Positions 1 through 64,000 of a stretch of 64,000 nucleotides of DNA are shown piece by piece. Position 1 is the stretch's first letter. Every line of letters begins with the position of its first letter. The position numbers and the translations under genes are program-made. Origin of the DNA: Anaerolineae bacterium (GTDB lineage Bacteria > Chloroflexota > Anaerolineae > Aggregatilineales > Aggregatilineaceae); the NCBI GenBank assembly GCA_018432315.1, contig JAHDLB010000002.1:1-64000 (forward strand), read 5' to 3'. The notes under the pieces are model-generated. The model had not been told where the DNA came from. It searched no databases and worked only from the letters and a program-made list of their open reading frames with translations.

Positions 1-41
1 AGCGAAAAAACGCCCCGCTCCGCCCCCCGTCCCACACACGC

Positions 42-69
42 AAAAGCCCCAGCCGAATTCGACTGGGGC
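42..69 (-). terminator. Intrinsic terminator of initiator tRNA
   Basis: Arms GCCCCAG (46-52) and CTGGGGC (63-69) form a stem. Read on the minus strand the hairpin is followed by four T residues (42-45). It lies just past the 3' end of the minus-strand tRNA, so it probably ends that transcript. Confidence 0.7.
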
Positions 70-80
70 CTTCGTTCAGG

Positions 81-152
81 TAGCGGGGGCAGGATTCGAA
101 CCTGCGACCTCCGGGTTATGAGCCCGACGAGCTGCCACTGCTCTACCCCGCA
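81..152 (-). tRNA. tRNA-Met (CAT), initiator type
   Basis: A cloverleaf can be drawn on the minus strand. The anticodon is CAT, and the anticodon stem carries the three consecutive G:C pairs (TCGGG / CCCGG) typical of initiator tRNA. The T loop is TTCGAAT. Positions 1 and 72 are T and T, so they are unpaired. A mismatch at 1:72 is the hallmark of bacterial initiators, although C:A is the usual pair. A73 is followed by CCT, so the terminal CCA is not fully encoded. Confidence 0.95.
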
Positions 153-184
153 ACGTGGCCGGCGTTGTTCGCCAGCGGAGTGCT

Positions 185-213
185 ATCATACCAAACGCAG
201 TCCTAACCGTCAA
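185..213 (-). promoter_or_regulatory. Promoter of initiator tRNA
   Basis: On the minus strand there is a -35 TTGACG (208-213), a 17-nt spacer and a -10 TATGAT (185-190), about 33 nt upstream of the tRNA. Both boxes are close to the sigma-70 consensus. Confidence 0.75.
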
Positions 214-310
214 GGGTACGATCTGGCCGGGGCGACTCACAGGCGGGCGATCCGCCGTGATTCCGGTGCATTCACGCGCGTTTTGCTGCTGATCCGGCGG
301 CACGCCGGGC

Positions 311-347
311 AAAAAAACCGGGGCCCGCCATCATCGGCAGACCCCGG
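311..347 (-). terminator. Terminator of nrdJ
   Basis: CCGGGG (318-323) pairs with CCCCGG (342-347). On the minus strand the hairpin is followed by seven T (311-317). It starts 9 nt past the nrdJ stop codon. Confidence 0.9.
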
Positions 348-355
348 CTCCACCG

Positions 356-2845
356 TTAGCACTCGCTGAACCCGCAGCTATAGCACTTGCGGCAGCCTTC
401 CTCGTTGACCAGCGTCGCCGCGCCGCACTCCGGGCACAGGTCGCCCAGTTTGGCCGGCTTGATCGGCAGCGCGAGTTGGGCCTCCGGCACTGGCGGTGGC
501 TGGAGCGCCTCGTCGTCCGCGCTCTCGTCCAGATATTCCTGCAGCACCTGGGCCACGCCATCCGGCAGGCTGCTGACCCGCTGGGGACCAAAGCCAATCG
601 ATCGCATCCCGCCGATCCCGCTCAACTGGCGCACGATTTCCTTGACCCGGTTGCGCGGGCTGACCGGCGAGCTGAGCCGCAGGATGTACGAGATCAGGCG
701 GCCCAGGGCCTCGGACACCGCAGCCGTTTCCGACCCGGCTTTGGACGTGTGCATGAAGACCTCGAACGGCTGCCCTTTGCCCTCGCCGTTCTCGTTGACG
801 GTGACGTACGTCGTGCCGAGCGGCGTCCGGGCGCGGTAGGTCTTGCCGGGCAGGTGCCGCGGGCGCGGTTTTTTCTCCTCGTTAAACAGCCGCTGCTGCT
901 CGACCGGATCGCCTGCTTTTTTCTTGCGCGTCTCCGCCGTCTCGAGCACCACCTTCTCGCGGCTGCCCGTCACGTAGACCGTCAGCCCCTTACAGCCGAG
1001 CTTCCAGCCCAGCATGTAGGCTTTGGCGACGTCGTCCTCGGTGGCGTCTTCGGGGAAGTTGCACGTCTTGCTGATCGCGTTGTCGGTGAAGGCTTGCAGC
1101 GCGGCCTGCATCCGGACGTGTTCTTCGGCGCTCACGTCGCCGCTGACGACGAACACGTGGCGGAGCGGCTCCGGCACGGCTTCGATATGCTGGCAGGTGC
1201 CCGTCTGGTTGACCTGCGCGACGACATTTTCGATTGCCTCGTCATCCAGCCCGGCCCGGCGCAGCGCGCGCTCGAACAGCGGGCTGGTGTATTGCAGGGA
1301 AAGCTGCTGGCCGTTGTCGTTGACGTAGCGGATGTAGGCCAGCGCGAAGACCGGCTCGCAGCCGTACCCCTCGCACCCGGCCACCGTCGAGATCGTCCCG
1401 GTGGGCGCGATCGTCGTCTGGGCGCCGTTGCGAATGCCGTGCTGCCGGATGCCCTCGACAATCTCGGTCCAGTCCAGCGCCGGGCGCCCCCAATCGCTCG
1501 TGTGGGGGACCAGCGGCTGTGGCGGCTGCCAGGTGAGGTGCTCCGGGTCGTAGATGCTGCCCGTGATGCCGGGGAAGGGGCCGCGCTCCTCGGCCAGCTC
1601 GATGCTGGTGCGCATCGAATGGAAGCGCACGAACTCCATCACCTGGCTGGCGAATTCCTGCCCTTGCTCGGAGCCATAGCGCACGCCCAGCGCGTACATC
1701 ATGTCCGCCAGCCCCATGATGCCCAGGCCGATCCGCCGGACGCGATGCGCCGCTTCCTTGAGTTCGGGCACGGCGGGCACGTAGGCGTTGGCCGAGACGA
1801 CGTCCTCCAGGAAGCGGGTCGAGGTGACAACCGACGCGCGCAGCTTGTCCCAGTCCACGCGCCCATCGGCGGTCATGTGCCGGGCGAGGTTGATCGACCC
1901 CAGGCAGCAGTTCTCGTTGGGCCCGAGGAACTGCTCGCCGCAGGGATTGGTGCTCTCCAGCTCGTACAGGTGCGGGACCGGGTTTTCGCGGTTGGCCGTG
2001 TCGAGGAACAGCACGCCCGGCTCGCCGTTGTGGTGCGCCTGCTTGACGATCATGTCGAACACGTCGCGGGCGCGGACTGTGTCCCACACGCTGCCGTCCT
2101 GGGGACTCACCAGCTCGAAGTCGGTATCGTCTTCCACGGCGCGCATGAAAGCGTCGGTGATGCCGACCGAGATGTTGAAGTTGGTGATCGCGTTCTCGCT
2201 GGTCTTGCAGGTGATGAATTCCCTGATGTCGGGGTGATCGATGCGTAATACACTCATATTCGCCCCACGCCTTGACCCCCCTTGCGCGATCTCGCCGAAC
2301 GCCTCGTCGTACACGCGCAGAAAACCCACCGGCCCGGTCGCCAGCCCGCTCGACGACTTGACCAGCGCGCCCTTCGGACGCAGGCGGCTGAACGAGAAGC
2401 CGTTGCCGCCGCCGGTCTGCTGGATCAGCGCGGCGTTGCGCAGCGTCTCGAAAATGCCGGAGCCGGTGCGGCCCATGTCGTCGTCGATGGCGAGCACGAA
2501 ACACGCGGCGAGCTGTCCCAGCGGGGTCCCGGCGCCGGTGAACGTCGGGCTGTTGGGGAAAAACAGTAAGTTGGTCAGCAGATCGTAAAAGCGGCGCGCG
2601 TTGCCCTCGACATCTCCCCCAAATTCCTCTTCCGCCTTCGCTACGTGGTACGCCACGCGCCAAAACATCTCTTGCTCTGTCTCGACCGGCTGGCCGTCGT
2701 CACCGCGCCGCAGGTAGCGCTTGCGCAGGACGGTACGGGCGTTGTCGGTCAGCGGAATCGCGCGGTCGAGGTCGGGCGGCAGCGGAACCTTCTGAAAGCC
2801 GTTAGCCCGTGGATCAACCTTGTTGGTCTGCTCTTTCGCTCCCAC
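356..2845 (-). CDS. nrdJ: Adenosylcobalamin-dependent (class II) ribonucleoside reductase
   Basis: 829 aa. It reduces ribonucleotides to deoxyribonucleotides using a B12-generated thiyl radical and works with or without oxygen. An N-terminal region of about 90 aa precedes the alpha/beta barrel. The conserved NPCGE loop has its cysteine at residue 302. A glycine- and serine-rich substrate region and the [15 protein letters not shown] segment lie near residues 140-160. The C-terminus ends in a cysteine-rich zinc-ribbon-like tail ([13 protein letters not shown], final Cys) that should hold the swinging redox thiols. The start is GTG with an AGGAGGA Shine-Dalgarno 8 nt upstream (2854-2860). It sits 109 nt downstream of nrdR on the same strand, so co-transcription and NrdR control are likely. 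Confidence 0.96.
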
Positions 2846-2954
2846 CTTGCAGTTCCTCCTTGTGTCTCGTCTGGCGCGTGCGAAACCGAAATCGTAAGTC
2901 CTGGTTCCGAGTAAGCCAGGCTCCCCAATCCATATGCAGTTGGTGTTTGAGATA

Positions 2955-3527
2955 TCAGGACGACGAGTCGGGTGGCGGTTCGCTGTCGCTTCCGGCTGCC
3001 GTTGGCGCGGACCTCTTCCCCGTATCCGCAGCGCCGGACGCCGCCCCGGACCCTTTCGCGTTAGTATGGCTTTGCTGATCGCCCAATAGGCTGTCCAGCA
3101 TGTCGCGCACGCTGGTCAGATTGTCCAATCCGAGATACACGATGGCGTAACGAATATAGGCGATCGGGTCCAGCCGTTTCAGGCCCTCGATGACCATATC
3201 GCCCACCACCCGGCTCGATACCTCGTCTTGCCCGATGTGCTGCAGGTGCGTCTCGATCTCTTCCACCAGGCTGTTGATGTCTGCCGCCGGGATGGGCCGC
3301 TTGGCGCACGAGATCTGAATGCCCCGGATCAGTTTTTCGCGGTCGAACGCTTCGCGGTCGCCGTTGCTCTTGATCAACATGGGGGTCGCCCGCAGCACGC
3401 GCTCGTAGGTGCTGAACCGCCGGCTGCACGCTTTGCACTCGCGCCGGCGACGGATTCCGTCATCCGAATCGTGGGTTGTATCGACCACGCGGAGTTGGTT
3501 TTCCGCACCGCAATATGGGCACTGCAT
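2955..3527 (-). CDS. nrdR: Transcriptional repressor NrdR
   Basis: 190 aa from the chosen ATG. It starts [17 protein letters not shown], the canonical NrdR zinc ribbon (CPYC ... CKAC), followed by an ATP-cone domain ([17 protein letters not shown], residues about 45-145). NrdR senses dATP/ATP and represses ribonucleotide reductase genes. The open frame extends 25 codons further upstream, but the zinc ribbon begins at this ATG, which has an AGAGAG ribosome site. The last 40 residues are a low-complexity Ser/Gly/Ala/Pro tail that most NrdR proteins lack. nrdJ follows directly. Confidence 0.95.
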
Positions 3528-3558
3528 AACGCTCTCTTTTCTGGACAGACAAAAAACG

Positions 3559-3650
3559 GAATATATGGCTCGAAAAGCGTGCTCACCGCCTGTTAGAAAC
3601 ATATACCCCCAGATGTAGGGGGTACGCCCCAGTCAAAGCCCTATATATGG
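3559..3650 (-). promoter_or_regulatory. Two candidate NrdR boxes upstream of nrdR
   Basis: CTATATATGG (3641-3650) matches the NrdR core CWATATATWG at 9 of 10 positions, and GAATATATGG (3559-3568) at 8 of 10. They lie 32 and 114 nt upstream of the nrdR ATG. The spacing between them (82 bp) is longer than the usual three helical turns, so this pair is a suggestion only. If real, it would mean autoregulation of nrdR-nrdJ. Confidence 0.4.
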
Positions 3651-3755
3651 CGGTGAGGTGGTTACCACTGTATCATGAACAGACATTCTAGCCCATAGTA
3701 CCAGGGTACTAATTTGGATAATTTAAGGTTAGAGACCGTTCGCGGCCATAACGCA

Positions 3756-3809
3756 AATTGCCTCCCCTCCAGGCAGGCAGGCCAAAGCTACCTGGCCGGG
3801 GAAGCAATT
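3756..3809 (-). terminator. Long imperfect hairpin between ftsZ and nrdR
   Basis: Two 18-19-nt arms (3756-3774 and 3791-3809) pair with one wobble and a small internal loop. The outer AATTGC/GCAATT and inner CCAGG/CCTGG segments pair perfectly. There is no clear T tract on either strand. It sits 84 nt past the ftsZ stop codon, so it may end the division operon or stabilise its 3' end. The rest of the 365-nt gap (3528-3892) holds only the nrdR upstream region. Confidence 0.45.
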
Positions 3810-3892
3810 CGTTCGAGGGTATCGACGGACAGCCCTTACCGCGCGCCCGGATTCCGGCGCGGGGCAGGGTCACATCCGGCTGGAGCGCCCGC

Positions 3893-5092
3893 TTAGCGGC
3901 GGCGCAAGAAGGCCGGAATGTCCAGGTTGTCGGTGTCGTACACCTGCGACGTGAACCCCTCGCCCACGTTCTTCGAAGCGGGCTGCTGCTTCGCGGGGGC
4001 GGGCTCTTCGTCATCCACCGGCTCGACCGTCGCGGGCGGCGGTTCGGGTGCGCGGCGTTGTTCCGGGCGGGCGGCTGGTGCGTGCGACGTGCTGCTGGCA
4101 CGCTCGCGCGCGCTGACCGGGCGGCGCGTCGCCACGCGCGACTGCTCGAACCCGGTGGCGATCACCGTGATGCGGACCTCGTCGCCCATGTTCTCGTCGA
4201 TCACCGCGCCGAAGATCAGGTTGACGTCCGGGTGCGACGTTTCCTTGATGATGGCGGCGGCCTCGTTGACCTCGAACAGGCTCATGTCCGGCCCGCCGGT
4301 CACGTTGAACAGAATGCCGCGCGCGCCGTCGATGGTCACGTCGAGCAGGCTGCTGCTGATCGCTTCCTCGGCAGCATTGCGGGCGCGGTCCTCGCCCGAA
4401 GCACGGCCCACGGCCATCAGCGCCGCCCCGCCCTCGGACATGATCGTGCGGACGTCAGCGAAGTCCAGGTTGATCAGGCCGGGCACCGTGATCAGTTCGG
4501 AAATGCCCTGAATACCCTGGCGCAGCACGTCGTCGGCCATGCCAAACGCATCCTGCAGGCTGGAGCGCTTGTCGACGATTTGCAGCAGCCGGTCGTTGGG
4601 AATCACGATCAGCGTGTCTACCTGGCTCTTGAGCGCCTCGATGCCAGCCTCGGCGGACTGAATGCGGCGCGCGCCTTCGAACGTGAAGGGCCGCGTCACC
4701 ACGCCGATCGTCAGCGCCCCCAGCTCTTTGGCGACCTGGGCCACCACCGGCGCGCCGCCAGTGCCGGTCCCGCCGCCCATGCCGCCGGTAATGAAGACCA
4801 TGTCCGCGCCGCGCAGCACTTCGTACAGCTCGTCGGCGCTCTCTTCGGCGGCTTTGCGTCCGATCTCCGGGTTGCCGCCGGCGCCCAGGCCACGCGTCAG
4901 CTTATCCCCAATCCGGACACGAGTCTTGGCTTTGCTCAACAGCAAAGCCTGCGCGTCGGTGTTGATCGAGATGAATTCGACCCCACCCAACCCTTCTTCA
5001 ATCATGCGGTTGACGGCGTTCCCGCCGCCGCCGCCGATCCCGATCACCTTGATGCTGGCGAAATTATCACCCAGGGGCATAGCGTCCGTCAT
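3893..5092 (-). CDS. ftsZ: Cell division protein FtsZ
   Basis: 399 aa. This tubulin-like GTPase forms the cytokinetic ring. The N-terminal GTP-binding domain carries [12 protein letters not shown] and the tubulin signature [16 protein letters not shown]. The C-terminal domain continues to about residue 315, then a Pro/Ala-rich linker leads to a terminal peptide ending DIPAFLRRR, which in this family binds FtsA. The start is ATG with AGGAGGG 7 nt upstream. It is the last gene of the ftsQ-ftsA-ftsZ run and is separated from ftsA by 155 nt that contain a possible promoter. Confidence 0.98.
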
Positions 5093-5183
5093 GAAAACAC
5101 CCTCCTAATGGTCTGCAATGATTTCCCCGGTGGCCCGTGCGTGGCCTGCAAACCTCCGGGTAACGTCGATCGTGCTACTGCCT

Positions 5184-5212
5184 ATTGTACGGCATTTTTA
5201 AAATAGCGAAAA
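5184..5212 (-). promoter_or_regulatory. Possible ftsZ promoter
   Basis: In the unusually AT-rich gap between ftsA and ftsZ, the minus strand has a -10 TACAAT (5184-5189), a 17-nt spacer and a weak -35 TTTTCG (5207-5212). A separate ftsZ promoter would raise FtsZ above FtsA and FtsQ, as in many bacteria. Confidence 0.45.
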
Positions 5213-5247
5213 TGATTCTATGATCTATTATGCTAAATCCCTGTCGC

Positions 5248-6504
5248 TCAAACCTCATTCTCTTCACGCGGCAGGAGCCGGTCAATCGCCCGCCGGAAAA
5301 TGCGCCCGATGTTCGGGCCGTGCCGCTCCGATCCATTCTGCCTCATCGAGAGCCGTCGATCATCTTCAAGATCCATGATCAGACCCAGTTTTAGCAATCC
5401 TACGCTGGTACTGTATGACGGATTTTTCAGCGCCTCGGCCATGCCGGTCAGGTTCTCCGGCTGGGCCACGCGCACCGGCATGCGCAGCACGTCGCTGGCG
5501 ACCGTTTTGATCCCCGGCAGCAGGCTGCTGCCCCCGGTCAGGACGATGCCCGCCTTCAACAGGCCGTCGTACCCGCTGCGCTTGGCCTCTTTCAACACCA
5601 GCTCGAAGATCTCGGCCACGCGCGCGTTGATGATGTGCGCCAGGTCGGCGCGCTGCACCTTGCTGGGCAGTTCCTCGCCGAACGGCTGGATCGGGAACGC
5701 CTCCAGCGGGCTGACCGCCTTCGGGTCGGCATGGCCGTATTCGAGCTTGACGGCTTCGGCCAACTCGAAGGGCAGGTGCAGGCCGTGCGCCGTGTCGTTG
5801 GTGATGTGCTGCCCGCCGACCGCGATCACCGCCGTGTGCCACACCGCGCCATCGATGAACATCGCCAGGTCGGTCGTGCCGCCGCCGATGTCCACCACCA
5901 TCACGCCGGACTCGCGCTCCTCGTCGGTCAAAATCACGTCGCCGGACGCCAGCGGGTTGAGGATGAACCGGTCGACGGCTACCCCGGCGGCCTCGACGCA
6001 GCGCTCCAGGTTGTGGATGCTGGCCGTCGCGGCGGTGATGATGTGCGCCTCGACTTCCAGGCGAAAGCCCAACATGCCCAGCGGGCTGCGCAGCCCGGTC
6101 TGGCCGTCGAGGCTGTAATTGCGCGGGATGACGTGCAGCACTTCGCGCCCGTGGGGCAGGCTGACGGCCCGCGCCGCGTCCATCGCGCGCTCCAGATCGG
6201 CCACCTGGACCCCGCGCTGGCCCGACACGCCCGCCGCGCCGCTGCTGTTGATCGACTCGATGTGCCCGCCCGCGATCGACACGAAGGCGCGCCCGATCTC
6301 ATAGCCGCTGCTGCGCTCGGCTTTGTGGACCGACGACGAGATCGCGGCGGTCAGCGCGTTCACGTCGGTCACCATCCCCTTGCGCATCCCGTGGGACGGC
6401 TCGATGCCCAGACCGAGCACGTAGATATCCGTGTCGCGGACCTCGCCCACCAGCGTGCACACCTTGGTGGTGCCGACATCAATTCCTACAACCAGATCGC
6501 CCAT
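5248..6504 (-). CDS. ftsA: Cell division protein FtsA
   Basis: 418 aa, actin/HSP70-fold ATPase that tethers FtsZ to the membrane. The phosphate-1 motif VVGIDVGTTKV is at the N-terminus, the SHS2-type insertion (1C domain) follows at about residues 85-165, the phosphate-2 motif VVDIGGGTTDLAMF is near residue 205, and the adenosine motif GIVLTGGSSLLPG is near residue 330. The C-terminus ends RRAIDRLLPREENEV, a basic amphipathic stretch fitting the membrane-targeting helix. It begins 15 nt after ftsQ ends. Confidence 0.96.
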   Translation of the reverse strand: MGDLVVGIDVGTTKVCTLVGEVRDTDIYVLGLGIEPSHGMRKGMVTDVNALTAAISSSVHKAERSSGYEIGRAFVSIAGGHIESINSSGAAGVSGQRGVQVADLERAMDAARAVSLPHGREVLHVIPRNYSLDGQTGLRSPLGMLGFRLEVEAHIITAATASIHNLERCVEAAGVAVDRFILNPLASGDVILTDEERESGVMVVDIGGGTTDLAMFIDGAVWHTAVIAVGGQHITNDTAHGLHLPFELAEAVKLEYGHADPKAVSPLEAFPIQPFGEELPSKVQRADLAHIINARVAEIFELVLKEAKRSGYDGLLKAGIVLTGGSSLLPGIKTVASDVLRMPVRVAQPENLTGMAEALKNPSYSTSVGLLKLGLIMDLEDDRRLSMRQNGSERHGPNIGRIFRRAIDRLLPREENEV

Positions 6505-6519
6505 TACATGCTTGCCCGG

Positions 6520-7461
6520 CTATTTACGCCACAGAACGGTATAGTAGGGCCGGTCTGGATCGGACATGACAATCTCGCCAGGCTGCACCTGCGCGACGAT
6601 GGCCTCCACAATGGCGTTGTAGTTCAACAACTTGACGTCCATCTCGGCGCCATCGCCAAACCAGACTGTCCACCCCCGACCGTCACGATACCCCAACCCT
6701 TTCAACGAATCATATAACAGAACATCGATATTCGAATAGCGGCGCTTCAGATACAGCGCGCCATCGATGATCGACTGCGGGATGCGCGCGCCCACGTCGA
6801 GCGGCTCGGTTGCGTTGGGCACGACAATGCGCAGCAGGTCGGGGCGGTCTTCACGCTGTTTCATCACGATCCCGTTGACGTCCACCCACACCCGCACGCT
6901 CTGCTCCCAGATCAGGGCCGGCTCGCGCTCGACCACCAGGATCTGGACCATGTCGGGCGGCCACCCGACGTACACCGTCGCATCCGCGATATTCGGCACC
7001 TGCTCCAGCCGCCGCTCGACCTCAACCGGGTCGATCCAGAAGATGTGGCGCTGCGCGACGTCGCTGAAACGGAAAACCTCCTCGCGCGACAGGTATTTCT
7101 CGCCGCCAATCGCCACCGACTGGACGAAAAACGCGTCCGACGTCAGGAACAGGTAGAGCACGATGCTCAGCCCGATCACGATCACCAGCGACACCGCGCG
7201 CCAGCTCAGAATGGCGAGCGGGTGTATCCGCCGCCGCCGGGTCGCGCCCACGCGCTGGGCCTGTGCGACCTGCTTGCGGGCGCGCCGCTCGGCCCGGCGC
7301 TGGGCGACGCTGCGCGTGCTGGCCGCCTCCAGGCGCGAGCGCGGCGCCATGCGCTGCGGTAAAGGGCGCAAACGCTCAGCCGATCCCGATTCACCCACCG
7401 GGCGCACGTGTCCCGGATCGCGACGCGCACGCCGCTGCCTGGTTTCAACTGATGAGGGCAT
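6520..7461 (-). CDS. ftsQ: Cell division protein FtsQ (POTRA domain)
   Basis: 313 aa. A long basic cytoplasmic tail of about 80 residues precedes one transmembrane helix (LVIVIGLSIVLYLFL, around 95-110). Next comes a POTRA domain (FFVQSVAIGGEKYLSREEV) and the FtsQ beta domain (VYVGWPPDMVQILVVEREP). FtsQ is a scaffold of the divisome outside the membrane. The start is uncertain: this ATG has no clear ribosome site, and Met38 is an alternative. The position directly upstream of ftsA supports the call. Confidence 0.9.
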   Translation of the reverse strand: MPSSVETRQRRARRDPGHVRPVGESGSAERLRPLPQRMAPRSRLEAASTRSVAQRRAERRARKQVAQAQRVGATRRRRIHPLAILSWRAVSLVIVIGLSIVLYLFLTSDAFFVQSVAIGGEKYLSREEVFRFSDVAQRHIFWIDPVEVERRLEQVPNIADATVYVGWPPDMVQILVVEREPALIWEQSVRVWVDVNGIVMKQREDRPDLLRIVVPNATEPLDVGARIPQSIIDGALYLKRRYSNIDVLLYDSLKGLGYRDGRGWTVWFGDGAEMDVKLLNYNAIVEAIVAQVQPGEIVMSDPDRPYYTVLWRK

Positions 7462-7569
7462 CGTTGGTTACGTGATTGTTGATGGACGGCTGTGACAATG
7501 CTCCGGTGCTCCCCCGCTGTGCTGACATTATTGTAGTCGCACTCGCCGAGATTTCCCACACATAATCCC

Positions 7570-7599
7570 ACTATAATCCAACACGCGCCCGTTGTCCAA
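7570..7599 (-). promoter_or_regulatory. Promoter upstream of ftsQAZ
   Basis: On the minus strand there is a -35 TTGGAC (7594-7599), an 18-nt spacer and a -10 TATAGT (7570-7575), about 110 nt upstream of ftsQ. It lies in the 223-nt gap after murB, so ftsQAZ can be transcribed independently of the mur genes. Confidence 0.6.
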
Positions 7600-7684
7600 T
7601 GCGCCACACTATCCGGTTATTAAGTCAGGCGCAGCCCCTGCTTGTAGCTGCGACACAGTTTCAGACTGCGGGGGAAGCGCGCGC

Positions 7685-8602
7685 TCAGTCCCACGTCCCG
7701 ACGAACTCGATCTCCGGCTCCAGCGTCACGTCGAGCTTCTCGCGCACGACCTGCTGCGCCGTCTCGATCAGCGCGCGGTAGTCGCGGGCGGTGCCTTCGC
7801 CCTTGTTGACGATGAAGTTGGCGTGCACCGACGAGATCTCCACGCCGCCGATGGCCGTGCCCTTCAGCCCGGCGGCTTCGATCAAACGCCCGGCATAGTC
7901 GCCCGGCGGGTTCTTGAAGATGCTGCCCAGCGTCGCGCCCGGCGGCTGGGTGCGCTTGCGGTGCGCGACGAAGGCGCTGGCGCGGGCGTTGAGCGCCTCG
8001 GGATCGTGGCCCGGCTCCAGCGCCAGCGTGACGCTCAGTACCACCTGGCAGCCGGGCTGCCCCTTCAGCACCGAGTTCCGGTATTCGTAGCGCATCTGCC
8101 CGGCGGACCACAGCTCGATGTGGGGCCGGTCGTGCACGGTGAAAACTTCGACCCAGCGCACCGAGTCCGACATATCGCCGCCGTGAGCGCCCGCGTTGTT
8201 GACCACCGCCCCGCCGACGGTGCCCGGCACGTTGACCGCCCATTCCAGCCCGGCCAGTCCCTGGTTCATGCAGCGCCGGGCCAGCGTGGACAGGCTCGCG
8301 CCGCTTTCGGCCACGACGCGTCCCTCGTTCTCGAACCGGACGCCTTTCGCCTGGTTGATGATGACCAGGCCCCGGTAGCCCGCGTCGGAGATCAGCACGT
8401 TGGTCCCGCCGCCGAGAATGATCCACGGGATATCGGCCTGGCAGGCCAGCGTCACGACCTCGGTGAGATCGGTGGTGCTGTTGGCGGCCAGCAGCGCGTC
8501 CGCCGGGCCGCCCAGCCGGGCGACGGTGTAGCGGGCCAGCGGTTCGTCGCGTTTGAGCGCCACCCCAAAGCGGTCCGCCAGGGTTGCATAGCGATCGGTC
8601 AT
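7685..8602 (-). CDS. murB: UDP-N-acetylmuramate dehydrogenase MurB
   Basis: 305 aa. It reduces UDP-GlcNAc-enolpyruvate to UDP-MurNAc with NADPH and FAD. The PCMH-type FAD domain ([33 protein letters not shown]) is followed by the MurB C-terminal domain ([24 protein letters not shown]). That arrangement fits the shorter type II MurB. The reading frame stays open far upstream, but the protein clearly begins [12 protein letters not shown]. This ATG overlaps the murC stop codon in an ATGA junction, and GGAGGAGG lies just upstream. Confidence 0.95.
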
Positions 8603-10011
8603 CGTGCCTCCTCCTGGTTGCGCGCGCGCAGCACATCGAGCACGCGCACGCCGATCTGTGGCGCATCCCCTGCCGACAACAGTAACACACAATCGCCGGG
8701 CCGGACATCCTCCACAAGTACCGCTGCGGTAGTTTCCAGCCCGCCGGTGTAACGCGCGTCCGGGTGCCCGGCGGCGTGCAGACGCCCGGCCATGGCGGGC
8801 GCGTCCAGCCCCGGCGCGACGGTTTCGCGCACGGAATACACGTCCGTGATCAGCACGTGATCCGCCGCACCGAACGCCCCGGCGAATTCCGCAGCCAGGG
8901 CGCGCAGCCGCCCGTAGGTGTGCGGCTGCCACACGGCCCACAGGTCGCGCACGCCGGGCCGGTCACGGAACGCGGCCAGCGTGACGGCGATGGCGGTGGG
9001 ATGGTGGGCGTAGTCGCTGACCACGGTCACGCCGCCGGCCTGCCCCATCACCTCGCCGCGCCGCCCCGCGCCCATGAACGAGTCCAGCGCGGCGGCAGCG
9101 CGCTCGAACGGCACGCCCAGGTGATCCGCCACCGCCAGGGCGGCCAGCGCGTTCTGGACGTTGTGCGCGCCGGGCAGCGCCACGCGCGCCCGGCCCAGCA
9201 CTCCCTCCCCGCGCCGGGCGGTGAACCGCATCCCGCCGCCGGCGTCGGGTTCGAGATCGGTGGCCGTCCAGTCCGGCGCGGGACCGGCCCCCAGGCCATA
9301 GGTGATCACCGGCCTGCCGGCAGCGCGGCGGCGCTCGCCCAGCGCGCGGGCCCGCCGGTCGTCCGCGCAGACGACCAGCGGGCCGTCATCCGGCAAGCGG
9401 TCGGCGAACTGCTCGAACGCCGCGATCACGTCGGCCTCGGTCGGGAAACAGTCGGGGTGGTCGTGCTCGATCGTCGTCACGACGGCCACGCGCGGGCGCA
9501 GGCCCAAAAACATCCGGTCGTACTCGTCCGCCTCGATCACGAAGTGCGGGCCGCGCCCCACGCCCGCGTTCGTGCCCGTGTTGCGCATCACGCCGCCGAC
9601 GATGTAGGTGGGGTCCAGCCCGGTCTCGATCAGCGTGTGGGCCAGCAGGGCGGTGGTGGTGGTCTTGCCATGCGTCCCGGCAACCGCGATCCCGATCTGC
9701 CCGGCCATCAGCTCGCCCAGCAGGTCGCGCCGCCGCAGGACCGGGATTCCCGCGGCGCGGGCCGCGACGACTTCCGGGTTATCGTCCGGCACCGCCGACG
9801 AGATGATCACCTGCGCCGCGCCCCGGACGTGGGCCGCGGCGTGCCCGTGATAGATCGTCGCGCCCTCGGCGGCCAGCGCCTGGGTGAACTCGTTGGCGCG
9901 CAGGTCCGACCCGCTGACCGCGTGCCCGCGCTGGAGCAGGATGCGGGCAATCGACGACATGCCGAACCCGCCGATTCCGACGATGTGAATGGGGTGCCTG
10001 GATGGGTGCAT
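8599..10011 (-). CDS. murC: UDP-N-acetylmuramate--L-alanine ligase MurC
   Basis: 470 aa. It adds L-Ala to UDP-MurNAc with ATP. The Rossmann segment IHIVGIGGFGMSSIARIL is at the N-terminus, and the Mur-ligase P-loop VAGTHGKTTTTALL and EADEYDRMFL follow. Two in-frame ATGs are possible: 10011 (used here, 6 residues before the glycine motif) and 10041. Neither has a strong Shine-Dalgarno. The open frame further upstream lies antisense to the frame of the cvpA-like gene and is not coding. The 3' end overlaps murB by 4 nt. Confidence 0.95.
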   Translation of the reverse strand: MHPSRHPIHIVGIGGFGMSSIARILLQRGHAVSGSDLRANEFTQALAAEGATIYHGHAAAHVRGAAQVIISSAVPDDNPEVVAARAAGIPVLRRRDLLGELMAGQIGIAVAGTHGKTTTTALLAHTLIETGLDPTYIVGGVMRNTGTNAGVGRGPHFVIEADEYDRMFLGLRPRVAVVTTIEHDHPDCFPTEADVIAAFEQFADRLPDDGPLVVCADDRRARALGERRRAAGRPVITYGLGAGPAPDWTATDLEPDAGGGMRFTARRGEGVLGRARVALPGAHNVQNALAALAVADHLGVPFERAAAALDSFMGAGRRGEVMGQAGGVTVVSDYAHHPTAIAVTLAAFRDRPGVRDLWAVWQPHTYGRLRALAAEFAGAFGAADHVLITDVYSVRETVAPGLDAPAMAGRLHAAGHPDARYTGGLETTAAVLVEDVRPGDCVLLLSAGDAPQIGVRVLDVLRARNQEEAR

Positions 10012-10082
10012 GGCGATCTGTTTCGCGTTGACGCGCTCCATAAGCGTGATCAGGGTGTACCGTGCAGTTGGGGAATCAGGAA

Positions 10083-10616
10083 TCAAATGATCGCGACGAT
10101 CACGAAGATGAACAGGCCGATCATCAGCAGCGAGAGCAGGCTGCCATCGCCGCCGAGCATCCAACTGAGGGGCAGCATGTCGACCATATCCGCGCTGGGC
10201 GAGCCGGGCACGACCGGCACGATATGGTTGCTGAGCGGGTATTCGAGGTTGTCCATATACCACCACAGCGATCCCCACAGCAGGTAGCCATTGAGGCCGC
10301 CCACCAGCGCGCCGAGGATGCCCTCTTGCAGTCCCTCGCGGTTGGACGAGCGGCGCGACGTGCCGCGGAATGCTTCGGGCGACGTCTGGTAGGCGAAAAA
10401 CCCGATGATGAACAGGATCGTCGCCTGCAGATAGAACTTGGACGCCTGCTCGCCGTTGGTCAGGGGATCGATCAGAATGCTTTCGAACTGCTTGAGCGTG
10501 AACAAGGCCAACACGATCCCGGCTGTAGCGACCAGTTCTTTCGCCCAGCCGCGCATAAACCCGATGCCGGCGAACATCAGGATCATGAGCCATAAGAAGG
10601 TGGATAGTTGTATCAT
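10083..10616 (-). CDS. CvpA-like membrane protein
   Basis: 177 aa with about four hydrophobic segments (residues 5-40, 60-80, 100-125, 158-177). The N-terminus (LMILMFAGIGFMRGWAKELVATAGIVLAL) has the small-residue and RG pattern of the CvpA/colicin V production family. Function in the family is poorly known; other members are linked to envelope homeostasis. It lies between murG and murC, suggesting co-expression with wall synthesis. The family assignment rests on pattern only. Confidence 0.65.
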   Translation of the reverse strand: MIQLSTFLWLMILMFAGIGFMRGWAKELVATAGIVLALFTLKQFESILIDPLTNGEQASKFYLQATILFIIGFFAYQTSPEAFRGTSRRSSNREGLQEGILGALVGGLNGYLLWGSLWWYMDNLEYPLSNHIVPVVPGSPSADMVDMLPLSWMLGGDGSLLSLLMIGLFIFVIVAII

Positions 10617-10685
10617 CAGCCTCGTCCCCTGCCAGTCGTGATCACGTATTAGTATCGCTTAACTTTCCTGTCGCGCCAATAGAGG

Positions 10686-11813
10686 TCAGCCGCCGGAATC
10701 GCCTGCCCGATGCCCCGCCGTGCGGAGCAGCAGCCGCGCAATCGCCCGCGCGCCGTCCGGCTGGCGCAGCGACCGCGCCGCCGCGCGCATCGCGTCCAGC
10801 CGCCCGCGGTCGTCCAGCAGCGCCCGGATCAGCGGCAGCAGATCGTCCCCCAGGCGGTCGTCTTCCAGCACGACCGCCGCGCCGCGCGCCACCAGGTAAT
10901 CGGCGTTGATCTTCTGGTAGCGCCACGCGTAGGGATACGGCACCAGGATCGCCGGGACGCCCAGCGCGGGATATTCGGCCAGCGTGGAAGCCCCCGCCCG
11001 GCTGATCGCGAGGTCGGCGGCGGCCAGGACGTGCCACATCTGGGCCACGAACGGAAAAATCCGGTAGTGCGCCTGCTGCTCGGCGGGGAGTTGCCTGTGC
11101 CACGCTTCCATTTCCGGCCAGTCGAGCCGGCCCGTGACGTGCACGATCTGCGCCCCACCGGCGATCAGGTCCGGCGCGATGGCGGTCAGCGCCGTGTTGA
11201 TGCTCCGCGCGCCGCGGCTGCCGCCGAAGAAGACCAGTGTCGGGCGGGCGGGGTCCAGGTTCAGGGCGCGCCGGGCGGACGCGCGATCCGCGTCGCGGAA
11301 TTCCGGGCGCAGCGGGTAGCCGGTCACGACGACCTGTTTGCCGGGGAAGTACGCGCCGGTGTCCTCGACGGTGGCCGCGATGGTGCGGGCGAAGTTGCGT
11401 CCCAACAGCCGCAGCGCCAGCCCTGGCTCGATGTCGGGGACGTAGATCACCACCGGGCAGCGCAGCAGCCAGCACGCCACCGCCGCCGGCCCGCCGACCC
11501 AGCCGCCGGTCAAAAACAGGGCCTGGGGCCGCAGCCGGGCGACCAGGGCCAGCGCCTGGACGATGCCGATCAGCGTGCGGAGAACGTTGGCGACTTGCTC
11601 GAGGCGCGGGACGCCGTGCAGCGGCCCGGCCAGCACCTCGTGATACGAGTCAAACAGGCCGCTGTTTTGCCGGACCAGATCGCGGGCCATGTCACCCCGC
11701 GCGCCGACGAAGCTCAGCGCCACGCCCGGCGTCTCGTCTCGCAAAGCGCGGGCCACCGTCAGCGCGGGAAACACGCCGCCGCCGGTCCCCCCGGCGGAGA
11801 TCATCACTCGCAC
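10686..11813 (-). CDS. murG: MurG, lipid II-forming GlcNAc transferase
   Basis: 375 aa, GT-B glycosyltransferase that adds GlcNAc to lipid I on the inner membrane face. The N-terminal loop MISAGGTGGGVFPALTVA is diagnostic, as is the C-terminal donor-site segment ISRAGASTLAEYPALGVPAILVPYPYA. The start is GTG with AGAGGG upstream. It is 24 nt downstream of ftsW. Confidence 0.96.
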   Translation of the reverse strand: MRVMISAGGTGGGVFPALTVARALRDETPGVALSFVGARGDMARDLVRQNSGLFDSYHEVLAGPLHGVPRLEQVANVLRTLIGIVQALALVARLRPQALFLTGGWVGGPAAVACWLLRCPVVIYVPDIEPGLALRLLGRNFARTIAATVEDTGAYFPGKQVVVTGYPLRPEFRDADRASARRALNLDPARPTLVFFGGSRGARSINTALTAIAPDLIAGGAQIVHVTGRLDWPEMEAWHRQLPAEQQAHYRIFPFVAQMWHVLAAADLAISRAGASTLAEYPALGVPAILVPYPYAWRYQKINADYLVARGAAVVLEDDRLGDDLLPLIRALLDDRGRLDAMRAAARSLRQPDGARAIARLLLRTAGHRAGDSGG

Positions 11814-11837
11814 GAATCCCTCTCCGTCCCCCCGCGC

Positions 11838-13082
11838 CTACTGCCGGCGCCGGGGCTGCGCGCTCTGGCTGATGGCGCGCGAGACGCTCAGCATCAGGCC
11901 CACCCCGGCCAGCGCCGCCACCAGCGACGACCCGCCGAAGCTGATGAACGGCAGCGGCACCCCGGTCGGCGGCACGATGGCGGTCATCACCGCGATGTTC
12001 AGCAGGGCATCGTAGGCCAGCCAGCAGGTCACACCCGCCGCCAGCAGCCCGCCGAACATATCCGGCGCGTAGCGCGAGATGGTGAAGCCGCGATAGATCA
12101 GCAGGACGAACAGCACGATCACGAAAAACGTGCCGACCAGTCCCAGTTCCTCGCCGATCACCGCGAAGATGCTGTCCGTGTGCGGAAAGGGCAGGTTGTT
12201 GCCGAATTTCTGTTTGCCTTCGCCCAGGCCCACCCCGAACAGCCCGCCGTTGATGAAGGCGGTCACCGCCTGCTGCACGTGATCGCTGGCCTGGGTCAGG
12301 TCTTCGACGGCGGCAGTGTGCGCGGCCAGGCGCTGGCTCGCGTAGTCGATCCGCGTGATCAACTGCCAGCCGCTGACGCCCATCACCGCGCCAATCGCCA
12401 GCAGTTGGAACCAGTCGGCCCCGGCGATGAAGAACATGCTGAGCGCGGTCGCCAGGATGCTGGCCGCCGTGCTGAGGTCCGGCTGGAGCACGATCAGGAA
12501 GGCGATGGTGCCCACCAGGACGCTGAACGGGATGATCCCGTAGAAGATGTTGCCCAGCCGGCTCTGTTTGGCCGCCAGCCACGCCGCCATGTAGATCACG
12601 ACGGTGAACTTCGCCAGCTCGCCGGGCTGGAACGAGCCTTGAAACAGCGAGCGCTGGGCCTGAAAGCGCGTTTCGCCGAAACGCAGCACCAGGATCAGCA
12701 GCAGGATGACGCCCAGCATCATCGCGATCGAGATCGGGCGCCAGATGTGGTAATCGAGCCGCGCCAGCATGACCAGCAGCACCAGCCCGATCGCCATCGA
12801 GCGAAGCTGCCGGATGAAGAAATACGTGGTGTTGTCCGGGTCGCCGGTGACCTGAAAGCTGACGTCGATCGACGCGCTGTAGACCATCAGCAGGCCGATC
12901 GCGCTCAGCACGCCCACCACCAGGATCAGGTACAGGTCGAACCCGGCGGCGTAGGCGCGGCGGCGCTCGGCCACGCGCTGCATGTCCACCGGCGGCGCGG
13001 CCTGCGGTCTGTGCCGCGGCTGGGCCAGGGCATCCGCGTAGTTGAAATCGATATCGTCTTCGATGTAGCGGGGCTCGGACAT
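11838..13082 (-). CDS. ftsW: FtsW/RodA/SpoVE-family glycosyltransferase FtsW
   Basis: 414 aa, polytopic SEDS protein that polymerises lipid II at the septum. A cytoplasmic tail of about 50 residues is followed by roughly ten membrane helices. Conserved segments include SLFQGSFQPGELAKF, VLLQPDLSTA, LPFPHTDSIFAVIGEELGL and the terminal PLPFISFGGSSLVA. Its place next to murG and in a division cluster favours FtsW over RodA. Confidence 0.93.
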   Translation of the reverse strand: MSEPRYIEDDIDFNYADALAQPRHRPQAAPPVDMQRVAERRRAYAAGFDLYLILVVGVLSAIGLLMVYSASIDVSFQVTGDPDNTTYFFIRQLRSMAIGLVLLVMLARLDYHIWRPISIAMMLGVILLLILVLRFGETRFQAQRSLFQGSFQPGELAKFTVVIYMAAWLAAKQSRLGNIFYGIIPFSVLVGTIAFLIVLQPDLSTAASILATALSMFFIAGADWFQLLAIGAVMGVSGWQLITRIDYASQRLAAHTAAVEDLTQASDHVQQAVTAFINGGLFGVGLGEGKQKFGNNLPFPHTDSIFAVIGEELGLVGTFFVIVLFVLLIYRGFTISRYAPDMFGGLLAAGVTCWLAYDALLNIAVMTAIVPPTGVPLPFISFGGSSLVAALAGVGLMLSVSRAISQSAQPRRRQ

Positions 13083-13171
13083 TACACACCCTTCGGCAAT
13101 CGCACACTCGTGATCGCGGTCTGTCTACAATACCCCGATGGCCCGATCGATGCTAGTGGCGCCTCCGGCGA

Positions 13172-13711
13172 TCACGTTTCCTGGCGGACGGTATATCCCT
13201 CGAACGTGGCCATGAACCCGTCGCCATCCGGCGAGGCGCACATTACGCCGACCGCCAGCGCCGGTTCCAGCGTCAGGAACGTTTGCCGCAGCAGGTGATA
13301 CGCCGCCCGGTCGAGCGAATAGTGAACCTCGAACGCGTTGCCTTGCCGCGTCACGCGCAGCCAGATCGACGGCGGATTCTGCGGCAGCGGGACGATCGAC
13401 CAGTCCGAATAATCGCGCGTGACGACGGCGCTGGCATGCTGCACGCCGTCCACGTACTCGATCCCGCACTTCATCCAGGTCGTTTCGTCCAGCCGCACCA
13501 TCATCCCGGCCTGGTCGTAGAGCGTCCGGTACTGGCCGGACACCTTGACCTCGGCCACGAAGTCGCCCTCGACGGTGGCGCCGTAGAAGTGGCCGTTGTC
13601 GCGGACGAAGTCGTAATGCGTTTTGCGCCAGAAATCGGTCGTCGGCCCTGCCGTTACCGTGATCCGGTCGCCGTCGTGCTGCCAAGCGGGGGGTTCGTTG
13701 AGCCAGTTCAT
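13172..13711 (-). CDS. DUF1349 domain protein
   Basis: 179 aa with the concanavalin-like fold pattern of the DUF1349 family: TDFWRKTHYDFVRDNGHF, DQAGMMVRLDETTWMKCGIEY, SDWSIVPLP, WLRVTRQGNAFEVHYSLD and GVMCASPDGDGFMATFEGY. No signal peptide. The ATG overlaps the murD stop codon (ATGA), so it is translationally coupled inside the division cluster. It is not a standard cluster member, and any carbohydrate-binding role in wall assembly would be speculation. Confidence 0.8.
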   Translation of the reverse strand: MNWLNEPPAWQHDGDRITVTAGPTTDFWRKTHYDFVRDNGHFYGATVEGDFVAEVKVSGQYRTLYDQAGMMVRLDETTWMKCGIEYVDGVQHASAVVTRDYSDWSIVPLPQNPPSIWLRVTRQGNAFEVHYSLDRAAYHLLRQTFLTLEPALAVGVMCASPDGDGFMATFEGYTVRQET

Positions 13712-15147
13712 GCCTGTTCCTCTCCGTGTCCAGTCAAAGCGCGGACCAGGTCGCGAAAGTGTTGGCCGCGCGCGGCGAAATCGACATACGCATCATACGA
13801 CGTGCCGCCCGGGCTGAGCAGCACCACATCGCCCGGCTGGGCAGCGCGCCGCGCCGCCGCGACCGCCTCTTCCAGCCCGGCGACGATTTCCACAAGTTCG
13901 AGCCGGGCGCCCGCCGCCTCGCGTTGGGCGCGCCGCAGGTGCTCGGCCACCTGGGGGCCATATTCCCCGAAGGCGATCACCGCCCGGCAGCGGTCGACAG
14001 CCAGATTGACCAGTTCATCCCACGGCAGGTTTTTGTCGCGCCCTCCGGCCAGCAGCACCACCGGCTCGCTGTAGCTGCGCAGCGCCGCGATCACGCGCTC
14101 CGGCGCGGTGGCGATGCTGTCGTTGACCCACGTCACGCCGTCGATCACGGCGACCGTCTCCAGCCGGTGCTCCACGCCGGTGAACGCTTCGATGGCCGCG
14201 CGCATGGCCTCCGCCGGGACGTAGCCTGCCCCGGCGACGGCGCACGCTGCCAGCGCGTTGAGGATGTTATGATCACCGCGCAGCCGGATCGCCGAGCGCG
14301 GGCAGATCACCTGGTACGCCGTGCCCGGCGCGCTGTCGCCGCTGGCGATCACGATCTGGTCGCTGTCCAGGTACGCGCCGGACACAACCTCGCGCTGCAT
14401 CGAAAAGTAGGCCATGCGGCCCGGCGCGTCCGTGCTCAGGCGGCGGGCGACCGGGTCATCGTAGCCGAAGACGGCCACATCCGATGGGCGCTGGTTCTGG
14501 AAGATGCGCGCCTTGGCCGCGGTATAGGCTTCCATTGTGCCGTGCCGGTCCAGGTGGTTGGGCGTCACGTTGAGCACGGCGGCCACGGTAGGGCTGGCGG
14601 TCATCAACTCGAGCTGGAAGCTGCTCAGCTCCATCACGACGACGTCCTCCGGCGCGATGCGCGGCAGGGCGTCGAGCAGTACGTCGCCGATGTTGCCGCC
14701 GACGTGAGTCGCCCGACCCGACGCGCGGCACATCGCGCCGACCAGCGCGGTGGTCGTCGTCTTGCCGGCGCTGCCGGTGATGCCCAGTACCAGCGCGGGA
14801 CAGCGCTCCAGGAACAACTGGGCGTCGTTGGTGACGGGCACACCGCGCCGCAAGGCTTCCCGCACGATCGGCAGCGTAGGCGGCACCCCGCCGCTCACAC
14901 ACAGCACGTCGCAGCCGTCCAGCAGCGCCAGCGGGTGCCCGCCCAGCGCAAACTGCACCGGCGTTCCGGCGAATTCGGCCACGCTGGCGGCCAGCGACTC
15001 CGCGCTCCGGCTGTCGGAGAGCGTCACGCGCGCGCCAACGGTGGGCAGCCAGCGGCCCAGCGCTTTGCCCTGGCGCGCCATCCCCAGCACGACGACGTGC
15101 TGCCCGGCCAGTGGATCGGTCGAGGACATCATCGGCTTTTCACTCAC
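13708..15147 (-). CDS. murD: UDP-N-acetylmuramoyl-L-alanine--D-glutamate ligase MurD
   Basis: 479 aa. It adds D-Glu to UDP-MurNAc-L-Ala. The N-terminal Rossmann-like part is VVVLGMARQGKALGRWL, the ATP loop is GITGSAGKTTTTALVGAM, the central domain carries LNVTPNHLDRHGTMEAY and the C-terminal domain WVNDSIATAPERVIAAL and LLAGGRDKNLPW. The GTG start has GGGGAGG upstream. It is the first gene of the cluster; mraY, usually next door, is absent. The 88-nt gap upstream has an AT-rich stretch that may hold the promoter. Confidence 0.96.
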   Translation of the reverse strand: MSEKPMMSSTDPLAGQHVVVLGMARQGKALGRWLPTVGARVTLSDSRSAESLAASVAEFAGTPVQFALGGHPLALLDGCDVLCVSGGVPPTLPIVREALRRGVPVTNDAQLFLERCPALVLGITGSAGKTTTTALVGAMCRASGRATHVGGNIGDVLLDALPRIAPEDVVVMELSSFQLELMTASPTVAAVLNVTPNHLDRHGTMEAYTAAKARIFQNQRPSDVAVFGYDDPVARRLSTDAPGRMAYFSMQREVVSGAYLDSDQIVIASGDSAPGTAYQVICPRSAIRLRGDHNILNALAACAVAGAGYVPAEAMRAAIEAFTGVEHRLETVAVIDGVTWVNDSIATAPERVIAALRSYSEPVVLLAGGRDKNLPWDELVNLAVDRCRAVIAFGEYGPQVAEHLRRAQREAAGARLELVEIVAGLEEAVAAARRAAQPGDVVLLSPGGTSYDAYVDFAARGQHFRDLVRALTGHGEEQA

Positions 15148-15234
15148 AGTTGCCTCCCCCCAGGCGCGATCGCGTTCTCCATACCTCTATACTATGATAC
15201 CGCAGGCTCCAGGGCCGAGTCGCCAATGCGCGGA

Positions 15235-17478
15235 TCACTCCGGCACCTCGATCTGCCACTGCATGATCACGCCGTTCTGGTCGCCGGACGCGAGACGCGC
15301 CCCGTCGGGCGACCAAGCCAGCGCCGTCACGTACGCGCCGTGTCCCTCCAGCGCCGCGATCGCCTCCCCACTGGCGACGTCGTACACGGTGATCGTCCGG
15401 CCCTCGTCCGGATCGGCCATCGCCAGCCAGCCGAAGTCCGGGCTCAGCGCGCCGCCCATCAGCGCCGGGTCGAGGCCCAGGGACAGCGCCTGATCGGCGG
15501 GCGGCAGGTCCGGCCCCGGCAGGGGGAGCGTCTCGGCGGGCAGGATCGACGCGCCGCCGGCTGCCTCGCTGACGTCCCAGCGGCGCAGCGTCCGGTCCGG
15601 ATCGGTATAGCGCGGCGGGGTCGAGTAGGTCGCAACGTTGGACTGCACCGCGTAGCGGCTGGCGGAGAGCACCGTCTCGGCACCGGCGAAGCGCAGGTCG
15701 GTCACGACGCCGGTATGCCCGTCCAGCCGGGCCAGCGGGCTGTTACGATCCGCCATATCCCACAGCAGGATCGAGCCGTCCATGCCGCCGGTGAGCAGCC
15801 GCGATCCGTCCGGGCTGAAGGCCAGCACGCTGACCTGGTGCGGCGCGAGGATCACGTCCTGCTCGCCGGTTTCCATATCGCGGACCGAGACCGTGCCGCC
15901 ACCGCTGGCCGTCGCCACGCGCTCGCCGGACGGATCGAAGGCCAGCGTGATGGACCCGCGCGCGTTCACCCCGGTCTGGTCGCCGAGCATCTGGCCGGTG
16001 GCGGGGTCCCAGCGCTGGACGATCAAGACGTCACGTCCTATCCCGGTGAGCATCCCCGCCGGGTCGAAGGCGAGGTTCATCCGCGCCAGGGGCGTGTAGA
16101 TCGTCGTCTGGCGCTCGCCCGAGGTTGCGTCCCATACCTGGATCGTGCCGTCCATTCCGGCAGAGGCCAGGATCGCGCCATCCTCGGAGTAGATCAGGCT
16201 GCTGGCCGCGTAGTTGAAGGCTTCCAGCGTGTGCAGCACGTCCCCGCCCGCGACGTCCCACACGACGACCGTCCCGCTGGTTGCCAGGGCGGCCAGCCGC
16301 TCGCCGGACGGATCGAAGGCCAGCGCCCGGAAGGCCTCGCCAAAGCCGCTCTGCATGGGATCGGCGGTCAGCGAGCGGAGCACTTCGCCGCTCGCCAGGT
16401 CGAGGATGTCCACCCGGCCTGTCACCAGCGTCGCGCCGGTCGTGCGCGAGCCGCTCTCGTTGACGGCCACCGCCAGCCGCGCCCCGTCGGGGCTGATCGC
16501 CAGCAGGGAAGCGCGATCCTGCCGGTCGATGTCCAGGGCATAGGCGCGCTGCCCGCCCGGCAGATCCCACACGGCGGCGAGCGTATCGGTCAGCGTGGCG
16601 AAGGTGCCCTGGTCGATCTTGGTGCTCATCCCCACCAGCCGCGACCCGTCCGGGCTGAGGATGGCCCGCGTCATGGGGCCTTCCGCGTCGGTGATGGTGG
16701 TCACCGGCTCACCCGCCGCCAGGTCCCACAGCCGCACGTCGAGATCGAGACTGGCGGCGTTCACCTCCGGCCCGGTGCCCAGGGCGTCGGGGATAAACTG
16801 GAGCGGGCTGCTGCCGGTGCCAACGAGCAGCAAGGTGCCGTCCGGCGTGTAGGCGAGGTTCAGCACGAGCAGCTCGGGCACCTCGTATTCGGCCAGGACG
16901 TCGCCGGTGGCGGCGTCCACTTCGCGCACGGTGCCCTCGCGCACGCCCCAGGCTCCCGGCGACGAGGCCGTGTCTTCGGTTCCCTGCCCGATCAGCACAG
17001 CCAGCCGCGCCCCATTGCCGCTGAAGGTCGAGGTGAAATAGCGCGTGTCTTCGTTCAACGCGGCCACGGTCTCGCCGGACCCGGCATCGCGCAGCGTCAC
17101 CGCGCCGTCCGCGTCCCGCGCGACGATGCGCGCGCCGTCCGGGCTGAAGGCCAGGTAGGCCAGCGCCGGATCGGCCAGAACCGGCTCCCCGGCGAGGTCG
17201 GTGGTCCACATCCCGGTCGCGCTGGCGATCACCAGCTCATCGTCGAGCCAGTGGATATCCCAGGCCATCCCGCGGCTCAACTGCGTGGAGTCAACCTCGG
17301 CGGCGGCGGTCACCACGCCGGGGGCCTCTCCGGCGTCGGGCGATTCGGTGGGCACGGGCGTGCGCGTCACGGACGGGCCGACCAGTTGAGGGGCCGTCTC
17401 TTCGTCGCCGCCACACCCGGCCAGCACCAGCGCGACCAGCAGCGCCGCGATCCCCCACCAGCGTGCTCTGTAAGACAT
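15235..17478 (-). CDS. WD40-repeat lipoprotein
   Basis: 747 aa. The N-terminus is a lipoprotein signal (MSYRARWWGIAALLVALVLAGC, lipobox LAGC), so it should be anchored outside the membrane. The rest is built of WD40-type blades with recurring LAFSPDGARL and VWD/LWD motifs, enough for two propellers. There is no catalytic domain; a scaffold or sensor role is likely but unproven. An SD GGAGGAGAG precedes the ATG. It ends 87 nt upstream of murD on the same strand, so read-through into the division cluster is possible. Confidence 0.85.
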   Translation of the reverse strand: MSYRARWWGIAALLVALVLAGCGGDEETAPQLVGPSVTRTPVPTESPDAGEAPGVVTAAAEVDSTQLSRGMAWDIHWLDDELVIASATGMWTTDLAGEPVLADPALAYLAFSPDGARIVARDADGAVTLRDAGSGETVAALNEDTRYFTSTFSGNGARLAVLIGQGTEDTASSPGAWGVREGTVREVDAATGDVLAEYEVPELLVLNLAYTPDGTLLLVGTGSSPLQFIPDALGTGPEVNAASLDLDVRLWDLAAGEPVTTITDAEGPMTRAILSPDGSRLVGMSTKIDQGTFATLTDTLAAVWDLPGGQRAYALDIDRQDRASLLAISPDGARLAVAVNESGSRTTGATLVTGRVDILDLASGEVLRSLTADPMQSGFGEAFRALAFDPSGERLAALATSGTVVVWDVAGGDVLHTLEAFNYAASSLIYSEDGAILASAGMDGTIQVWDATSGERQTTIYTPLARMNLAFDPAGMLTGIGRDVLIVQRWDPATGQMLGDQTGVNARGSITLAFDPSGERVATASGGGTVSVRDMETGEQDVILAPHQVSVLAFSPDGSRLLTGGMDGSILLWDMADRNSPLARLDGHTGVVTDLRFAGAETVLSASRYAVQSNVATYSTPPRYTDPDRTLRRWDVSEAAGGASILPAETLPLPGPDLPPADQALSLGLDPALMGGALSPDFGWLAMADPDEGRTITVYDVASGEAIAALEGHGAYVTALAWSPDGARLASGDQNGVIMQWQIEVPE

Positions 17479-17543
17479 CTTTCTCTCCTCCAGGCCAAAA
17501 ACTCTACCTCAGCCGTCCCGGCCACGCGCAGGCCGGAGCGAGG

Positions 17544-18545
17544 CTATTCTCCCACGCGGACGGTCCGGCCCGTGCGCGCAGCCAGGTACAGCGCGTCGAT
17601 GGCGCGCATGTTGCCGATGGCGTCTTCGGCGGGGAAGCGTGGCTCCTGGCCGGCGAGCAGGCGCTCGCTGAGATCGTCGATCATCAGCGTGTACGAATTG
17701 ACCGGCGCGATCTCGACGCTGGACCGCTGCTCCCAGTCCGGCCCGTACTGCCGGATGATGTTGGGCCGGTCGTCTTTGGGATTGTAGGCGTAGTCGGCCA
17801 GCAGCCAGCCCTCGGTGCCCACCAGCCGGTAGTAGCGATCCAGCGCCAGCACGAAGCCGCCGTGCAGCTTGGCGAACACCCCGCCCGGAAATTCGAGCGT
17901 GGCGACCAGCAGATCGTCGACGCCGGTCTGGCCCCAGACCGCCTGGGCGGTGACGCTCACCGGCTCTCCCCCGGTCACGTAGCGCGCCAGCGCGACCGGG
18001 TAGCAGCCGACGTCGTACAGCGCCCCGCCGCCTTTGGATGGGTCCCAGCGCACGTCGCCAGCCCGGCTGAGCGGGAACGAGAATCCGGCCTCGATCAGGC
18101 GCAGGTCGCCGATCGCGCCGCTCTGCAGCAGGTCGCGGGTTTGCTCGGCGTGGGGATGGTGGCGCCACTGGAACGCCTCGGCCAGCGTCACGCCCGCCGC
18201 ACGGCAGGCCGCGACCATCTCCTCAGCCTGGGCCGCGTCGAGGCCGAGCGGCTTTTCGCACAAAACGTGCTTGCCCGCCTGGGCCGCTTTGATCGTCCAT
18301 TCCTTGTGCAGGTGGTTGGGCAGCGGAATGTACACGGCGTCCACGTCCGGCGAGGCCAGCAGGCTCTCGTAGTCGCCAAAGCTGCGCGGGATGCCATTCT
18401 CGCTCGCGTACTGGCGGGCGCGGTCGGCGTCGCGGCTGGCGACGGCCACCAGCTCGCCGCGCTGCGCGGCATGGCAGGCGGGAATCCAGGTCGTGGCAGC
18501 GTGCCGCGAGGTGCTCAGAACGCCCCACCGAATGGTATCGCTCAT
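17544..18545 (-). CDS. Gfo/Idh/MocA-family NAD(P)-dependent oxidoreductase
   Basis: 333 aa from the chosen ATG. The Rossmann N-terminus is WGVLSTSRHAATTWIPA, the family EKP motif appears as VLCEKPLGLDAAQAEEM near residue 95, and the C-terminal alpha/beta domain contains FSFPLSRAGDVRWDPSKGGGALYDVGCYP, with GALYDVGCYPVALAR being the usual sugar-binding strand. The substrate is probably a sugar or cyclitol. The start MSDTIRWG has GGGAGGAAA upstream; 15 further upstream codons are not used. It is transcribed away from hisS. Confidence 0.88.
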   Translation of the reverse strand: MSDTIRWGVLSTSRHAATTWIPACHAAQRGELVAVASRDADRARQYASENGIPRSFGDYESLLASPDVDAVYIPLPNHLHKEWTIKAAQAGKHVLCEKPLGLDAAQAEEMVAACRAAGVTLAEAFQWRHHPHAEQTRDLLQSGAIGDLRLIEAGFSFPLSRAGDVRWDPSKGGGALYDVGCYPVALARYVTGGEPVSVTAQAVWGQTGVDDLLVATLEFPGGVFAKLHGGFVLALDRYYRLVGTEGWLLADYAYNPKDDRPNIIRQYGPDWEQRSSVEIAPVNSYTLMIDDLSERLLAGQEPRFPAEDAIGNMRAIDALYLAARTGRTVRVGE

Positions 18546-18622
18546 CGTGGTTTTTTCCTCCCGTCGGTCTCGTTGGTTCTTCGCGTGCATAGCGCCTGTA
18601 CTATACCCGATCGGCCAGCGGC

Positions 18623-18651
18623 TTTACAACGCCCACCGATCCGGCTATACT
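18623..18651 (+). promoter_or_regulatory. Promoter of the hisS attenuator leader
   Basis: A -35 TTTACA (18623-18628), an exact 17-nt spacer and a -10 TATACT (18646-18651) predict a transcript starting near 18658, about 26 nt before the leader peptide ATG. Confidence 0.8.
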
Positions 18652-18683
18652 CTGCGCAACGAATTGCACCAGGGGAACCAATC

Positions 18684-18734
18684 ATGCCAGCGCGGGTTAG
18701 CCTCCAGCACCATCATTCCGGCAACCGGCCCTAA
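18684..18734 (+). CDS. His leader peptide (attenuator of hisS)
   Basis: A 16-codon reading frame, MPARVSLQHHHSGNRP, with an AGGGGA ribosome site 7-8 nt before the ATG. Three consecutive histidine codons (CAC CAT CAT, 18708-18716) lie in the middle, as in classical his-operon leader peptides. It sits between a strong promoter and an intrinsic terminator, immediately ahead of hisS. The inferred job is to let a ribosome starved of charged tRNA-His stall and so prevent termination. The motif GGTTAG (18695-18700) inside the leader pairs with CTAACC (18731-18736) over the stop codon. Confidence 0.8.
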   Translation: MPARVSLQHHHSGNRP

Positions 18735-18761
18735 CCAGGCGACCCGTACCCCCTGCGTCGA

Positions 18762-18792
18762 AAGCGTGGACAGTGGCCGCCACGCTTTTTTT
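18762..18792 (+). terminator. Attenuator terminator upstream of hisS
   Basis: AAGCGTGG (18762-18769) pairs with CCACGCTT (18780-18787), followed by seven T (18786-18792). It lies between the leader peptide and the hisS ribosome site, so it would stop transcription before hisS unless an alternative fold forms. I could not settle the antiterminator pairing by eye. Confidence 0.85.
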
Positions 18793-18818
18793 GTGCCCAG
18801 TTCCAGGAGAGGATACCC

Positions 18819-20144
18819 ATGGCCCCGATCAACACCCGGCTGCCGAAAGGTATGCGCGATTTTCTGCCCCACGAAGTGCTCAAGCGCGAGTACGTCTTCG
18901 GCGTGATCACGGACGTGTTCCAGACGTTCGGCTTCGAGCCGATCGCCACGCCCACGCTCGAAATGCTCGATACCCTGCTGGGCAAGTCCGGCGAGGAAGC
19001 CGACAAGCTGATCTTCCACGCGCAGCACCCCGGCGGCAAGGAAGCGCTCGCGCTGCGCTATGACCTGACGGTGCCGCTGGCGCGCTACGTGGCGATGCAC
19101 GAAAACGACCTCTCGATGCCCTTCCGGCGCTATCACATCGCGCCGGTGTGGCGCGGCGACCGGCCCCAGAAGGGCCGCTACCGCGAGTTCTACCAGTGCG
19201 ACGTGGACATCGTCGGCGTGGCGAGCATGGCCGCCGACGCCGAGATCGTCAGCCTGCTGGTGGCGGCGCTGCGGCGGCTGGGCTTTGCCGATTTCACCGT
19301 CCACATCAACAACCGTAAGCTCCTGAACGGGATCGGCATCTACGCGGGCGTGCCGGAGGCGCAGTCCGGCGACCTGTATCGCAGCATCGACAAGCTGGAC
19401 AAGATCGGCCTGGACGGCGTGAAGAAAGAGCTGGCCGCCAGCGGCATCGCGGACGACGCGATCGGGCGCATGATGGACCTGCTGCAATACCGCGAGGACG
19501 GGCTGGCGGCGCTGGGCAGCGTGCGCGACCAACTGCGCGGCGTCCCGATTGCCCAGGAAGGCATCACCGAGATCGAGCAGATGGTCGATTACCTGGACGC
19601 GCTGGGCGTGGACCAGTTCACGGTGGACCTGGCGATGGTGCGCGGGCTGGGCTACTACACCGGCCCGGTCTACGAGACGATGATCACCAGGCCGGACAAC
19701 CTGGGCAGCGTGACCGGCGGCGGGCGCTACGACCGGTTGATCGGCCTGTTCCGCAAGGAGAGCATGCCGACGACCGGCTCCAGCCTGGGCATCGAGCGCA
19801 TCATCGACCTGATGGACCTGCTCGACCTGTACCCGGCAGAGGTCACGCGCACGGTGGTGCAGGTGCTGGTGTCGGTCTTCGAGGCGGGCACGCAGGGCGC
19901 CTCGCTGGCGCTGGCGAACGAGCTGCGCGCGGCGGGCATCCGCACCGAGGCGTACATGAACCCCAAGCGCGCCATCGGCAAGCAGGTCCAGTACGCGGAC
20001 CGCAAGGGCGCGCAGATCGTCGCCTTCCTGGGGCCGGACGAGATCCAGGCGGGCCGGGTCAAGTTCAAGCGGCTGCGCGACGGCCACGAGGTCGAGGTCT
20101 CGCGGGCGGAGGCGGCGCAGGCCGTCCGGGCGCTGCTCGGCTGA
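18819..20144 (+). CDS. hisS: Histidine--tRNA ligase
   Basis: 441 aa, class II aminoacyl-tRNA synthetase that charges tRNA-His. The N-terminus LPKGMRDFLPHE begins the catalytic core; YDLTVPLARYVA and FRRYHIAPVWRGDRPQKGRYREFYQCDVDIVG are motif 1/2 regions; the HisRS histidine loops are VRGLGYYTGPVYE and GGGRYDRLIG. The C-terminal anticodon-binding domain starts near residue 340. The ATG has AGGAGAGG upstream. It is expressed alone behind its own attenuator. Confidence 0.97.
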   Translation: MAPINTRLPKGMRDFLPHEVLKREYVFGVITDVFQTFGFEPIATPTLEMLDTLLGKSGEEADKLIFHAQHPGGKEALALRYDLTVPLARYVAMHENDLSMPFRRYHIAPVWRGDRPQKGRYREFYQCDVDIVGVASMAADAEIVSLLVAALRRLGFADFTVHINNRKLLNGIGIYAGVPEAQSGDLYRSIDKLDKIGLDGVKKELAASGIADDAIGRMMDLLQYREDGLAALGSVRDQLRGVPIAQEGITEIEQMVDYLDALGVDQFTVDLAMVRGLGYYTGPVYETMITRPDNLGSVTGGGRYDRLIGLFRKESMPTTGSSLGIERIIDLMDLLDLYPAEVTRTVVQVLVSVFEAGTQGASLALANELRAAGIRTEAYMNPKRAIGKQVQYADRKGAQIVAFLGPDEIQAGRVKFKRLRDGHEVEVSRAEAAQAVRALLG

Positions 20145-20174
20145 TCTTGCGCCGGGCTTTCCACACGAAATCAA

Positions 20175-20203
20175 AAACGGGGACCTGCGAACGGTCCCCG
20201 TTT
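20175..20203. terminator. Bidirectional terminator between hisS and clpB
   Basis: AAACGGGGACC (20175-20185) and GGTCCCCGTTT (20193-20203) form a perfect 11-bp stem with A/T tracts on both sides. It separates the convergent hisS and clpB genes and should work for both. Confidence 0.9.
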
Positions 20204-20233
20204 CGTTTTGTACTGCGTTGTATTGCGCCGCCG

Positions 20234-22834
20234 TCAGGCCAGCGCCGGCTCGACCACGCTGAACTCCAGGTGATCGCCGTCCGGCGCGAGATCGGCGTAG
20301 ACGGTGTCGCCCTCGCGCACGTGCCCTTCGAGGATCGCCAGCGCCAGCGTGTCCTGCACCTCGCGCTGGAGCGTGCGCTTGAGCGGGCGCGCGCCGAAGA
20401 CCGGGTCGTAGCCGCGCTCGGCCAGGAAGTCCTGCGCCGCCTCGCTGAGCGTCAGCGTGATCCGGCGGTCGGCCAGCAGGTCGCCCAGGCCGCGCAGTTG
20501 GATCGCGACGATCTCCTTGAGGTGCTCCGGCGTCAGGGCGTGGAACAGGATGATCTCGTCGATCCGGTTCAGGAATTCGGGCCGGAAGGTGCGATCCAGC
20601 TCGGCCATCACGGCGCGGCGGACGTCGTCCTCCTGGCGGCTGGACATTTCCTTGATCAGGTGGCTGCCCACGTTGCTGGTCATGATGATCACGGTGTTCC
20701 TGAAGTCCACCGTGCGCCCGTGACCGTCGGTCAGGCGGCCTTCGTCCAGCAGTTGCAGGAACAGGTTGAAGACCTCAGTGTGCGCCTTCTCGATTTCGTC
20801 GAACAGCACGACCGCGTAAGGCCGCCGCCGGACCGCCTCGGTGAGTTGGCCGCCCTCTTCATAGCCGACGTAGCCGGGCGGCGCGCCGACCAGCCGGCTG
20901 ACGGTGTGCCGTTCCTGGTATTCGCTCATGTCGATGCGCACCATCGCGTCCTGGTCGTCGAACAGGAATTCGGCCAGGGCGCGGGCCAGCTCCGTCTTGC
21001 CGACGCCGGTCGGCCCCAGGAACAGGAAGGTGCCCATCGGGCGATGTGGGTCCTGCAAGCCGGCGCGGCTGCGGCGCACGGCGTTGCTCACGGCGCGGAT
21101 CGCGTCGTCCTGGCCCACCACGCGCCCGTGCAGGCGCTCCTCCATCTTCAACAGCTTTTCGACCTCGCCCTCCATCAGCCGCGACACCGGGATGCCGGTC
21201 CACTTGCTGACGACGGCGGCCACTTCGTCGGCGTCGACCTCTTCCTTGAGCATCGCGCCCTCGGCCTGGAGATCGGCTAGCCGGGCCTCGCTGTCCGCCA
21301 GCTCCTGCTCCAGCCGGGGCAGGTCGCCATAGCGCAGGCGCGCCGCCGCTTCGAGATCGTTGAGGCGCTCGGCGCGCTCGAGCTGCACGCGCAGGTCGTC
21401 GATCTGCGCCTTGATGGTGCGGATGGCCTGGATCGCGTCCTTCTCCTGCTGCCAGCGGGCTTGCAGCGCGCGCGAGTGCTCGCGCAAGTTGGCGAGTTCC
21501 TCGTCCAGGTCTTTGAGCCGCTGCTTGGACGCCTTGTCGCGCTCTTTCTTCAGCGCCTCGCGCTCGATCTCCAACTGCATCACCTGCCGGTCGACGTCGT
21601 CCAGCGCCTGGGGCTTGGAGTCGATCTCCATCTTCAGGCGCGACGCGGCCTCGTCGATCAGGTCGATGGCCTTGTCGGGAAGCTGGCGGTCGGTGATGTA
21701 GCGCGCGCTGAGCATGGCCGCCGCGATCACGGCGCTGTCCTGAATGCGCACGCCGTGATGGACCTCGTAGCGCTCTTTGAGGCCGCGCAGAATGCTGATG
21801 GTGTCCTCGACGGTCGGCTCGTCCACGAACACCGGCTGAAAGCGCCGTTCGAGCGCGGCGTCTTTTTCGATGTACTGGCGGTATTCGTCGAGCGTCGTCG
21901 CGCCGATGGCGTGCAGCTCGCCGCGCGCCAGCATCGGCTTGAGCATGTTCCCGGCGTCCATCGAGCCTTCGGCTCGCCCCGCGCCGACGATGGTGTGCAG
22001 CTCGTCCAGGAACAGGATGATCTGCCCGTCGGAGTCGCCCACCTCTTTGAGCACGGCCTTGAGCCGCTCCTCGAATTCGCCGCGGAACTTGGCCCCGGCC
22101 ACCAGGCTGCCCATGTCCAGCGCGACGATGCGCTTGTTCTTCAGCCCTTCGGGCACGTCGCCGTTGACGATGCGCTGGGCCAGCCCCTCGGCGATGGCCG
22201 TCTTGCCGACGCCCGCCTCGCCGATGAGCACCGGGTTGTTCTTGGTGCGGCGGCTGAGCACCTGCACCACGCGGCGAATCTCCTCGTCGCGCCCGATCAC
22301 CGGGTCCAGCTTACCCTGGCGAGCCAGCGCGGTCATGTCGCGCCCGTATTTTTCGAGCGACTGGAAGGTGCTCTCCGGCTCTTGGCTGGTGATGCGCTGC
22401 CCGCCGCGAATCTCGGCCAGGGCGCGCAGCGCGGTATCGTAGTCGACGCCGTGCCGCGCCAGCAGATCGCCGGTGGCCCGGTCGCGGGTGAGCGCCAGCA
22501 GCATGTGCTCGGTGCTGACGTACTCGTCGCGCATCTTCTTGGCTTCTTTTTCGGCGCCGGTCAGCGCGTCGATGGCGGCGCGGCTGGCGCCTATCTGCGC
22601 GTTGGCGCCGTACACCTTCGGGCGGTTCGCCAGCAGGTTCTCGAGATCGCCGGCCACGCCCTGGGGGCGCGCGCCGATCTTGCCGATCACCTGCGGGACG
22701 ACGCCATCCGGCTGTTGGATCAACGCCAGCAGCAGATGAGCCGGTTCGAGTTCGCTGTGGTTGTAGCTCTCAGCCAGGCGTTGGGCGCTCATCACCGCCT
22801 GCTGGGCTTTGGTCGTGAATCGATTTAAGTCCAT
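20234..22834 (-). CDS. clpB: ATP-dependent disaggregase ClpB
   Basis: 866 aa, full-length HSP100. The N-terminal Clp domain starts [14 protein letters not shown]. The first AAA+ module has Walker [15 protein letters not shown] (about 202) and ends in the long coiled-coil middle domain (about 410-525), which separates ClpB from ClpA/ClpC. The second AAA+ module has [14 protein letters not shown] (about 605) and the C-terminal D2 domain. It reactivates aggregated proteins with DnaK. I saw no CIRCE or HAIR heat-shock element upstream. Confidence 0.97.
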
Positions 22835-23077
22835 CGAATATCCCCTCGTCGGTTCCAGGAGTGTGTTTGCGTGTGTTTGATGGGCTCAGTGTACCGCCGG
22901 CCCGTTAAAACGGCGTTGGAGAGGCGTTAGAGGAATATCGAATCGGCTGCCGGGGCGGGCAGGGCGCGCGCCCGATTGGCGGATTTACCCAATGCTTTCG
23001 CGTTTTTTATCGTGTATAGTGAGGAAACCGACCAGCGCAGCGTCTGGTTTTCATTTGAGCATGAAGGAAAGCGTCCG

Positions 23078-23299
23078 ATGCGTACCGACCTCGTCCTGTG
23101 GGAAGACCTAGACGACATCCAGGCGCGCACCCAGCAGGCCCTCGACCTGCTGCAGCGCATCACCCACGCCATCGAGACAGGCCGCATCGACCAGCCGACC
23201 CGCCAGGACAGCAAACGCCTCAACCGGCTGCTGGCGCTGGCTGAGTTGATGCACGCCGAGATCGACCGGTGGTCCGCCGAGCTGGGCCTCGGGTGCTGA
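23078..23299 (+). CDS. Small helical protein, unknown
   Basis: 73 aa (MRTDLVLWEDLDDIQARTQQ...). Almost entirely helical with heptad-like leucines and many Asp, Gln and Arg; it could form a short coiled coil. The ATG has AAGGAAAG 6 nt upstream. The frame is open 34 codons further upstream, where it overlaps the promoter-like TATAGT (about 23016), so the shorter form is preferred. I do not recognise a family. Confidence 0.55.
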   Translation: MRTDLVLWEDLDDIQARTQQALDLLQRITHAIETGRIDQPTRQDSKRLNRLLALAELMHAEIDRWSAELGLGC

Positions 23300-23329
23300 C
23301 CCGCGCGCCCAGGATGCCGTCCTCGCGCG

Positions 23330-24226
23330 TCAGCCGCGCCCCAGCGCCTCCACCAGGCAATCAAACAGGCGGTCGGCGCACGTCCCGGTCGGGTCGAGAT
23401 CGGGATCGTAGATCGTCACTTCCACCCCGGCGCACTGCGGCGCGGCAGCCAGCCGCCTGAGCAGCGGCGTCAGCGCCCGGAAGGGCACGCCGTCCGGCTC
23501 CGGGCTGTCCACGGCGGGCATTTCCGCCGAATCCACCACGTCGGCATCCAGGTGAATCCAGAACCCGTCCGTCGCCGCGGTCACCGTCTCCAGCGCCTGG
23601 GCGGCGACCAGTTCCGGCCCCAGCTCGACGACCTCGGCGCTGGTGATCACGTTCATCCCCAGTTCTTTCAGCTCGTGCAGATACACGTCACTGGGACGCA
23701 CGCCCACGGCGCACACGTCCGCTTCCCGGACGTACGGACCGCGGTTTTCGAGATCGATCAGGCGCAGGTCGCCCCGCCCGGTCACGATCGCCAGGTCCTC
23801 GCCGGCGGCGGCGCCGACCGCGGGCGCGTTGCGCAGGTGGCGGAAATCCGAGTGCCCGTCGATGAAGACCAGGCCATACCGCCCGCGGCGTTTGAGCGCG
23901 AGGGTGTGGCCGATGAGGATGCTGCAATCGCCGCCCAGCACCAGCGCGAAGGCTTGCGCGTCGAGCAGCGCCTGCACGCGGTCCGCCAGTGCCACCGAAT
24001 ACCGGGCGATGGCTTCGGCGTTCCGAACGCCGTCGCCGGGCTGCCATTCGGCGCGGTAGCGCGGCGGGACCACGGCTCCCGCATCGGCAGCGCCCAGCGC
24101 GGGCAGCAGCCCCCGATCGCGCAGCGCCCACGGCAGTTTGTAACACCCCGGCGCGACTCCCGCTTCGGGTGGGCGCAGTCCCAGGTTGGAAGGGGCGTCG
24201 AGAACCCTGATCTGACGTTCGGCCAT
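23330..24226 (-). CDS. Arginase/agmatinase-family ureohydrolase
   Basis: 298 aa with the dinuclear Mn hydrolase signatures in order: LVLGGDCSILIGH (GGDxS), VFIDGHSDF (DxHxD) and WIHLDADVVDSAEMP (DxDxxD). The first motif has Cys where arginases usually have His (GGDHS), a variant found in part of the superfamily. The substrate is probably arginine or a related guanidino compound. SD AGGAG lies 6 nt before the ATG. Confidence 0.85.
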   Translation of the reverse strand: MAERQIRVLDAPSNLGLRPPEAGVAPGCYKLPWALRDRGLLPALGAADAGAVVPPRYRAEWQPGDGVRNAEAIARYSVALADRVQALLDAQAFALVLGGDCSILIGHTLALKRRGRYGLVFIDGHSDFRHLRNAPAVGAAAGEDLAIVTGRGDLRLIDLENRGPYVREADVCAVGVRPSDVYLHELKELGMNVITSAEVVELGPELVAAQALETVTAATDGFWIHLDADVVDSAEMPAVDSPEPDGVPFRALTPLLRRLAAAPQCAGVEVTIYDPDLDPTGTCADRLFDCLVEALGRG

Positions 24227-24328
24227 GTCAAGCTCCTGTGCGGTGTCGATGGCTCCACAGCAACGCCTGCCCGGCGCGCCGCGCTCGTCGTGTGATCGAG
24301 GGGAATTGCCGGGCGTGTATGAACATAT

Positions 24329-24357
24329 ATTCTAGCACGGGCAGCGCGCGCTGTCAC
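24329..24357 (-). promoter_or_regulatory. Promoter of the arginase-family gene
   Basis: On the minus strand: -35 GTGACA (24352-24357), 17-nt spacer, -10 TAGAAT (24329-24334), about 103 nt upstream of the start codon. Confidence 0.6.
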
Positions 24358-24574
24358 CGGGCGGGTGCGCTTGAACGTGGGTTGACAGGCTCGCGATCCC
24401 TGAGGTTAGAACTCATTTCAAAGTTCGGTCGATGTACCAGAGAATTATGGCAATCACGCAAAACATCTTGATCTGGGATTTCATGTTCAGGGAAACGCGT
24501 TCAGCAAGGGCACCGGTCAAGGACAGCTGCCCCTGCTAGAATTGCCAGCTTGATATTCGACAACCCTTCAGCGG
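24358..24574. other. Non-coding gap with an orphan plus-strand promoter
   Basis: No gene seen. The plus strand has TTGACA (24382-24387), an 18-nt spacer and TTAGAA (24406-24411), which would transcribe toward the convergent regulator gene. No reading frame or terminator follows, so it is either chance or an antisense transcript. Confidence 0.3.
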
Positions 24575-24916
24575 CTACTCCGGCATTTCAGTGAAAAGGT
24601 CTCGCATGCGATCGCGATAGGTGCGGAAGGCCGCACGCCCTACGTTGGTCAGGGCCGCCATGGTCTGCGGCTTTTTGCCAACAAAGGTCTTTTCGATCTC
24701 GACATAGCCAGCATCCTCCAACTTACTGAGATGCGACGACAAGTTGCCCCAGGTCAACCCCGTCTGGTTCATCAAGAAGGTGAAATCCGCACTGTCTACC
24801 ACAGCGAGATGCACCATGAGCAGCAGGCGGGCCGGTTCGTGGATCAAACGATCAATATCGTCCAGCGATAGCGGCTGCTCGTCGTTGCGCTTGCTACCAG
24901 CATCACGCGATCCCAT
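24575..24916 (-). CDS. Winged-helix transcriptional regulator
   Basis: 113 aa. The centre is a winged helix-turn-helix: LIHEPARLLLMVHLAVVDSADFTFL, then MNQTGLTWGNLSSHLSKLEDAGYVEIEK (recognition helix GNLSSHLSKLE) and a wing with FVGKKPQTMAALTNVGRAAF. This is the short MarR/ArsR-like type that usually sits beside a membrane protein. The start MGSRDAG overlaps the membrane gene by 14 nt, so the two are co-translated. A palindromic operator lies ahead of the pair. Confidence 0.85.
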   Translation of the reverse strand: MGSRDAGSKRNDEQPLSLDDIDRLIHEPARLLLMVHLAVVDSADFTFLMNQTGLTWGNLSSHLSKLEDAGYVEIEKTFVGKKPQTMAALTNVGRAAFRTYRDRMRDLFTEMPE

Positions 24917-25541
24917 TAGTGGGCTCCTCTGTTGGGGCAGGGGTGTAGGTGCGCAGAAAGCGGACAAGCAACACACTTCCTACCACGATAGCAAGACCCC
25001 CCGTCGCGACAAAGACACTGGGTGCGTCGTGAAGACCTGTATGTTTCTCCAGCAGGAGGCCTACCGGAAAGGAAGCCGCCCATAGCACCGCGTACACGAA
25101 GAGTCGGTCGTAGTCCAGGAAGTGGGCCATCGCGCCAAGGACAAGCAGGATATTGGCGGCGAAGACAATCGATAAGCCTGTCATTTCTAGAGAGTCGCCT
25201 GCAAGGGCAGCGAACACGATCAACCCGGATATAACAGACAAGGCCAGGACGATTCGCACCTTGGAGAGCTTGCGTTGGCGCTGTTGCCCAAACTTGACGT
25301 GGCCCAGCCGGGGGCGCGTGATTAACTTTTTGCCAGCCAGTAGAATGAGCATCGCGATGATCAAGAGGCCAATATGAACTATCATGGTGCTGTCTTCGGA
25401 CAGCCCCAGACCACTGCGAAGTATCGGACCGATTCCGAAAGCTGTGAACACGATTCCCAGATAGATATCCCACAGCCCGTCTTGAAAGGTAGCACGGAAG
25501 GCCCGTCGTTCGATTTCCTTGAGGTCATAGTGCGTTTGCAT
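24903..25541 (-). CDS. Membrane protein, partner of the winged-helix regulator
   Basis: 212 aa with about six hydrophobic segments after a soluble N-terminus (MQTHYDLKEIERRAFRATF). AGGAGAA lies 8 nt before this ATG. The longer open frame upstream runs through the promoter and operator and is rejected. No transport motif is recognised. Being first in the operon with the regulator second suggests the pair responds to a membrane or small-molecule cue. Convergent to nothing; lysE lies upstream on the same strand. Confidence 0.7.
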   Translation of the reverse strand: MQTHYDLKEIERRAFRATFQDGLWDIYLGIVFTAFGIGPILRSGLGLSEDSTMIVHIGLLIIAMLILLAGKKLITRPRLGHVKFGQQRQRKLSKVRIVLALSVISGLIVFAALAGDSLEMTGLSIVFAANILLVLGAMAHFLDYDRLFVYAVLWAASFPVGLLLEKHTGLHDAPSVFVATGGLAIVVGSVLLVRFLRTYTPAPTEEPTNGIA

Positions 25542-25588
25542 GTGCCATTCTCCTAAAATTGCTCGAGCGAGATACTTTGCGCTGATGT

Positions 25589-25648
25589 GTACTTTGTGTT
25601 GCAAAGTACTCTGTAAGTATTGTAGCATCCAGCCGATAGAAGTGTCAA
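25589..25648 (-). promoter_or_regulatory. Promoter and palindromic operator of the regulator operon
   Basis: On the minus strand: -35 TTGACA (25643-25648), 18-nt spacer, -10 TACAAT (25619-25624). Directly after the predicted transcription start lies a perfect inverted repeat, GTACTTTG and CAAAGTAC with a 5-nt spacer (25589-25609). A further TACTTTG half-site is at 25573-25579. Position and symmetry fit repression by a dimeric winged-helix protein, most simply the product of the second gene. Confidence 0.75.
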
Positions 25649-25770
25649 GTCGGGGATGGTTACACAACCGGATTGTCGGATCGCTGTCTTGCTTTACTAC
25701 CGAAAAGGGGTATTGGATTCTGGTGCCCGGCGTCGTACGAACAGTATCGCGCGCCTCCGCAACTTGAAAA

Positions 25771-25831
25771 GCCTCGCGATCAGGCGCAGCCAATCGCCCT
25801 GCATAACCGGAAAATTGGAAAACGCTGTCAG
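25771..25831 (-). pseudogene. Remnant of a lysE-like gene
   Basis: Minus-strand translation gives LTAFSNFPVMQGDWLRLI, matching the LTAISGFLVAQGDWLRLI segment of the intact lysE gene 0.5 kb away at 26250-26310. Matching DNA covers about 60 bp, then the frame is lost. It looks like the decayed end of a duplicate. The rest of the gap between the operon promoter and lysE holds no gene. Confidence 0.6.
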
Positions 25832-25871
25832 GCTGACGCCCGCCACGCGACCCCTCGCCCCGGCGGGCGCT

Positions 25872-26483
25872 TCAGATCAGGCCCCCGGCCAGCGCCAGGA
25901 TGCCGAAACCGGCCAGCACCACGCCTGACAGCCGGTTGATCCAGCGCATCCGCGGCGGGGTGAAGGCGCCCCGAAACAGGCTGACGCCGCCGCTCAACAG
26001 CAGCCACCACGCCGCCGACCCGGCGAAGACGCCCGCCACCAGTGCGAGCGCCGCGCCGTAGCTGGACTCGCGCTCGGCCAGGCCCAGCCCGGCGAAGATC
26101 GCGGCGAAGGACAGGATCGTGACCGGGTTGGTGAGCGTGAGCGCGAAGGTGGACGCATACGCCCCCGGCAGCCCGCGCCCCCCGGCCCCGGCGGGCTGCG
26201 CTGCCGGGCGCGTGGCGAAGGTCCGCGCGCCGAGGTACACCAGGAACGCCCCGCCGATCAGGCGCAGCCAGTCGCCCTGGGCGACCAGGAAGCCGGAGAT
26301 CGCCGTCAGGCCAAAGCCCGCGATCGAGCCGTAGATCGCATCGGCGCTGGCCGCGCCCAGGCCGGACGCCAGCCCGTGCAGCCGCCCATCGGCCAGCGTG
26401 CGCCGGATGCACAGCACGCCGATCGGCCCGACGGGCGCCGCAATCGAAAACCCGATGATCATCCCGGTGAGAAAGGTGCTCAT
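25872..26483 (-). CDS. LysE/RhtB-family amino acid exporter
   Basis: 203 aa with six membrane helices. The N-terminal signature MIIGFSIAAPVGPIGVLCIRRTL is typical, followed by GLGAASADAIYGSIAGFG and a later FALTLTNPVTILSFAAIFAGLGLA helix carrying the NP motif. It would export amino acids or related metabolites by proton exchange. The start MSTFLTG is chosen because the family motif begins there; 22 upstream codons look non-coding. A remnant of a second copy lies downstream. Confidence 0.88.
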   Translation of the reverse strand: MSTFLTGMIIGFSIAAPVGPIGVLCIRRTLADGRLHGLASGLGAASADAIYGSIAGFGLTAISGFLVAQGDWLRLIGGAFLVYLGARTFATRPAAQPAGAGGRGLPGAYASTFALTLTNPVTILSFAAIFAGLGLAERESSYGAALALVAGVFAGSAAWWLLLSGGVSLFRGAFTPPRMRWINRLSGVVLAGFGILALAGGLI

Positions 26484-26604
26484 GCCGCCTGATTGTAGGC
26501 CGAAACGCGGGCGTGTCAATCGCTGGCGGGTGTGCGGTTGGGGCGGCACCCGTTATAATCTTGCCATCGCGGCGGGGCGCGGAAAGAGACATCATGGAGA
26601 TCAC

Positions 26605-28782
26605 ATGGAGAAGAACATGATTCAACGGTTGGTAGTGTTATCGGTAGCAGCAGGGATCGCCGTCTTCGGCCTGTTTGCCGGAACGGCTTCGGCTGGCGCG
26701 CAAACGGCCCCGCCCCTATCCGAGACGTTTATCTGGGACGCGCACGGCGTGGCCCTGTCGTATCCCGCCGGGTGGACGGCGGTCGAATCCGCTGACCTGG
26801 TCAGCGTGCGGCCCACCGGGCGCGATGTGAGCGATGGCGCCGGGCCGGAGCTGATCCTGTTCATCGCCGTGGACACCGGGCCGGGCGAGCTCGACGCGGC
26901 CCTGGCGCGCTACGCACCCGCCGGCGGCAGCATTACGAAGCGCAGCGCCCCGGCGGTGGGCGATCGCGCGGCGCGGTCGCTGACCTTCGAGCGAACCAAC
27001 CCGGCGGCGGTGGGCGGCATCACGCTCATCGCGCTGGACGACCACACCGCGCTGGGTGTGGCCTACATCGTGAGCGCGGTTGAGGCGCCGGACTTCCTGC
27101 CGGTGCTGGAGGCGATCGGCCAGAGCGTCGCGGTGGAAGACGCCCGCGCGGCGAGCGTTCCCACCGGCGAGAGCAGCTCGGCCAGCGTGGCCTCGGTTCA
27201 GCTTCCGCAGCAGGTCGCGTGGGCGGATGCCGGCCTGACGCTGTCCTTCCCGGTGAACTGGACGGTGTCGGCGGGCCCGGCCCAGGGCCTGACGGCCAGC
27301 CCCGACGCGGCGGAAGCGACCCTGATCTACGGCGAAACGCTCCCGCAGTCGGCGGGTGTGGACCTGCGCAAGCTGGTGCTGAGCGCCGCGGGCGACCGGA
27401 GCACGCTGACCGACCCGGTCGCCGTGACCGTGGCCGGTTATCCGGGCGTGACGTACGACCTCCGGGACAACGATCCGGACTCGCCGCTGTACATTCGCGC
27501 GCTGGCGATCACGATAGAGGAGCGCGATCTGGTCGCGGTCCTGTTCTTCGGGTCGGACGAGGCCGGGTGGGCGGCGTTTCGCCCGGTGGCCGATGCCATC
27601 GTGAGCAGCATCGAGCGGGCGGACAGCGGGCTGTCGGCGCGCAGCACGAGCGCGATTCACGTGCTGGCGTCGCGCGTGCCGCCGGTCACCCCGCTCCCCC
27701 TGCGCCAGGACGATCCACCCACCAAGACGTATGACTGGGAGGAATACGGGATCGTCTTCACCCTGCCGGAGAACTGGCAGGCGCTCAGCGGCGCGCAGGA
27801 TTACGACCTGGCGCTGGTGTCGCCGGAGGTGCTGGAAGCCGGTGAGGGCGCTTTCATCACGCTGCGCGGCATCCCCTCGCTGGGTCCCGACACCAGCCCG
27901 GAACAGGCGCTGACGCCAATCGCGGAAGAGTCCGGCGGCGAGGTCACCGACTTCGCGCTGGCGGGCCGGGACGCCAAAGGCATCAGCCTCAACGACGACC
28001 AGCAGGGCGTGATCAACAACCTGATCCTGATCCCTTACGACGACAACGGCGGGCTGATGTACGCGCAGACGGTCGCCACGCCGGACATGAACGAAGACGT
28101 GATCGCCATTCTCGACAGCATGGCGATCGACCCGCCGGTGCCCGATTACGCCGCGGCGGATGCGGCTTTCCAGGCCAGCCTGGCCGACAGCGGGCGCCTG
28201 ATCTACGGCGCCCCCGACGCGGCGATTGACATGGTCGAATACCTGAGCTTCACCTGCGGCCACTGCGCGAACTACAGCTTCGCCATCAGCCGCCTGATCG
28301 CGCTGGACGTGGACAGCGACCGGGTGCAGATCGAGCTGGCGCTGATCGCGGGCGACGCGTACGCTACAGCCGCGAGCCACGCGACGATGTGCGCTGCCGA
28401 ACAGGGCAAGGGCTACTCTGCCTATACGGCGTTGTTTCGCGGTTACGTCGAGCGCGGCGTGCAGGAAGCCTTCAGCCGCGAGGGGATCAGCGACATTCTC
28501 GGCAGCGAGGCGCTGGGGCTGGACATGGACGCCCTGAACGCCTGCATCGATGATCAGAAATACCAGCCGCAGATCGACGAGTTCCGCGTCCGGTTCATGG
28601 ACCACGGGCTGACCGGCACGCCGACCGTGCTCCTGGGCACGGCTGGCACCGAGCCGGACACGATCAAACTGCCGGACGGGCAGGTCTGGTCCGGCAGCAT
28701 TCCGATCGAATACCTGCGCCAGATCTTCAGCCTGTTGGAAGATGGGGTGGCGCTGGAGGACGTGTTCGACGAGTTGAGCTAG
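26605..28782 (+). CDS. Secreted protein: three PsbP/DcrB-like repeats fused to a DsbA-like thioredoxin domain
   Basis: 725 aa. A signal peptide (IQRLVVLSVAAGIAVFGLFAGTASAGA) is followed by three related modules starting near residues 43 (WDAHGVALSYPAGW), 205 (WADAGLTLSFPVNW) and 375 (WEEYGIVFTLPENW), each about 150 aa. From about residue 530 comes a DsbA/thioredoxin-like domain with C551-G-H-C554 in FTCGHCANYSF and a cis-proline loop TGTPTVLLG. It should act outside the membrane on thiols or disulfides, with the repeats as binding modules. SD GGAG is 6 nt before the ATG. Confidence 0.8.
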   Translation: MEKNMIQRLVVLSVAAGIAVFGLFAGTASAGAQTAPPLSETFIWDAHGVALSYPAGWTAVESADLVSVRPTGRDVSDGAGPELILFIAVDTGPGELDAALARYAPAGGSITKRSAPAVGDRAARSLTFERTNPAAVGGITLIALDDHTALGVAYIVSAVEAPDFLPVLEAIGQSVAVEDARAASVPTGESSSASVASVQLPQQVAWADAGLTLSFPVNWTVSAGPAQGLTASPDAAEATLIYGETLPQSAGVDLRKLVLSAAGDRSTLTDPVAVTVAGYPGVTYDLRDNDPDSPLYIRALAITIEERDLVAVLFFGSDEAGWAAFRPVADAIVSSIERADSGLSARSTSAIHVLASRVPPVTPLPLRQDDPPTKTYDWEEYGIVFTLPENWQALSGAQDYDLALVSPEVLEAGEGAFITLRGIPSLGPDTSPEQALTPIAEESGGEVTDFALAGRDAKGISLNDDQQGVINNLILIPYDDNGGLMYAQTVATPDMNEDVIAILDSMAIDPPVPDYAAADAAFQASLADSGRLIYGAPDAAIDMVEYLSFTCGHCANYSFAISRLIALDVDSDRVQIELALIAGDAYATAASHATMCAAEQGKGYSAYTALFRGYVERGVQEAFSREGISDILGSEALGLDMDALNACIDDQKYQPQIDEFRVRFMDHGLTGTPTVLLGTAGTEPDTIKLPDGQVWSGSIPIEYLRQIFSLLEDGVALEDVFDELS

Positions 28783-28907
28783 CAGGCCCGCCATCTGGCG
28801 CGCGGCGGGGAACAGGTGCGGCAACAAAGCGGCGCGGTTCCCCGCCCTTGTTTTGGCTGGCGAAGTATGTCGTTCCGCGCGACTTGTGTGCGAGGAGGAT
28901 TGCCCCG

Positions 28908-29312
28908 GTGTCCGAGTATCCCGCTTTGACGCCCGGCCTGACGGGCGAGATGTCCGTCACCGTGACGGAAGACCTGACGGCGACCGCGCTGGGCAGCGGC
29001 AGCGTGCAGGTGTATTCGACCCCGGCCCTGGTCGCGCTGCTGGAAGCGGCGGCGATCGAGGCGCTGGCGGGTCATTTGCCGGACGGCATGACCACGGTCG
29101 GGGTGCGTGTCGACGTGCGGCACCTGGCGGCCACACCGGTCGGGCAGACGGTCACGGCGCGGGCCACGCTGCGCGAGGTGGACGGGCGCCGGCTGGTGTT
29201 CGACGTCGCCGCCCAGGACCCGGTCGAGCCGGTGGCGGAGGGCACGCACGAGCGCTTCATCGTCGACCGGGCGCGCTTCGAGAGCCGCGCCGCCGCGAAA
29301 GCGACGTCTTAA
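28908..29312 (+). CDS. Hot-dog fold thioesterase (fluoroacetyl-CoA thioesterase-like)
   Basis: 134 aa from a GTG start with GAGGAGGA 8 nt upstream. VTEDLTATALGSGSVQVYSTPALVALLEAAAIEAL, TTVGVRVDVRHLAATPVGQTVTARATL and the final THERFIVDRARF strand match the FlK-like hot-dog family, which hydrolyses acyl-CoA thioesters. The frame extends 20 codons upstream but without a ribosome site. The gene ends overlapping by 4 nt with the convergent hydrolase. Confidence 0.82.
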   Translation: MSEYPALTPGLTGEMSVTVTEDLTATALGSGSVQVYSTPALVALLEAAAIEALAGHLPDGMTTVGVRVDVRHLAATPVGQTVTARATLREVDGRRLVFDVAAQDPVEPVAEGTHERFIVDRARFESRAAAKATS

Positions 29313-30283
29313 GGCTGGCGCAGCCAGACGTTGAAAAACGCGATTGTCCGGTCGATGAACAGCCGGTCGCCGTCGCCGTAGAAAGTGTGCGGCTGGCCGT
29401 CGTACGAGAAGCACTCGACCGTTTTGCCGAGCGTCCAAAGCTGCTCGCACAACTCCTGCGACCATTCGGGCGGCACAAGCTCGTCGGCAGCGCCGTGATG
29501 GATGCTGACCGGAGTCTCGATGCGGTCCAGGTACTGGATCGGCGAGATCAGGCGCAGGTTGTCGTCCGGTATCCCCAGCTCGGCCCGGCCCCGGTTCCCG
29601 CCCGACCACTGCATGATCTTCTCGAAGTTGCGCCGCTCGTCACCGCTCATCGCGCCGTAGAGCACAGCGGCGTCGATGTCCGTATCCACCGTGATCGACC
29701 GCAGCGAAATGCCGCCGCCCATGCTGTGCCCCCACAGTCCGATCGCATCCGGGTTCGCCTGTTCGAGCGGCCCGGGCTGCCCGCCCCACGCCCGCACCAG
29801 CCCAATGAGATTGAGCACATCGACCGCCATCCCCACGCGGAACAGGTTCGGCCCGCTGTCGGACGGCCAGTAGCCGCGCAGGTTGGGATGCAGCACCAGG
29901 AACCCGGCCCGCGCCAGCTCGTCGGCGTAGCGCGTGGTGTAGTCGAGCGTGGCGTAGATCGCCGGCTCGATGTAGCCGTGAAGGGCGACGATCACCGGAA
30001 ACGACCCGGCCATGTCCGGCACGTTCATGAAGCCGAAGATGGTCAGATCGTCGCTGGGGTAGGAGATCAGGTAGCGGGTGAAGCCGGGCCGCGTCTCCAT
30101 GACCTGGTGAACCTGGAGCGTCCCGGCGCCGTAGCTGCGTTCGAGCAGGCTGTCGATCGTCAGATCGGCGTAGGGATCGGCGGTGGGGACGGGCGTGCCG
30201 TCCTGGGCGCGGCTCTGGGCCGGCAGGGCACTCAACAGCAGGAGCAGGCAGACGGCAATAACGATATAGCGGCGATCTTTCAT
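29309..30283 (-). CDS. Secreted alpha/beta hydrolase
   Basis: 324 aa. It starts with a signal peptide (MKDRRYIVIAVCLLLLLSALPAQSRA). The core has the oxyanion strand VIVALHGYIEPAIY, the nucleophile elbow GLWGHSMGGGISLR (GxSxG), an acid after HHGAADELVPPEW, and a terminal GQPHTFYG with the catalytic His. It resembles prolyl-oligopeptidase/dienelactone hydrolase-type esterases; the substrate is unknown. Signal-peptide position fixes the start over the longer frame. Confidence 0.82.
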   Translation of the reverse strand: MKDRRYIVIAVCLLLLLSALPAQSRAQDGTPVPTADPYADLTIDSLLERSYGAGTLQVHQVMETRPGFTRYLISYPSDDLTIFGFMNVPDMAGSFPVIVALHGYIEPAIYATLDYTTRYADELARAGFLVLHPNLRGYWPSDSGPNLFRVGMAVDVLNLIGLVRAWGGQPGPLEQANPDAIGLWGHSMGGGISLRSITVDTDIDAAVLYGAMSGDERRNFEKIMQWSGGNRGRAELGIPDDNLRLISPIQYLDRIETPVSIHHGAADELVPPEWSQELCEQLWTLGKTVECFSYDGQPHTFYGDGDRLFIDRTIAFFNVWLRQP

Positions 30284-30401
30284 CAGCGCGTGACCTCGGC
30301 AGCTATGCACGTTCGATAGAGGTCCGTCCCCCCGGATGGTGCCCGGACCGCGCAGCGGCGACCTCAATTGTACGGAGGGCGCGGCCCAAAATGCAAAAAC
30401 G

Positions 30402-30638
30402 CTACACCGCGCCCGGCGGATAGGCGATCACGCGCGCGCGCCACAGCGCCCCGTTGGTGTGCAGCTCGAAGACGCGCTCGTCCGGCACGCGGGCCAGGAC
30501 GTGAATCCCGCTCTCCGTTTTCCAGCGGCGCCCCACGTCGATCACGAACAGCGTCTCGCCATCCCAACGGAGTTTGAGAGGCCGGGGCCAGCCGTCCGGC
30601 GAGTAGGTGGCTTCGACTTCGGTCACGCGAAACGTCAT
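30402..30638 (-). CDS. Small conserved-looking protein, unknown
   Basis: 78 aa (MTFRVTEVEATYSPDGWPRPLKLRWDG...) with alternating beta-strand pattern: LFVIDVGRRWKTESGIHVLARVPDERVFELHTNGALWRARVI. No catalytic motif. The ATG overlaps the end of the CinA-type gene (ATGA), so it is translationally coupled to it. Third gene of a three-gene minus-strand operon. The WDGETLFVIDVGRRW segment suggests a small beta-barrel; not recognised further. Confidence 0.65.
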   Translation of the reverse strand: MTFRVTEVEATYSPDGWPRPLKLRWDGETLFVIDVGRRWKTESGIHVLARVPDERVFELHTNGALWRARVIAYPPGAV

Positions 30639-31144
30639 GCCAGCTTCCCATCCAGGTAATCGAGCAGCAGGCGCAGGGCAGCATCGACCGTCTCGCGGCG
30701 GTTGTGCTCGCGGTCGCCCTGCCACACGAAGCGGCGCGCCCAGGTGCCGTCCGGCGCGCTGAGGCCGATGTACGTCAGGCCGACGGGCTTGGTGGCGGTA
30801 GCGCCGGTTGGCCCGGCGATGCCGGTGGCGCTGAGGGCGAGATCGGTCCCGAACAGGTGGCGCGCGCCGCCGGCCATCTCGCGCGCGACCGGCTCGCTGA
30901 CGGCGCCGTGATCGATCAGCGTCTGCTCGCGCACGCCCAGCGTCTGCTGCTTGACGGCGTCGGCATACGCGACCACGCCGCCAATGACGTAGGCCGAACT
31001 GCCGGCGATGTCGGTCAGCCGGGCGATGATCAGGCCGCCCGTGCTCGATTCGGCGGTGGCGATGGTCATCCCCCGCGCGCGCAGCACCTCCCCCGCGGTG
31101 ACTTCGAGCGGCGCGGCAGGTGAAGCGGTGTCAGGTCTGGTCAT
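30635..31144 (-). CDS. CinA C-terminal-domain amidohydrolase (PncC-type)
   Basis: 169 aa, a stand-alone CinA C-terminal domain, the nicotinamide-nucleotide amidase that recycles NMN to nicotinate mononucleotide. Signatures: MTIATAESSTGGLIIARLTDIAGSS, YVIGGVVAYADAVKQQTLGV, ALSATGIAGPTGATATKPVGLTYIGL and the final REHNRRETVDAALRLLLDYL. There is no N-terminal MoCF domain. It overlaps the upstream gene by 14 nt and the downstream small gene by 4 nt. Confidence 0.92.
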   Translation of the reverse strand: MTRPDTASPAAPLEVTAGEVLRARGMTIATAESSTGGLIIARLTDIAGSSAYVIGGVVAYADAVKQQTLGVREQTLIDHGAVSEPVAREMAGGARHLFGTDLALSATGIAGPTGATATKPVGLTYIGLSAPDGTWARRFVWQGDREHNRRETVDAALRLLLDYLDGKLA

Positions 31145-31664
31145 GAGCCCTCTCGTCTTCCTTGAGCGTGAATTCCCAGCCGCAGCCGGGCGTCGTCATC
31201 GGGTCCGGCGGGCAGACCAGGCAGCGCGTCTGAATCCGCGGATCGACGGTCCGGGCAAACGTCGAGAATTCCATGGTGCCGACCGGCTGGCAGTTGAAGG
31301 TCGGCAGGCCCTTGCGCGCCCGCGCCTGGTGGACCCGGCACTCGACCATGCGAAAGATCAGGGTATGGTCGCCGATCCATTCGACGGTTTGCGGATTCAC
31401 GCGCGCATACAGCCGGTAACGCAGCGCCTTCGCCAGCGCCGGAAGTCCCCCGCCCGGCGGAATGTCGAACGCCCGCATGATACGGCGCGCCTCGGCTTCG
31501 GCGAAGCGCTCCCAGGCGCGGACGTCCATCTCGACGGCGGCCTCGTGCCCGTACGCTTCTTCGAGCGCGAGAAACCAGCTCCCATCGTGTGCCAGCCAGT
31601 TTTTAGCGTATACGTCCAACAGTTTCAAGAGTTGCGCGCGCGACAGGGATTCGTGGATGTCCAT
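31131..31664 (-). CDS. DUF6125-like protein with cysteine-rich tail
   Basis: 177 aa. Helical N-terminal half (LSRAQLLKLLDVYAKNWLAHDGSWFLALEEAYG, RAWERFAEAEARRIM) and a C-terminal half with CRVHQARARKGLPTFNC, RCLVCPPD and GCGWEF cysteines, a layout like the DUF6125/L-2-amino-thiazoline hydrolase-like group. Possible metal site. The start at MDIHESLS is preferred; another ATG 15 codons upstream is possible and coincides with a promoter-like sequence. Confidence 0.65.
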   Translation of the reverse strand: MDIHESLSRAQLLKLLDVYAKNWLAHDGSWFLALEEAYGHEAAVEMDVRAWERFAEAEARRIMRAFDIPPGGGLPALAKALRYRLYARVNPQTVEWIGDHTLIFRMVECRVHQARARKGLPTFNCQPVGTMEFSTFARTVDPRIQTRCLVCPPDPMTTPGCGWEFTLKEDERAHDQT

Positions 31665-31709
31665 GCTGAGTTCGATCTCCGGGTGCTGGGCGTAAGATAT
31701 GATACGCAC

Positions 31710-32072
31710 ATTTTAGACATCCCGGGCCGGTTCGGCCAAACGGCGGGGGGGGATGCTATCGGGCAACGGCATTTCGTTCTGGAGCCTATTCGAATACACT
31801 TGAGGATATTCGTCGTTGTCCGTGCCGGCACGGCGACACGAGACTCAACAATCTCCAGATTGTTTAAAGGCCATTCGAGAAGTACTTTTTTTCTCACTGG
31901 TAGAGCACTCAATGGGACGAACCTCGTCTTGTTCACCCTGCCCCAACGAGGGGGAAGGGAAGCGGATCCGAAGGGTTCGCGGAGATGGCGGTTTTCAAAC
32001 GGTCTCTGAGTCCACTGTGGTACGTTAGCGGTGCTGTATTTAGATCGCTCGGAACGTGTGGAGAAGTCTTCA
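31710..32072. other. Gap between divergent genes
   Basis: 363 nt without a gene. Holds a C-run/G-run hairpin (CCCTGCCCC ... GGGGGAAGGG, 31936-31959) that resembles the longer palindromic element at 48139-48196. It also contains the upstream regions of the DUF6125-like gene and the SGNH protein. Composition becomes more AT-rich toward the SGNH gene. Confidence 0.3.
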
Positions 32073-33302
32073 ATGCAGTTTCAAGACATCGACCCGAAAC
32101 GCCAGATGTTTATCATGCTGGGCAGCATTACACTGGTGGTCTCGCTAGGTGCAGAACTCTTTTATCAGTCCCCGGTCGGGTATGATCAGTTCTGTAATGT
32201 TGGTTTTCTGGCGGGGTTGGGATGGATCCTGGGGGGCATCGTTACTCGTACTAAGCGCGTAATAATGGCAGCTTATGTACTTCTCACAACCCTATCAGGT
32301 ATAGGCATGCTACCCCTCTTTATGCTGGTGATCTTCACATTGAACCCGTTGGCAGGCGATCAATTCGTGCTTACCAACAACACGGTTCCAGATCACGAGT
32401 TGGGATTGCTCGTTCGGCCTCATGCATGGGGCCATGACGCGGAAGGCTTTCGGAATGCCGATGTGCCCGATCGCGTCGATATTGTTGCTATCGGTGACTC
32501 GCAGACTTGGGGTCTCAATGCACCTCGGAAAGAATCCTGGCCCCACGTGTTGGGCGAGCTAATGACCATGCGTGTTTACAACATGGGGATGATTCGCTTT
32601 GGGCCGATGGAATATTCCGTGCTGACCAATCGGGCGCTGGCGCAGCTTTCCCCAAAGATCATCGTCATCGGGCTGTATTTTGGGAATGATTTGTATAATG
32701 CCTATGCATCAATCTATACAAGAGATGTCTTCGCGGACCGTCGCCGGCCAGATGCCGATCCGGACTGGCTTACCGACACCATCGGACCGGCGGCCATCAA
32801 GATCGTGTCCGAACCTGACGCAGCCTATTCAGGGAACGGAGTGGATACCCGATTCACTGCCGCTTACCGGAGCATGGTCGTAGACCTCAGCCAGCCACGT
32901 ATTGCCGAGGGATTGCGGAGTACCAGCGAGATTCTGTTGGACATCCAGCAGCAGGTTCATAACAGTGGGGCGCGACTGGTTGTTCTCCTGATCCCGACAA
33001 AAGAACTCGTGTATGCGGACTTGATGGCTGGACAATCGAACGCTGCGTATGCGCGGCAGATTCGTCTCGAAGAGGATGCGCGTTCCCGAATCGTCGATTT
33101 GCTTGATGCCAACGGTATTGAGTATGTTGACAGTTTACCGGCGCTCAGGGAGGCGGTTCAATCTGGGATCGCCATTTACCCTCGTGATACGGACGGCCAT
33201 CCCATGCCTGAGGGCTACCGTGTTATAGCGAACACGGTAGCCTCGTATTTACAACATCCTTTCTCGCCGGAAAACGTCGAAAAAGAGACAGACTCGCCGT
33301 AG
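32073..33302 (+). CDS. Membrane-anchored SGNH-hydrolase-like protein
   Basis: 409 aa. Three hydrophobic helices at the N-terminus (about residues 12-32, 42-57, 62-90) precede an SGNH domain: block I VDIVAIGDSQTWGL, block III VIGLYFGNDLYNAY and a final DxxH-type DTDGHPMPEGYRVIA. The layout resembles O-acetyltransferase or esterase partners (AlgJ/AlgX-like) acting on extracellular glycans. SD GGAGAAG is 6 nt before the ATG; an earlier ATG 14 codons upstream lacks one. The gene is visibly less GC-rich than its neighbours, so it may be acquired. Confidence 0.75.
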   Translation: MQFQDIDPKRQMFIMLGSITLVVSLGAELFYQSPVGYDQFCNVGFLAGLGWILGGIVTRTKRVIMAAYVLLTTLSGIGMLPLFMLVIFTLNPLAGDQFVLTNNTVPDHELGLLVRPHAWGHDAEGFRNADVPDRVDIVAIGDSQTWGLNAPRKESWPHVLGELMTMRVYNMGMIRFGPMEYSVLTNRALAQLSPKIIVIGLYFGNDLYNAYASIYTRDVFADRRRPDADPDWLTDTIGPAAIKIVSEPDAAYSGNGVDTRFTAAYRSMVVDLSQPRIAEGLRSTSEILLDIQQQVHNSGARLVVLLIPTKELVYADLMAGQSNAAYARQIRLEEDARSRIVDLLDANGIEYVDSLPALREAVQSGIAIYPRDTDGHPMPEGYRVIANTVASYLQHPFSPENVEKETDSP

Positions 33303-33388
33303 GGCCTTCCCTTGGTGGGAAGCGTCGGCCCATGCGTTGCTGTGACCGAATTCTGTCCCTGTTTGTCCATTTCCGAGGGAATATGCCC

Positions 33389-33417
33389 TTGCCAAATCGG
33401 GTTTCTTGATCTATACT
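33389..33417 (+). promoter_or_regulatory. Promoter of tRNA-Gly
   Basis: -35 TTGCCA (33389-33394), 17-nt spacer, -10 TATACT (33412-33417), 12 nt before the tRNA. Confidence 0.75.
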
Positions 33418-33429
33418 GTTGCCATCCAC

Positions 33430-33501
<72 letters not shown>

Positions 33502-33540
33502 CAGGAACACCCCCCGCCGGTGGGAGCTTCCCCGCCGAGA

Positions 33541-33563
33541 AAACGCCCGCTGCGGCGTTTTTT
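33541..33563 (+). terminator. Terminator after tRNA-Gly
   Basis: AAACGCC (33541-33547) and GGCGTTT (33554-33560) with a run of six T (33558-33563). It insulates the integrase from the tRNA promoter. Confidence 0.8.
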
Positions 33564-33653
33564 GATTCCGGTACTCGGCGCCCAATCCACCATTTTGACG
33601 ACAATCTGACGGCAATGTGCCCTCGCCAGGGCTCTCTAGCAGGAGGCTGTATC

Positions 33654-34787
33654 ATGTCCAAGAGAGGCCATGGCGAAGGCACTGTGTACCAACGTTCCGA
33701 TGGGCGCTGGCAGGCGTCAATTCAAATCAGTGGCAGGCGTCGCTCCGTGTACGCCAAGACCGAACGCGAGGCACGGGCCAAGCTGCGCGCCCTGCAGCGG
33801 GAAGCGGACAGGGTCAGCGGCCTGGCAGACTCTGGTCGGCGTACCCTGAACGACCTCATTGACGCCTGGCTCGATAGCGCACCCGACCTGAAGCCGTCCA
33901 CTATCTCGCGATACCGGTGGTTCCTGGACTCATGCGTCCGGCCCGTTATCGGCGACACGCGCCTGGACCGGGTCACGCCGGACTGTCTCCAGGGATTGTA
34001 TGCCGGTCTCACCCCATCGGTCGCGGAGAAGGTTCATCGAGTGCTGCACCGGGCGTTTGCAGTGGCCGTGATGTGGCGCTGGCTGGCCTCGAATCCGTGC
34101 GACCACGTGCTCAAGCCCGTCTACAAGGCGCAGCAGAAAACGCTGTGGAACCACGCCGAGCTGGAAGCCTTCCTGGAAAGTACGACCGACCACTGGCAAC
34201 ATCCGCTGTGGGTGCTGCTGATTGGGACGGGCTGTCGCGTGGGAGAAGCGCTGGCTCTGGGCTGGGATGACGTGGGCACAGACGACGCATCCGTGACGAT
34301 AACCCGCACCCTGCACCGCATCGACGGTGAATGGGTCCTGGACCGCGCCAAGACAGACAGTTCGGCCCGGACCATCGTGCTGCCCGCCGTCGCCAGTGCT
34401 GCCCTGGGGCGGCAGAAGCAGCAGCAGGACGCCTGGAAAGAGGCCGCTGGCCCGGAGTGGGAAGACTGGGGACTGGTCTTCACCGGGGAAACGGGCAAGC
34501 CGCTGTTCGCCAGCACGATTCAGCACGCGCTCAAGCGAGAATGCAAGCGCCTGGGGTTGCCCGCTGTCACACCGCATGGCCTGCGCCACCTGCACGCCAG
34601 CCTGCTGCTCGACGAAGGGGTGCCCGTGACGGCCGTCAGTGCCCGCCTGGGGCATTCCAATCCACAGGTGACCATGAAAATCTACGCCCACGCCTTGCCC
34701 GGCCAGGACAGCCGCGCAGCCCAGGCAATTGCTAAGGTCTTGGGGCGGAGTGCTGGAAACGAGCCAGATACACAGCAGGAAGGTTAA
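33654..34787 (+). CDS. Tyrosine recombinase/integrase
   Basis: 377 aa from an ATG with AGGAGG 7 nt upstream. The N-terminus (GEGTVYQRSDGRWQASI) is the AP2-like arm-binding domain, residues about 75-165 are the SAM-like core-binding domain, and the catalytic domain shows Arg in GTGCRVGEALAL, the HxxR box in HGLRHLHASLLL, His in LGHSNPQVTMKIYAH and the tyrosine nucleophile in the same segment. It should integrate the element into the adjacent tRNA-Gly gene. Confidence 0.93.
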   Translation: MSKRGHGEGTVYQRSDGRWQASIQISGRRRSVYAKTEREARAKLRALQREADRVSGLADSGRRTLNDLIDAWLDSAPDLKPSTISRYRWFLDSCVRPVIGDTRLDRVTPDCLQGLYAGLTPSVAEKVHRVLHRAFAVAVMWRWLASNPCDHVLKPVYKAQQKTLWNHAELEAFLESTTDHWQHPLWVLLIGTGCRVGEALALGWDDVGTDDASVTITRTLHRIDGEWVLDRAKTDSSARTIVLPAVASAALGRQKQQQDAWKEAAGPEWEDWGLVFTGETGKPLFASTIQHALKRECKRLGLPAVTPHGLRHLHASLLLDEGVPVTAVSARLGHSNPQVTMKIYAHALPGQDSRAAQAIAKVLGRSAGNEPDTQQEG

Positions 34788-34872
34788 GGCGGGGGGACAC
34801 GCCACACGGCTCGTCGGGACATGCGCCTGGCGAGCCGCTGATACAGCCGGGTCAATTGTCGCGAGGCAACCG

Positions 34873-35700
34873 TCATGCTCCCGCGCAGAAGGTCGCCAAC
34901 TCGTCGGGCGTAGGCGCGGTGACCGGCCACCCTTCCGGATTCGGCCAACCTGCGGGGGCGCCGTACTCCGGCACATCATGACCCAGCGGATTGGCGTAGC
35001 CCTCGCAAATCTGCGCCGTCAGGCTGGTCCGCTGCTGGTCAGACAGGTTCACCAGCGTCCCGTCCAGGCTCAGGATGTACCGCTTGACCTGGTACTCGCG
35101 GCCAAAGCTCCACCGCTCGGATTCGGCCAGCGTCGTCTGGCGGGTGCGTGCGCCACTGCCCCGCCCCTCGGTCTCGTAGAGGTACTCCTGCCACGAGTGT
35201 CCCACTTCCTCGATGTAGGTGGACAGCAGGTCATCGAAGGCCGGGCGAGGTGTCGCGCCGCCGCCCTCTTCGGGCGTGGAGAACAGCGAGGGGCCAAACC
35301 GCACCTGGCGCTCCAACATCTGGAACTGAGCGAGGCAGGCTTGCTCATCGCTAGCGACCTTGGGGTTCCCGCAGTCGGGGAATTCATCGTAGTCCAGCGA
35401 GGACCCGCGGATTTTGCGCGACATGTACGGGTCGTACGCCAGTTCATCGCCGGGGGCTGCGGACCAGGGACCCAACTCTGCCGCGGCTGCGACCACGAGT
35501 TGCAGGGCCGCCTCGCCCTGGCCGTTTTGCAGCATGTCAGCCAACGTGAGCATGTCCGGCCCGGTTGCCGTGGCGCGGGTAGCCTGCACAAGCTGGCTGG
35601 CGGTCAGCAGGATTACCAGGACGAGCGCAACAACGTGACTGCGAGATACTCGGTTCCGGCTCTTTTCCTGTGCTACACTGAGATTGTTGAGGGTGTTCAT
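34873..35700 (-). CDS. Secreted or membrane-anchored protein, unknown
   Basis: 275 aa. One N-terminal hydrophobic segment (HVVALVLVILLTASQLV, about residues 20-38) suggests a signal anchor. The rest is soluble, with cysteines in DCGNPKV, QACLAQ, ICEGYANP and a C-terminal FCAGA; no family recognised. Start MNTLNNLS is preferred over a Met 13 codons upstream. It is divergent from the SARP gene and shares the 227-nt control region with the 11-bp repeats. Convergent with the integrase. Confidence 0.6.
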   Translation of the reverse strand: MNTLNNLSVAQEKSRNRVSRSHVVALVLVILLTASQLVQATRATATGPDMLTLADMLQNGQGEAALQLVVAAAAELGPWSAAPGDELAYDPYMSRKIRGSSLDYDEFPDCGNPKVASDEQACLAQFQMLERQVRFGPSLFSTPEEGGGATPRPAFDDLLSTYIEEVGHSWQEYLYETEGRGSGARTRQTTLAESERWSFGREYQVKRYILSLDGTLVNLSDQQRTSLTAQICEGYANPLGHDVPEYGAPAGWPNPEGWPVTAPTPDELATFCAGA

Positions 35701-35784
35701 CGTCCGCCTCCCGGCTGCTGCTGTCTTCGTTGTCCTCACTCTAGGAGGCAGCCGTTTGGCGAAAGCTCAGGGAACGGTCGAGGG

Positions 35785-35814
35785 TCGTTCGGGTATCGTT
35801 CGGAGTTCGTTCGG
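35785..35814 (+). promoter_or_regulatory. Three direct repeats with 11-bp period (SARP-type site)
   Basis: TCGTTCGG occurs at 35785-35792, 35796-35803 and 35807-35814, exactly one helical turn apart; a weaker match (ACGGTCGA) precedes at 35774. Heptamer-like repeats at 11-bp steps are the known site type of SARP regulators. A -10 TATACT follows at 35852-35857 with a poor -35, consistent with an activated promoter toward the SARP gene. The last copy also forms a small palindrome TCGTTC-G-GAACGA. Confidence 0.7.
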
Positions 35815-35927
35815 AACGACTCAGGACCGGTCAAAAAGCCGCAAAACACCGTATACTAAGACAATAGATGCTTCTTTCGACTGACGTCGTACACCTCCGT
35901 TGCCCGCATTGAGTAGAAAGAAGCGGT

Positions 35928-38900
35928 ATGTCTCCTCTCGAAATCCGCACCCTCGGTGGACTCACCGTTTGCCGCAACGGCACGTCTATCGCCGACTTCG
36001 ACCAGCGCAAGGTTCCGGCGCTGCTCGTGTATCTCGCCTGCACGGAACGACCGCAGCCGCGCGAGGTGTTGGCCGAACTGTTCTGGGAGGACCGGAGCCA
36101 GTCGCAGTCACTGGCAAACCTGCGGGTGGCTTTAAGCAACCTGCGAAAAACGGCGGGACCGTTCGTGGACATCACGCGTGAGACGGCGAGTATGGCCGGG
36201 GACAGCAGCTGGTGGCTGGACGTGACGGCCTTCGAACAACGGCTCGCGTCCGCTGCCGATGACCCTGCGCACCTCGAAGATGCTCTTGAACTGTACCAGG
36301 GGGACTTTCTGGAAGGGTTCTATGTCGACAGCCAGGGCTTCGAGGACTGGGCGCGGCTGGAACGTGAGCGGCTGCGTTTCCTTGCCGTTGATGCCCTCGA
36401 CAGACTCATCGCCACCCACCTGACGCAAGGGGATTATGCGGCGGGCATTTCTCACGCTACGCGATTGCTGAAACTCGACCCCCTGCGCGAGAAGACCCAT
36501 CGCCACCTGATGCATCTGCTGGCCCTGGCAGGCGAACGAGAGGCTGCCCTGGCGCAGTATGAGACCTGCCGCCAGATAATGGAGACGGAATTCGGGGCGC
36601 AGCCGATGGAGGAGACTGTCAGTCTCTTTGAACGCATCCAGGCGGGGCAATTGAGACCAGAAACAGATTTGCCCGTTACGCGTATCGAGCCTGAATCATC
36701 GCCAGAGGACACATGGCAGCGTCCCCGGCACAATCTCCCCGTGCAGTCAACGTCGTTTGTGGGGCGTGAAGACGATATCGCCGTCATTAGCGCGCAACTG
36801 AGCGACCCCGACTGCCGCTTGCTCACCCTGGTCGGTCCCGGCGGCGTCGGCAAGACGCGCCTGGCGCTGGCGGTCGCCGAACGGCTGGTGGACGCCTTCG
36901 CGCACGGGGCGTTCTTCGTGCCGCTGGCCCCACTGATCTCGCCAGAAGGCATCGTGTCGGCCATCGCGACGGCGGTGGGATTCCAGTTCTACCAGAGCCA
37001 GGATTCCGCCGAGCAGCAGATGCTCAATTTCCTACGCGAGAAGGAGATACTGCTGGTGCTGGACAATTTCGAGCACCTACTGCATGGAACGGGACTTGTG
37101 GACAGCCTGTTGGCTAACGCACCGGGTGTCACCGTGCTAGTCACGACTCGCGAACCGCTTAACCTCGGCTGGGAATGGCTCTACGAGGTGCGCGGGCTGC
37201 TGCATCCGGCAGTGGATGACGTACAGCAGCCAGAGGACTACGGCGCCATTCGCTTGTTCATGGAACGCGCACGCCGCACACAGCCCGGCTTCCGCCTCGA
37301 TGGTGAGCGCGAGCACGTCATCCGTATCTGCCAACTGGTCGAGGGGATGCCCCTGGGTATCGAAATCGCCGCCGCATGGTTGCGCATAATGCCACCCGCT
37401 GCCATCGCTGCCGAGTTGTTGGACCTGGAAGCACCGCAGCGCAACCTACCCGAACGTCACCGCAGCCTGCGCGCGCTGTTCGACCACATCTGGCGGCACC
37501 TGCCCGCCCCCGAACAGATGGCGCTCATGAGGCTCAGCGTGTTTCAGGGCGGCTTCACCTGGGAAGCCGCCGCAGCGGTGGTCGGGGCGACACGCCCTCA
37601 ACTGGCGTCGCTGGTGAACAAGTCCCTGCTACAGGTGGACCACACTAGCCGTCGCTACAGCATCCACGAACTCCTGCGCCAGTACGCCGCTCAGCGGCTT
37701 GAAGCATCCGCTAAGGAACAGGAGGACATTCGCACTCGTCATGCTTTATACTTCGCTGATTACCTATCCGACCGCTACGTAGCCATCCGCAGTGGGCACC
37801 AGCGTGAACTGCTGCCCGAAATCGGCAACCTGCGTATGGCCTGGGACTGGATGGCCGAGAATTCAAACCTGCCAGCGATACGCCGGTCGATGCGGAGCCT
37901 GTTCTATTTTTACTGGCGGGAGGGTCTTCATCAACAGGGAGAAGAGGCGTTTGCTCATGCCCTGAACGCCCTGCAAAACCCAACCACGATGGAGCATAAA
38001 GGCATCTGCGGAGCGCTCACTGTTATGCATGCGACACTTTCGAGCTTCCGCAGCGAGGCGACGACAATCGATGGAGTGGCGCTGTTGCGCGAAACCAATC
38101 TGCGAGAGGAGTTGGCATGGGCGCAGGCGGTCGCCGTCTGGGGTCCCTGGCCCGGCCACGAAGCCGAGGTCAGGAGTCTCTACGAATCCAGCCTGGCCAT
38201 TTATTCGGAGCTAAACGACCGGTGGGGCATAGCCTGGTGTCTGTACGGTCTGGGGAGAATTCCTCTTTTTCACAGTCCTCGCTTCGAGCAAGCAAAACAG
38301 TATTTTACAGAAGCCCTCGGCATTTTTCAGGAAATTGGCGACCAGATGGGCATGGCAGACACGCTCGAAATGTTGGCTGTGGTTTCTCATGTTTTAGGGC
38401 ACTACGACGACGCGTGGCAACACTATGTGTCGTGTCTGGAGCTGGCACGGTTGCTCGACAACCGGCGCGAGATAGGTCGCTGTTTGAATGGTATGGCATG
38501 CCTGGCAATGGACGATGGTCAGCCAGAAAAAGCACAGGAGCTCGCGCAGCAGGCCGTGGCCGTCGCCAAAGCACTGGGCGACCAGAGCCTTCGATTTCTA
38601 AGTCTCGACACATTGGCTGACACCTACTACATGCAGGCCGACTACACTGCCGCCAAAAGACTGTACGACGAAGCACATGTGCTGGCAGAACAGCTTTTTG
38701 CTCAACCTGCCCTCCCGTTCGAGAAGTTGGGCGATATTGCACGGGCCACGAGAGACTATACTTTGGCACGGCGCTATTATTACCAGGCACTCAAGCGACT
38801 CCATGATAACGGCTATTTACCCTATGCTGTGGCTTGCCTCGTACGCGTGGCATTGCTCTACGCATCACAGGGAATGGGTGAACGGGCCCTGGATATCCTT

Positions 38901-39077
38901 GGTGTCACCATTCCCCATCCGGCCCTAAACAAAAATATGCGCGACGAGGCCCGCCTGCGCGCCGAACTGGAAGCCGAATTCGGGCTGGAAGCCGTCGCCG
39001 AGGCAATCGAGCGCGGCAAAGACCGCGACGTGTTCGAGGTCGCGCGCGAGGTCCTGGCGGAGCTGGAGACAGACTGA
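35928..39077 (+). CDS. SARP/AfsR-type transcriptional regulator (winged helix, BTAD, NB-ARC, TPR)
   Basis: 1049 aa. Residues 1-90 form the OmpR-like winged helix (LEIRTLGGLTVCRNG, ANLRVALSNLRKT). Residues about 95-240 are the BTAD helical domain. An NB-ARC STAND ATPase follows (SFVGREDDIAVI, Walker A GPGGVGKT at 303-310, Walker B LLVLDNFEHLL, then GMPLGIEIAAAWL). From about 560 to the end are TPR-like repeats. Such proteins act as large signal-sensing activators. The likely target is the repeat array just upstream, shared with the divergent gene. Confidence 0.9.
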   Translation: MSPLEIRTLGGLTVCRNGTSIADFDQRKVPALLVYLACTERPQPREVLAELFWEDRSQSQSLANLRVALSNLRKTAGPFVDITRETASMAGDSSWWLDVTAFEQRLASAADDPAHLEDALELYQGDFLEGFYVDSQGFEDWARLERERLRFLAVDALDRLIATHLTQGDYAAGISHATRLLKLDPLREKTHRHLMHLLALAGEREAALAQYETCRQIMETEFGAQPMEETVSLFERIQAGQLRPETDLPVTRIEPESSPEDTWQRPRHNLPVQSTSFVGREDDIAVISAQLSDPDCRLLTLVGPGGVGKTRLALAVAERLVDAFAHGAFFVPLAPLISPEGIVSAIATAVGFQFYQSQDSAEQQMLNFLREKEILLVLDNFEHLLHGTGLVDSLLANAPGVTVLVTTREPLNLGWEWLYEVRGLLHPAVDDVQQPEDYGAIRLFMERARRTQPGFRLDGEREHVIRICQLVEGMPLGIEIAAAWLRIMPPAAIAAELLDLEAPQRNLPERHRSLRALFDHIWRHLPAPEQMALMRLSVFQGGFTWEAAAAVVGATRPQLASLVNKSLLQVDHTSRRYSIHELLRQYAAQRLEASAKEQEDIRTRHALYFADYLSDRYVAIRSGHQRELLPEIGNLRMAWDWMAENSNLPAIRRSMRSLFYFYWREGLHQQGEEAFAHALNALQNPTTMEHKGICGALTVMHATLSSFRSEATTIDGVALLRETNLREELAWAQAVAVWGPWPGHEAEVRSLYESSLAIYSELNDRWGIAWCLYGLGRIPLFHSPRFEQAKQYFTEALGIFQEIGDQMGMADTLEMLAVVSHVLGHYDDAWQHYVSCLELARLLDNRREIGRCLNGMACLAMDDGQPEKAQELAQQAVAVAKALGDQSLRFLSLDTLADTYYMQADYTAAKRLYDEAHVLAEQLFAQPALPFEKLGDIARATRDYTLARRYYYQALKRLHDNGYLPYAVACLVRVALLYASQGMGERALDILGVTIPHPALNKNMRDEARLRAELEAEFGLEAVAEAIERGKDRDVFEVAREVLAELETD

Positions 39078-39408
39078 TGGATACTGGCACAACCTACTAT
39101 CTGGCCTGCAAAGGGGAGCTCCTCATGTTCTTCAGGGATGAGCAGCAGGAGTCCTAATACTCAGGGCCCCGTGTTCACTTTGGACCCCTGACGGTCTTAG
39201 TACCGTCTCTCGCCTTCAACATGCGGGATGCGAACGTTACGCGTAACGGCGGAAAAAACGACCCTGCGCACGCTATAGGCAGGGCTGGCCTGACCATGTT
39301 GGATGTCTACTGCGCCGGGGTATCGGGCGACGTGCAGTATCCCATCACCAACCTGCTGGTATCGAGCTTGTTCCGCTATGAGGATGTGCGCCAACCTATA
39401 GCGCGTCA
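39078..39408. repeat. Gap with dispersed repeat A and a 14-bp palindrome
   Basis: No gene. 39165-39212 carries TTCACTTTGGACCCC followed by the small inverted repeat ACGGT/ACCGT; a diverged second copy lies at 40535-40582. The palindrome CGTTACGCGTAACG is at 39235-39248, with related copies at 41757-41770, 41914-41927, 42514-42527 and, inside the SARP gene, 36674-36687. Confidence 0.55.
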
Positions 39409-40392
39409 TCAGGGTTGGTCGGCTGATTCCACCGTGATGATGACTTTTCCGCGGGCATGACCCGTCTCAAGATACCGGATGGCGTCAGCTGTCTCGCTCA
39501 ATGGGTAACGTCTATCGATGACCGGCACGACTTTGCCGGTGTCGAGCAGCTCTTTCACAAAACGCAAATCATCCTGGTCCGGTTTCGATTCTCCCATCAG
39601 CAGGATTTTCTGGCTGCTGGTCCTGGAGACCCAGGTTCCCAGGAACACCACCTGGACCAGCAGATGAGACAGGGTCGTGAAACCGGCCACGACACATCTC
39701 CCGTTGGGGGCTAACGCACGCTTATACGCCGCCGCCGAACGATTTCCCACCGCGTCGAAAATCAGGTCATAGCGCTGCCCGGTCCGGGTGAAATCTTCCC
39801 GCGTGTAATCCACGACGTGGTCGGCGCCGATGGCCCGCACCAGGTCCAGATTCCGCGTGCTGCACACGCCGGTGACTTCCGCCCCAAAGTGGGTGGCAAG
39901 CTGCACGGCGAACGTGCCGACACCCCCAGATGCACCATTCACCAGAACCCGTTGCCCGGATTGAATCTCTCCCGTCTCGCGCAGACCTTGCAGGGCGGTG
40001 AAGGCCACTACCGGGACGGCTGCCGCTTGCTCGAACGACAGATTGGCTGGTTTCAGCGCCAGGTCACATTCACGAGCCAATACATACTCGGCAAACGCGC
40101 CCGTCACACACCCAAACACCGCATCACCCGGCTGGAACTGCGTGACGCTGCTGCCAACGGCCTCAACCCGCCCCGCCATGTCAAGTCCCGGTATCGGGTT
40201 TTTGGGTTTCAGAAACCCATTTCCAAAGCGGACAATGAACGGTTTGGCCCTCATCAGGTGCCAGTCGGCTGGATTCGCGGCTGCCGCATGCACTCTGACC
40301 AGAATCTCATTGTCCCTGGGCGCGGGCTTTTCCACCTCTTTGAGCTGAAGGACGTCCGGTGGTCCGTATCTGGTGCATACAATCGCTTTCAT
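39409..40392 (-). CDS. Zinc-independent MDR-family NAD(P)H:quinone oxidoreductase
   Basis: 327 aa. N-terminal GroES-like domain (MKAIVCTRYGPPDVLQLKEVEKP, HAAAANPADWHLM, NPIPGLDMAGRVEAVG) and a Rossmann domain (QRVLVNGASGGVGTFAVQLATHFGAEVTGVCS). The zinc-ligand residues of alcohol dehydrogenases are absent, which points to the quinone oxidoreductase subgroup. AGGGGGAA lies just before the ATG. It is flanked on both sides by related 45-bp repeats. Confidence 0.87.
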   Translation of the reverse strand: MKAIVCTRYGPPDVLQLKEVEKPAPRDNEILVRVHAAAANPADWHLMRAKPFIVRFGNGFLKPKNPIPGLDMAGRVEAVGSSVTQFQPGDAVFGCVTGAFAEYVLARECDLALKPANLSFEQAAAVPVVAFTALQGLRETGEIQSGQRVLVNGASGGVGTFAVQLATHFGAEVTGVCSTRNLDLVRAIGADHVVDYTREDFTRTGQRYDLIFDAVGNRSAAAYKRALAPNGRCVVAGFTTLSHLLVQVVFLGTWVSRTSSQKILLMGESKPDQDDLRFVKELLDTGKVVPVIDRRYPLSETADAIRYLETGHARGKVIITVESADQP

Positions 40393-40534
40393 GAGTTCCC
40401 CCTGCCGGCTCTTGTACGGCGTGTTTTCTATATCGTTCTGAGTAATCACCTATTACGTAAAGGGGGATTAGTGCGTTGCGCCATCACCGGTAAGGCTTTT
40501 CCCCGGCCAACGTCAACCGGGTCTCGAACCGCGA

Positions 40535-40582
40535 CGCCCCAGGTTCACTTTGGACCCCCAACGGCTCAAGTACCGTCCCCCG
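40535..40582. repeat. Dispersed repeat B
   Basis: Shares TTCACTTTGGACCCC and a following AGTACCGTC with repeat A at 39165-39212, in the same orientation, with about eight differences over 43 bp. It sits upstream of the oxidoreductase start, in the 318-nt gap that also holds the primase promoter. Confidence 0.6.
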
Positions 40583-40669
40583 CGTGTCCCCCGCCTTCAC
40601 TTCACCCCTTTGGTTCCCCTGGCTTGCCCCATTTTCGGCATGAGTCCATAGCTTTTCATAGAACATTTG

Positions 40670-40678
40670 TGCTATAAT
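40670..40678 (+). promoter_or_regulatory. Extended -10 promoter of the primase-like gene
   Basis: TGCTATAAT gives a consensus -10 (TATAAT, 40673-40678) with the TG extension; the AT-rich TTTTCATAGAAC upstream lacks a good -35. About 32 nt before the ATG. Confidence 0.6.
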
Positions 40679-40710
40679 CAGGGTGAAGATGAGACCTGGA
40701 AAGGACCGTC

Positions 40711-41691
40711 ATGCCTGCCGGTATCCATTCCCCATCCCGCCCGAACACCTCCCAGCTTGTGCCCTTCTGGCGAGCGCGGCTGGCCGAACGCGGGTTATCC
40801 CCGGCGACCATCGAACACTTCGCCATCACTCCGCGCGGTGACGGCTGGCAGTATCCGGTTCATCCGGCGCTCGACGCCACGCGCTGGAAAGCCTTCGACA
40901 GCACCGCCACGCCCAAGTATCTCTGGCTGCCGCACAAGCCGGATGCCGTCCGGTTCTACAATGTCGATGGCACGTTGCGCGACGCGGTGGCGTTGGTCGG
41001 AGGTATCCTGTGGTTGGCGTCAGGCGAGCCGGATGTGTGGGCGTTGTGGGAAGGCGGGGTGCGGAATACCACGTGCCTGTTCGACGGCGAGACGCGCCGG
41101 ATGCCACCCTGGTTCGCGCCGGAGCTGACGCGGCTGGGCGTGCGCGTCCTGCACCTGGCGCCCGACCGCGACCGGGCCGGGATGCGCTTCGTCATCCAGG
41201 TGAGCCGCGCGGTGAGCCACACGCCGATTCGGGTCATCACGCACCACCTGCCGTTCCCGCCACGCAGCAAGGGTGATGTCGGGCGGCTGCTGGTCAACGT
41301 CGGAGCGGCGCGGCTGAGGACGACCCTGGAAGGGCTTCCTGCCTACGAAGCTGTGTTCGAGCCCATCCCCCCGGATGAGCGGCCCACGGTCGTCCAGCGC
41401 CCGCTGCCGCACCTGTTCCCCAACCGTGACGACCTGTACGAAGCGTGGTGCGTCGAGGTGGTCGAGCCGGCGGCGGTGCGCGCCTGGGGCATCTCGCCGC
41501 CGGATGCGCGGGGATTCAGCAAGAACTTCCGCTGCCCGTTCCATGACGACCGGCACCCCTCGGCGGGCTGGAGCTATGAGACGCACGGCATTCACTGTTT
41601 CGCCTGCGGCTACCACGATGCCAGAGAGGTCGCCGAGCAGCTCGGCCTGCCGTCGTGGGAGAGCTACCGGGCCGGGCAGGGGGCTGAATAG
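40711..41691 (+). CDS. Primase-like protein: Toprim-like region then C-terminal CHC2-type zinc finger
   Basis: 326 aa. Residues about 85-200 look Toprim-like: GGILWLASGEPDVWALWEGG provides the Glu, and VLHLAPDRDRAGMRFV the DxD pair (D152, D154), then KGDVGRLL. Residues 272-310 (FRCPFHDDRHPSAGW, GIHCFACGYHDAREVAEQLG) match the CHC2 zinc finger of DnaG-type primases (C275, H278, C296, C299). In DnaG the zinc finger comes first, so the order here is reversed. No helicase domain. It probably serves replication of the mobile element. SD GGAAAGGA precedes the ATG. Confidence 0.7.
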   Translation: MPAGIHSPSRPNTSQLVPFWRARLAERGLSPATIEHFAITPRGDGWQYPVHPALDATRWKAFDSTATPKYLWLPHKPDAVRFYNVDGTLRDAVALVGGILWLASGEPDVWALWEGGVRNTTCLFDGETRRMPPWFAPELTRLGVRVLHLAPDRDRAGMRFVIQVSRAVSHTPIRVITHHLPFPPRSKGDVGRLLVNVGAARLRTTLEGLPAYEAVFEPIPPDERPTVVQRPLPHLFPNRDDLYEAWCVEVVEPAAVRAWGISPPDARGFSKNFRCPFHDDRHPSAGWSYETHGIHCFACGYHDAREVAEQLGLPSWESYRAGQGAE

Positions 41692-42258
41692 GGTAGTTCC
41701 GTTCTAGCACCTCCCACCTGCCACACCCACGAATGATTGAACCTGCCGCGTTGTGCCGTTACGCGTAACGGGTGCTGTTCCTGCGAATGACTCTCCGCAC
41801 TATTTGGACTGGGTTTTTCTGCAACCGGGTCATTGGTTCAGGCGTATAAGTTGTGCCAGCTCCGGCCTCAAGAACCTCAACGGGGTGCGGGAGTGCCTTG
41901 GGCCTGCCGTCCACGTTACGCGTATCCCACCGTTGAGGAAGTCATCGTATTGAACGCCTGGGCGGAATGAAAACATGTCCAATTTTCCCTTGACGCTACA
42001 CAACTATGTCATATACTTTTGAGCATATAAGTAAGCAGTTTGTCCTCTACAGTGTTGTGAATATCCCCATTGTATCTGCTGGTCGATTTGCAGTCTCTGA
42101 TATAACAAGCTTTTCAAAGGTCCCCCTTCAGAACATTTTGAAGGACCGGTGAACCTCAATCGCGAATCTGTACCACTCTGCTTGACTGCGCTAAAGAGAG
42201 CATGCATCCCTGCCAGGAGCACATGCTCGCCCGAGACTAGGAGACCGCGACATGAACC
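41692..42258. repeat. Gap with palindromes and a strong promoter
   Basis: 567 nt without a convincing gene. It contains a 16-bp palindrome CCGTTACGCGTAACGG (41756-41771) and a half-degenerate copy CGTTACGCGTATCC (41914-41927). A good promoter lies at 41990-42017 (TTGACG, 16-nt spacer, TATACT) pointing toward the fragment at 42259. The section is more AT-rich than the rest of the window. Confidence 0.5.
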
Positions 42259-42477
42259 GTGCGCGGACTGCCGCGCAAAAGCTACTACGCCGAGATTGGC
42301 GAAGACCAGCACCAGCAACTGCTGAACCTCTTCGGGACGATGATTGGCGAACCCAACGCCGTCAAGCAGATGGGCAAGCACATCCTCGACTTCAAGATTC
42401 TGCCCCGCGAGAAGGACGGCGCGGAGTCGATGTACTCCCGGTTCCTGCGCATCTTATGCGCTCACCGGCGACCATGA
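42259..42477 (+). pseudogene. Probable gene fragment
   Basis: 72 codons from a GTG: GLPRKSYYAEIGEDQHQQLL and MGKHILDFKILPREKDG read like real protein, but the family is not recognised. The only good ribosome site upstream (AGGAG) serves an ATG at 42252 in a different frame. That and the abrupt end suggest a frameshifted or truncated gene. Confidence 0.4.
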
Positions 42478-42993
42478 CCCGGCCCTGCGCAGCAAACATT
42501 GTAACGTTGTCTCCGTTACGCGTGACGTGGACGTGGCGGGGGTCCTCAACAGGCGGGCGCAAATCATCCGGCTCCTCCACGCGGGCTACACCTGTCAAGA
42601 TCGAGTTTAGACCCGATCATGACACCGGAACGCAACATGATGGCCTATAGCGGGCTCTCATTACCCTCGCACATCTTCAACACCCCAGGTGCTCTTCGTT
42701 GGTGGATGGGACTGCAAAGTGAACATGGAGGGCGCTCATCAGCCCAAAGAGCCGACGCGCCGCCTGTAGCTGCCGTGGAGACTGTCTCTGGAAGAACGAG
42801 CAATCTGTGTCATAATGTGCCCGCGGCAGGGCCGGCGTAGGCAAATTGCGCCTTGCGATGTGCTGTACACTCAGAGGAAAACCAGGCTGGCCGCGAGACG
42901 AGCTTTGTCTCGAGTCGGTCCCATCTCGCATTTCCATTTCCTACCGGTATCCTTCGCTGCCGGTAAGCCCCAGAGTGGTGAGGAGGCAGTCCA
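42478..42993. other. Long gap, one degenerate palindrome
   Basis: 516 nt. Contains CGTTACGCGTGACG (42514-42527), one base off the palindrome seen elsewhere in this region. No reading frame with coding character found. Confidence 0.4.
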
Positions 42994-43392
42994 ATGTTAT
43001 CCCCTGGTCACCGGATGTCAGTCTTAATCGGCATGTGGGTTGCTGTGGGACTCGGCTTTTTCGCCCTGGGCATCTACGGGGCGGAGACGGGCCGGGACGT
43101 GGGGTGGTTGTTCGTCGTGACGCTTCTCGCCACCCTGTTCACCACCATCGTCTTGTCGGGCGCGCTGCCGGGTGTATTCTTCGGAGCACCAGGCCAGGAG
43201 AAAACAAAGCGACACCGGGACGACAAATTAGCGCTCTTGCTGGAACTCATGGACGACGATGAGCGCAGAGCCTTCAAAGAAGCGCTCAAACAACAGGTGT
43301 TGGCAGGCGAGAGTGACGGCGAACTGCCGTATGACGCGGAGCTATTGGAGGCGCTTGAGCAGGAGCAGACTGCTTCCCGCCGTTCCCGCTAG
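42994..43392 (+). CDS. Small membrane protein with acidic helical tail
   Basis: 132 aa. Two transmembrane helices (residues about 9-28 and 37-58), then a charged helical cytoplasmic tail (KLALLLELMDDDERRAFKEAL) that may form a coiled coil. SD GAGGAGG lies 9 nt before the ATG. Family not recognised. Confidence 0.65.
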   Translation: MLSPGHRMSVLIGMWVAVGLGFFALGIYGAETGRDVGWLFVVTLLATLFTTIVLSGALPGVFFGAPGQEKTKRHRDDKLALLLELMDDDERRAFKEALKQQVLAGESDGELPYDAELLEALEQEQTASRRSR

Positions 43393-43442
43393 CACAGTGA
43401 TTCCCCGGTGATGGGGGAGACAGACGTTTGGGCGCGCGGCAT

Positions 43443-43982
43443 TCACTTCACGCCCGTCGTCACGCTGACCGCCGAAAAGATTCGGCCCAGGAAACTGCTC
43501 GGCACGGCGTGCAATCGCCGCGTCGCCGTGAAGCCGTTCTGCCCGGCGAGCCGCTCCCAGGTGGCGTAGCTCAGCGGGTACGGCACCCAGCGGTTGCCCC
43601 GGTCCGTGTCGTACTCGACGAGAATCAGGTGCCCGCCGTCTTTCAGATAGCCGTGCACCTGCCGCAGCACCGGCGCCTTGTCGCGCACGAAGTGCAGGGC
43701 GTTCGCCATGACGATGCCGTCCAGCGGCGGCAGGTCGAGCGGCGCGGTGAAGTCCGCAACCTGGTAGTGCACATTCACCTGCGGGAAGCGGGCCTGGAGG
43801 GCGCGCTGCTGAACGCGCAACGCGGCGGGGTCCCGGTCGATGGAATGAATCTGGCCGCCGGGGCCCAGCAGGTCGGCCAGGGCGAGCGTGAACGCGCCCT
43901 GACCCGAGCCGAAATCGGCCCAGGTGCCGCCAGGAGCGTGGATGCCGTCGCGCAGAAGTTGGACGTGGTCGGTGTGGTTCAT
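43443..43982 (-). CDS. Class I SAM-dependent methyltransferase
   Basis: 179 aa. Motif I is TWADFGSGQGAFTLALADLL, then the acidic motif II end IHSIDRDPAALRVQQ, motif post-I VADFTAPLDLPPLDGIVMANALHFV and GGHLILVEYDTD. Substrate unknown. It is divergent from the Cas4-like pair. Confidence 0.85.
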   Translation of the reverse strand: MNHTDHVQLLRDGIHAPGGTWADFGSGQGAFTLALADLLGPGGQIHSIDRDPAALRVQQRALQARFPQVNVHYQVADFTAPLDLPPLDGIVMANALHFVRDKAPVLRQVHGYLKDGGHLILVEYDTDRGNRWVPYPLSYATWERLAGQNGFTATRRLHAVPSSFLGRIFSAVSVTTGVK

Positions 43983-44130
43983 GGGCAGGATGATGTCACA
44001 GGACAGATGGCGCCGCGATTATAATCCAGGAGCGCGGCACGGAAAACCCACCGGGAACCCCGCTGGCGCGTGGAAGCTGCTAAAATCGCGCATGAAGGAA
44101 TGGCATGACGACGCAGCCAACGGAGCCCGC

Positions 44131-44415
44131 ATGAGCCAGAGCGATTCGCATCGACCGGACTACGACGACTCGCCCGTCATCTACGCGAGCGATATCGGCC
44201 AGTTCCTCTACTGCCGCCGCGCCTGGTGGTACCGTCTGCAAGGCGAAGAGAACAGCGAGCTGGCCCGCCTGCGCCAGGGCGCAGACCAGCATGAAGCCCT
44301 GGCCGAATCGGTGCAGGACGTCGAGCGCGCTGAGCGCGGTGCGCGGGTGCTGGTCTGGATCGTCGTGCTGATCATCGTGGCGGTGGTCGCCGCCCGGATG
44401 CTGTCGGGAGGGTGA
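44131..44415 (+). CDS. N-terminal half of a split, membrane-anchored Cas4/RecB-like nuclease
   Basis: 94 aa. VIYASDIGQFLYCRRAWWYRLQG is the N-terminal segment of Cas4/Dna2-type nucleases, with the single iron-sulfur ligand Cys28 and, at H54 in GADQHEAL, the conserved motif His. A transmembrane helix (about 73-90) ends the protein. The stop overlaps the next gene's GTGA, so the two are translated together. It lacks the nuclease core, which lies in the partner. GGAGC precedes the ATG; an ATG 13 codons upstream is possible. Confidence 0.7.
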   Translation: MSQSDSHRPDYDDSPVIYASDIGQFLYCRRAWWYRLQGEENSELARLRQGADQHEALAESVQDVERAERGARVLVWIVVLIIVAVVAARMLSGG

Positions 44416-44417
44416 CA

Positions 44418-44942
44418 GTGCTCGATGCGGTCCTGATCCTGCTGGCGGCGCTGCTGTTCGCCGGCCTGACGGTCCTCTGGCTGGCGCGCCGGCGGCGGCG
44501 GAAGCTCGGCATGCCGGCGGGCGCGCTCGTGTACCAGGACGCGCTCCGGCGCAACGACGAAACGCTGTACTCCGCGCGGCTCCACCTCGCTGGGCGCCCG
44601 GATCACATCGTGCGCCAGGGCCGCGACTACATCCCGGTCGAGGTCAAGACGGGCCGCACGCCAGACTACCCCTACCCCAACCAGGTCATGCAGCTCGTCG
44701 CCTACTGCGCGCTCGTCGAGGAGCGTTACGGGGCCCGCCCGCCGCACGGCATTCTGCTCTTCGAGGAGACCGGCGCGCAGTTCGTCGTCGAGTTCACGCG
44801 CGAGCGCGAGCGCCAGCTCCATGCTATTCTGGCCGAGATGCGGGCCTGTTTCTTCGCGGCGGACGTCCCCCGGAGCCACAACAACGCGCGGCAGTGCGCC
44901 GCCTGCGGCTACCGGGACATCTGTACCGAGCGGCTGGCCTGA
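44418..44942 (+). CDS. C-terminal half of the Cas4/RecB-like nuclease (PD-(D/E)XK core)
   Basis: 174 aa. A transmembrane helix (about 4-22) is followed by the nuclease core: GRPDHIV (D62), YIPVEVKTGR (E75, K77), NQVMQLVAYCALVEE (Q92, Y96). The C-terminus QCAACGYRDICTERLA supplies three cysteines (C160, C163, C169). With Cys28 of the upstream protein these make up the four ligands of a Cas4-type 4Fe-4S cluster. Start GTG at 44418 has GGGAGGG 5 nt before it; GTG at 44412 also fits. No cas1/cas2 or CRISPR array nearby. Confidence 0.82.
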   Translation: MLDAVLILLAALLFAGLTVLWLARRRRRKLGMPAGALVYQDALRRNDETLYSARLHLAGRPDHIVRQGRDYIPVEVKTGRTPDYPYPNQVMQLVAYCALVEERYGARPPHGILLFEETGAQFVVEFTRERERQLHAILAEMRACFFAADVPRSHNNARQCAACGYRDICTERLA

Positions 44943-45001
44943 CGGCGCCCGGCGACAACTCCCTATTGACACGCCCTGTCCCGCGTGAGAAAATGAGGCC
45001 G

Positions 45002-45028
45002 ACAACCCGTGCCCCCGTGCCGGGTTGT
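45002..45028. repeat. Inverted repeat before the MFS gene
   Basis: ACAACCCG (45002-45009) and CGGGTTGT (45021-45028) flank an 11-nt loop. A TATACT -10 follows at 45034-45039, so the palindrome covers the -35 position. It could be an operator or the terminator of the nuclease pair. An upstream TTGACA (44966-44971) with GAAAAT 17 nt later is a second possible promoter. Confidence 0.5.
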
Positions 45029-45097
45029 TGCGTTATACTCTCCGGGTGACGGTGCGCCTGGGGAGTTTTGTTTTCGCTCAGGCGCGAGGAGGGCGGC

Positions 45098-46339
45098 ATG
45101 GTCTGGAAACGTCCGTTTTTCACGTTATGGACCGGGCAGGCGTTTTCGCTGTTGGGCAGCCAACTGGTCCAGTTTGCGTTGGTGTGGTGGCTGACCAGAA
45201 CCACCGGGTCCGCGGCAGTACTCGCGACGGCGTCCCTGATCGCGCTGCTGCCGAACGTCTTCCTCAGCCCGGTGGCGGGACCGCTGATCGACCGCTGGAA
45301 CCGGCGCGTGGTGATGCTCGTCGCCGACAGCGGGATCGCGCTGATGACTCTGGTCCTGATCGGGCTGTTCGCCGTCAGTGAGGTCCAGCCGTGGGTGATC
45401 TACGTCGCGATGCTGGTGCGCGCGACGGGCAGCGTCTTCCACATGCCCGCCATGAACGCCTCGACCTCGCTCATGGTTCCCAAGTCGGAGCTGGGGCGCG
45501 TGCAGGGCATGAACGCCGCGCTGAACGGCTCGATGACCATCGTCGCGCCCCCGCTGGGCGCGCTGTTGATCGAAGCGCTGCCCATGCAGACGGTGCTGGC
45601 GGTGGACATCGTGACGGCGGCGCTCGGCGTCGGCGCGCTGGCGCTGGTCCACGTGCCGCAGCCGGTGCGCGCGGCGGCGCCCGGCGCGCTCAACGTGCCG
45701 CGCGAGCTTGCCGAAGCGCTGCGCTACATGCGCGGGATGCCCGGCTTGATGATCCTGGTCGCCATGGCGGTCGCGATCAACTTCGTGCTGATCCCCGCCG
45801 GCAGCCTGCTCCCGCTGCTCGTCAAGAACCACTTCGGCGGCAACGCCCAGGCGTTCGGCTGGATGGAATCCTCCTTCGGGATCGGCGTGGTCGCCGGCGG
45901 CGTCGTGTTGAGCGTGTGGGGCGGCTTCAAGCGGAAAATCGTCACCTCCCAGGTCGGCGTGGTGGGCATCGGCATCGCTCACCTGGTGTTGGGCGTCACG
46001 CCGGGCACACTGTTCGCGATGGCGCTGGCGTCGGTTTTCGTGTCCGGGTTCATGATGTCGTTCAACGGGGCGGCCTATGCCGTCCTGCAAGCCACCATCG
46101 CGCCGGAGATGCAAGGCCGCGTGTTCACGCTCATCACCAGCCTGGCGACGGGCGTCTCGCCGTTGAGCCTGGCCGTGGCCGGGCCGCTGGCCGAGCGGCT
46201 CGGCGTGCAGTTCTGGTACGTCGTGGGCGGGGTTGTGTGCGTCCTGATGGGATCGATCGCGCTGACTATCCCCTCGGTGGTGAACGCCGAACAGCTCGCC
46301 GCAGAGCGCGCGGCGCTGCTGGCAGCCGAACAGGGATAG
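45098..46339 (+). CDS. MFS efflux transporter
   Basis: 413 aa with twelve predicted membrane helices. The loop 2-3 motif is GPLIDRWNRRVVMLVAD. The overall pattern (FFTLWTGQAFSLLGSQLVQFALVWWLTRTTGS; MNAALNGSMTIVAPPLGALL) matches the MefA/EntS-type drug and siderophore exporter group. Start MVWKRPF has GGAGG upstream. The substrate cannot be read from sequence. Confidence 0.88.
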   Translation: MVWKRPFFTLWTGQAFSLLGSQLVQFALVWWLTRTTGSAAVLATASLIALLPNVFLSPVAGPLIDRWNRRVVMLVADSGIALMTLVLIGLFAVSEVQPWVIYVAMLVRATGSVFHMPAMNASTSLMVPKSELGRVQGMNAALNGSMTIVAPPLGALLIEALPMQTVLAVDIVTAALGVGALALVHVPQPVRAAAPGALNVPRELAEALRYMRGMPGLMILVAMAVAINFVLIPAGSLLPLLVKNHFGGNAQAFGWMESSFGIGVVAGGVVLSVWGGFKRKIVTSQVGVVGIGIAHLVLGVTPGTLFAMALASVFVSGFMMSFNGAAYAVLQATIAPEMQGRVFTLITSLATGVSPLSLAVAGPLAERLGVQFWYVVGGVVCVLMGSIALTIPSVVNAEQLAAERAALLAAEQG

Positions 46340-46499
46340 TCACTGTGGCACGCGCCCACCACGCGCGTATGGGCTGGGCGAATCCGGGCGCAAAACACCA
46401 ACCCCCAAACCTATCCTTTGGCAGGTGTGCCGCCCCTCGCGACCGCGTATACTGGAACCATCATCAACGCCCACATCGTAGCGCGAGGAGCCCTCACCC

Positions 46500-46694
46500 A
46501 TGTCTGCATCACTGTCCTCTGTCAACACGTCGACTCGCTTCCAGGAAGTGCAGCCGATATCGGCCCGCCACCGGATTCCGTTCGCGCTGCGCAGATTGCT
46601 CCGCGCCCGGCGGCGGGCGGTCGAGCGCGAGCCGCTGACCACGAGCCGGACCATGCGTCCGCCCACCATCAGCCACATGCATCCCTTCGTGTAA
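46500..46694 (+). CDS. Small basic protein, unknown
   Basis: 64 aa, Arg-rich in the middle (RHRIPFALRRLLRARRRAVERE). GAGGAG lies about 10 nt before the ATG, and an intrinsic terminator follows 12 nt after the stop, so this looks like a genuine one-gene unit. A TATACT at about 46447 may be its -10. The arginine cluster suggests nucleic-acid or membrane binding. No family recognised. An overlapping frame (46418-46876) is rejected. Confidence 0.55.
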   Translation: MSASLSSVNTSTRFQEVQPISARHRIPFALRRLLRARRRAVEREPLTTSRTMRPPTISHMHPFV

Positions 46695-46705
46695 CGTCAC
46701 GATCA

Positions 46706-46733
46706 CCGGGCCTGAAACGGGCCCGGTTTTTTT
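46706..46733 (+). terminator. Terminator of the small basic gene
   Basis: CCGGGCC (46706-46712) and GGCCCGG (46720-46726) followed by seven T (46727-46733). Confidence 0.88.
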
Positions 46734-47029
46734 CGTTCGTCCCCATCACCCCTCCCCCCCTCGCCCACGTTTCCCCACTATACGGCCTCGCCCAGCCTGA
46801 CCCGCTGGCGTCGGCGGTGGCAGTGTGTTACCCTTGCGATCGAAGGTCGCTGCTATCTGCTTATCGACGGTCATGAGCGCGTTAGTGAAAACGAATCGCT
46901 CAGGTGATCACAAGCTACTTGCTAGGTGAATGAAGGCTCCAGCTTGCACGCGCTGAGGTCTTTTGTTTTACACGCTTTTTGTGGGTAGCGATAGCCTCAT
47001 GTCGTGGGCGCGGCGGAAAGCGATGAGAG
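46734..47029. other. Gap before the Vps62-like gene
   Basis: Nothing coding seen. The last 100 nt are relatively AT-rich and probably hold the promoter of the next gene. Confidence 0.4.
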
Positions 47030-47944
47030 ATGAAAAACCACCTGGAACGATTGAAGTCAGTGATCCCCCGCTTGTTGCTGGCCTACTGCATCGTCTATAC
47101 CCTGACCTCGCTTCTCATCGATCACGGAAGCTCGACCTACACCGGCATCTCCGAGACGGCGTGCTCTCCGAAACCCGTCGAGGCCGACTCTTACGACGAG
47201 CTGAGACAGCTCCTGGTCGACGTCTTCGCGCCCACGCTCGTCTTTTCGCCGGGAGAACCCACTAACCTGAGGGAAGAGGTCGCGGTCCCTTATCAGATCG
47301 TCTCCGACATGCAGGACATGGGGCGCTACGTCGTGCGGGGAGCCGTCACCTACCCGACGGATTACGGCGCGACGTCGTTTGGCGTGCGACTGAGCATCGG
47401 GTCCGATGGGCATTCCTTCTGGCTGTCGAAGACCGTGCTCAGGACGTTAGGCTGGATATTCGGCCAGGCGCACGTGGATTCGCATAACGGCGATGTCGAA
47501 ATGTTCGAACTCTACCTCAAACCCTCCGAGGAGATCGGGTATTGGGAAATCGACAGCCTCAGCCTCTTCCCGCATGGCCAGCGCACCACCTACAGTGCCG
47601 ACGAAATACACTGTTTCCGCGACTCGCCGATTCTCTACGTGAGCCGGGGGAAACACGCCATGTATCCCACGCTCCAGGAATGCAATCATTCGAGCGTCGC
47701 GCGCACCAGGGGGGTGCAGCTCACCGCGGAGCATTGCAGCATTGGCGAGTTATACTTCCCGGCGATGACGCCGGAGTTCGACGTGGGTGATAGCGAGGAC
47801 CCGGTCAACGTCTTCGAAACCTCTCCCACCCTGGTAGAACGCGAGCTGTTCCAGGGTGAGGACGTATGGGGAGAGTGCTTCCTGGGCGGTCACGGCGACG
47901 GCAGTTCGGACGCGCCGTGCCGGGCGCGTTTCAGGTGGTGGTGA
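47030..47944 (+). CDS. Vps62/DUF946-like secreted or anchored protein
   Basis: 304 aa. One N-terminal hydrophobic helix (RLLLAYCIVYTLTSLLI, about 14-30). The domain has HVDSHNGDVEMFELYL and ILYVSRGKHAMYPTLQECNHS, matching the HNGDxE and SxGxHAxYP pattern of the Vps62 family (known from fungi and some bacteria), plus seven cysteines that may form disulfides outside the cell. Function in bacteria is unclear. The ribosome site is weak. Confidence 0.6.
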   Translation: MKNHLERLKSVIPRLLLAYCIVYTLTSLLIDHGSSTYTGISETACSPKPVEADSYDELRQLLVDVFAPTLVFSPGEPTNLREEVAVPYQIVSDMQDMGRYVVRGAVTYPTDYGATSFGVRLSIGSDGHSFWLSKTVLRTLGWIFGQAHVDSHNGDVEMFELYLKPSEEIGYWEIDSLSLFPHGQRTTYSADEIHCFRDSPILYVSRGKHAMYPTLQECNHSSVARTRGVQLTAEHCSIGELYFPAMTPEFDVGDSEDPVNVFETSPTLVERELFQGEDVWGECFLGGHGDGSSDAPCRARFRWW

Positions 47945-48138
47945 GTGCGCGGCAGCCCTCAGAAGCGGTTTGAAGCGGGTGAGGATACCGGATAAAGTTT
48001 TGTACGGTTCTCAGCGCATGATACCCGTTCGCCGTGTCGGGCCTCTGAAGGAGAAGTTGAAGCCCGACACAGCACGAATATTCAAAGATAGTGGCGAGGT
48101 TTTGACTGATGCCTGTTTTGTCCCCCCATCCTCAATCT

Positions 48139-48196
48139 TTCCCCCACAAGGTGGGGAAGGCGGTTTTTCCCCTTCCCTCCGCCTGGCGTGGGGGAA
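48139..48196. repeat. Nested palindromic element (REP-like)
   Basis: Outer arms TTCCCCCAC (48139-48147) and GTGGGGGAA (48188-48196) are perfectly complementary; inside, GGCGG (48159-48163) pairs with CCGCC (48179-48183), and the 5' arm can also pair locally with GTGGGGAA (48151-48158). C-run/G-run palindromes of this kind are common repetitive elements in Chloroflexota. The remaining gap 47945-48244 has no gene. Confidence 0.5.
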
Positions 48197-48244
48197 GGGG
48201 CCAGTTGAGCAGCCGCTATCAGTCCATTGTTCACCACTACCTAT

Positions 48245-48841
<597 letters not shown>

Positions 48842-49003
48842 GACCGATCTCCTTCGACATCTGGCCTGTTATGGTCAATACAAGATAGCACAGATGTTCG
48901 AATGCGGCAAAAATGCGGCAAATCAGACGACGGCGCCTGTGTCTCTCAGCCGCCAGTAGACGCAGGCGAAAAGCTGCCTCTACACGAGTGTTCGAACAGC
49001 CCG

Positions 49004-49522
49004 TCACGCCTCCCCGCCCACGTAGCGAAACGGCCAGTCCTCGGCGCGCGGGGCCAGCTCCATCTCGACGGGAAGCTGCATCATCTCGTACAGCGCGTTG
49101 CTCAGCCGGTATTCGGACCAGAAGCGACCCAGGTGATAGCCCGCCTGCCACACGCGGTACAGCGCGCCGCCCCACACCGGGCTGTAGCGCAGCACGACAT
49201 CCAGCGCGTCATCATCGGCGCGGCGGATCGCCGCCAGCAGGTGCGCCGACGTCTCGGCCTTGACGCGCGCCACGAACGCATCGATGGCCCCCTCGCTCCC
49301 CGGCCCTACGATGAACCGGACCGTCTCCGGCAGGACGACGCAGCCCCACAGGCGGCCCGGCGCATCCGCCGCGCAAGCCTCCACCCCGGCCAGAGCCTGT
49401 CGCGCATAGCGTGGCGCGGCCAGCAGCGGCGCGTGATCGATCACCGTCACGATGATCTGGGCGTAGCAGTCGAGCGCCTCGCCCGCCGCCAGATCGTCAT
49501 CCTGCCAGAACCATGATTCCAT
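49004..49522 (-). CDS. Degenerate REP-associated (Y1/IS200-like) transposase homologue
   Basis: 172 aa. Family layout is visible: YAQIIVTVIDHAPLL near the N-terminus, WGCVVLPETVRFIVGPG where RAYT proteins have a MPNHVHLL-type HUH motif, and a C-terminal VWQAGYHLGRFWSEYRLSNALYEMMQLPVEMELAPRAEDWPFRYV. Both histidines of the HUH pair are missing (P-E-T-V-R), so strand transfer is unlikely. It may be a domesticated DNA-binding protein. SD TGAGGA precedes the ATG. Confidence 0.65.
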   Translation of the reverse strand: MESWFWQDDDLAAGEALDCYAQIIVTVIDHAPLLAAPRYARQALAGVEACAADAPGRLWGCVVLPETVRFIVGPGSEGAIDAFVARVKAETSAHLLAAIRRADDDALDVVLRYSPVWGGALYRVWQAGYHLGRFWSEYRLSNALYEMMQLPVEMELAPRAEDWPFRYVGGEA

Positions 49523-49596
49523 AAATCCTCATAAAACTCTCATGTTTATTTGATATAACAGAACGATAAATGCTGTTCCAGTGCCGGAGGGCCCTC

Positions 49597-51237
49597 ATGA
49601 AACCATTCGCCGCGCTCATGGGCGCCATCTTCGGCGGCCTGTTCACGCTGCCCCTGATGGCCCTATTATACCTGGCCGACCAGGCCGGGCTGCCCCTGGT
49701 CATGTACGATCTGTTCGATTGGTTGGCGCGCGTCTTGCCCGGCAACGTCGTCATCAACAGCATCGAGACGATGGTCGAGATCATCGACGAGCTGAACCTG
49801 GGCGCCACCGACTCCACCGCCAAGACGCTCGAACACCTCGCGGCGCTGGCGATGTTCCTCGGCATCGGTATTGTGACCGGCGCGCTCCTGTTCGCCATCC
49901 TCGATCGCCGGGGCGCGCCCCTCACCGGCGCGGCGCGTGTCGTGCCGGGCCTGCTCGCCGGGCTGATCGTCGCCGTGCCGGTCATCCTGATCAGCCGCGA
50001 GGTCAACGTCACCGCCGAGGCGTCCGACGCGGCCAGCGCCGCCTGGATCGCGATCGCCTTGCTGGCCTGGGGCGCGCTGCTGAGCTGGGCCCATGCCCGG
50101 TGGACCGCCGCGGGCGAGCCGGTCCCGGTCGAATCCGGCGCGATGCTCGCCAGCGCCGAGCCGATCAGCCGCCGCCAGTTCCTGGTCCGGGTGGGTGGCG
50201 CGACCGCCACCATCACCCTCGTGGGCGCGGGGCTGGCGCGCTATCTCGAACGGCGCGACGAGCAGGCGTACCAGGACCTGATCGCCGAGCGGCGCGACGC
50301 CGTGCTGCCCGCCGGGCTGCCCAACGAAGGCGCCGCCGTCGAGCCGGCGCCCGGCACGCGCCCGGAATACACCCCGCTCGAAGACCATTACCAGATCGAC
50401 ATCAACGCGCGCCCGCCGGAGATCAACGAGGACGACTGGCGGCTGGCGATCACCGGCATGGTCGAACGCCCGCTGACCCTGACGCTCGACGCGATCAAGG
50501 CCGGTTACGAGCCGGTCGACCAGTACGTGACGCTGGCCTGCATTTCCAACCCGGTGGGCGGCGACCTGACCAGCACCACGCGCTGGACCGGCGCGCGGCT
50601 CAGTGACGTGCTGGCCGATGCCGGCGTGCAGGACGGCGCGGCCTACCTGCGCATCACCAGCCAGGACGGGTTTCACGAAATGCTCGACCTCGCCCTGGTC
50701 GAGGCGGAACCGCGCATCATGCTGGCCTATCACTGGGACGGCATCCCGCTGCTGTACAAGCACGGCTTCCCGCTGCGCATCTACATCCCGGACCGCTACG
50801 GCATGAAGCAGCCGAAATGGATCACGCAGATCGAAGTCACCGACCGGTACACCGAAGGCTATTGGGTGGAGCGCGGCTGGGACGAAGTGGCCCGCATGCG
50901 CACGACCTCGGTCGTGGACGTGGTCGCCGGTGACAGCACCTTCGAGCGCGACGGCCAGGTGTGGGTGCCGGTGGGCGGGATCGCCCACGCGGGCGCGCGC
51001 GGCATTTCGAAAGTCGAGGTGCGCGTCGACGAGGGCGAGTGGGCCGAGGCGGCGCTGCGCACGCCGCTGTCGGACACGACCTGGGTGATCTGGCGCTATG
51101 ACTGGCCGTTTGCGGAAGGCCGGCACATCTTCGAGGTGCGCTGCGTCGATGGCGACGGCGAGCCGCAAACCACGGCCAACAGTGGCACCTTCCCCAGCGG
51201 CGCGACCGGCATCCACCGCCTGACGCGCACCGTCTGA
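49597..51237 (+). CDS. Membrane-anchored sulfite oxidase-type molybdopterin oxidoreductase
   Basis: 546 aa. Four N-terminal membrane helices (up to about residue 170) are followed by SRRQFLVRVGG (about 180), which looks like a twin-arginine motif, and a further hydrophobic stretch. The molybdopterin domain (DDWRLAITGMVERPLTLTLDAIKAGY) holds the Mo-binding cysteine in VTLACISNPVGGD. Then GFPLRIYIPDRYGMKQPKWI and a C-terminal Ig-like dimerisation domain (VPVGGIAHAGARGISKVEVRVDEGEW). The active site should face outward. Start MKPFAALM has GGAGGG 5 nt upstream. Confidence 0.87.
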   Translation: MKPFAALMGAIFGGLFTLPLMALLYLADQAGLPLVMYDLFDWLARVLPGNVVINSIETMVEIIDELNLGATDSTAKTLEHLAALAMFLGIGIVTGALLFAILDRRGAPLTGAARVVPGLLAGLIVAVPVILISREVNVTAEASDAASAAWIAIALLAWGALLSWAHARWTAAGEPVPVESGAMLASAEPISRRQFLVRVGGATATITLVGAGLARYLERRDEQAYQDLIAERRDAVLPAGLPNEGAAVEPAPGTRPEYTPLEDHYQIDINARPPEINEDDWRLAITGMVERPLTLTLDAIKAGYEPVDQYVTLACISNPVGGDLTSTTRWTGARLSDVLADAGVQDGAAYLRITSQDGFHEMLDLALVEAEPRIMLAYHWDGIPLLYKHGFPLRIYIPDRYGMKQPKWITQIEVTDRYTEGYWVERGWDEVARMRTTSVVDVVAGDSTFERDGQVWVPVGGIAHAGARGISKVEVRVDEGEWAEAALRTPLSDTTWVIWRYDWPFAEGRHIFEVRCVDGDGEPQTTANSGTFPSGATGIHRLTRTV

Positions 51238-51273
51238 GCCCGCGCCGCGCGTTCCGCCTACCCGATCAATCTC

Positions 51274-51304
51274 CGCTGCCCGCGAGCGCCGCTCCTGGGC
51301 AGCG
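51274..51304 (+). terminator. Hairpin after the molybdopterin gene
   Basis: CGCTGCCC (51274-51281) and GGGCAGCG (51297-51304), followed by CTGTTTTG. The T run is short, so termination may be partial. Confidence 0.6.
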
Positions 51305-51394
51305 CTGTTTTGAGCCGCGAACGCGCCGGGGCAGTAGTAGCGCGTTCGCGGCGCGTCCGGTAAAGTCGGGCGGCGTGATGGAACGGGCAGACAG

Positions 51395-53023
51395 GTGTCA
51401 GGCAGAATGGATGTCGTGATCAGCGAGCCGGTGGCGACCGACGCCGATGGGCTGGACGGCGCGCCCTCAGAGGGGATGGTCCGCGCGACCGGCGTGATCG
51501 CGCTGGGCAACGTCGCCAGCCGCGTGCTCGGGCTGGTGCGCGAGATGATGCTCTCGACGCTGTTCGGCGCGGGCGTGGCCGTGGACGCCTTCAACCTGGC
51601 GATCGTCGTCCCGCGCAGCCTGTACGACCTGCTGATCGGCGGGCACGTCAACTCGGCGCTGGTGCCGGTGCTCAGCGAGTATGCCGCCCGCGAGGACCGG
51701 CGCGAGCTGTGGGACCTGGTCAACGCGCTGCTGGGGCTGGTGGTGATCACGCTCGCGGCGCTGATCCTGGGGCTGGAGCTGCTCGCCCCGCAGGTGATCG
51801 GCATCGTCGCCAGCAGCAAAGCCACCCCCGAGGTCATCGACGAGGCCACGCGCCTGCTGCGCGTCACCGCCCCGGCGCTGATGTTCCTCAGCCTGTTCGC
51901 CGTGCTCTCCGGCCTGCTGTACGCCTTGCGCCGCTTCACGTGGCCTGCGTTCGCGTCCGCCGTCTTCAACGGCATGATCGTGCTCGTCACGCTGGTCTTT
52001 CACGCGCGCCTGGGGATCACGGCGGTGGCGGTTGGCTGGCTGGTGGGCGCGGGTGTCCAACTGGCGCTGCAAGCGCCCGGCCTGCGCGACGCGCGTCTGC
52101 GTATCCGGCTGCGCGGCATTCTGGCGAGCCCCGGCGTGCGGACTATCGGCCTGCTGTACATCCCGGTGATGGCCTCGCTGGCGCTGGACGTGCTCGTCAA
52201 CCGGACGTTCAGCTACAACCTCGCGTCCAGCACGGGCGAGGGCAGTATCAGCTACATGAGCTGGGCCACCACGCTGATCCAGTTCCCGCAGGGGCTGGTC
52301 GCCATCGCCATCTCCGCCGCCATCCTGCCGACGCTCTCGCGGCAGGCGGCCCAGGCGGACGGTCTGCCGGCTTTCAAGAACACGTTGGGCCAGGGCCTGC
52401 GGCTGGCGATCGTGCTGATCATCCCGGCGGCGGTGGGCCTGTTCGTGCTGGCCGCGCCGGTGGTCAGCCTGTTGTTCGAGCACGGCAAGTTCACCGCCAC
52501 CGACACGGCGTTCACCGCGCTGGCCCTGCGGCTGTACCTGCTGGGGCTGCCCTTCGCGGCCATCGACCTGCTGCTGGTGTTCGCCTTCTACGCCCGCCAG
52601 AACACGCTCACCCCCGCGCTGGTCGGGCTGGTCAGCCTGGCGGCGTACATGGTCGTCGCGGTCGTGCTGCTGCGCTGGTACAGCTTCTTCGCGCTGATGA
52701 TCGCGGACTCGGTCAAGCACCTGGTCCATACGTCCGTCTCGGCGTGGCTGCTGTGGCGCGGCCTGGACGGCTACGGGGGCCAGCGCCTGACCTCGACCAT
52801 CCTGCGGACGCTGCTCGCGGCGGCGGGGATGGGCGTGCTGGCGTGGCTCGTCGTGGCCGGGCTCGAAGCTGCCGTGCCGTTCGGCGGGATCCCCGCGCGG
52901 CTGGTCGTGGTTGGCGCAGCGGGCGCGGTCGGCGTGGCCTCGTTCAGCCGGTTCGCCTCGTGGCTAGGGCTGGAAGAATGGCGCTGGATGCAGCGGATGG
53001 TCCAGCAGCGACTGGGGCGCTGA
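51395..53023 (+). CDS. murJ: Lipid II flippase MurJ
   Basis: 542 aa, MOP-superfamily transporter with about 14 membrane helices. Conserved segments: ALGNVASRVLGLVREMMLSTLFGAGVAVDAFNLAIVVPRSLYDLL, then ALVPVLSEYAAREDRRELWDLV, ISYMSWATTLIQFPQGLVAIAISAAILPTLSRQAA and FYARQNTLTPALVGL. It moves lipid II outward for the transpeptidases. The start is uncertain: GTG 51395 or ATG 51407. Confidence 0.93.
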   Translation: MSGRMDVVISEPVATDADGLDGAPSEGMVRATGVIALGNVASRVLGLVREMMLSTLFGAGVAVDAFNLAIVVPRSLYDLLIGGHVNSALVPVLSEYAAREDRRELWDLVNALLGLVVITLAALILGLELLAPQVIGIVASSKATPEVIDEATRLLRVTAPALMFLSLFAVLSGLLYALRRFTWPAFASAVFNGMIVLVTLVFHARLGITAVAVGWLVGAGVQLALQAPGLRDARLRIRLRGILASPGVRTIGLLYIPVMASLALDVLVNRTFSYNLASSTGEGSISYMSWATTLIQFPQGLVAIAISAAILPTLSRQAAQADGLPAFKNTLGQGLRLAIVLIIPAAVGLFVLAAPVVSLLFEHGKFTATDTAFTALALRLYLLGLPFAAIDLLLVFAFYARQNTLTPALVGLVSLAAYMVVAVVLLRWYSFFALMIADSVKHLVHTSVSAWLLWRGLDGYGGQRLTSTILRTLLAAAGMGVLAWLVVAGLEAAVPFGGIPARLVVVGAAGAVGVASFSRFASWLGLEEWRWMQRMVQQRLGR

Positions 53024-53101
53024 CCGCGCTGGTGTCGAATACGTGGTTTGCAGCTATAATGGGCGAGCAGATACGCTGCTTCTGGCGGGCTATCCAGGCC
53101 C

Positions 53102-53130
53102 TTGTCAGCCCGCGAACTTGGTGCTATAAT
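53102..53130 (+). promoter_or_regulatory. Promoter of tRNA-Val
   Basis: -35 TTGTCA (53102-53107), exact 17-nt spacer, consensus -10 TATAAT (53125-53130), 12 nt before the tRNA. Confidence 0.88.
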
Positions 53131-53142
53131 GCGCGCATCTGT

Positions 53143-53216
<74 letters not shown>

Positions 53217-53229
53217 CTCGCGACAAAAG

Positions 53230-53257
53230 ATGCCGCAGGCTGCACTGCGGCATTTTG
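53230..53257 (+). terminator. Terminator of tRNA-Val
   Basis: ATGCCGCAG (53230-53238) and CTGCGGCAT (53245-53253) with a short T run. Confidence 0.75.
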
Positions 53258-53303
53258 GTTTCTATCGACTGTCATGAACCGGTAAAGAGCGAGAGCGTAT
53301 TTC

Positions 53304-55166
53304 GTGTCGAGCCTCTCATCCGCCCACCGTCTGGACCAGACCCTGTTCTGGCTGCGCTGGCTGTTTTTGCTCTGCGGCGCGCTGCTGGTCTGGGCGGCTC
53401 ACACTGCGCTGCTCGACCGCGAGTTGGCCGACCCGGCTCACCTGTTCGTCGCGCTCGGTGTGGCGGCGGCAGCCAATCTGGTGATCGGCCTGCTGTCGGC
53501 GGTCAGGCGGATCGGCGACCGGTTCCTGGCCGCGCTTGGCGTCCTGCTCGACGCCGCGCTCGCCGCGACGTTCTTCTGGGTGTTCGACGGCGCGCTGCTG
53601 CCGCTGCTGGCGCTGGGCGCGCTGGCGATCGTGCCGGCTGCGTACCGCTTCGGCTGGGGCGGCGCGGCCCTGGCCTGGATCGCGACCGCCGCTTTCAGCC
53701 TGGTCGCGGTGTTCCAACTGAGCGATCCGCCCGACTCGACGCTGGTGGATTGGGGGCTGGGGCTGGCCTTCCTGCTGGTGACCGGCCTGCTGGGCGGCGC
53801 CCTGCGATCCAGGGGCTGGGCCGCGAGCGGGGGCGAACTCTCGCTCGAAGCTGAGGCGCAGCGGCTGCGCGTCACGCGCGAGCGGGCCCGCGCCATCTAC
53901 GAGATGGCGAACACGCTCAGCTCCACGCTGGATCACCGGCGCGTGCTCGAAGCCGCCCAGGCGATCGGGGCGCTGGGGCTGGCTGACCTCGCCCCGGACG
54001 TGCGCGTGATGAGCGCCGTCCTGCTGTTTCAGGGCAAGGACAACATGCTGCGCGTGGTCAGCTCGCGCCGCCTGCCGCGCTCCGATGAGACGGTCGCCGT
54101 GCCCGGCCACCGGGGCGTCCTGGGGCTGGCGCTCAAACAGGCCGAGCCGGTCTTCGGCGGCGACGCCTACCGCGATCCGGAGCTGCGCTACTTCATCGGC
54201 TTTCAGGATGCCAAGTCCGTGCTGGCGATCCCCCTCCGCTCCGGGTTCGAGAATTACGGCGTGATGGTGTTCGGCTGCGAGCAGCCCAACGCCTTTTCCG
54301 ACGAGCACGTCGAGCTGATGGCCGCCATCGGCACGCAGGCGACGATCTCGCTGCAAAACGCCGTACTCTACCAGAACCTGGTCATCGAAAAGGAGCGCAT
54401 CGTCGAGGTCGAAGAAGACGCGCGCAAGAAGCTGGCCCGCGACCTGCACGACGGCCCGACGCAGAGCGTCGCCGCGATCGCCATGCGCGTGAACTACATC
54501 CGCCGCCTGCTCGAACGCCAGCCGCAGCAGGCCACCGAAGAACTGTGGAAGGTCGAAGACCTGGCCCGCCGCACGACCAAAGAGATCCGCCACATGCTGT
54601 TCACGCTGCGCCCGCTGGTGCTGGAGTCGCAGGGGCTGATCGCCGCGCTGAGCCAGCTCGCCGAGAAGATGAAAGACACGCACGACACGACCGTGCTGCT
54701 GCGCGGGCAGACGGACATCGAGCAGTACCTGGACACCAACGCCCAGGGCGTGCTGTTCTACATCATCGAAGAGGCGGTCAACAACGCGCGCAAACACGCC
54801 CAGTCCCAGCAGATCTGGGTGCGGCTGTACAAGCGCGAGGCGTTTGTCGTGGTCGAGATCGAGGACGACGGCGTGGGCTTCGACGTGAGCGCGGTCGATG
54901 CCAGCTACGACCAGCGCGGCAGCCTGGGCATGGTCAACATGCGCGAGCGCGCCGAGCTGATCGAAGGCACGCTGCGCATTCAGAGCGCCAAGGGGCGCGG
55001 CACCAAGATCAGCGTGCTGGTGCCGATCGAGCGCGTGGGGGGCAGCGGCGCACCGCGCGGCGATTCCGGCCCGGCGCCCCAACTGAACCTGCAGGGCCAA
55101 AACACCGGCGCGCGCCGCCCACCAGCCGATCTGGACAACGGCGACGCGCCGAACGGTATGGCCTGA
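53304..55166 (+). CDS. Membrane sensor histidine kinase (GAF, HisKA_3, HATPase)
   Basis: 620 aa, GTG start. Six or so membrane helices in residues 1-165, a short helical linker, a GAF domain (about 205-360), then the HisKA_3 dimerisation domain with the phosphoacceptor His in ARKKLARDLHDGPTQ and the ATPase domain with FYIIEEAVNNARKHAQ (N box), VEIEDDGVGFDV (G1) and GSLGMVNMRERAELI (G2). The NarX/DegS class normally pairs with a LuxR-type response regulator, but none lies in this window. Confidence 0.92.
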   Translation: MSSLSSAHRLDQTLFWLRWLFLLCGALLVWAAHTALLDRELADPAHLFVALGVAAAANLVIGLLSAVRRIGDRFLAALGVLLDAALAATFFWVFDGALLPLLALGALAIVPAAYRFGWGGAALAWIATAAFSLVAVFQLSDPPDSTLVDWGLGLAFLLVTGLLGGALRSRGWAASGGELSLEAEAQRLRVTRERARAIYEMANTLSSTLDHRRVLEAAQAIGALGLADLAPDVRVMSAVLLFQGKDNMLRVVSSRRLPRSDETVAVPGHRGVLGLALKQAEPVFGGDAYRDPELRYFIGFQDAKSVLAIPLRSGFENYGVMVFGCEQPNAFSDEHVELMAAIGTQATISLQNAVLYQNLVIEKERIVEVEEDARKKLARDLHDGPTQSVAAIAMRVNYIRRLLERQPQQATEELWKVEDLARRTTKEIRHMLFTLRPLVLESQGLIAALSQLAEKMKDTHDTTVLLRGQTDIEQYLDTNAQGVLFYIIEEAVNNARKHAQSQQIWVRLYKREAFVVVEIEDDGVGFDVSAVDASYDQRGSLGMVNMRERAELIEGTLRIQSAKGRGTKISVLVPIERVGGSGAPRGDSGPAPQLNLQGQNTGARRPPADLDNGDAPNGMA

Positions 55167-55220
55167 TTTTTCCCCAAAACACCAACGCTTACGGGCCGCG
55201 CAGCCGCGAGGTGCGCCCGG

Positions 55221-55496
55221 CTAGATGAACAGCGACATGAACACCAGCACGACCAGCAGCCCCGCCGCCAGGATCGCCATGTTGCGCATGTCGGAGAGCA
55301 CGTAGGCGTACTCGCGCCGCAGATCGGCTTCGCTGGTCAGGACGGCGCGCCGCTGCACGGCGGGTTTGGGCCTGGGAGCTTCCGCCGCCTGGGGCGCGGG
55401 CTTCGGCTCCTCGACCGGGGCAACGCCGTACAACTCGCGGCGCGCGCGTTCCAGCGTGTCTTGCGGCAGGTTGGGCTTGCGGCTTTTCTTCGTCAT
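55221..55496 (-). CDS. Small tail-anchored membrane protein
   Basis: 91 aa. Basic and Pro/Ala-rich N-terminal part, a short helical stretch (EADLRREYAYVLSDM), and one C-terminal transmembrane helix (MAILAAGLLVVLVFMSLFI). It follows the sortase gene by 21 nt on the same strand. No family recognised; a sortase-operon membrane partner by position only. Confidence 0.65.
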   Translation of the reverse strand: MTKKSRKPNLPQDTLERARRELYGVAPVEEPKPAPQAAEAPRPKPAVQRRAVLTSEADLRREYAYVLSDMRNMAILAAGLLVVLVFMSLFI

Positions 55497-55517
55497 CGTA
55501 TTTCCTTTTGAACGGAA

Positions 55518-56639
55518 TCAACTCGGTTGTAATTCGGCAAAGACTACCATCCGCTGCGTGTCCACGCGGTACGGATGGCAGGTGATGAGCGTCACAATGG
55601 GCTGGTTGCCCCGCGCCAGCACCCAGGTCGCGTCCGGATCGACGATCTGCTTCTCTCGCACGACGTACGTATACCAGCGGCGATTATTCGCCATGACCCG
55701 CACCTCGTCGCCCGGCTCCAACAGTTGCAGGTCGCGGAAGATCTCGCCGTAAATGTCGTTATGGGCGGTGAGCACCATGTTGGCGCTCTCGCCGGGGTTG
55801 GCGCTGCCCAGCAGGTGCCCCACCCCTTTTTGCAGCGAGTACCAGTCGTCGCCGCCGTAGATCGAGGCATTGACGCCGATCGCCGGAATTTCGATCTGCA
55901 CCGGGCTGATCGGCTGGGGCGTAGCCAGCGCGGTCTGCGGCGCTTTGTTGAGCTGGGCCATCGCCAGGGGCCGGACGCTCTCGGGCAGTTCTTCCAGGTT
56001 GAACGCCTCGCCGCCCCCGGTTTCGTCCGGCGAATAGTGGCCGCCCGGCAGCACGTAATCGGACAGGCGCACGCTGAGCAGCGGCGCGGGGGTGGGCGTG
56101 GCGCGCATCGCTTCGGCCTCGCGCTGGATGTCCGCCGATTTTTGCTCCAGCGCCTCGATCTTGCTGCTCTCGGTGGCGATCAAATAGCCGCCCACCGCCA
56201 GCACGCCGATGATCCCGATCACGGCCAGCACCTCGACGCCCAGCAGCAGCCGGTCGAACGTGGAACGCCCGCGCGGGCCAGCGGTAGATACCGGCGACGG
56301 GGCCGGCGTGGGGCGCCTGGACTTGCGCGGCGCGAGGATTTCGATCTCGCCATCGTCGTCATCTTCGAAGCGCGGCACGTCGTCGGTCAGATCGTAGGTG
56401 ACCGGCGGCTCCAGCGGCGGCAGGTCCTGGGCGGCCTCGTGGCGCTGCGGGATCACGTCCGGCGCGGGCTCGTCCGGCGCATCCGCCGCGTTCGGTTCCG
56501 GCGGCGGGACCTGTGCCACGCGGCGGCCTCGCTCGCCGTAGCGGCGCAGCCGTTCCTGCCGGGCCTCGCGGCGGCGCACGATCAGAATGCGCTCCAGCTC
56601 TTCGATGGAGAGTTCGTCGACGGGACGTTTATCGCGCAT
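55518..56639 (-). CDS. Sortase (class D/E-like) with long cytoplasmic tail
   Basis: 373 aa. A charged cytoplasmic region of about 135 aa precedes one membrane helix (VLAVIGIIGVLAVGGYLIA) and a coiled-coil stretch. The sortase domain has the catalytic His in VLTAHNDIYG, Cys in TLITCHPYRV and Arg in TQRMVVFAEL. Sortases attach surface proteins to cell-wall or pilus acceptors. No LPXTG-type substrate is encoded here. ATG chosen at MRDKRPVDE; longer frame rejected. 14 nt after the methyltransferase. Confidence 0.88.
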   Translation of the reverse strand: MRDKRPVDELSIEELERILIVRRREARQERLRRYGERGRRVAQVPPPEPNAADAPDEPAPDVIPQRHEAAQDLPPLEPPVTYDLTDDVPRFEDDDDGEIEILAPRKSRRPTPAPSPVSTAGPRGRSTFDRLLLGVEVLAVIGIIGVLAVGGYLIATESSKIEALEQKSADIQREAEAMRATPTPAPLLSVRLSDYVLPGGHYSPDETGGGEAFNLEELPESVRPLAMAQLNKAPQTALATPQPISPVQIEIPAIGVNASIYGGDDWYSLQKGVGHLLGSANPGESANMVLTAHNDIYGEIFRDLQLLEPGDEVRVMANNRRWYTYVVREKQIVDPDATWVLARGNQPIVTLITCHPYRVDTQRMVVFAELQPS

Positions 56640-56653
56640 ACGCACCCTCGCCC

Positions 56654-57490
56654 TCACACCTTCTTGGCCGCGACCGCGAAGACCTCGCGCTCGAAAAACC
56701 ACCGGAACGGCGGCCAGTTGAACAGCGCGAAGCGCAGCGCGGCCAGGATCGCGTTCTCGTGCCGCTGCTGCGGCGGCGAATCCAGCCAGACGTGGCCCGC
56801 GAACCCAGCCTGAGCCAGCACGCGCCGCAGGCCGAACAGCGACTGCTCGTTGACGTGCACGTCCTGGTTGTGCTCCACCAGGAACTGGCGCGGATCGGCG
56901 GGATAGCCTGCGCCCTGCCCGGCCAGCCGCCGGAACGCGCGCACCACCGGGTAGGCATATCGATCGTACCACACGTTGGGCGCGGTGTGGATGATCAGCC
57001 GGCCATCATCTTTGAGCACACGCCGGGCTTCCAACAGTGAGGCGTGCAGCTCCCAGGGGTGCAGGTGCTCGACGATGTCGAACATCAGCACGCGGTCGAA
57101 CGTCTGGTCCGGGTAGGGGTAGCGCTTGGCCTCGGCCTGGGCCAGCGCCATGATCCCGGTCGCGCCGTCCGCCCCACGCGCCAGCACCTGGCGCGCCAGC
57201 TTGATCGCGGCGTGGGCGTAGTCGAACCCGTAGGCGTCCGCGCCCAGCAGCGCGCACTGGCGCACGATCTCGCCGCGCCCGCACGCCACGTCCAGCACCT
57301 TCATGCCCGGCTCGACCGCGGCCAGCTCGAACGCGGCTTTGAGGCGGCGCGAGAGATTCTCGCCGTCGCTGGCGATGAAATCTTCATAACCCTCGCACGC
57401 CGTCAAAAAGTATTCTTCGGTATACAGCTCCGGTGAGACCGGTTGTGGCCGTTTGTCGGTCAAGCCAATATCCCCACTCGGTGATGTCAA
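56654..57490 (-). CDS. Class I SAM-dependent methyltransferase
   Basis: 278 aa. Motif I MKVLDVACGRGEIVRQCALLGADAYGFDYAHAAI, motif II-like TFDRVLMFDIVEHLHPWEL and RRVLKDDGRLIIHTAPN. The pattern resembles lipid or sugar O-methyltransferases that sit with surface polysaccharide genes. First gene of the operon with the sortase. Confidence 0.85.
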   Translation of the reverse strand: MTSPSGDIGLTDKRPQPVSPELYTEEYFLTACEGYEDFIASDGENLSRRLKAAFELAAVEPGMKVLDVACGRGEIVRQCALLGADAYGFDYAHAAIKLARQVLARGADGATGIMALAQAEAKRYPYPDQTFDRVLMFDIVEHLHPWELHASLLEARRVLKDDGRLIIHTAPNVWYDRYAYPVVRAFRRLAGQGAGYPADPRQFLVEHNQDVHVNEQSLFGLRRVLAQAGFAGHVWLDSPPQQRHENAILAALRFALFNWPPFRWFFEREVFAVAAKKV

Positions 57491-57760
57491 TCTCCGCGAT
57501 TATACAAAGCGCCCCGCCAGGATGCCACAGCCCACCATGTTCTATTCCCATGCGCCCCGGATCTGTGTTACAGTCTCCCTTGTGCGGCCCCGGCCATCCG
57601 GTCGCCGGGCCTGGTCACGGGGCCGCGTTTCCGGTGGGAAGGCTGCGCACCGCCGCGCCAATTGTCTGAAAACTGTTGAGTATTGATTAAAAACATCCAT
57701 TCTCAATCAATCGTCGATAAATATAGATTATAATGCTAGAAGCGACACACGTCAGACGAG
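57491..57760. promoter_or_regulatory. Divergent control region with inverted repeat
   Basis: 270 nt. The inverted repeat ATTGATT (57682-57688) / AATCAAT (57705-57711) lies in an AT-rich stretch. A consensus TATAAT (57729-57734) follows it and would drive the plus-strand small gene at 57761; no good -35 is seen. Confidence 0.4.
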
Positions 57761-58024
57761 ATGAAGGGTATCGCCGTGAGCGCTGTTGTACTGGTTGGGT
57801 TCGTGTGGTTGATGGTATCGATCCCGGTAGGCATGCTGATCGGCAGCCTGTTCCGCCAGCAGCAACCTCTGCCGCCACCCGAGCGGCCCCTGCACGATGC
57901 CAGCCCGCACCCGTCGCCGCATCCCGACCCCTCTAGGGCGACTCCCGGCCTGGTGATGTGGGTGGATAAAACGCATCATACAGGCGTTCATTCTCCTCAT
58001 AAAACGTCACTCCCGCATCAGTGA
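57761..58024 (+). CDS. Small membrane protein with proline-rich tail
   Basis: 87 aa. One transmembrane helix (AVSAVVLVGFVWLMVSIPVGMLIGSLF) then a Pro/His-rich tail. It follows a TATAAT box, but its last 30 codons overlap the convergent gene, so the true end may differ. Low coding support. Confidence 0.35.
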   Translation: MKGIAVSAVVLVGFVWLMVSIPVGMLIGSLFRQQQPLPPPERPLHDASPHPSPHPDPSRATPGLVMWVDKTHHTGVHSPHKTSLPHQ

Positions 58025-58223
58025 TCACCACCAGGTTCTGAATCTCGCTTTGAGGCCGGTACACCTCGCGCATCAGCGGCGGCTCCCGGTCGCGTAGCTG
58101 GCGCAGCACGGGCCACGCGCCCGCCTTGCCATACCCTCGACCATCGTACGGGATGCCCGCCCGCCCCGCGATGTAAAGCTGGCGCAGCGCGCGCCACTGC
58201 GCCTCGGTGAGTAAATGTGCCAT
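57933..58223 (-). CDS. Small helix-turn-helix-like protein
   Basis: 96 aa. LLTEAQWRALRQLYIAG and AWPVLRQLRDREPPLMREVY, then LVVITDAGVTFYEENERLY, a pattern like a small winged helix (LTExGxxxxxE). Function unknown. Last gene of a minus-strand run of five; overlaps the opposing small membrane gene by 92 nt. Confidence 0.6.
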   Translation of the reverse strand: MAHLLTEAQWRALRQLYIAGRAGIPYDGRGYGKAGAWPVLRQLRDREPPLMREVYRPQSEIQNLVVITDAGVTFYEENERLYDAFYPPTSPGRESP

Positions 58224-58254
58224 GTGCTGCGTCTCCGTGATTTGCCGGTCGCCT

Positions 58255-58737
58255 TCAGCGCGTGAGCCACACGCTGAGCACGAACACGCCCAGGATCGCC
58301 GCGCTGGCCCCGAACTCGACCGCGAAGCTCACCACGTACAGCCTGAACGTGTTGTGCCCTGCCTTGAGCGCCCGGTCCAGCTCGCCCACCCGCATCAGCT
58401 CGAATGCCAGCGCGCCGATCACCATGCCGATCACCGTGCCCAGGATCGGAATCGGGATCGCGAACGTGCCCACCAGCCCGCCGGCCAGGCTCCCGATCGT
58501 CGAGAGGCACGAGCTGCCCTCCATCCGGATCCCGAAGAACTGCATCCAGACTTCGGACGTCGAGCCGGCGATCATCAGCACGGTCATCACCGCCAGCGCG
58601 GGCACCGTCAGGCGCTCGAACCCGTCGATGACGGCGAAGACCACCCCCACGCCCCACACCAGCAGCGGGCCGGGCATGAGCGGCACGATCGACAGCAGGG
58701 CGCCAATCGCCATCAGGATGATGGCAACGGCGATCAA
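58255..58737 (-). CDS. DUF456 membrane protein
   Basis: 160 aa with four to five helices. The N-terminus IALGALLSIVPLMPGPLLVWG-like pattern (SIVPLMPGPLLVWGVGVVF) and the glycine-rich middle (GSLAGGLVGTFAIPIPILGTVIGMVIGALAFEL) are typical of DUF456. Function unknown in the family. Confidence 0.82.
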   Translation of the reverse strand: MIAVAIILMAIGALLSIVPLMPGPLLVWGVGVVFAVIDGFERLTVPALAVMTVLMIAGSTSEVWMQFFGIRMEGSSCLSTIGSLAGGLVGTFAIPIPILGTVIGMVIGALAFELMRVGELDRALKAGHNTFRLYVVSFAVEFGASAAILGVFVLSVWLTR

Positions 58738-58840
58738 AGCGGAGTCGGCGAGTTCAATCTGCCTGTGCTTTCCGGGCCAGGGACAACGGGCAGCGCACCG
58801 ATCGGCGTATCCGGCGAGCCGCCCGCGTCCGGCTGAAGGC

Positions 58841-59860
58841 TCAGCGAAGCGAGAAGGTCAGGTACTGCCCCTCGACGTAGTCGCCGTAGGGATCGAACGA
58901 ATAGCGCAGGTCGAGCGCGCCGGTCAGCGGGACCTCGAAGCTCAGGCAGCCGCTGGTCGTTGCCCCGGCTTCCATGTCGACGTAGTCGAACAGGCACTCG
59001 GCGACCTCTTCGATGTAGATCGAGTCCATCAGGTTGCCGGTCGAGTCGCTGACCTGGAAATTGTCCGGCCCGATCTCCGCGATGTAGTCCGGCCCCAGGT
59101 TGCGCGCCGCCAGGTCCACGATCAGCAGGGCGTATCCCGGCGCGGCGACCGAGGACATCTCCGTTTCGGGCACGAAGCGCGCGTTCTGGACGGTGACCTC
59201 CACGGTGTAGGTTTCGTCGAACTCGTCGTTGTACAGCGGCCCGAACTGCTTTGTTTGCGGCCCGGCGAAGGTCAGCGCCTGGGGCGGCCCGGTCTGCTCC
59301 GGCACGTCGGAGGGCGCGGGCGGGCCATCGGCGCCCATGATGGGCGTGGGCTGGATGGCCTGCGGCGGCTGGTCCGGCTGCTCAGCGGCGGGGCCGAGCG
59401 CCCAGCCTGCCGGGCGCACGTCGCGGAACGCGTCCGCGCCGAAGCCGAACGGCCCGCCCAGGGCGTCGATCACGTCATCGTCGCGCTGGCGATAGTCGGC
59501 CAGCCGCTCCTGAATCTCGCGCACGCAGGCGGTGTTGGCCGCGCCGCCACAGGTCAGCAGGTACTGGAGATTGCTGTACAGGTAATAGGTCCACAGCATC
59601 GCCTCGTCGGCGCAGCCGGGACGGTCCAGGTCCTCGATCTGTTGGAGGTGATCGTGCAGGTAATTCCGGGCGTTGGGCACCGACATGCCTTGCGCGTCGA
59701 GCACGTCCTGGGTCGCGTTGCGCCACGCCTGCCGCTCGGTCAGCCAGATCTGGACCTCGTTCGGATCGCAGTCCGCGCCGGTGGGGTCCTGGGCCTGGGT
59801 CGGGAAGACGGGCACCAGCAGGGCGAGTACCAGCAGGGTAATAATCACTCTCATGTTCAT
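58841..59860 (-). CDS. Secreted protein with DUF4352-like Ig domain
   Basis: 339 aa. Signal peptide MNMRVIITLLVLALLVPVFPTQAQ. A helical Cys-containing N-terminal half (DCDPNEV, RPGCADEAM, LTCGGAANTACV) is followed by a Pro/Ala linker and a beta-sandwich domain (TYTVEVTVQNARFVPE, YALLIVDLAARNLGPD, SGCLSFEVPLTGALDLRYSFDPYG) like DUF4352. Probably an extracellular ligand-binding protein. Confidence 0.68.
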   Translation of the reverse strand: MNMRVIITLLVLALLVPVFPTQAQDPTGADCDPNEVQIWLTERQAWRNATQDVLDAQGMSVPNARNYLHDHLQQIEDLDRPGCADEAMLWTYYLYSNLQYLLTCGGAANTACVREIQERLADYRQRDDDVIDALGGPFGFGADAFRDVRPAGWALGPAAEQPDQPPQAIQPTPIMGADGPPAPSDVPEQTGPPQALTFAGPQTKQFGPLYNDEFDETYTVEVTVQNARFVPETEMSSVAAPGYALLIVDLAARNLGPDYIAEIGPDNFQVSDSTGNLMDSIYIEEVAECLFDYVDMEAGATTSGCLSFEVPLTGALDLRYSFDPYGDYVEGQYLTFSLR

Positions 59861-59914
59861 AGACCACCCACTTCTCCGTGTTGTTCGGTTTTCATGCGGC
59901 TATTGTAACGTCGA

Positions 59915-60622
59915 TCAACCAGAATCGGGAATAGGCTCGTCGGGCGCGGGCGGGCGCAGCCGCAGGATGATCAGCAGGCTGGCGAGCGCCACCAGCCCGC
60001 GCCACGCCGCCACCGGCCACGCGTCCGCCGGGCCGAGCAGCGCGGCCATGATCTCGGCCACGGCGTGCAGGAAGATCGCCGCGAACAGCCACCCGATCTG
60101 CCCGCGCAGAAACACCTGCAGCACGATCCAGCTCAGGGCCATGTGCATCACCAGCGGCAGCGTGCCGTTCAGCGCCTCGGCCACCGCCCCGCTGAGCAGC
60201 GCGCCCAGGTCATCGGGCCGCTCGGTCCCGTAGCCCAGCAGCGAGAACCCCAGCCCGAACGCCAGCGCGCCGGTATAGATCGTGCCCACGAAGCCATGCC
60301 CCAGCCCGATCATCAGCGCCTGGGGCCGGGTGACAGCGCCCCGCGCCAGGAACTGGTAGCCCAACAGCCGCGCCGTCTCTTCCGCGAACCCGGCCAGCAG
60401 GCCCAGCGTCAGCGCGCCGATCGGCAGGATGCTCAGCAGCGCCCGGTCGACCAGCGCCAGCAGCAGCGCCTGGACCATCAGCGCGCCGATGAACGTCAGG
60501 ATGCCGACTGTCAGCAGGGCATACGGCAGCCCAAAGCGCCGGTGCAGCCAGACGGCCAGCGCGCCCGCCGTGCCCAGCAGGCTGATCCCCACCAGCAGGA
60601 TGAGAAGCCCGTAGACCGCCAT
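59915..60622 (-). CDS. YhfC-family intramembrane glutamic-type protease
   Basis: 235 aa with about seven helices. Key residues of the family: E81-E82-xx-R85 in GFAEETARLLGYQFL, H109 in GLGHGFVGTIYTG, His in LPLVMHMALS and His/Glu in AAIFLHAVAEIMA. These match the CPBP/YhfC-type active-site layout in the membrane. It starts 9 nt after the esterase gene ends, so they form an operon. Substrate unknown. Confidence 0.8.
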   Translation of the reverse strand: MAVYGLLILLVGISLLGTAGALAVWLHRRFGLPYALLTVGILTFIGALMVQALLLALVDRALLSILPIGALTLGLLAGFAEETARLLGYQFLARGAVTRPQALMIGLGHGFVGTIYTGALAFGLGFSLLGYGTERPDDLGALLSGAVAEALNGTLPLVMHMALSWIVLQVFLRGQIGWLFAAIFLHAVAEIMAALLGPADAWPVAAWRGLVALASLLIILRLRPPAPDEPIPDSG

Positions 60623-60631
60623 GCGCCGCGC

Positions 60632-61702
60632 TCAGCGCCCCGGCGGCGGGGCGAACTGCCCTTCCAGCCAGTCGATGGCCGGGGCGCCGCCCCACTCGTG
60701 GGCGCCGGGGAAGAAGTGGCTCGCCACGCGGTCCTCCGCGCCGAAGACGCGATAGACCCGCCGCAGGTCGTCCAGGGCGCGGCGCGTCGCCTCCGACGGG
60801 AAGATCGGGTCGCTCTCGCCGGACTCGACGAAGATCGGGCGCGGCGCGATCAGCCCGGCGATGTCGGCCATGTCGGCCACGTTCAGAATGCCGGGGATGT
60901 AGTTGCACGCGCAGTGCCGCACGGCCATGATCGAGTCGCGGAAGGTGTTGAGGTAGCCGCTGATCACCGCGCAGGTGATGCGCGGCTCCAGCGCGGTGGC
61001 GAACAGCGTCACCGTCCCCCCGCCGGACAGCCCGGCGCAGGCCAGCCCCGGCGCGGCGGGCTCGGCGCGCGTCTCCATGTAGTCGACCAGCCGCAGCATG
61101 TCCCAGACGCGCAGGCCGATCAGCGTCTTGCCGCACAGCAGCGCGCTCATGCCCACCGCGTGGCACGACGACTGCCACGCCGGCCCGACCGCGTCGCGCA
61201 GAGGGGAGTCTTCCATCCGGTCGCCCAGGGCGCGCAGGACGGGGACGAACACCACGAAGCCGCGCCGGGCCATCTGGCGGGCGTAGTCGTAGTTCAGCTC
61301 GGCGATCAGCCCCGCCTCGACCGGATCGGCAGGTTCGCCGGTGAGGAGGCGCGCGCCGCCCGTCCCGTGCCCGTGCACGGCGATGGCACGCCGCCAGGGC
61401 GCGGTTCCCCCACGCGGGATCAGCACGTGGACCGGCATGTACTCGCCCGGCTGGGTCTGGATGACGAGCGTCTCGCGGGTGAGGTCTGGCCCCTCGACGC
61501 GCTCGATGGCGTGCGGATCGAGATCGCAGCGCGCCGCCGGGAAGCCGCCCAGCAGCCGGACGATCTCCTCGCGCAGCGCGGCCTGCCATGCTTCAGCCTC
61601 GGCCCGGTCCCCGGCGCGGAAGGCCATCCGGCGCGGGGCATCGTCGGCCCAGCGCCACAACCCCGGCATGGTGCGCAGCTCGAAATCGGATAACTTGGGC
61701 AT
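60632..61702 (-). CDS. Alpha/beta hydrolase (acetyl xylan esterase/dienelactone hydrolase type)
   Basis: 356 aa, cytoplasmic. A helical N-terminal arm (WQAALREEIVRLLGGFP) leads to the core: IAVHGHGTGG oxyanion strand, GLACAGLSGGGTVTLFAT nucleophile elbow (GLSGGG), SGESDPIFPSEATR acid region and FFPGAHEWGG catalytic His. Similar to carbohydrate-ester hydrolases. TTAGGAGAA lies before the ATG. Confidence 0.83.
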   Translation of the reverse strand: MPKLSDFELRTMPGLWRWADDAPRRMAFRAGDRAEAEAWQAALREEIVRLLGGFPAARCDLDPHAIERVEGPDLTRETLVIQTQPGEYMPVHVLIPRGGTAPWRRAIAVHGHGTGGARLLTGEPADPVEAGLIAELNYDYARQMARRGFVVFVPVLRALGDRMEDSPLRDAVGPAWQSSCHAVGMSALLCGKTLIGLRVWDMLRLVDYMETRAEPAAPGLACAGLSGGGTVTLFATALEPRITCAVISGYLNTFRDSIMAVRHCACNYIPGILNVADMADIAGLIAPRPIFVESGESDPIFPSEATRRALDDLRRVYRVFGAEDRVASHFFPGAHEWGGAPAIDWLEGQFAPPPGR

Positions 61703-61846
61703 GATATTCTCCTAACCGTGCGTCCCGCCCTGAGAGTAGTGTACGGCGTTCGGGGCGTAAGGCAAGCGCCCGGTTCGGGTGTGAGGCGTCCGGCGGCGGG
61801 GCGTGTATGATGGAGTGGTACCCGCTGCACCAGGAGGGGCAATCGC

Positions 61847-62695
61847 ATGAGCACGACACTCGGTTTGATCTCTGATACGCACCTGGCCGACCGCTGCCGG
61901 GCCCTGCCGGAGGCGGTCTTCGACGCGCTGGCCGGAGTCGACCTGATCCTGCACGCGGGCGACGTGGGCGAGCTGTCCGTGCTGGACCAGCTCAGCCGCA
62001 TCGCCCCGGTGATCGCCGTCCACGGCAACGACGAGCTGGCCGGCGCGCCGGACGTTCTGCCGGGCCGGCAGGTGATCGCCCTGGCCGGGCGGCGGATCCT
62101 GCTGGCGCACGGGCATCACCCCGATCGCGCCGAAGAGATGGCGGATCGCAAGGTGGACGACTGGCATCCCAAGCTGGCGCGCTGGGCGGGAATGGCGCGG
62201 GCGGCGGGCGCGTCGATCCTCGTGTACGGCCATACGCACGTCGGCTGGGCGATCGAGCACAGCGGCGTGTGGCTGGTGAACCCGGGCGCGATTGCCGGGG
62301 GCAACCACATGCTCCGGCAGGCGCGGCAGACGGTCGTCCGCATGACGCTGAACGGGGGCCAGCCGCCGAACATCACCTACCTCGATCTGGCCGAGCCGGA
62401 GCGGCCCTTCGCGCCCGCCGTCGATCCGGACGCGGGCTTCCTGGCCGCGTTCGCCCACGTCGCCGAATCGATCGCCACGCCGGCCCTCGACGCGGAGCGC
62501 GACTGGTGGATCGAGCACGTCTTCGCGCTCGCGCCGGACCCCGTCCGCGACGCGCTGCGCCGCGTCATGTACCGCTGCCTGGATGGGGAACTGCCGCAGA
62601 TCGACCTGCCCGACCTGTCGGCGGAACTGCTGGCCGCGCCGGACGTGCCCGCCGAGGTCAAAGATCGCGTGCGCGCCCGGTGGGGTGCGGCGTAA
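61847..62695 (+). CDS. YfcE-type metallophosphoesterase
   Basis: 282 aa. Calcineurin-like metal motifs in order: LISDTHLAD, ILHAGDVGE, VIAVHGNDE, LLAHGHHPD and VYGHTHVGW, with NPGAIAGG following. The C-terminal 80 residues are an extra helical extension not usual in the roughly 180-aa YfcE family. SD AGGAGGGG is before the ATG. Confidence 0.88.
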   Translation: MSTTLGLISDTHLADRCRALPEAVFDALAGVDLILHAGDVGELSVLDQLSRIAPVIAVHGNDELAGAPDVLPGRQVIALAGRRILLAHGHHPDRAEEMADRKVDDWHPKLARWAGMARAAGASILVYGHTHVGWAIEHSGVWLVNPGAIAGGNHMLRQARQTVVRMTLNGGQPPNITYLDLAEPERPFAPAVDPDAGFLAAFAHVAESIATPALDAERDWWIEHVFALAPDPVRDALRRVMYRCLDGELPQIDLPDLSAELLAAPDVPAEVKDRVRARWGAA

Positions 62696-62772
62696 CTGGC
62701 GCGTAACTCGCCCGGCGTATGGTACGATCACCAAGAGAGCCGTTTTTGTTTAGCCGACCCTGGAAACACTTT

Positions 62773-63795
62773 ATGACAGCCATCGAACTCCCCCCGATCG
62801 GCATCGCGGGCATCGGGACGTATATCCCCTCGACGGTCGTGACCGGCGCCGAGATCGCCGCGCGCACCGGCCTGCCCGAATTCGTCGTGCTGGAGAAAAT
62901 GGGCATCCGCGAGATTCACGTCGCCGGGCCGGACGACACGATCACCGCCATGGCGAGCCGGGCCGCCCAGTGCGCGCTCGACGATGCCGGCCTCGATCCC
63001 GCCGAGCTCGATCTGGTGGTCTATCACGGCAGCGAGTACAAGGACCATATCGTGTGGTCCGCCGCCTCGAAGATCCAGAACCTGATCGGCGCGAGCAACG
63101 CCTACGCGTTCGAGATGTACGCGCTGTGCGCCGGGGCGCCGATCGCCTACAAAGCCGTGCGCGACATGATGCGCGTCGATCCGCGCCTGAACAACGTGCT
63201 GCTGGTGTCCGCCAGCCGCGAGAACGACCTGATCGACTTCGGCAATATGCGCACCCGCTTCATGTTCAACTTCGGCGCGGGCGGCGGCGCGACGATCTTC
63301 CGGCGCGGGCTTGAACGCAACCTCGTGCTCGAGTCGGCAGTGCGCACCGACGGCTCGCTGGCGGATACGGTCGTCATGACGCCCGCCGAGGGCGATCCGG
63401 CGCTGCTGCCCGCGGAGATGGGCACGCTACACGGGCGGCTGGACGTGCGCCACGCCGACTACATGGCCGAGCGCCTGGGCGCGGTGTCGCTCGATCGCTT
63501 CGTCGAGGTCATCACCGAGGCGGTGCAGGTCAGCGGGCGCGACCTGCGCGACCTGCGCTTCCTGGGGATCACCCACATGAAAAATTCGTTCTACCGCGAA
63601 ATCCTCGGCGCGGTCGGCCTGACGCCGGAACAGTCGGTATATCTCGACCACTACGGCCACATCCAGAGCGTGGACCAGGTGCTGGCGCTGGAGCTGGGGC
63701 TGGCCCAGGGCCGAGTCCGCGACGGCGATTTGATCGTCCTGGCCGGGGCGGGCACCGGCTACACGTGGAGCGCCACGGCGGTCCGCTGGGGCTGA
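62773..63795 (+). CDS. 3-oxoacyl-ACP synthase III/HMG-CoA synthase-like thiolase-fold enzyme
   Basis: 340 aa. KAS III features: IGIAGIGTYIPSTVVTGAEI, the nucleophile C119 in FEMYALCAGAPIAYKAVRD, His in GITHMKNSFYREI and the final LAGAGTGYTWSATAVRWG. The Asn expected in the third catalytic position is replaced in DHYGHIQSVDQ, so it may be a specialised condensing or acyl-transfer enzyme rather than FabH. The start MTAIELPP is chosen over a longer frame; the ribosome site is weak. The next gene starts 15 nt later. Confidence 0.78.
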   Translation: MTAIELPPIGIAGIGTYIPSTVVTGAEIAARTGLPEFVVLEKMGIREIHVAGPDDTITAMASRAAQCALDDAGLDPAELDLVVYHGSEYKDHIVWSAASKIQNLIGASNAYAFEMYALCAGAPIAYKAVRDMMRVDPRLNNVLLVSASRENDLIDFGNMRTRFMFNFGAGGGATIFRRGLERNLVLESAVRTDGSLADTVVMTPAEGDPALLPAEMGTLHGRLDVRHADYMAERLGAVSLDRFVEVITEAVQVSGRDLRDLRFLGITHMKNSFYREILGAVGLTPEQSVYLDHYGHIQSVDQVLALELGLAQGRVRDGDLIVLAGAGTGYTWSATAVRWG

Positions 63796-63809
63796 GAGGA
63801 GGACGGCAC

Positions 63810-64000
63810 ATGACACCATCGGCATTGATCGTCTATGGGGGATATGCTGGCCACGAGCCGGAGAAGACGACCGGGCTGGTCGCCGGGATGCTGGGCGCGC
63901 TGGACTTCGAAACCGTCCAGGTGCCGGCGCTCGATCCGCTGGTCGATGCGGACTACCTTGCCGGGTTCGACCTGGTCGTGCTCAACTGGTCGGTGGATAC
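63810..64000 (+). CDS. ThuA-like domain protein (5' part only)
   Basis: The window ends inside this gene after 63 codons. MTPSALIVYGGYAGHEPEK and the later FDLVVLNWSVD match the start of ThuA/trehalose-utilisation-like, class I glutamine amidotransferase-fold proteins. GAGGAGG lies 7 nt before the ATG. It probably forms an operon with the KAS III-like gene. Confidence 0.65.
   Translation, partial: MTPSALIVYGGYAGHEPEKTTGLVAGMLGALDFETVQVPALDPLVDADYLAGFDLVVLNWSVD

Follow-up and report, generated by a model that had tools for sequence, protein, structure and literature searches.

A predicted histidine leader-peptide attenuator ahead of the sole hisS gene of a Chloroflexota genome

Layout of the hisS leader region

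The window, i.e., the whole stretch of 64,000 nucleotides that was analyzed, carries hisS, the gene for histidyl-tRNA synthetase, which is present as a single copy (one match in its own genome). The leader region is the intergenic stretch between hisS and a divergent oxidoreductase gene, and its features are collected in Table 1. The promoter, the ribosome site, the open reading frame (ORF) with a run of histidine codons and the hairpin with seven T before hisS, all of which had been listed in the original prediction, are present. Two promoter-like sites occur in the upstream region, compared with 0.1 in shuffles, and the leaders of L005, L007 and L009 have similar TTTACA/TATACT boxes upstream, while several relatives carry Shine-Dalgarno sites of the GAGGAG or AGGAG type at the same position. 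A further promoter-like site on the minus strand, TTGTAA-18-TATAGT (window 18600-18629), overlaps the hisS promoter and probably serves the divergent oxidoreductase gene.

The terminator stem comprises nine pairs closed by a loop of 10 nt and runs directly into the T7 tail. A simple terminator scan returned none at the hisS leader because it did not accept loops longer than 8 nt; the terminator is evident from the fold and from an explicit search for its arms. Within the 64-kb window, the MPARVSLQHHHSGNRP frame is the sole short ORF in which at least two adjacent His codons are followed by a terminator.

Table 1. Features of the hisS leader region and flanking genes, in positions of the window
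Feature	Position (strand)	Basis or detail
Gfo/Idh/MocA-type oxidoreductase gene, divergent from hisS	17544-18590 (-)	
Predicted promoter TTTACA-17-nt-TATACT	18623-18651 (+)	TTTACA 18623-18628, TATACT 18646-18651; 10/12 consensus matches
Expected transcription start	~18658-18660 (+)	inferred from predicted promoter
Leader-peptide Shine-Dalgarno AGGGGA	18671-18676 (+)	sequence
Leader ORF MPARVSLQHHHSGNRP, 16 codons	18684-18734 (+)	stop TAA 18732-18734; layout kept in ~50 species
Segment 1	18693-18703 (+)	predicted pairing with 18737-18746 in untranslated leader; MFE fold
Three regulatory His codons CAC CAT CAT	18708-18716 (+)	His codons are the sole feature common to relatives' peptides
Segment 2, antiterminator 5' arm CGGCCCTAACCAGGC	18726-18740 (+)	spans leader stop codon; duplex and folding
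Segment 3, antiterminator 3' arm	18764-18779 (+)	overlaps terminator 5' arm and loop; duplex and folding
Intrinsic terminator	18761-18792 (+)	hairpin 18761-18788, stem AAAGCGTGG/CCACGCTTT; T7 tail 18786-18792; fold and arm search
hisS ribosome-binding region	18805-18813 (+)	sequence
hisS, histidyl-tRNA synthetase, 441 aa	18819-20144 (+)	ATG 18819; TIGR00442 401 bits vs cut-off 286.75

Conservation and history of the leader

Conservation in relatives had been set beforehand as a test on which the original prediction could fail. The search for hisS covered 61 relatives, about 300 genomes from the phylum and 150 from the order, most of them metagenome assemblies, and the upstream regions were oriented. 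In about 50 species, hisS is preceded by a short ORF in which His codons cluster and, at the same place as in the window, by a terminator; these species come from five families of the order (f1, f2, f3, f4 and f6), apart from three that lie outside it (L032, L043 and L147). The His run and the terminator are kept, and the rest of the peptide drifts, with histidine alone common to the leader peptides of relatives (MKRCHHFSV, MNRHHHLRLNR, MFHHHHWTEEQLF, MGHRHAHHHEKRRS, MFNTVHHHSSRKRG and MLRRHHHATQIP). The retention of histidine in drifting peptides points to selection that acts on the His codons, not on the RNA or peptide sequence. In L009, the layout is kept with one His codon only.

In a strict automatic count, 46 of 167 hisS upstream regions had two or more adjacent His codons with a terminator behind them, compared with 0.05 expected (the mean over dinucleotide shuffles, with a maximum of 2), and 28 of the 167 had three or more in a row, compared with none in shuffles; the same count on the reverse strand gave 1 and 0, respectively. 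That a chance short ORF merely lies beside a chance hairpin, for which nothing speaks beyond the small size of the parts, is refuted by this conservation and retains a negligible probability. It is also conceivable that another RNA element, such as autoregulation by HisRS or a divergent T-box, controls hisS and that a conserved RNA motif incidentally produces the His codons, since the genome holds about eight T-boxes and uses them for other synthetase genes. However, no Rfam match is found at hisS, the nucleotide sequence around the His codons shows no conservation among relatives, and the codons, either CAC or CAT, stand at varying distances from the terminator, which makes such an element very unlikely.

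The distribution of the leader at hisS is patchy: it is absent from genus g5 of the same family, from families f7 and f8, and from nearly all of genus g35. The nearest relatives of the window, which belong to genus g5, have lost the leader, and their hisS immediately follows another gene. In a tree built from 70 hisS proteins, the leader label requires 11 changes, a number that is inflated because the detector misses some leaders, compared with about 23 for shuffled labels, and leaders occur on both sides of the drawn root. The simplest reading is early presence in the order followed by repeated loss, and repeated gain is a possible alternative history.

Two other features of these loci were noted. 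The motif CGACCAGGCGAT flanks the hisS terminator on both sides in L012 (G008); in L005 and L007, a similar motif, CAGGCGATA, lies after the terminator. In G037, G042, G055, G026, G059 and G021, which belong to families f3 and f5, the hisS match falls into two parts, covering approximately query 6-219 and query 210-428, and the open frames span 512-566 aa; the synthetase of these lineages may thus carry a central insert.

Alternative folds and the proposed switch

The decisive partner of the terminator is segment 2, an antiterminator arm that the original prediction had overlooked; it comprises the end of the leader ORF, the stop codon and the next bases, and pairs with segment 3 at -19.8 kcal/mol. 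The prediction had instead proposed a stem between GGTTAG (18695-18700) and CTAACC (18731-18736). Both sequences are present; their pairing is absent from the predicted fold, in which it is replaced by the longer stem between segment 1 and 18737-18746 and by the antiterminator. Pairing of segment 1 would mask part of the antiterminator arm.

The same arrangement recurs with different sequences in relatives: GACCAACG at the stop codon pairs with CGUUGGUC in the terminator in L073, GACCAGC with GCUGGUC in L063, and AACUGACG with CGUUGGUU in L095. Across 53 species, the native duplex averages -20.4 kcal/mol, compared with -16.5 kcal/mol for arms exchanged among species (Wilcoxon p 4e-6, only indicative since the species are related to one another). 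The swaps include close relatives, and the test is thus conservative. In 26 of the 53 species, the antiterminator duplex beats 95% of shuffles.

Folding the leader with the ribosome at differing positions, a check foreseen in the original prediction, yielded a predicted switch; the ribosome placements assume an edge of 14 nt. With the RNA free from 18722 (A site on the first His codon), the antiterminator reaches a probability of 0.87 and the terminator 0.13, whereas a ribosome at the stop codon, which leaves the RNA free from 18744, gives a terminator probability of 1.0. The terminator also reaches 1.0 in the untranslated leader, where segment 1 is paired, and when the ribosome is placed on the last His codon with the 14-nt edge, such that the switch in the window depends on the edge chosen. 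Averaged over the 53 species, the terminator has a probability of 0.49 when the ribosome sits at the first His codon, compared with 0.93 when it sits at the stop codon (p 3e-9); shuffling the spacers raises the stalled value from 0.49 to 0.91 (p 1.5e-5).

A full switch at equilibrium is obtained in 23 of the 53 species, and in about half of all the species the equilibrium fold of the stalled state still favours the terminator. The equilibrium calculation ignores the order of transcription, in which the antiterminator is the RNA transcribed first, and the species that do not switch would rely on its forming first during transcription. The fit to the switch model is poorer for the long-leader species of family f3 and for the matches outside the order.

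Based on the conserved parts, the antiterminator and the ribosome-position folds, we consider it very probable that the leader controls hisS as a ribosome-mediated transcription attenuator responding to charged tRNA-His, as originally proposed. In the mechanism that we infer, the predicted promoter would be used, with transcription beginning near 18658, and a ribosome would translate the 16-codon leader. When His-tRNA is ample, the ribosome would reach the stop codon at 18732 and cover segment 2, and the terminator hairpin would then form and end transcription at the T run. Under a shortage of His-tRNA, the ribosome would stall on CAC CAT CAT and leave segment 2 free to pair with segment 3, which would block the terminator and allow hisS to be transcribed. 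Since hisS charges tRNA-His, the attenuator would constitute a direct feedback loop.

Reinitiation after short leader genes that lie close to structural genes can increase translation (PMC4833913), and the ORF could likewise be a translational leader that aids ribosome reinitiation at hisS, with the hairpin being incidental. However, that effect was seen at about 10 nt, while 84 nt separate the leader stop from the hisS start, and the GC-rich stem and T7 sit between them. Moreover, reinitiation requires neither His codons nor a terminator nor an antiterminator, and all three are conserved; we therefore regard a purely translational role as very improbable and retain transcription attenuation as the preferred reading.

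Relation to known attenuators and to T-boxes in the same genome

Leader-peptide attenuation is a classical regulatory device. Among synthetase genes, it is known for pheST in gamma-proteobacteria and for trpS and leuS in Streptomyces (PMC1262725), which resemble hisS in being aminoacyl-tRNA synthetase genes under classical attenuation and differ in their Phe, Trp or Leu codons and in their phyla. His leaders of biosynthetic operons are known from Proteobacteria and some Firmicutes (PMC9413887). The enterobacterial his attenuator (RF00514) shares the His-codon peptide, the terminator, the antiterminator and the decisive role of ribosome position; however, it controls biosynthesis and not hisS. 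A likeness in layout, rather than in directly compared sequence, links the present leader to the Bacillus His leaders that Naville and Gautheret (2010, PMC2965389) placed ahead of hisS*, a paralogue of hisS, and of hisZ: there too, a short ORF with a His run and a terminator precede a hisS-family gene, also as a prediction. In Bacillus, the genes concerned are an extra hisS paralogue and hisZ, and the main hisS is under a T-box, whereas here the sole hisS is the target, in another phylum.

At the present locus, tandem His codons stand in a leader ORF before the cognate gene, an intrinsic terminator lies at a conserved position between the two, the predicted antiterminator and terminator are mutually exclusive, and the arm would be covered at the stop codon and free at the stall, given the assumed 14-nt edge. 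All testable class features fit and no Rfam family matches; the leader is best regarded as a member of the known attenuator class in another phylum. The proteobacterial His_leader model (RF00514) was rejected, since neither L001 nor L203 matches it up to E 0.5. A literature search on Chloroflexota leader peptides, which left most subscription papers outside its reach, found none describing hisS or his leaders. The finding thus extends leader-peptide attenuation to a phylum for which no report was found, with the sole synthetase gene as its target. Among the roughly 50 diverged natural switches, the peptide sequence varies and nothing but the His codons and the alternative folds persists; they form a good set for testing what an attenuator requires.

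The T-box (RF00230) also senses tRNA charging and controls synthetase genes, although it reads uncharged tRNA directly, without a peptide. The original prediction had seen no T-box at hisS; the T-box covariance model indeed gave no match upstream of the gene, although it found T-boxes elsewhere in the genome, and a T-box at hisS is rejected. None was found at 20 hisS loci without the leader either. T-boxes occur in all 31 relatives searched; those read in the own genome precede leuS, serS, trpE, and a methyltransferase gene followed by valS, all named from their translated sequences rather than by family search. A second candidate target of a leader peptide, pheS, has a T-box match instead, below the gathering score, and ilvB in the own genome has no Rfam match.

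The hisG-hisD-hisC operon of the own genome (L203) has its own His leader, MKPNTMQVHAHHHHLTTPERRSGGCCVCA, starting at approximately G000:C51:99631, with a strong terminator. The operon leader is conserved in families f1, f3 and f8, and at hisS family f8 has none. With His leaders at both hisS and hisGDC, the histidine genes would rely on sensing by ribosomes in a genome where T-boxes serve several other amino acids. We mildly favour the reading that, in these Chloroflexota lineages, ribosomes read the histidine supply at hisGDC and the sole hisS while T-boxes read several other amino acids in the same cell, and that their His leaders have an origin separate from those of Proteobacteria and Bacillus. 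The diverged set would also serve to test why one amino acid is sensed through ribosomes in a cell that possesses T-boxes.

Separately, the T-box ahead of leuS (L231:105-428, i.e., G000:C63:85054-85377 of the own genome; E 1e-15) contains an intact tRNA-Ala(GGC) gene (62 bits) within its stem III loop on the same strand. The arrangement also occurs at L315, L317 and L320 and in G007, G005, G008, G030 and G024; by coordinates, such nesting is found in nine genomes of two families, and a literature search found nothing resembling a tRNA gene nested in a T-box. In the own genome, the nested gene is the only GGC tRNA-Ala found by pattern, and the nesting may couple tRNA processing to the riboswitch.
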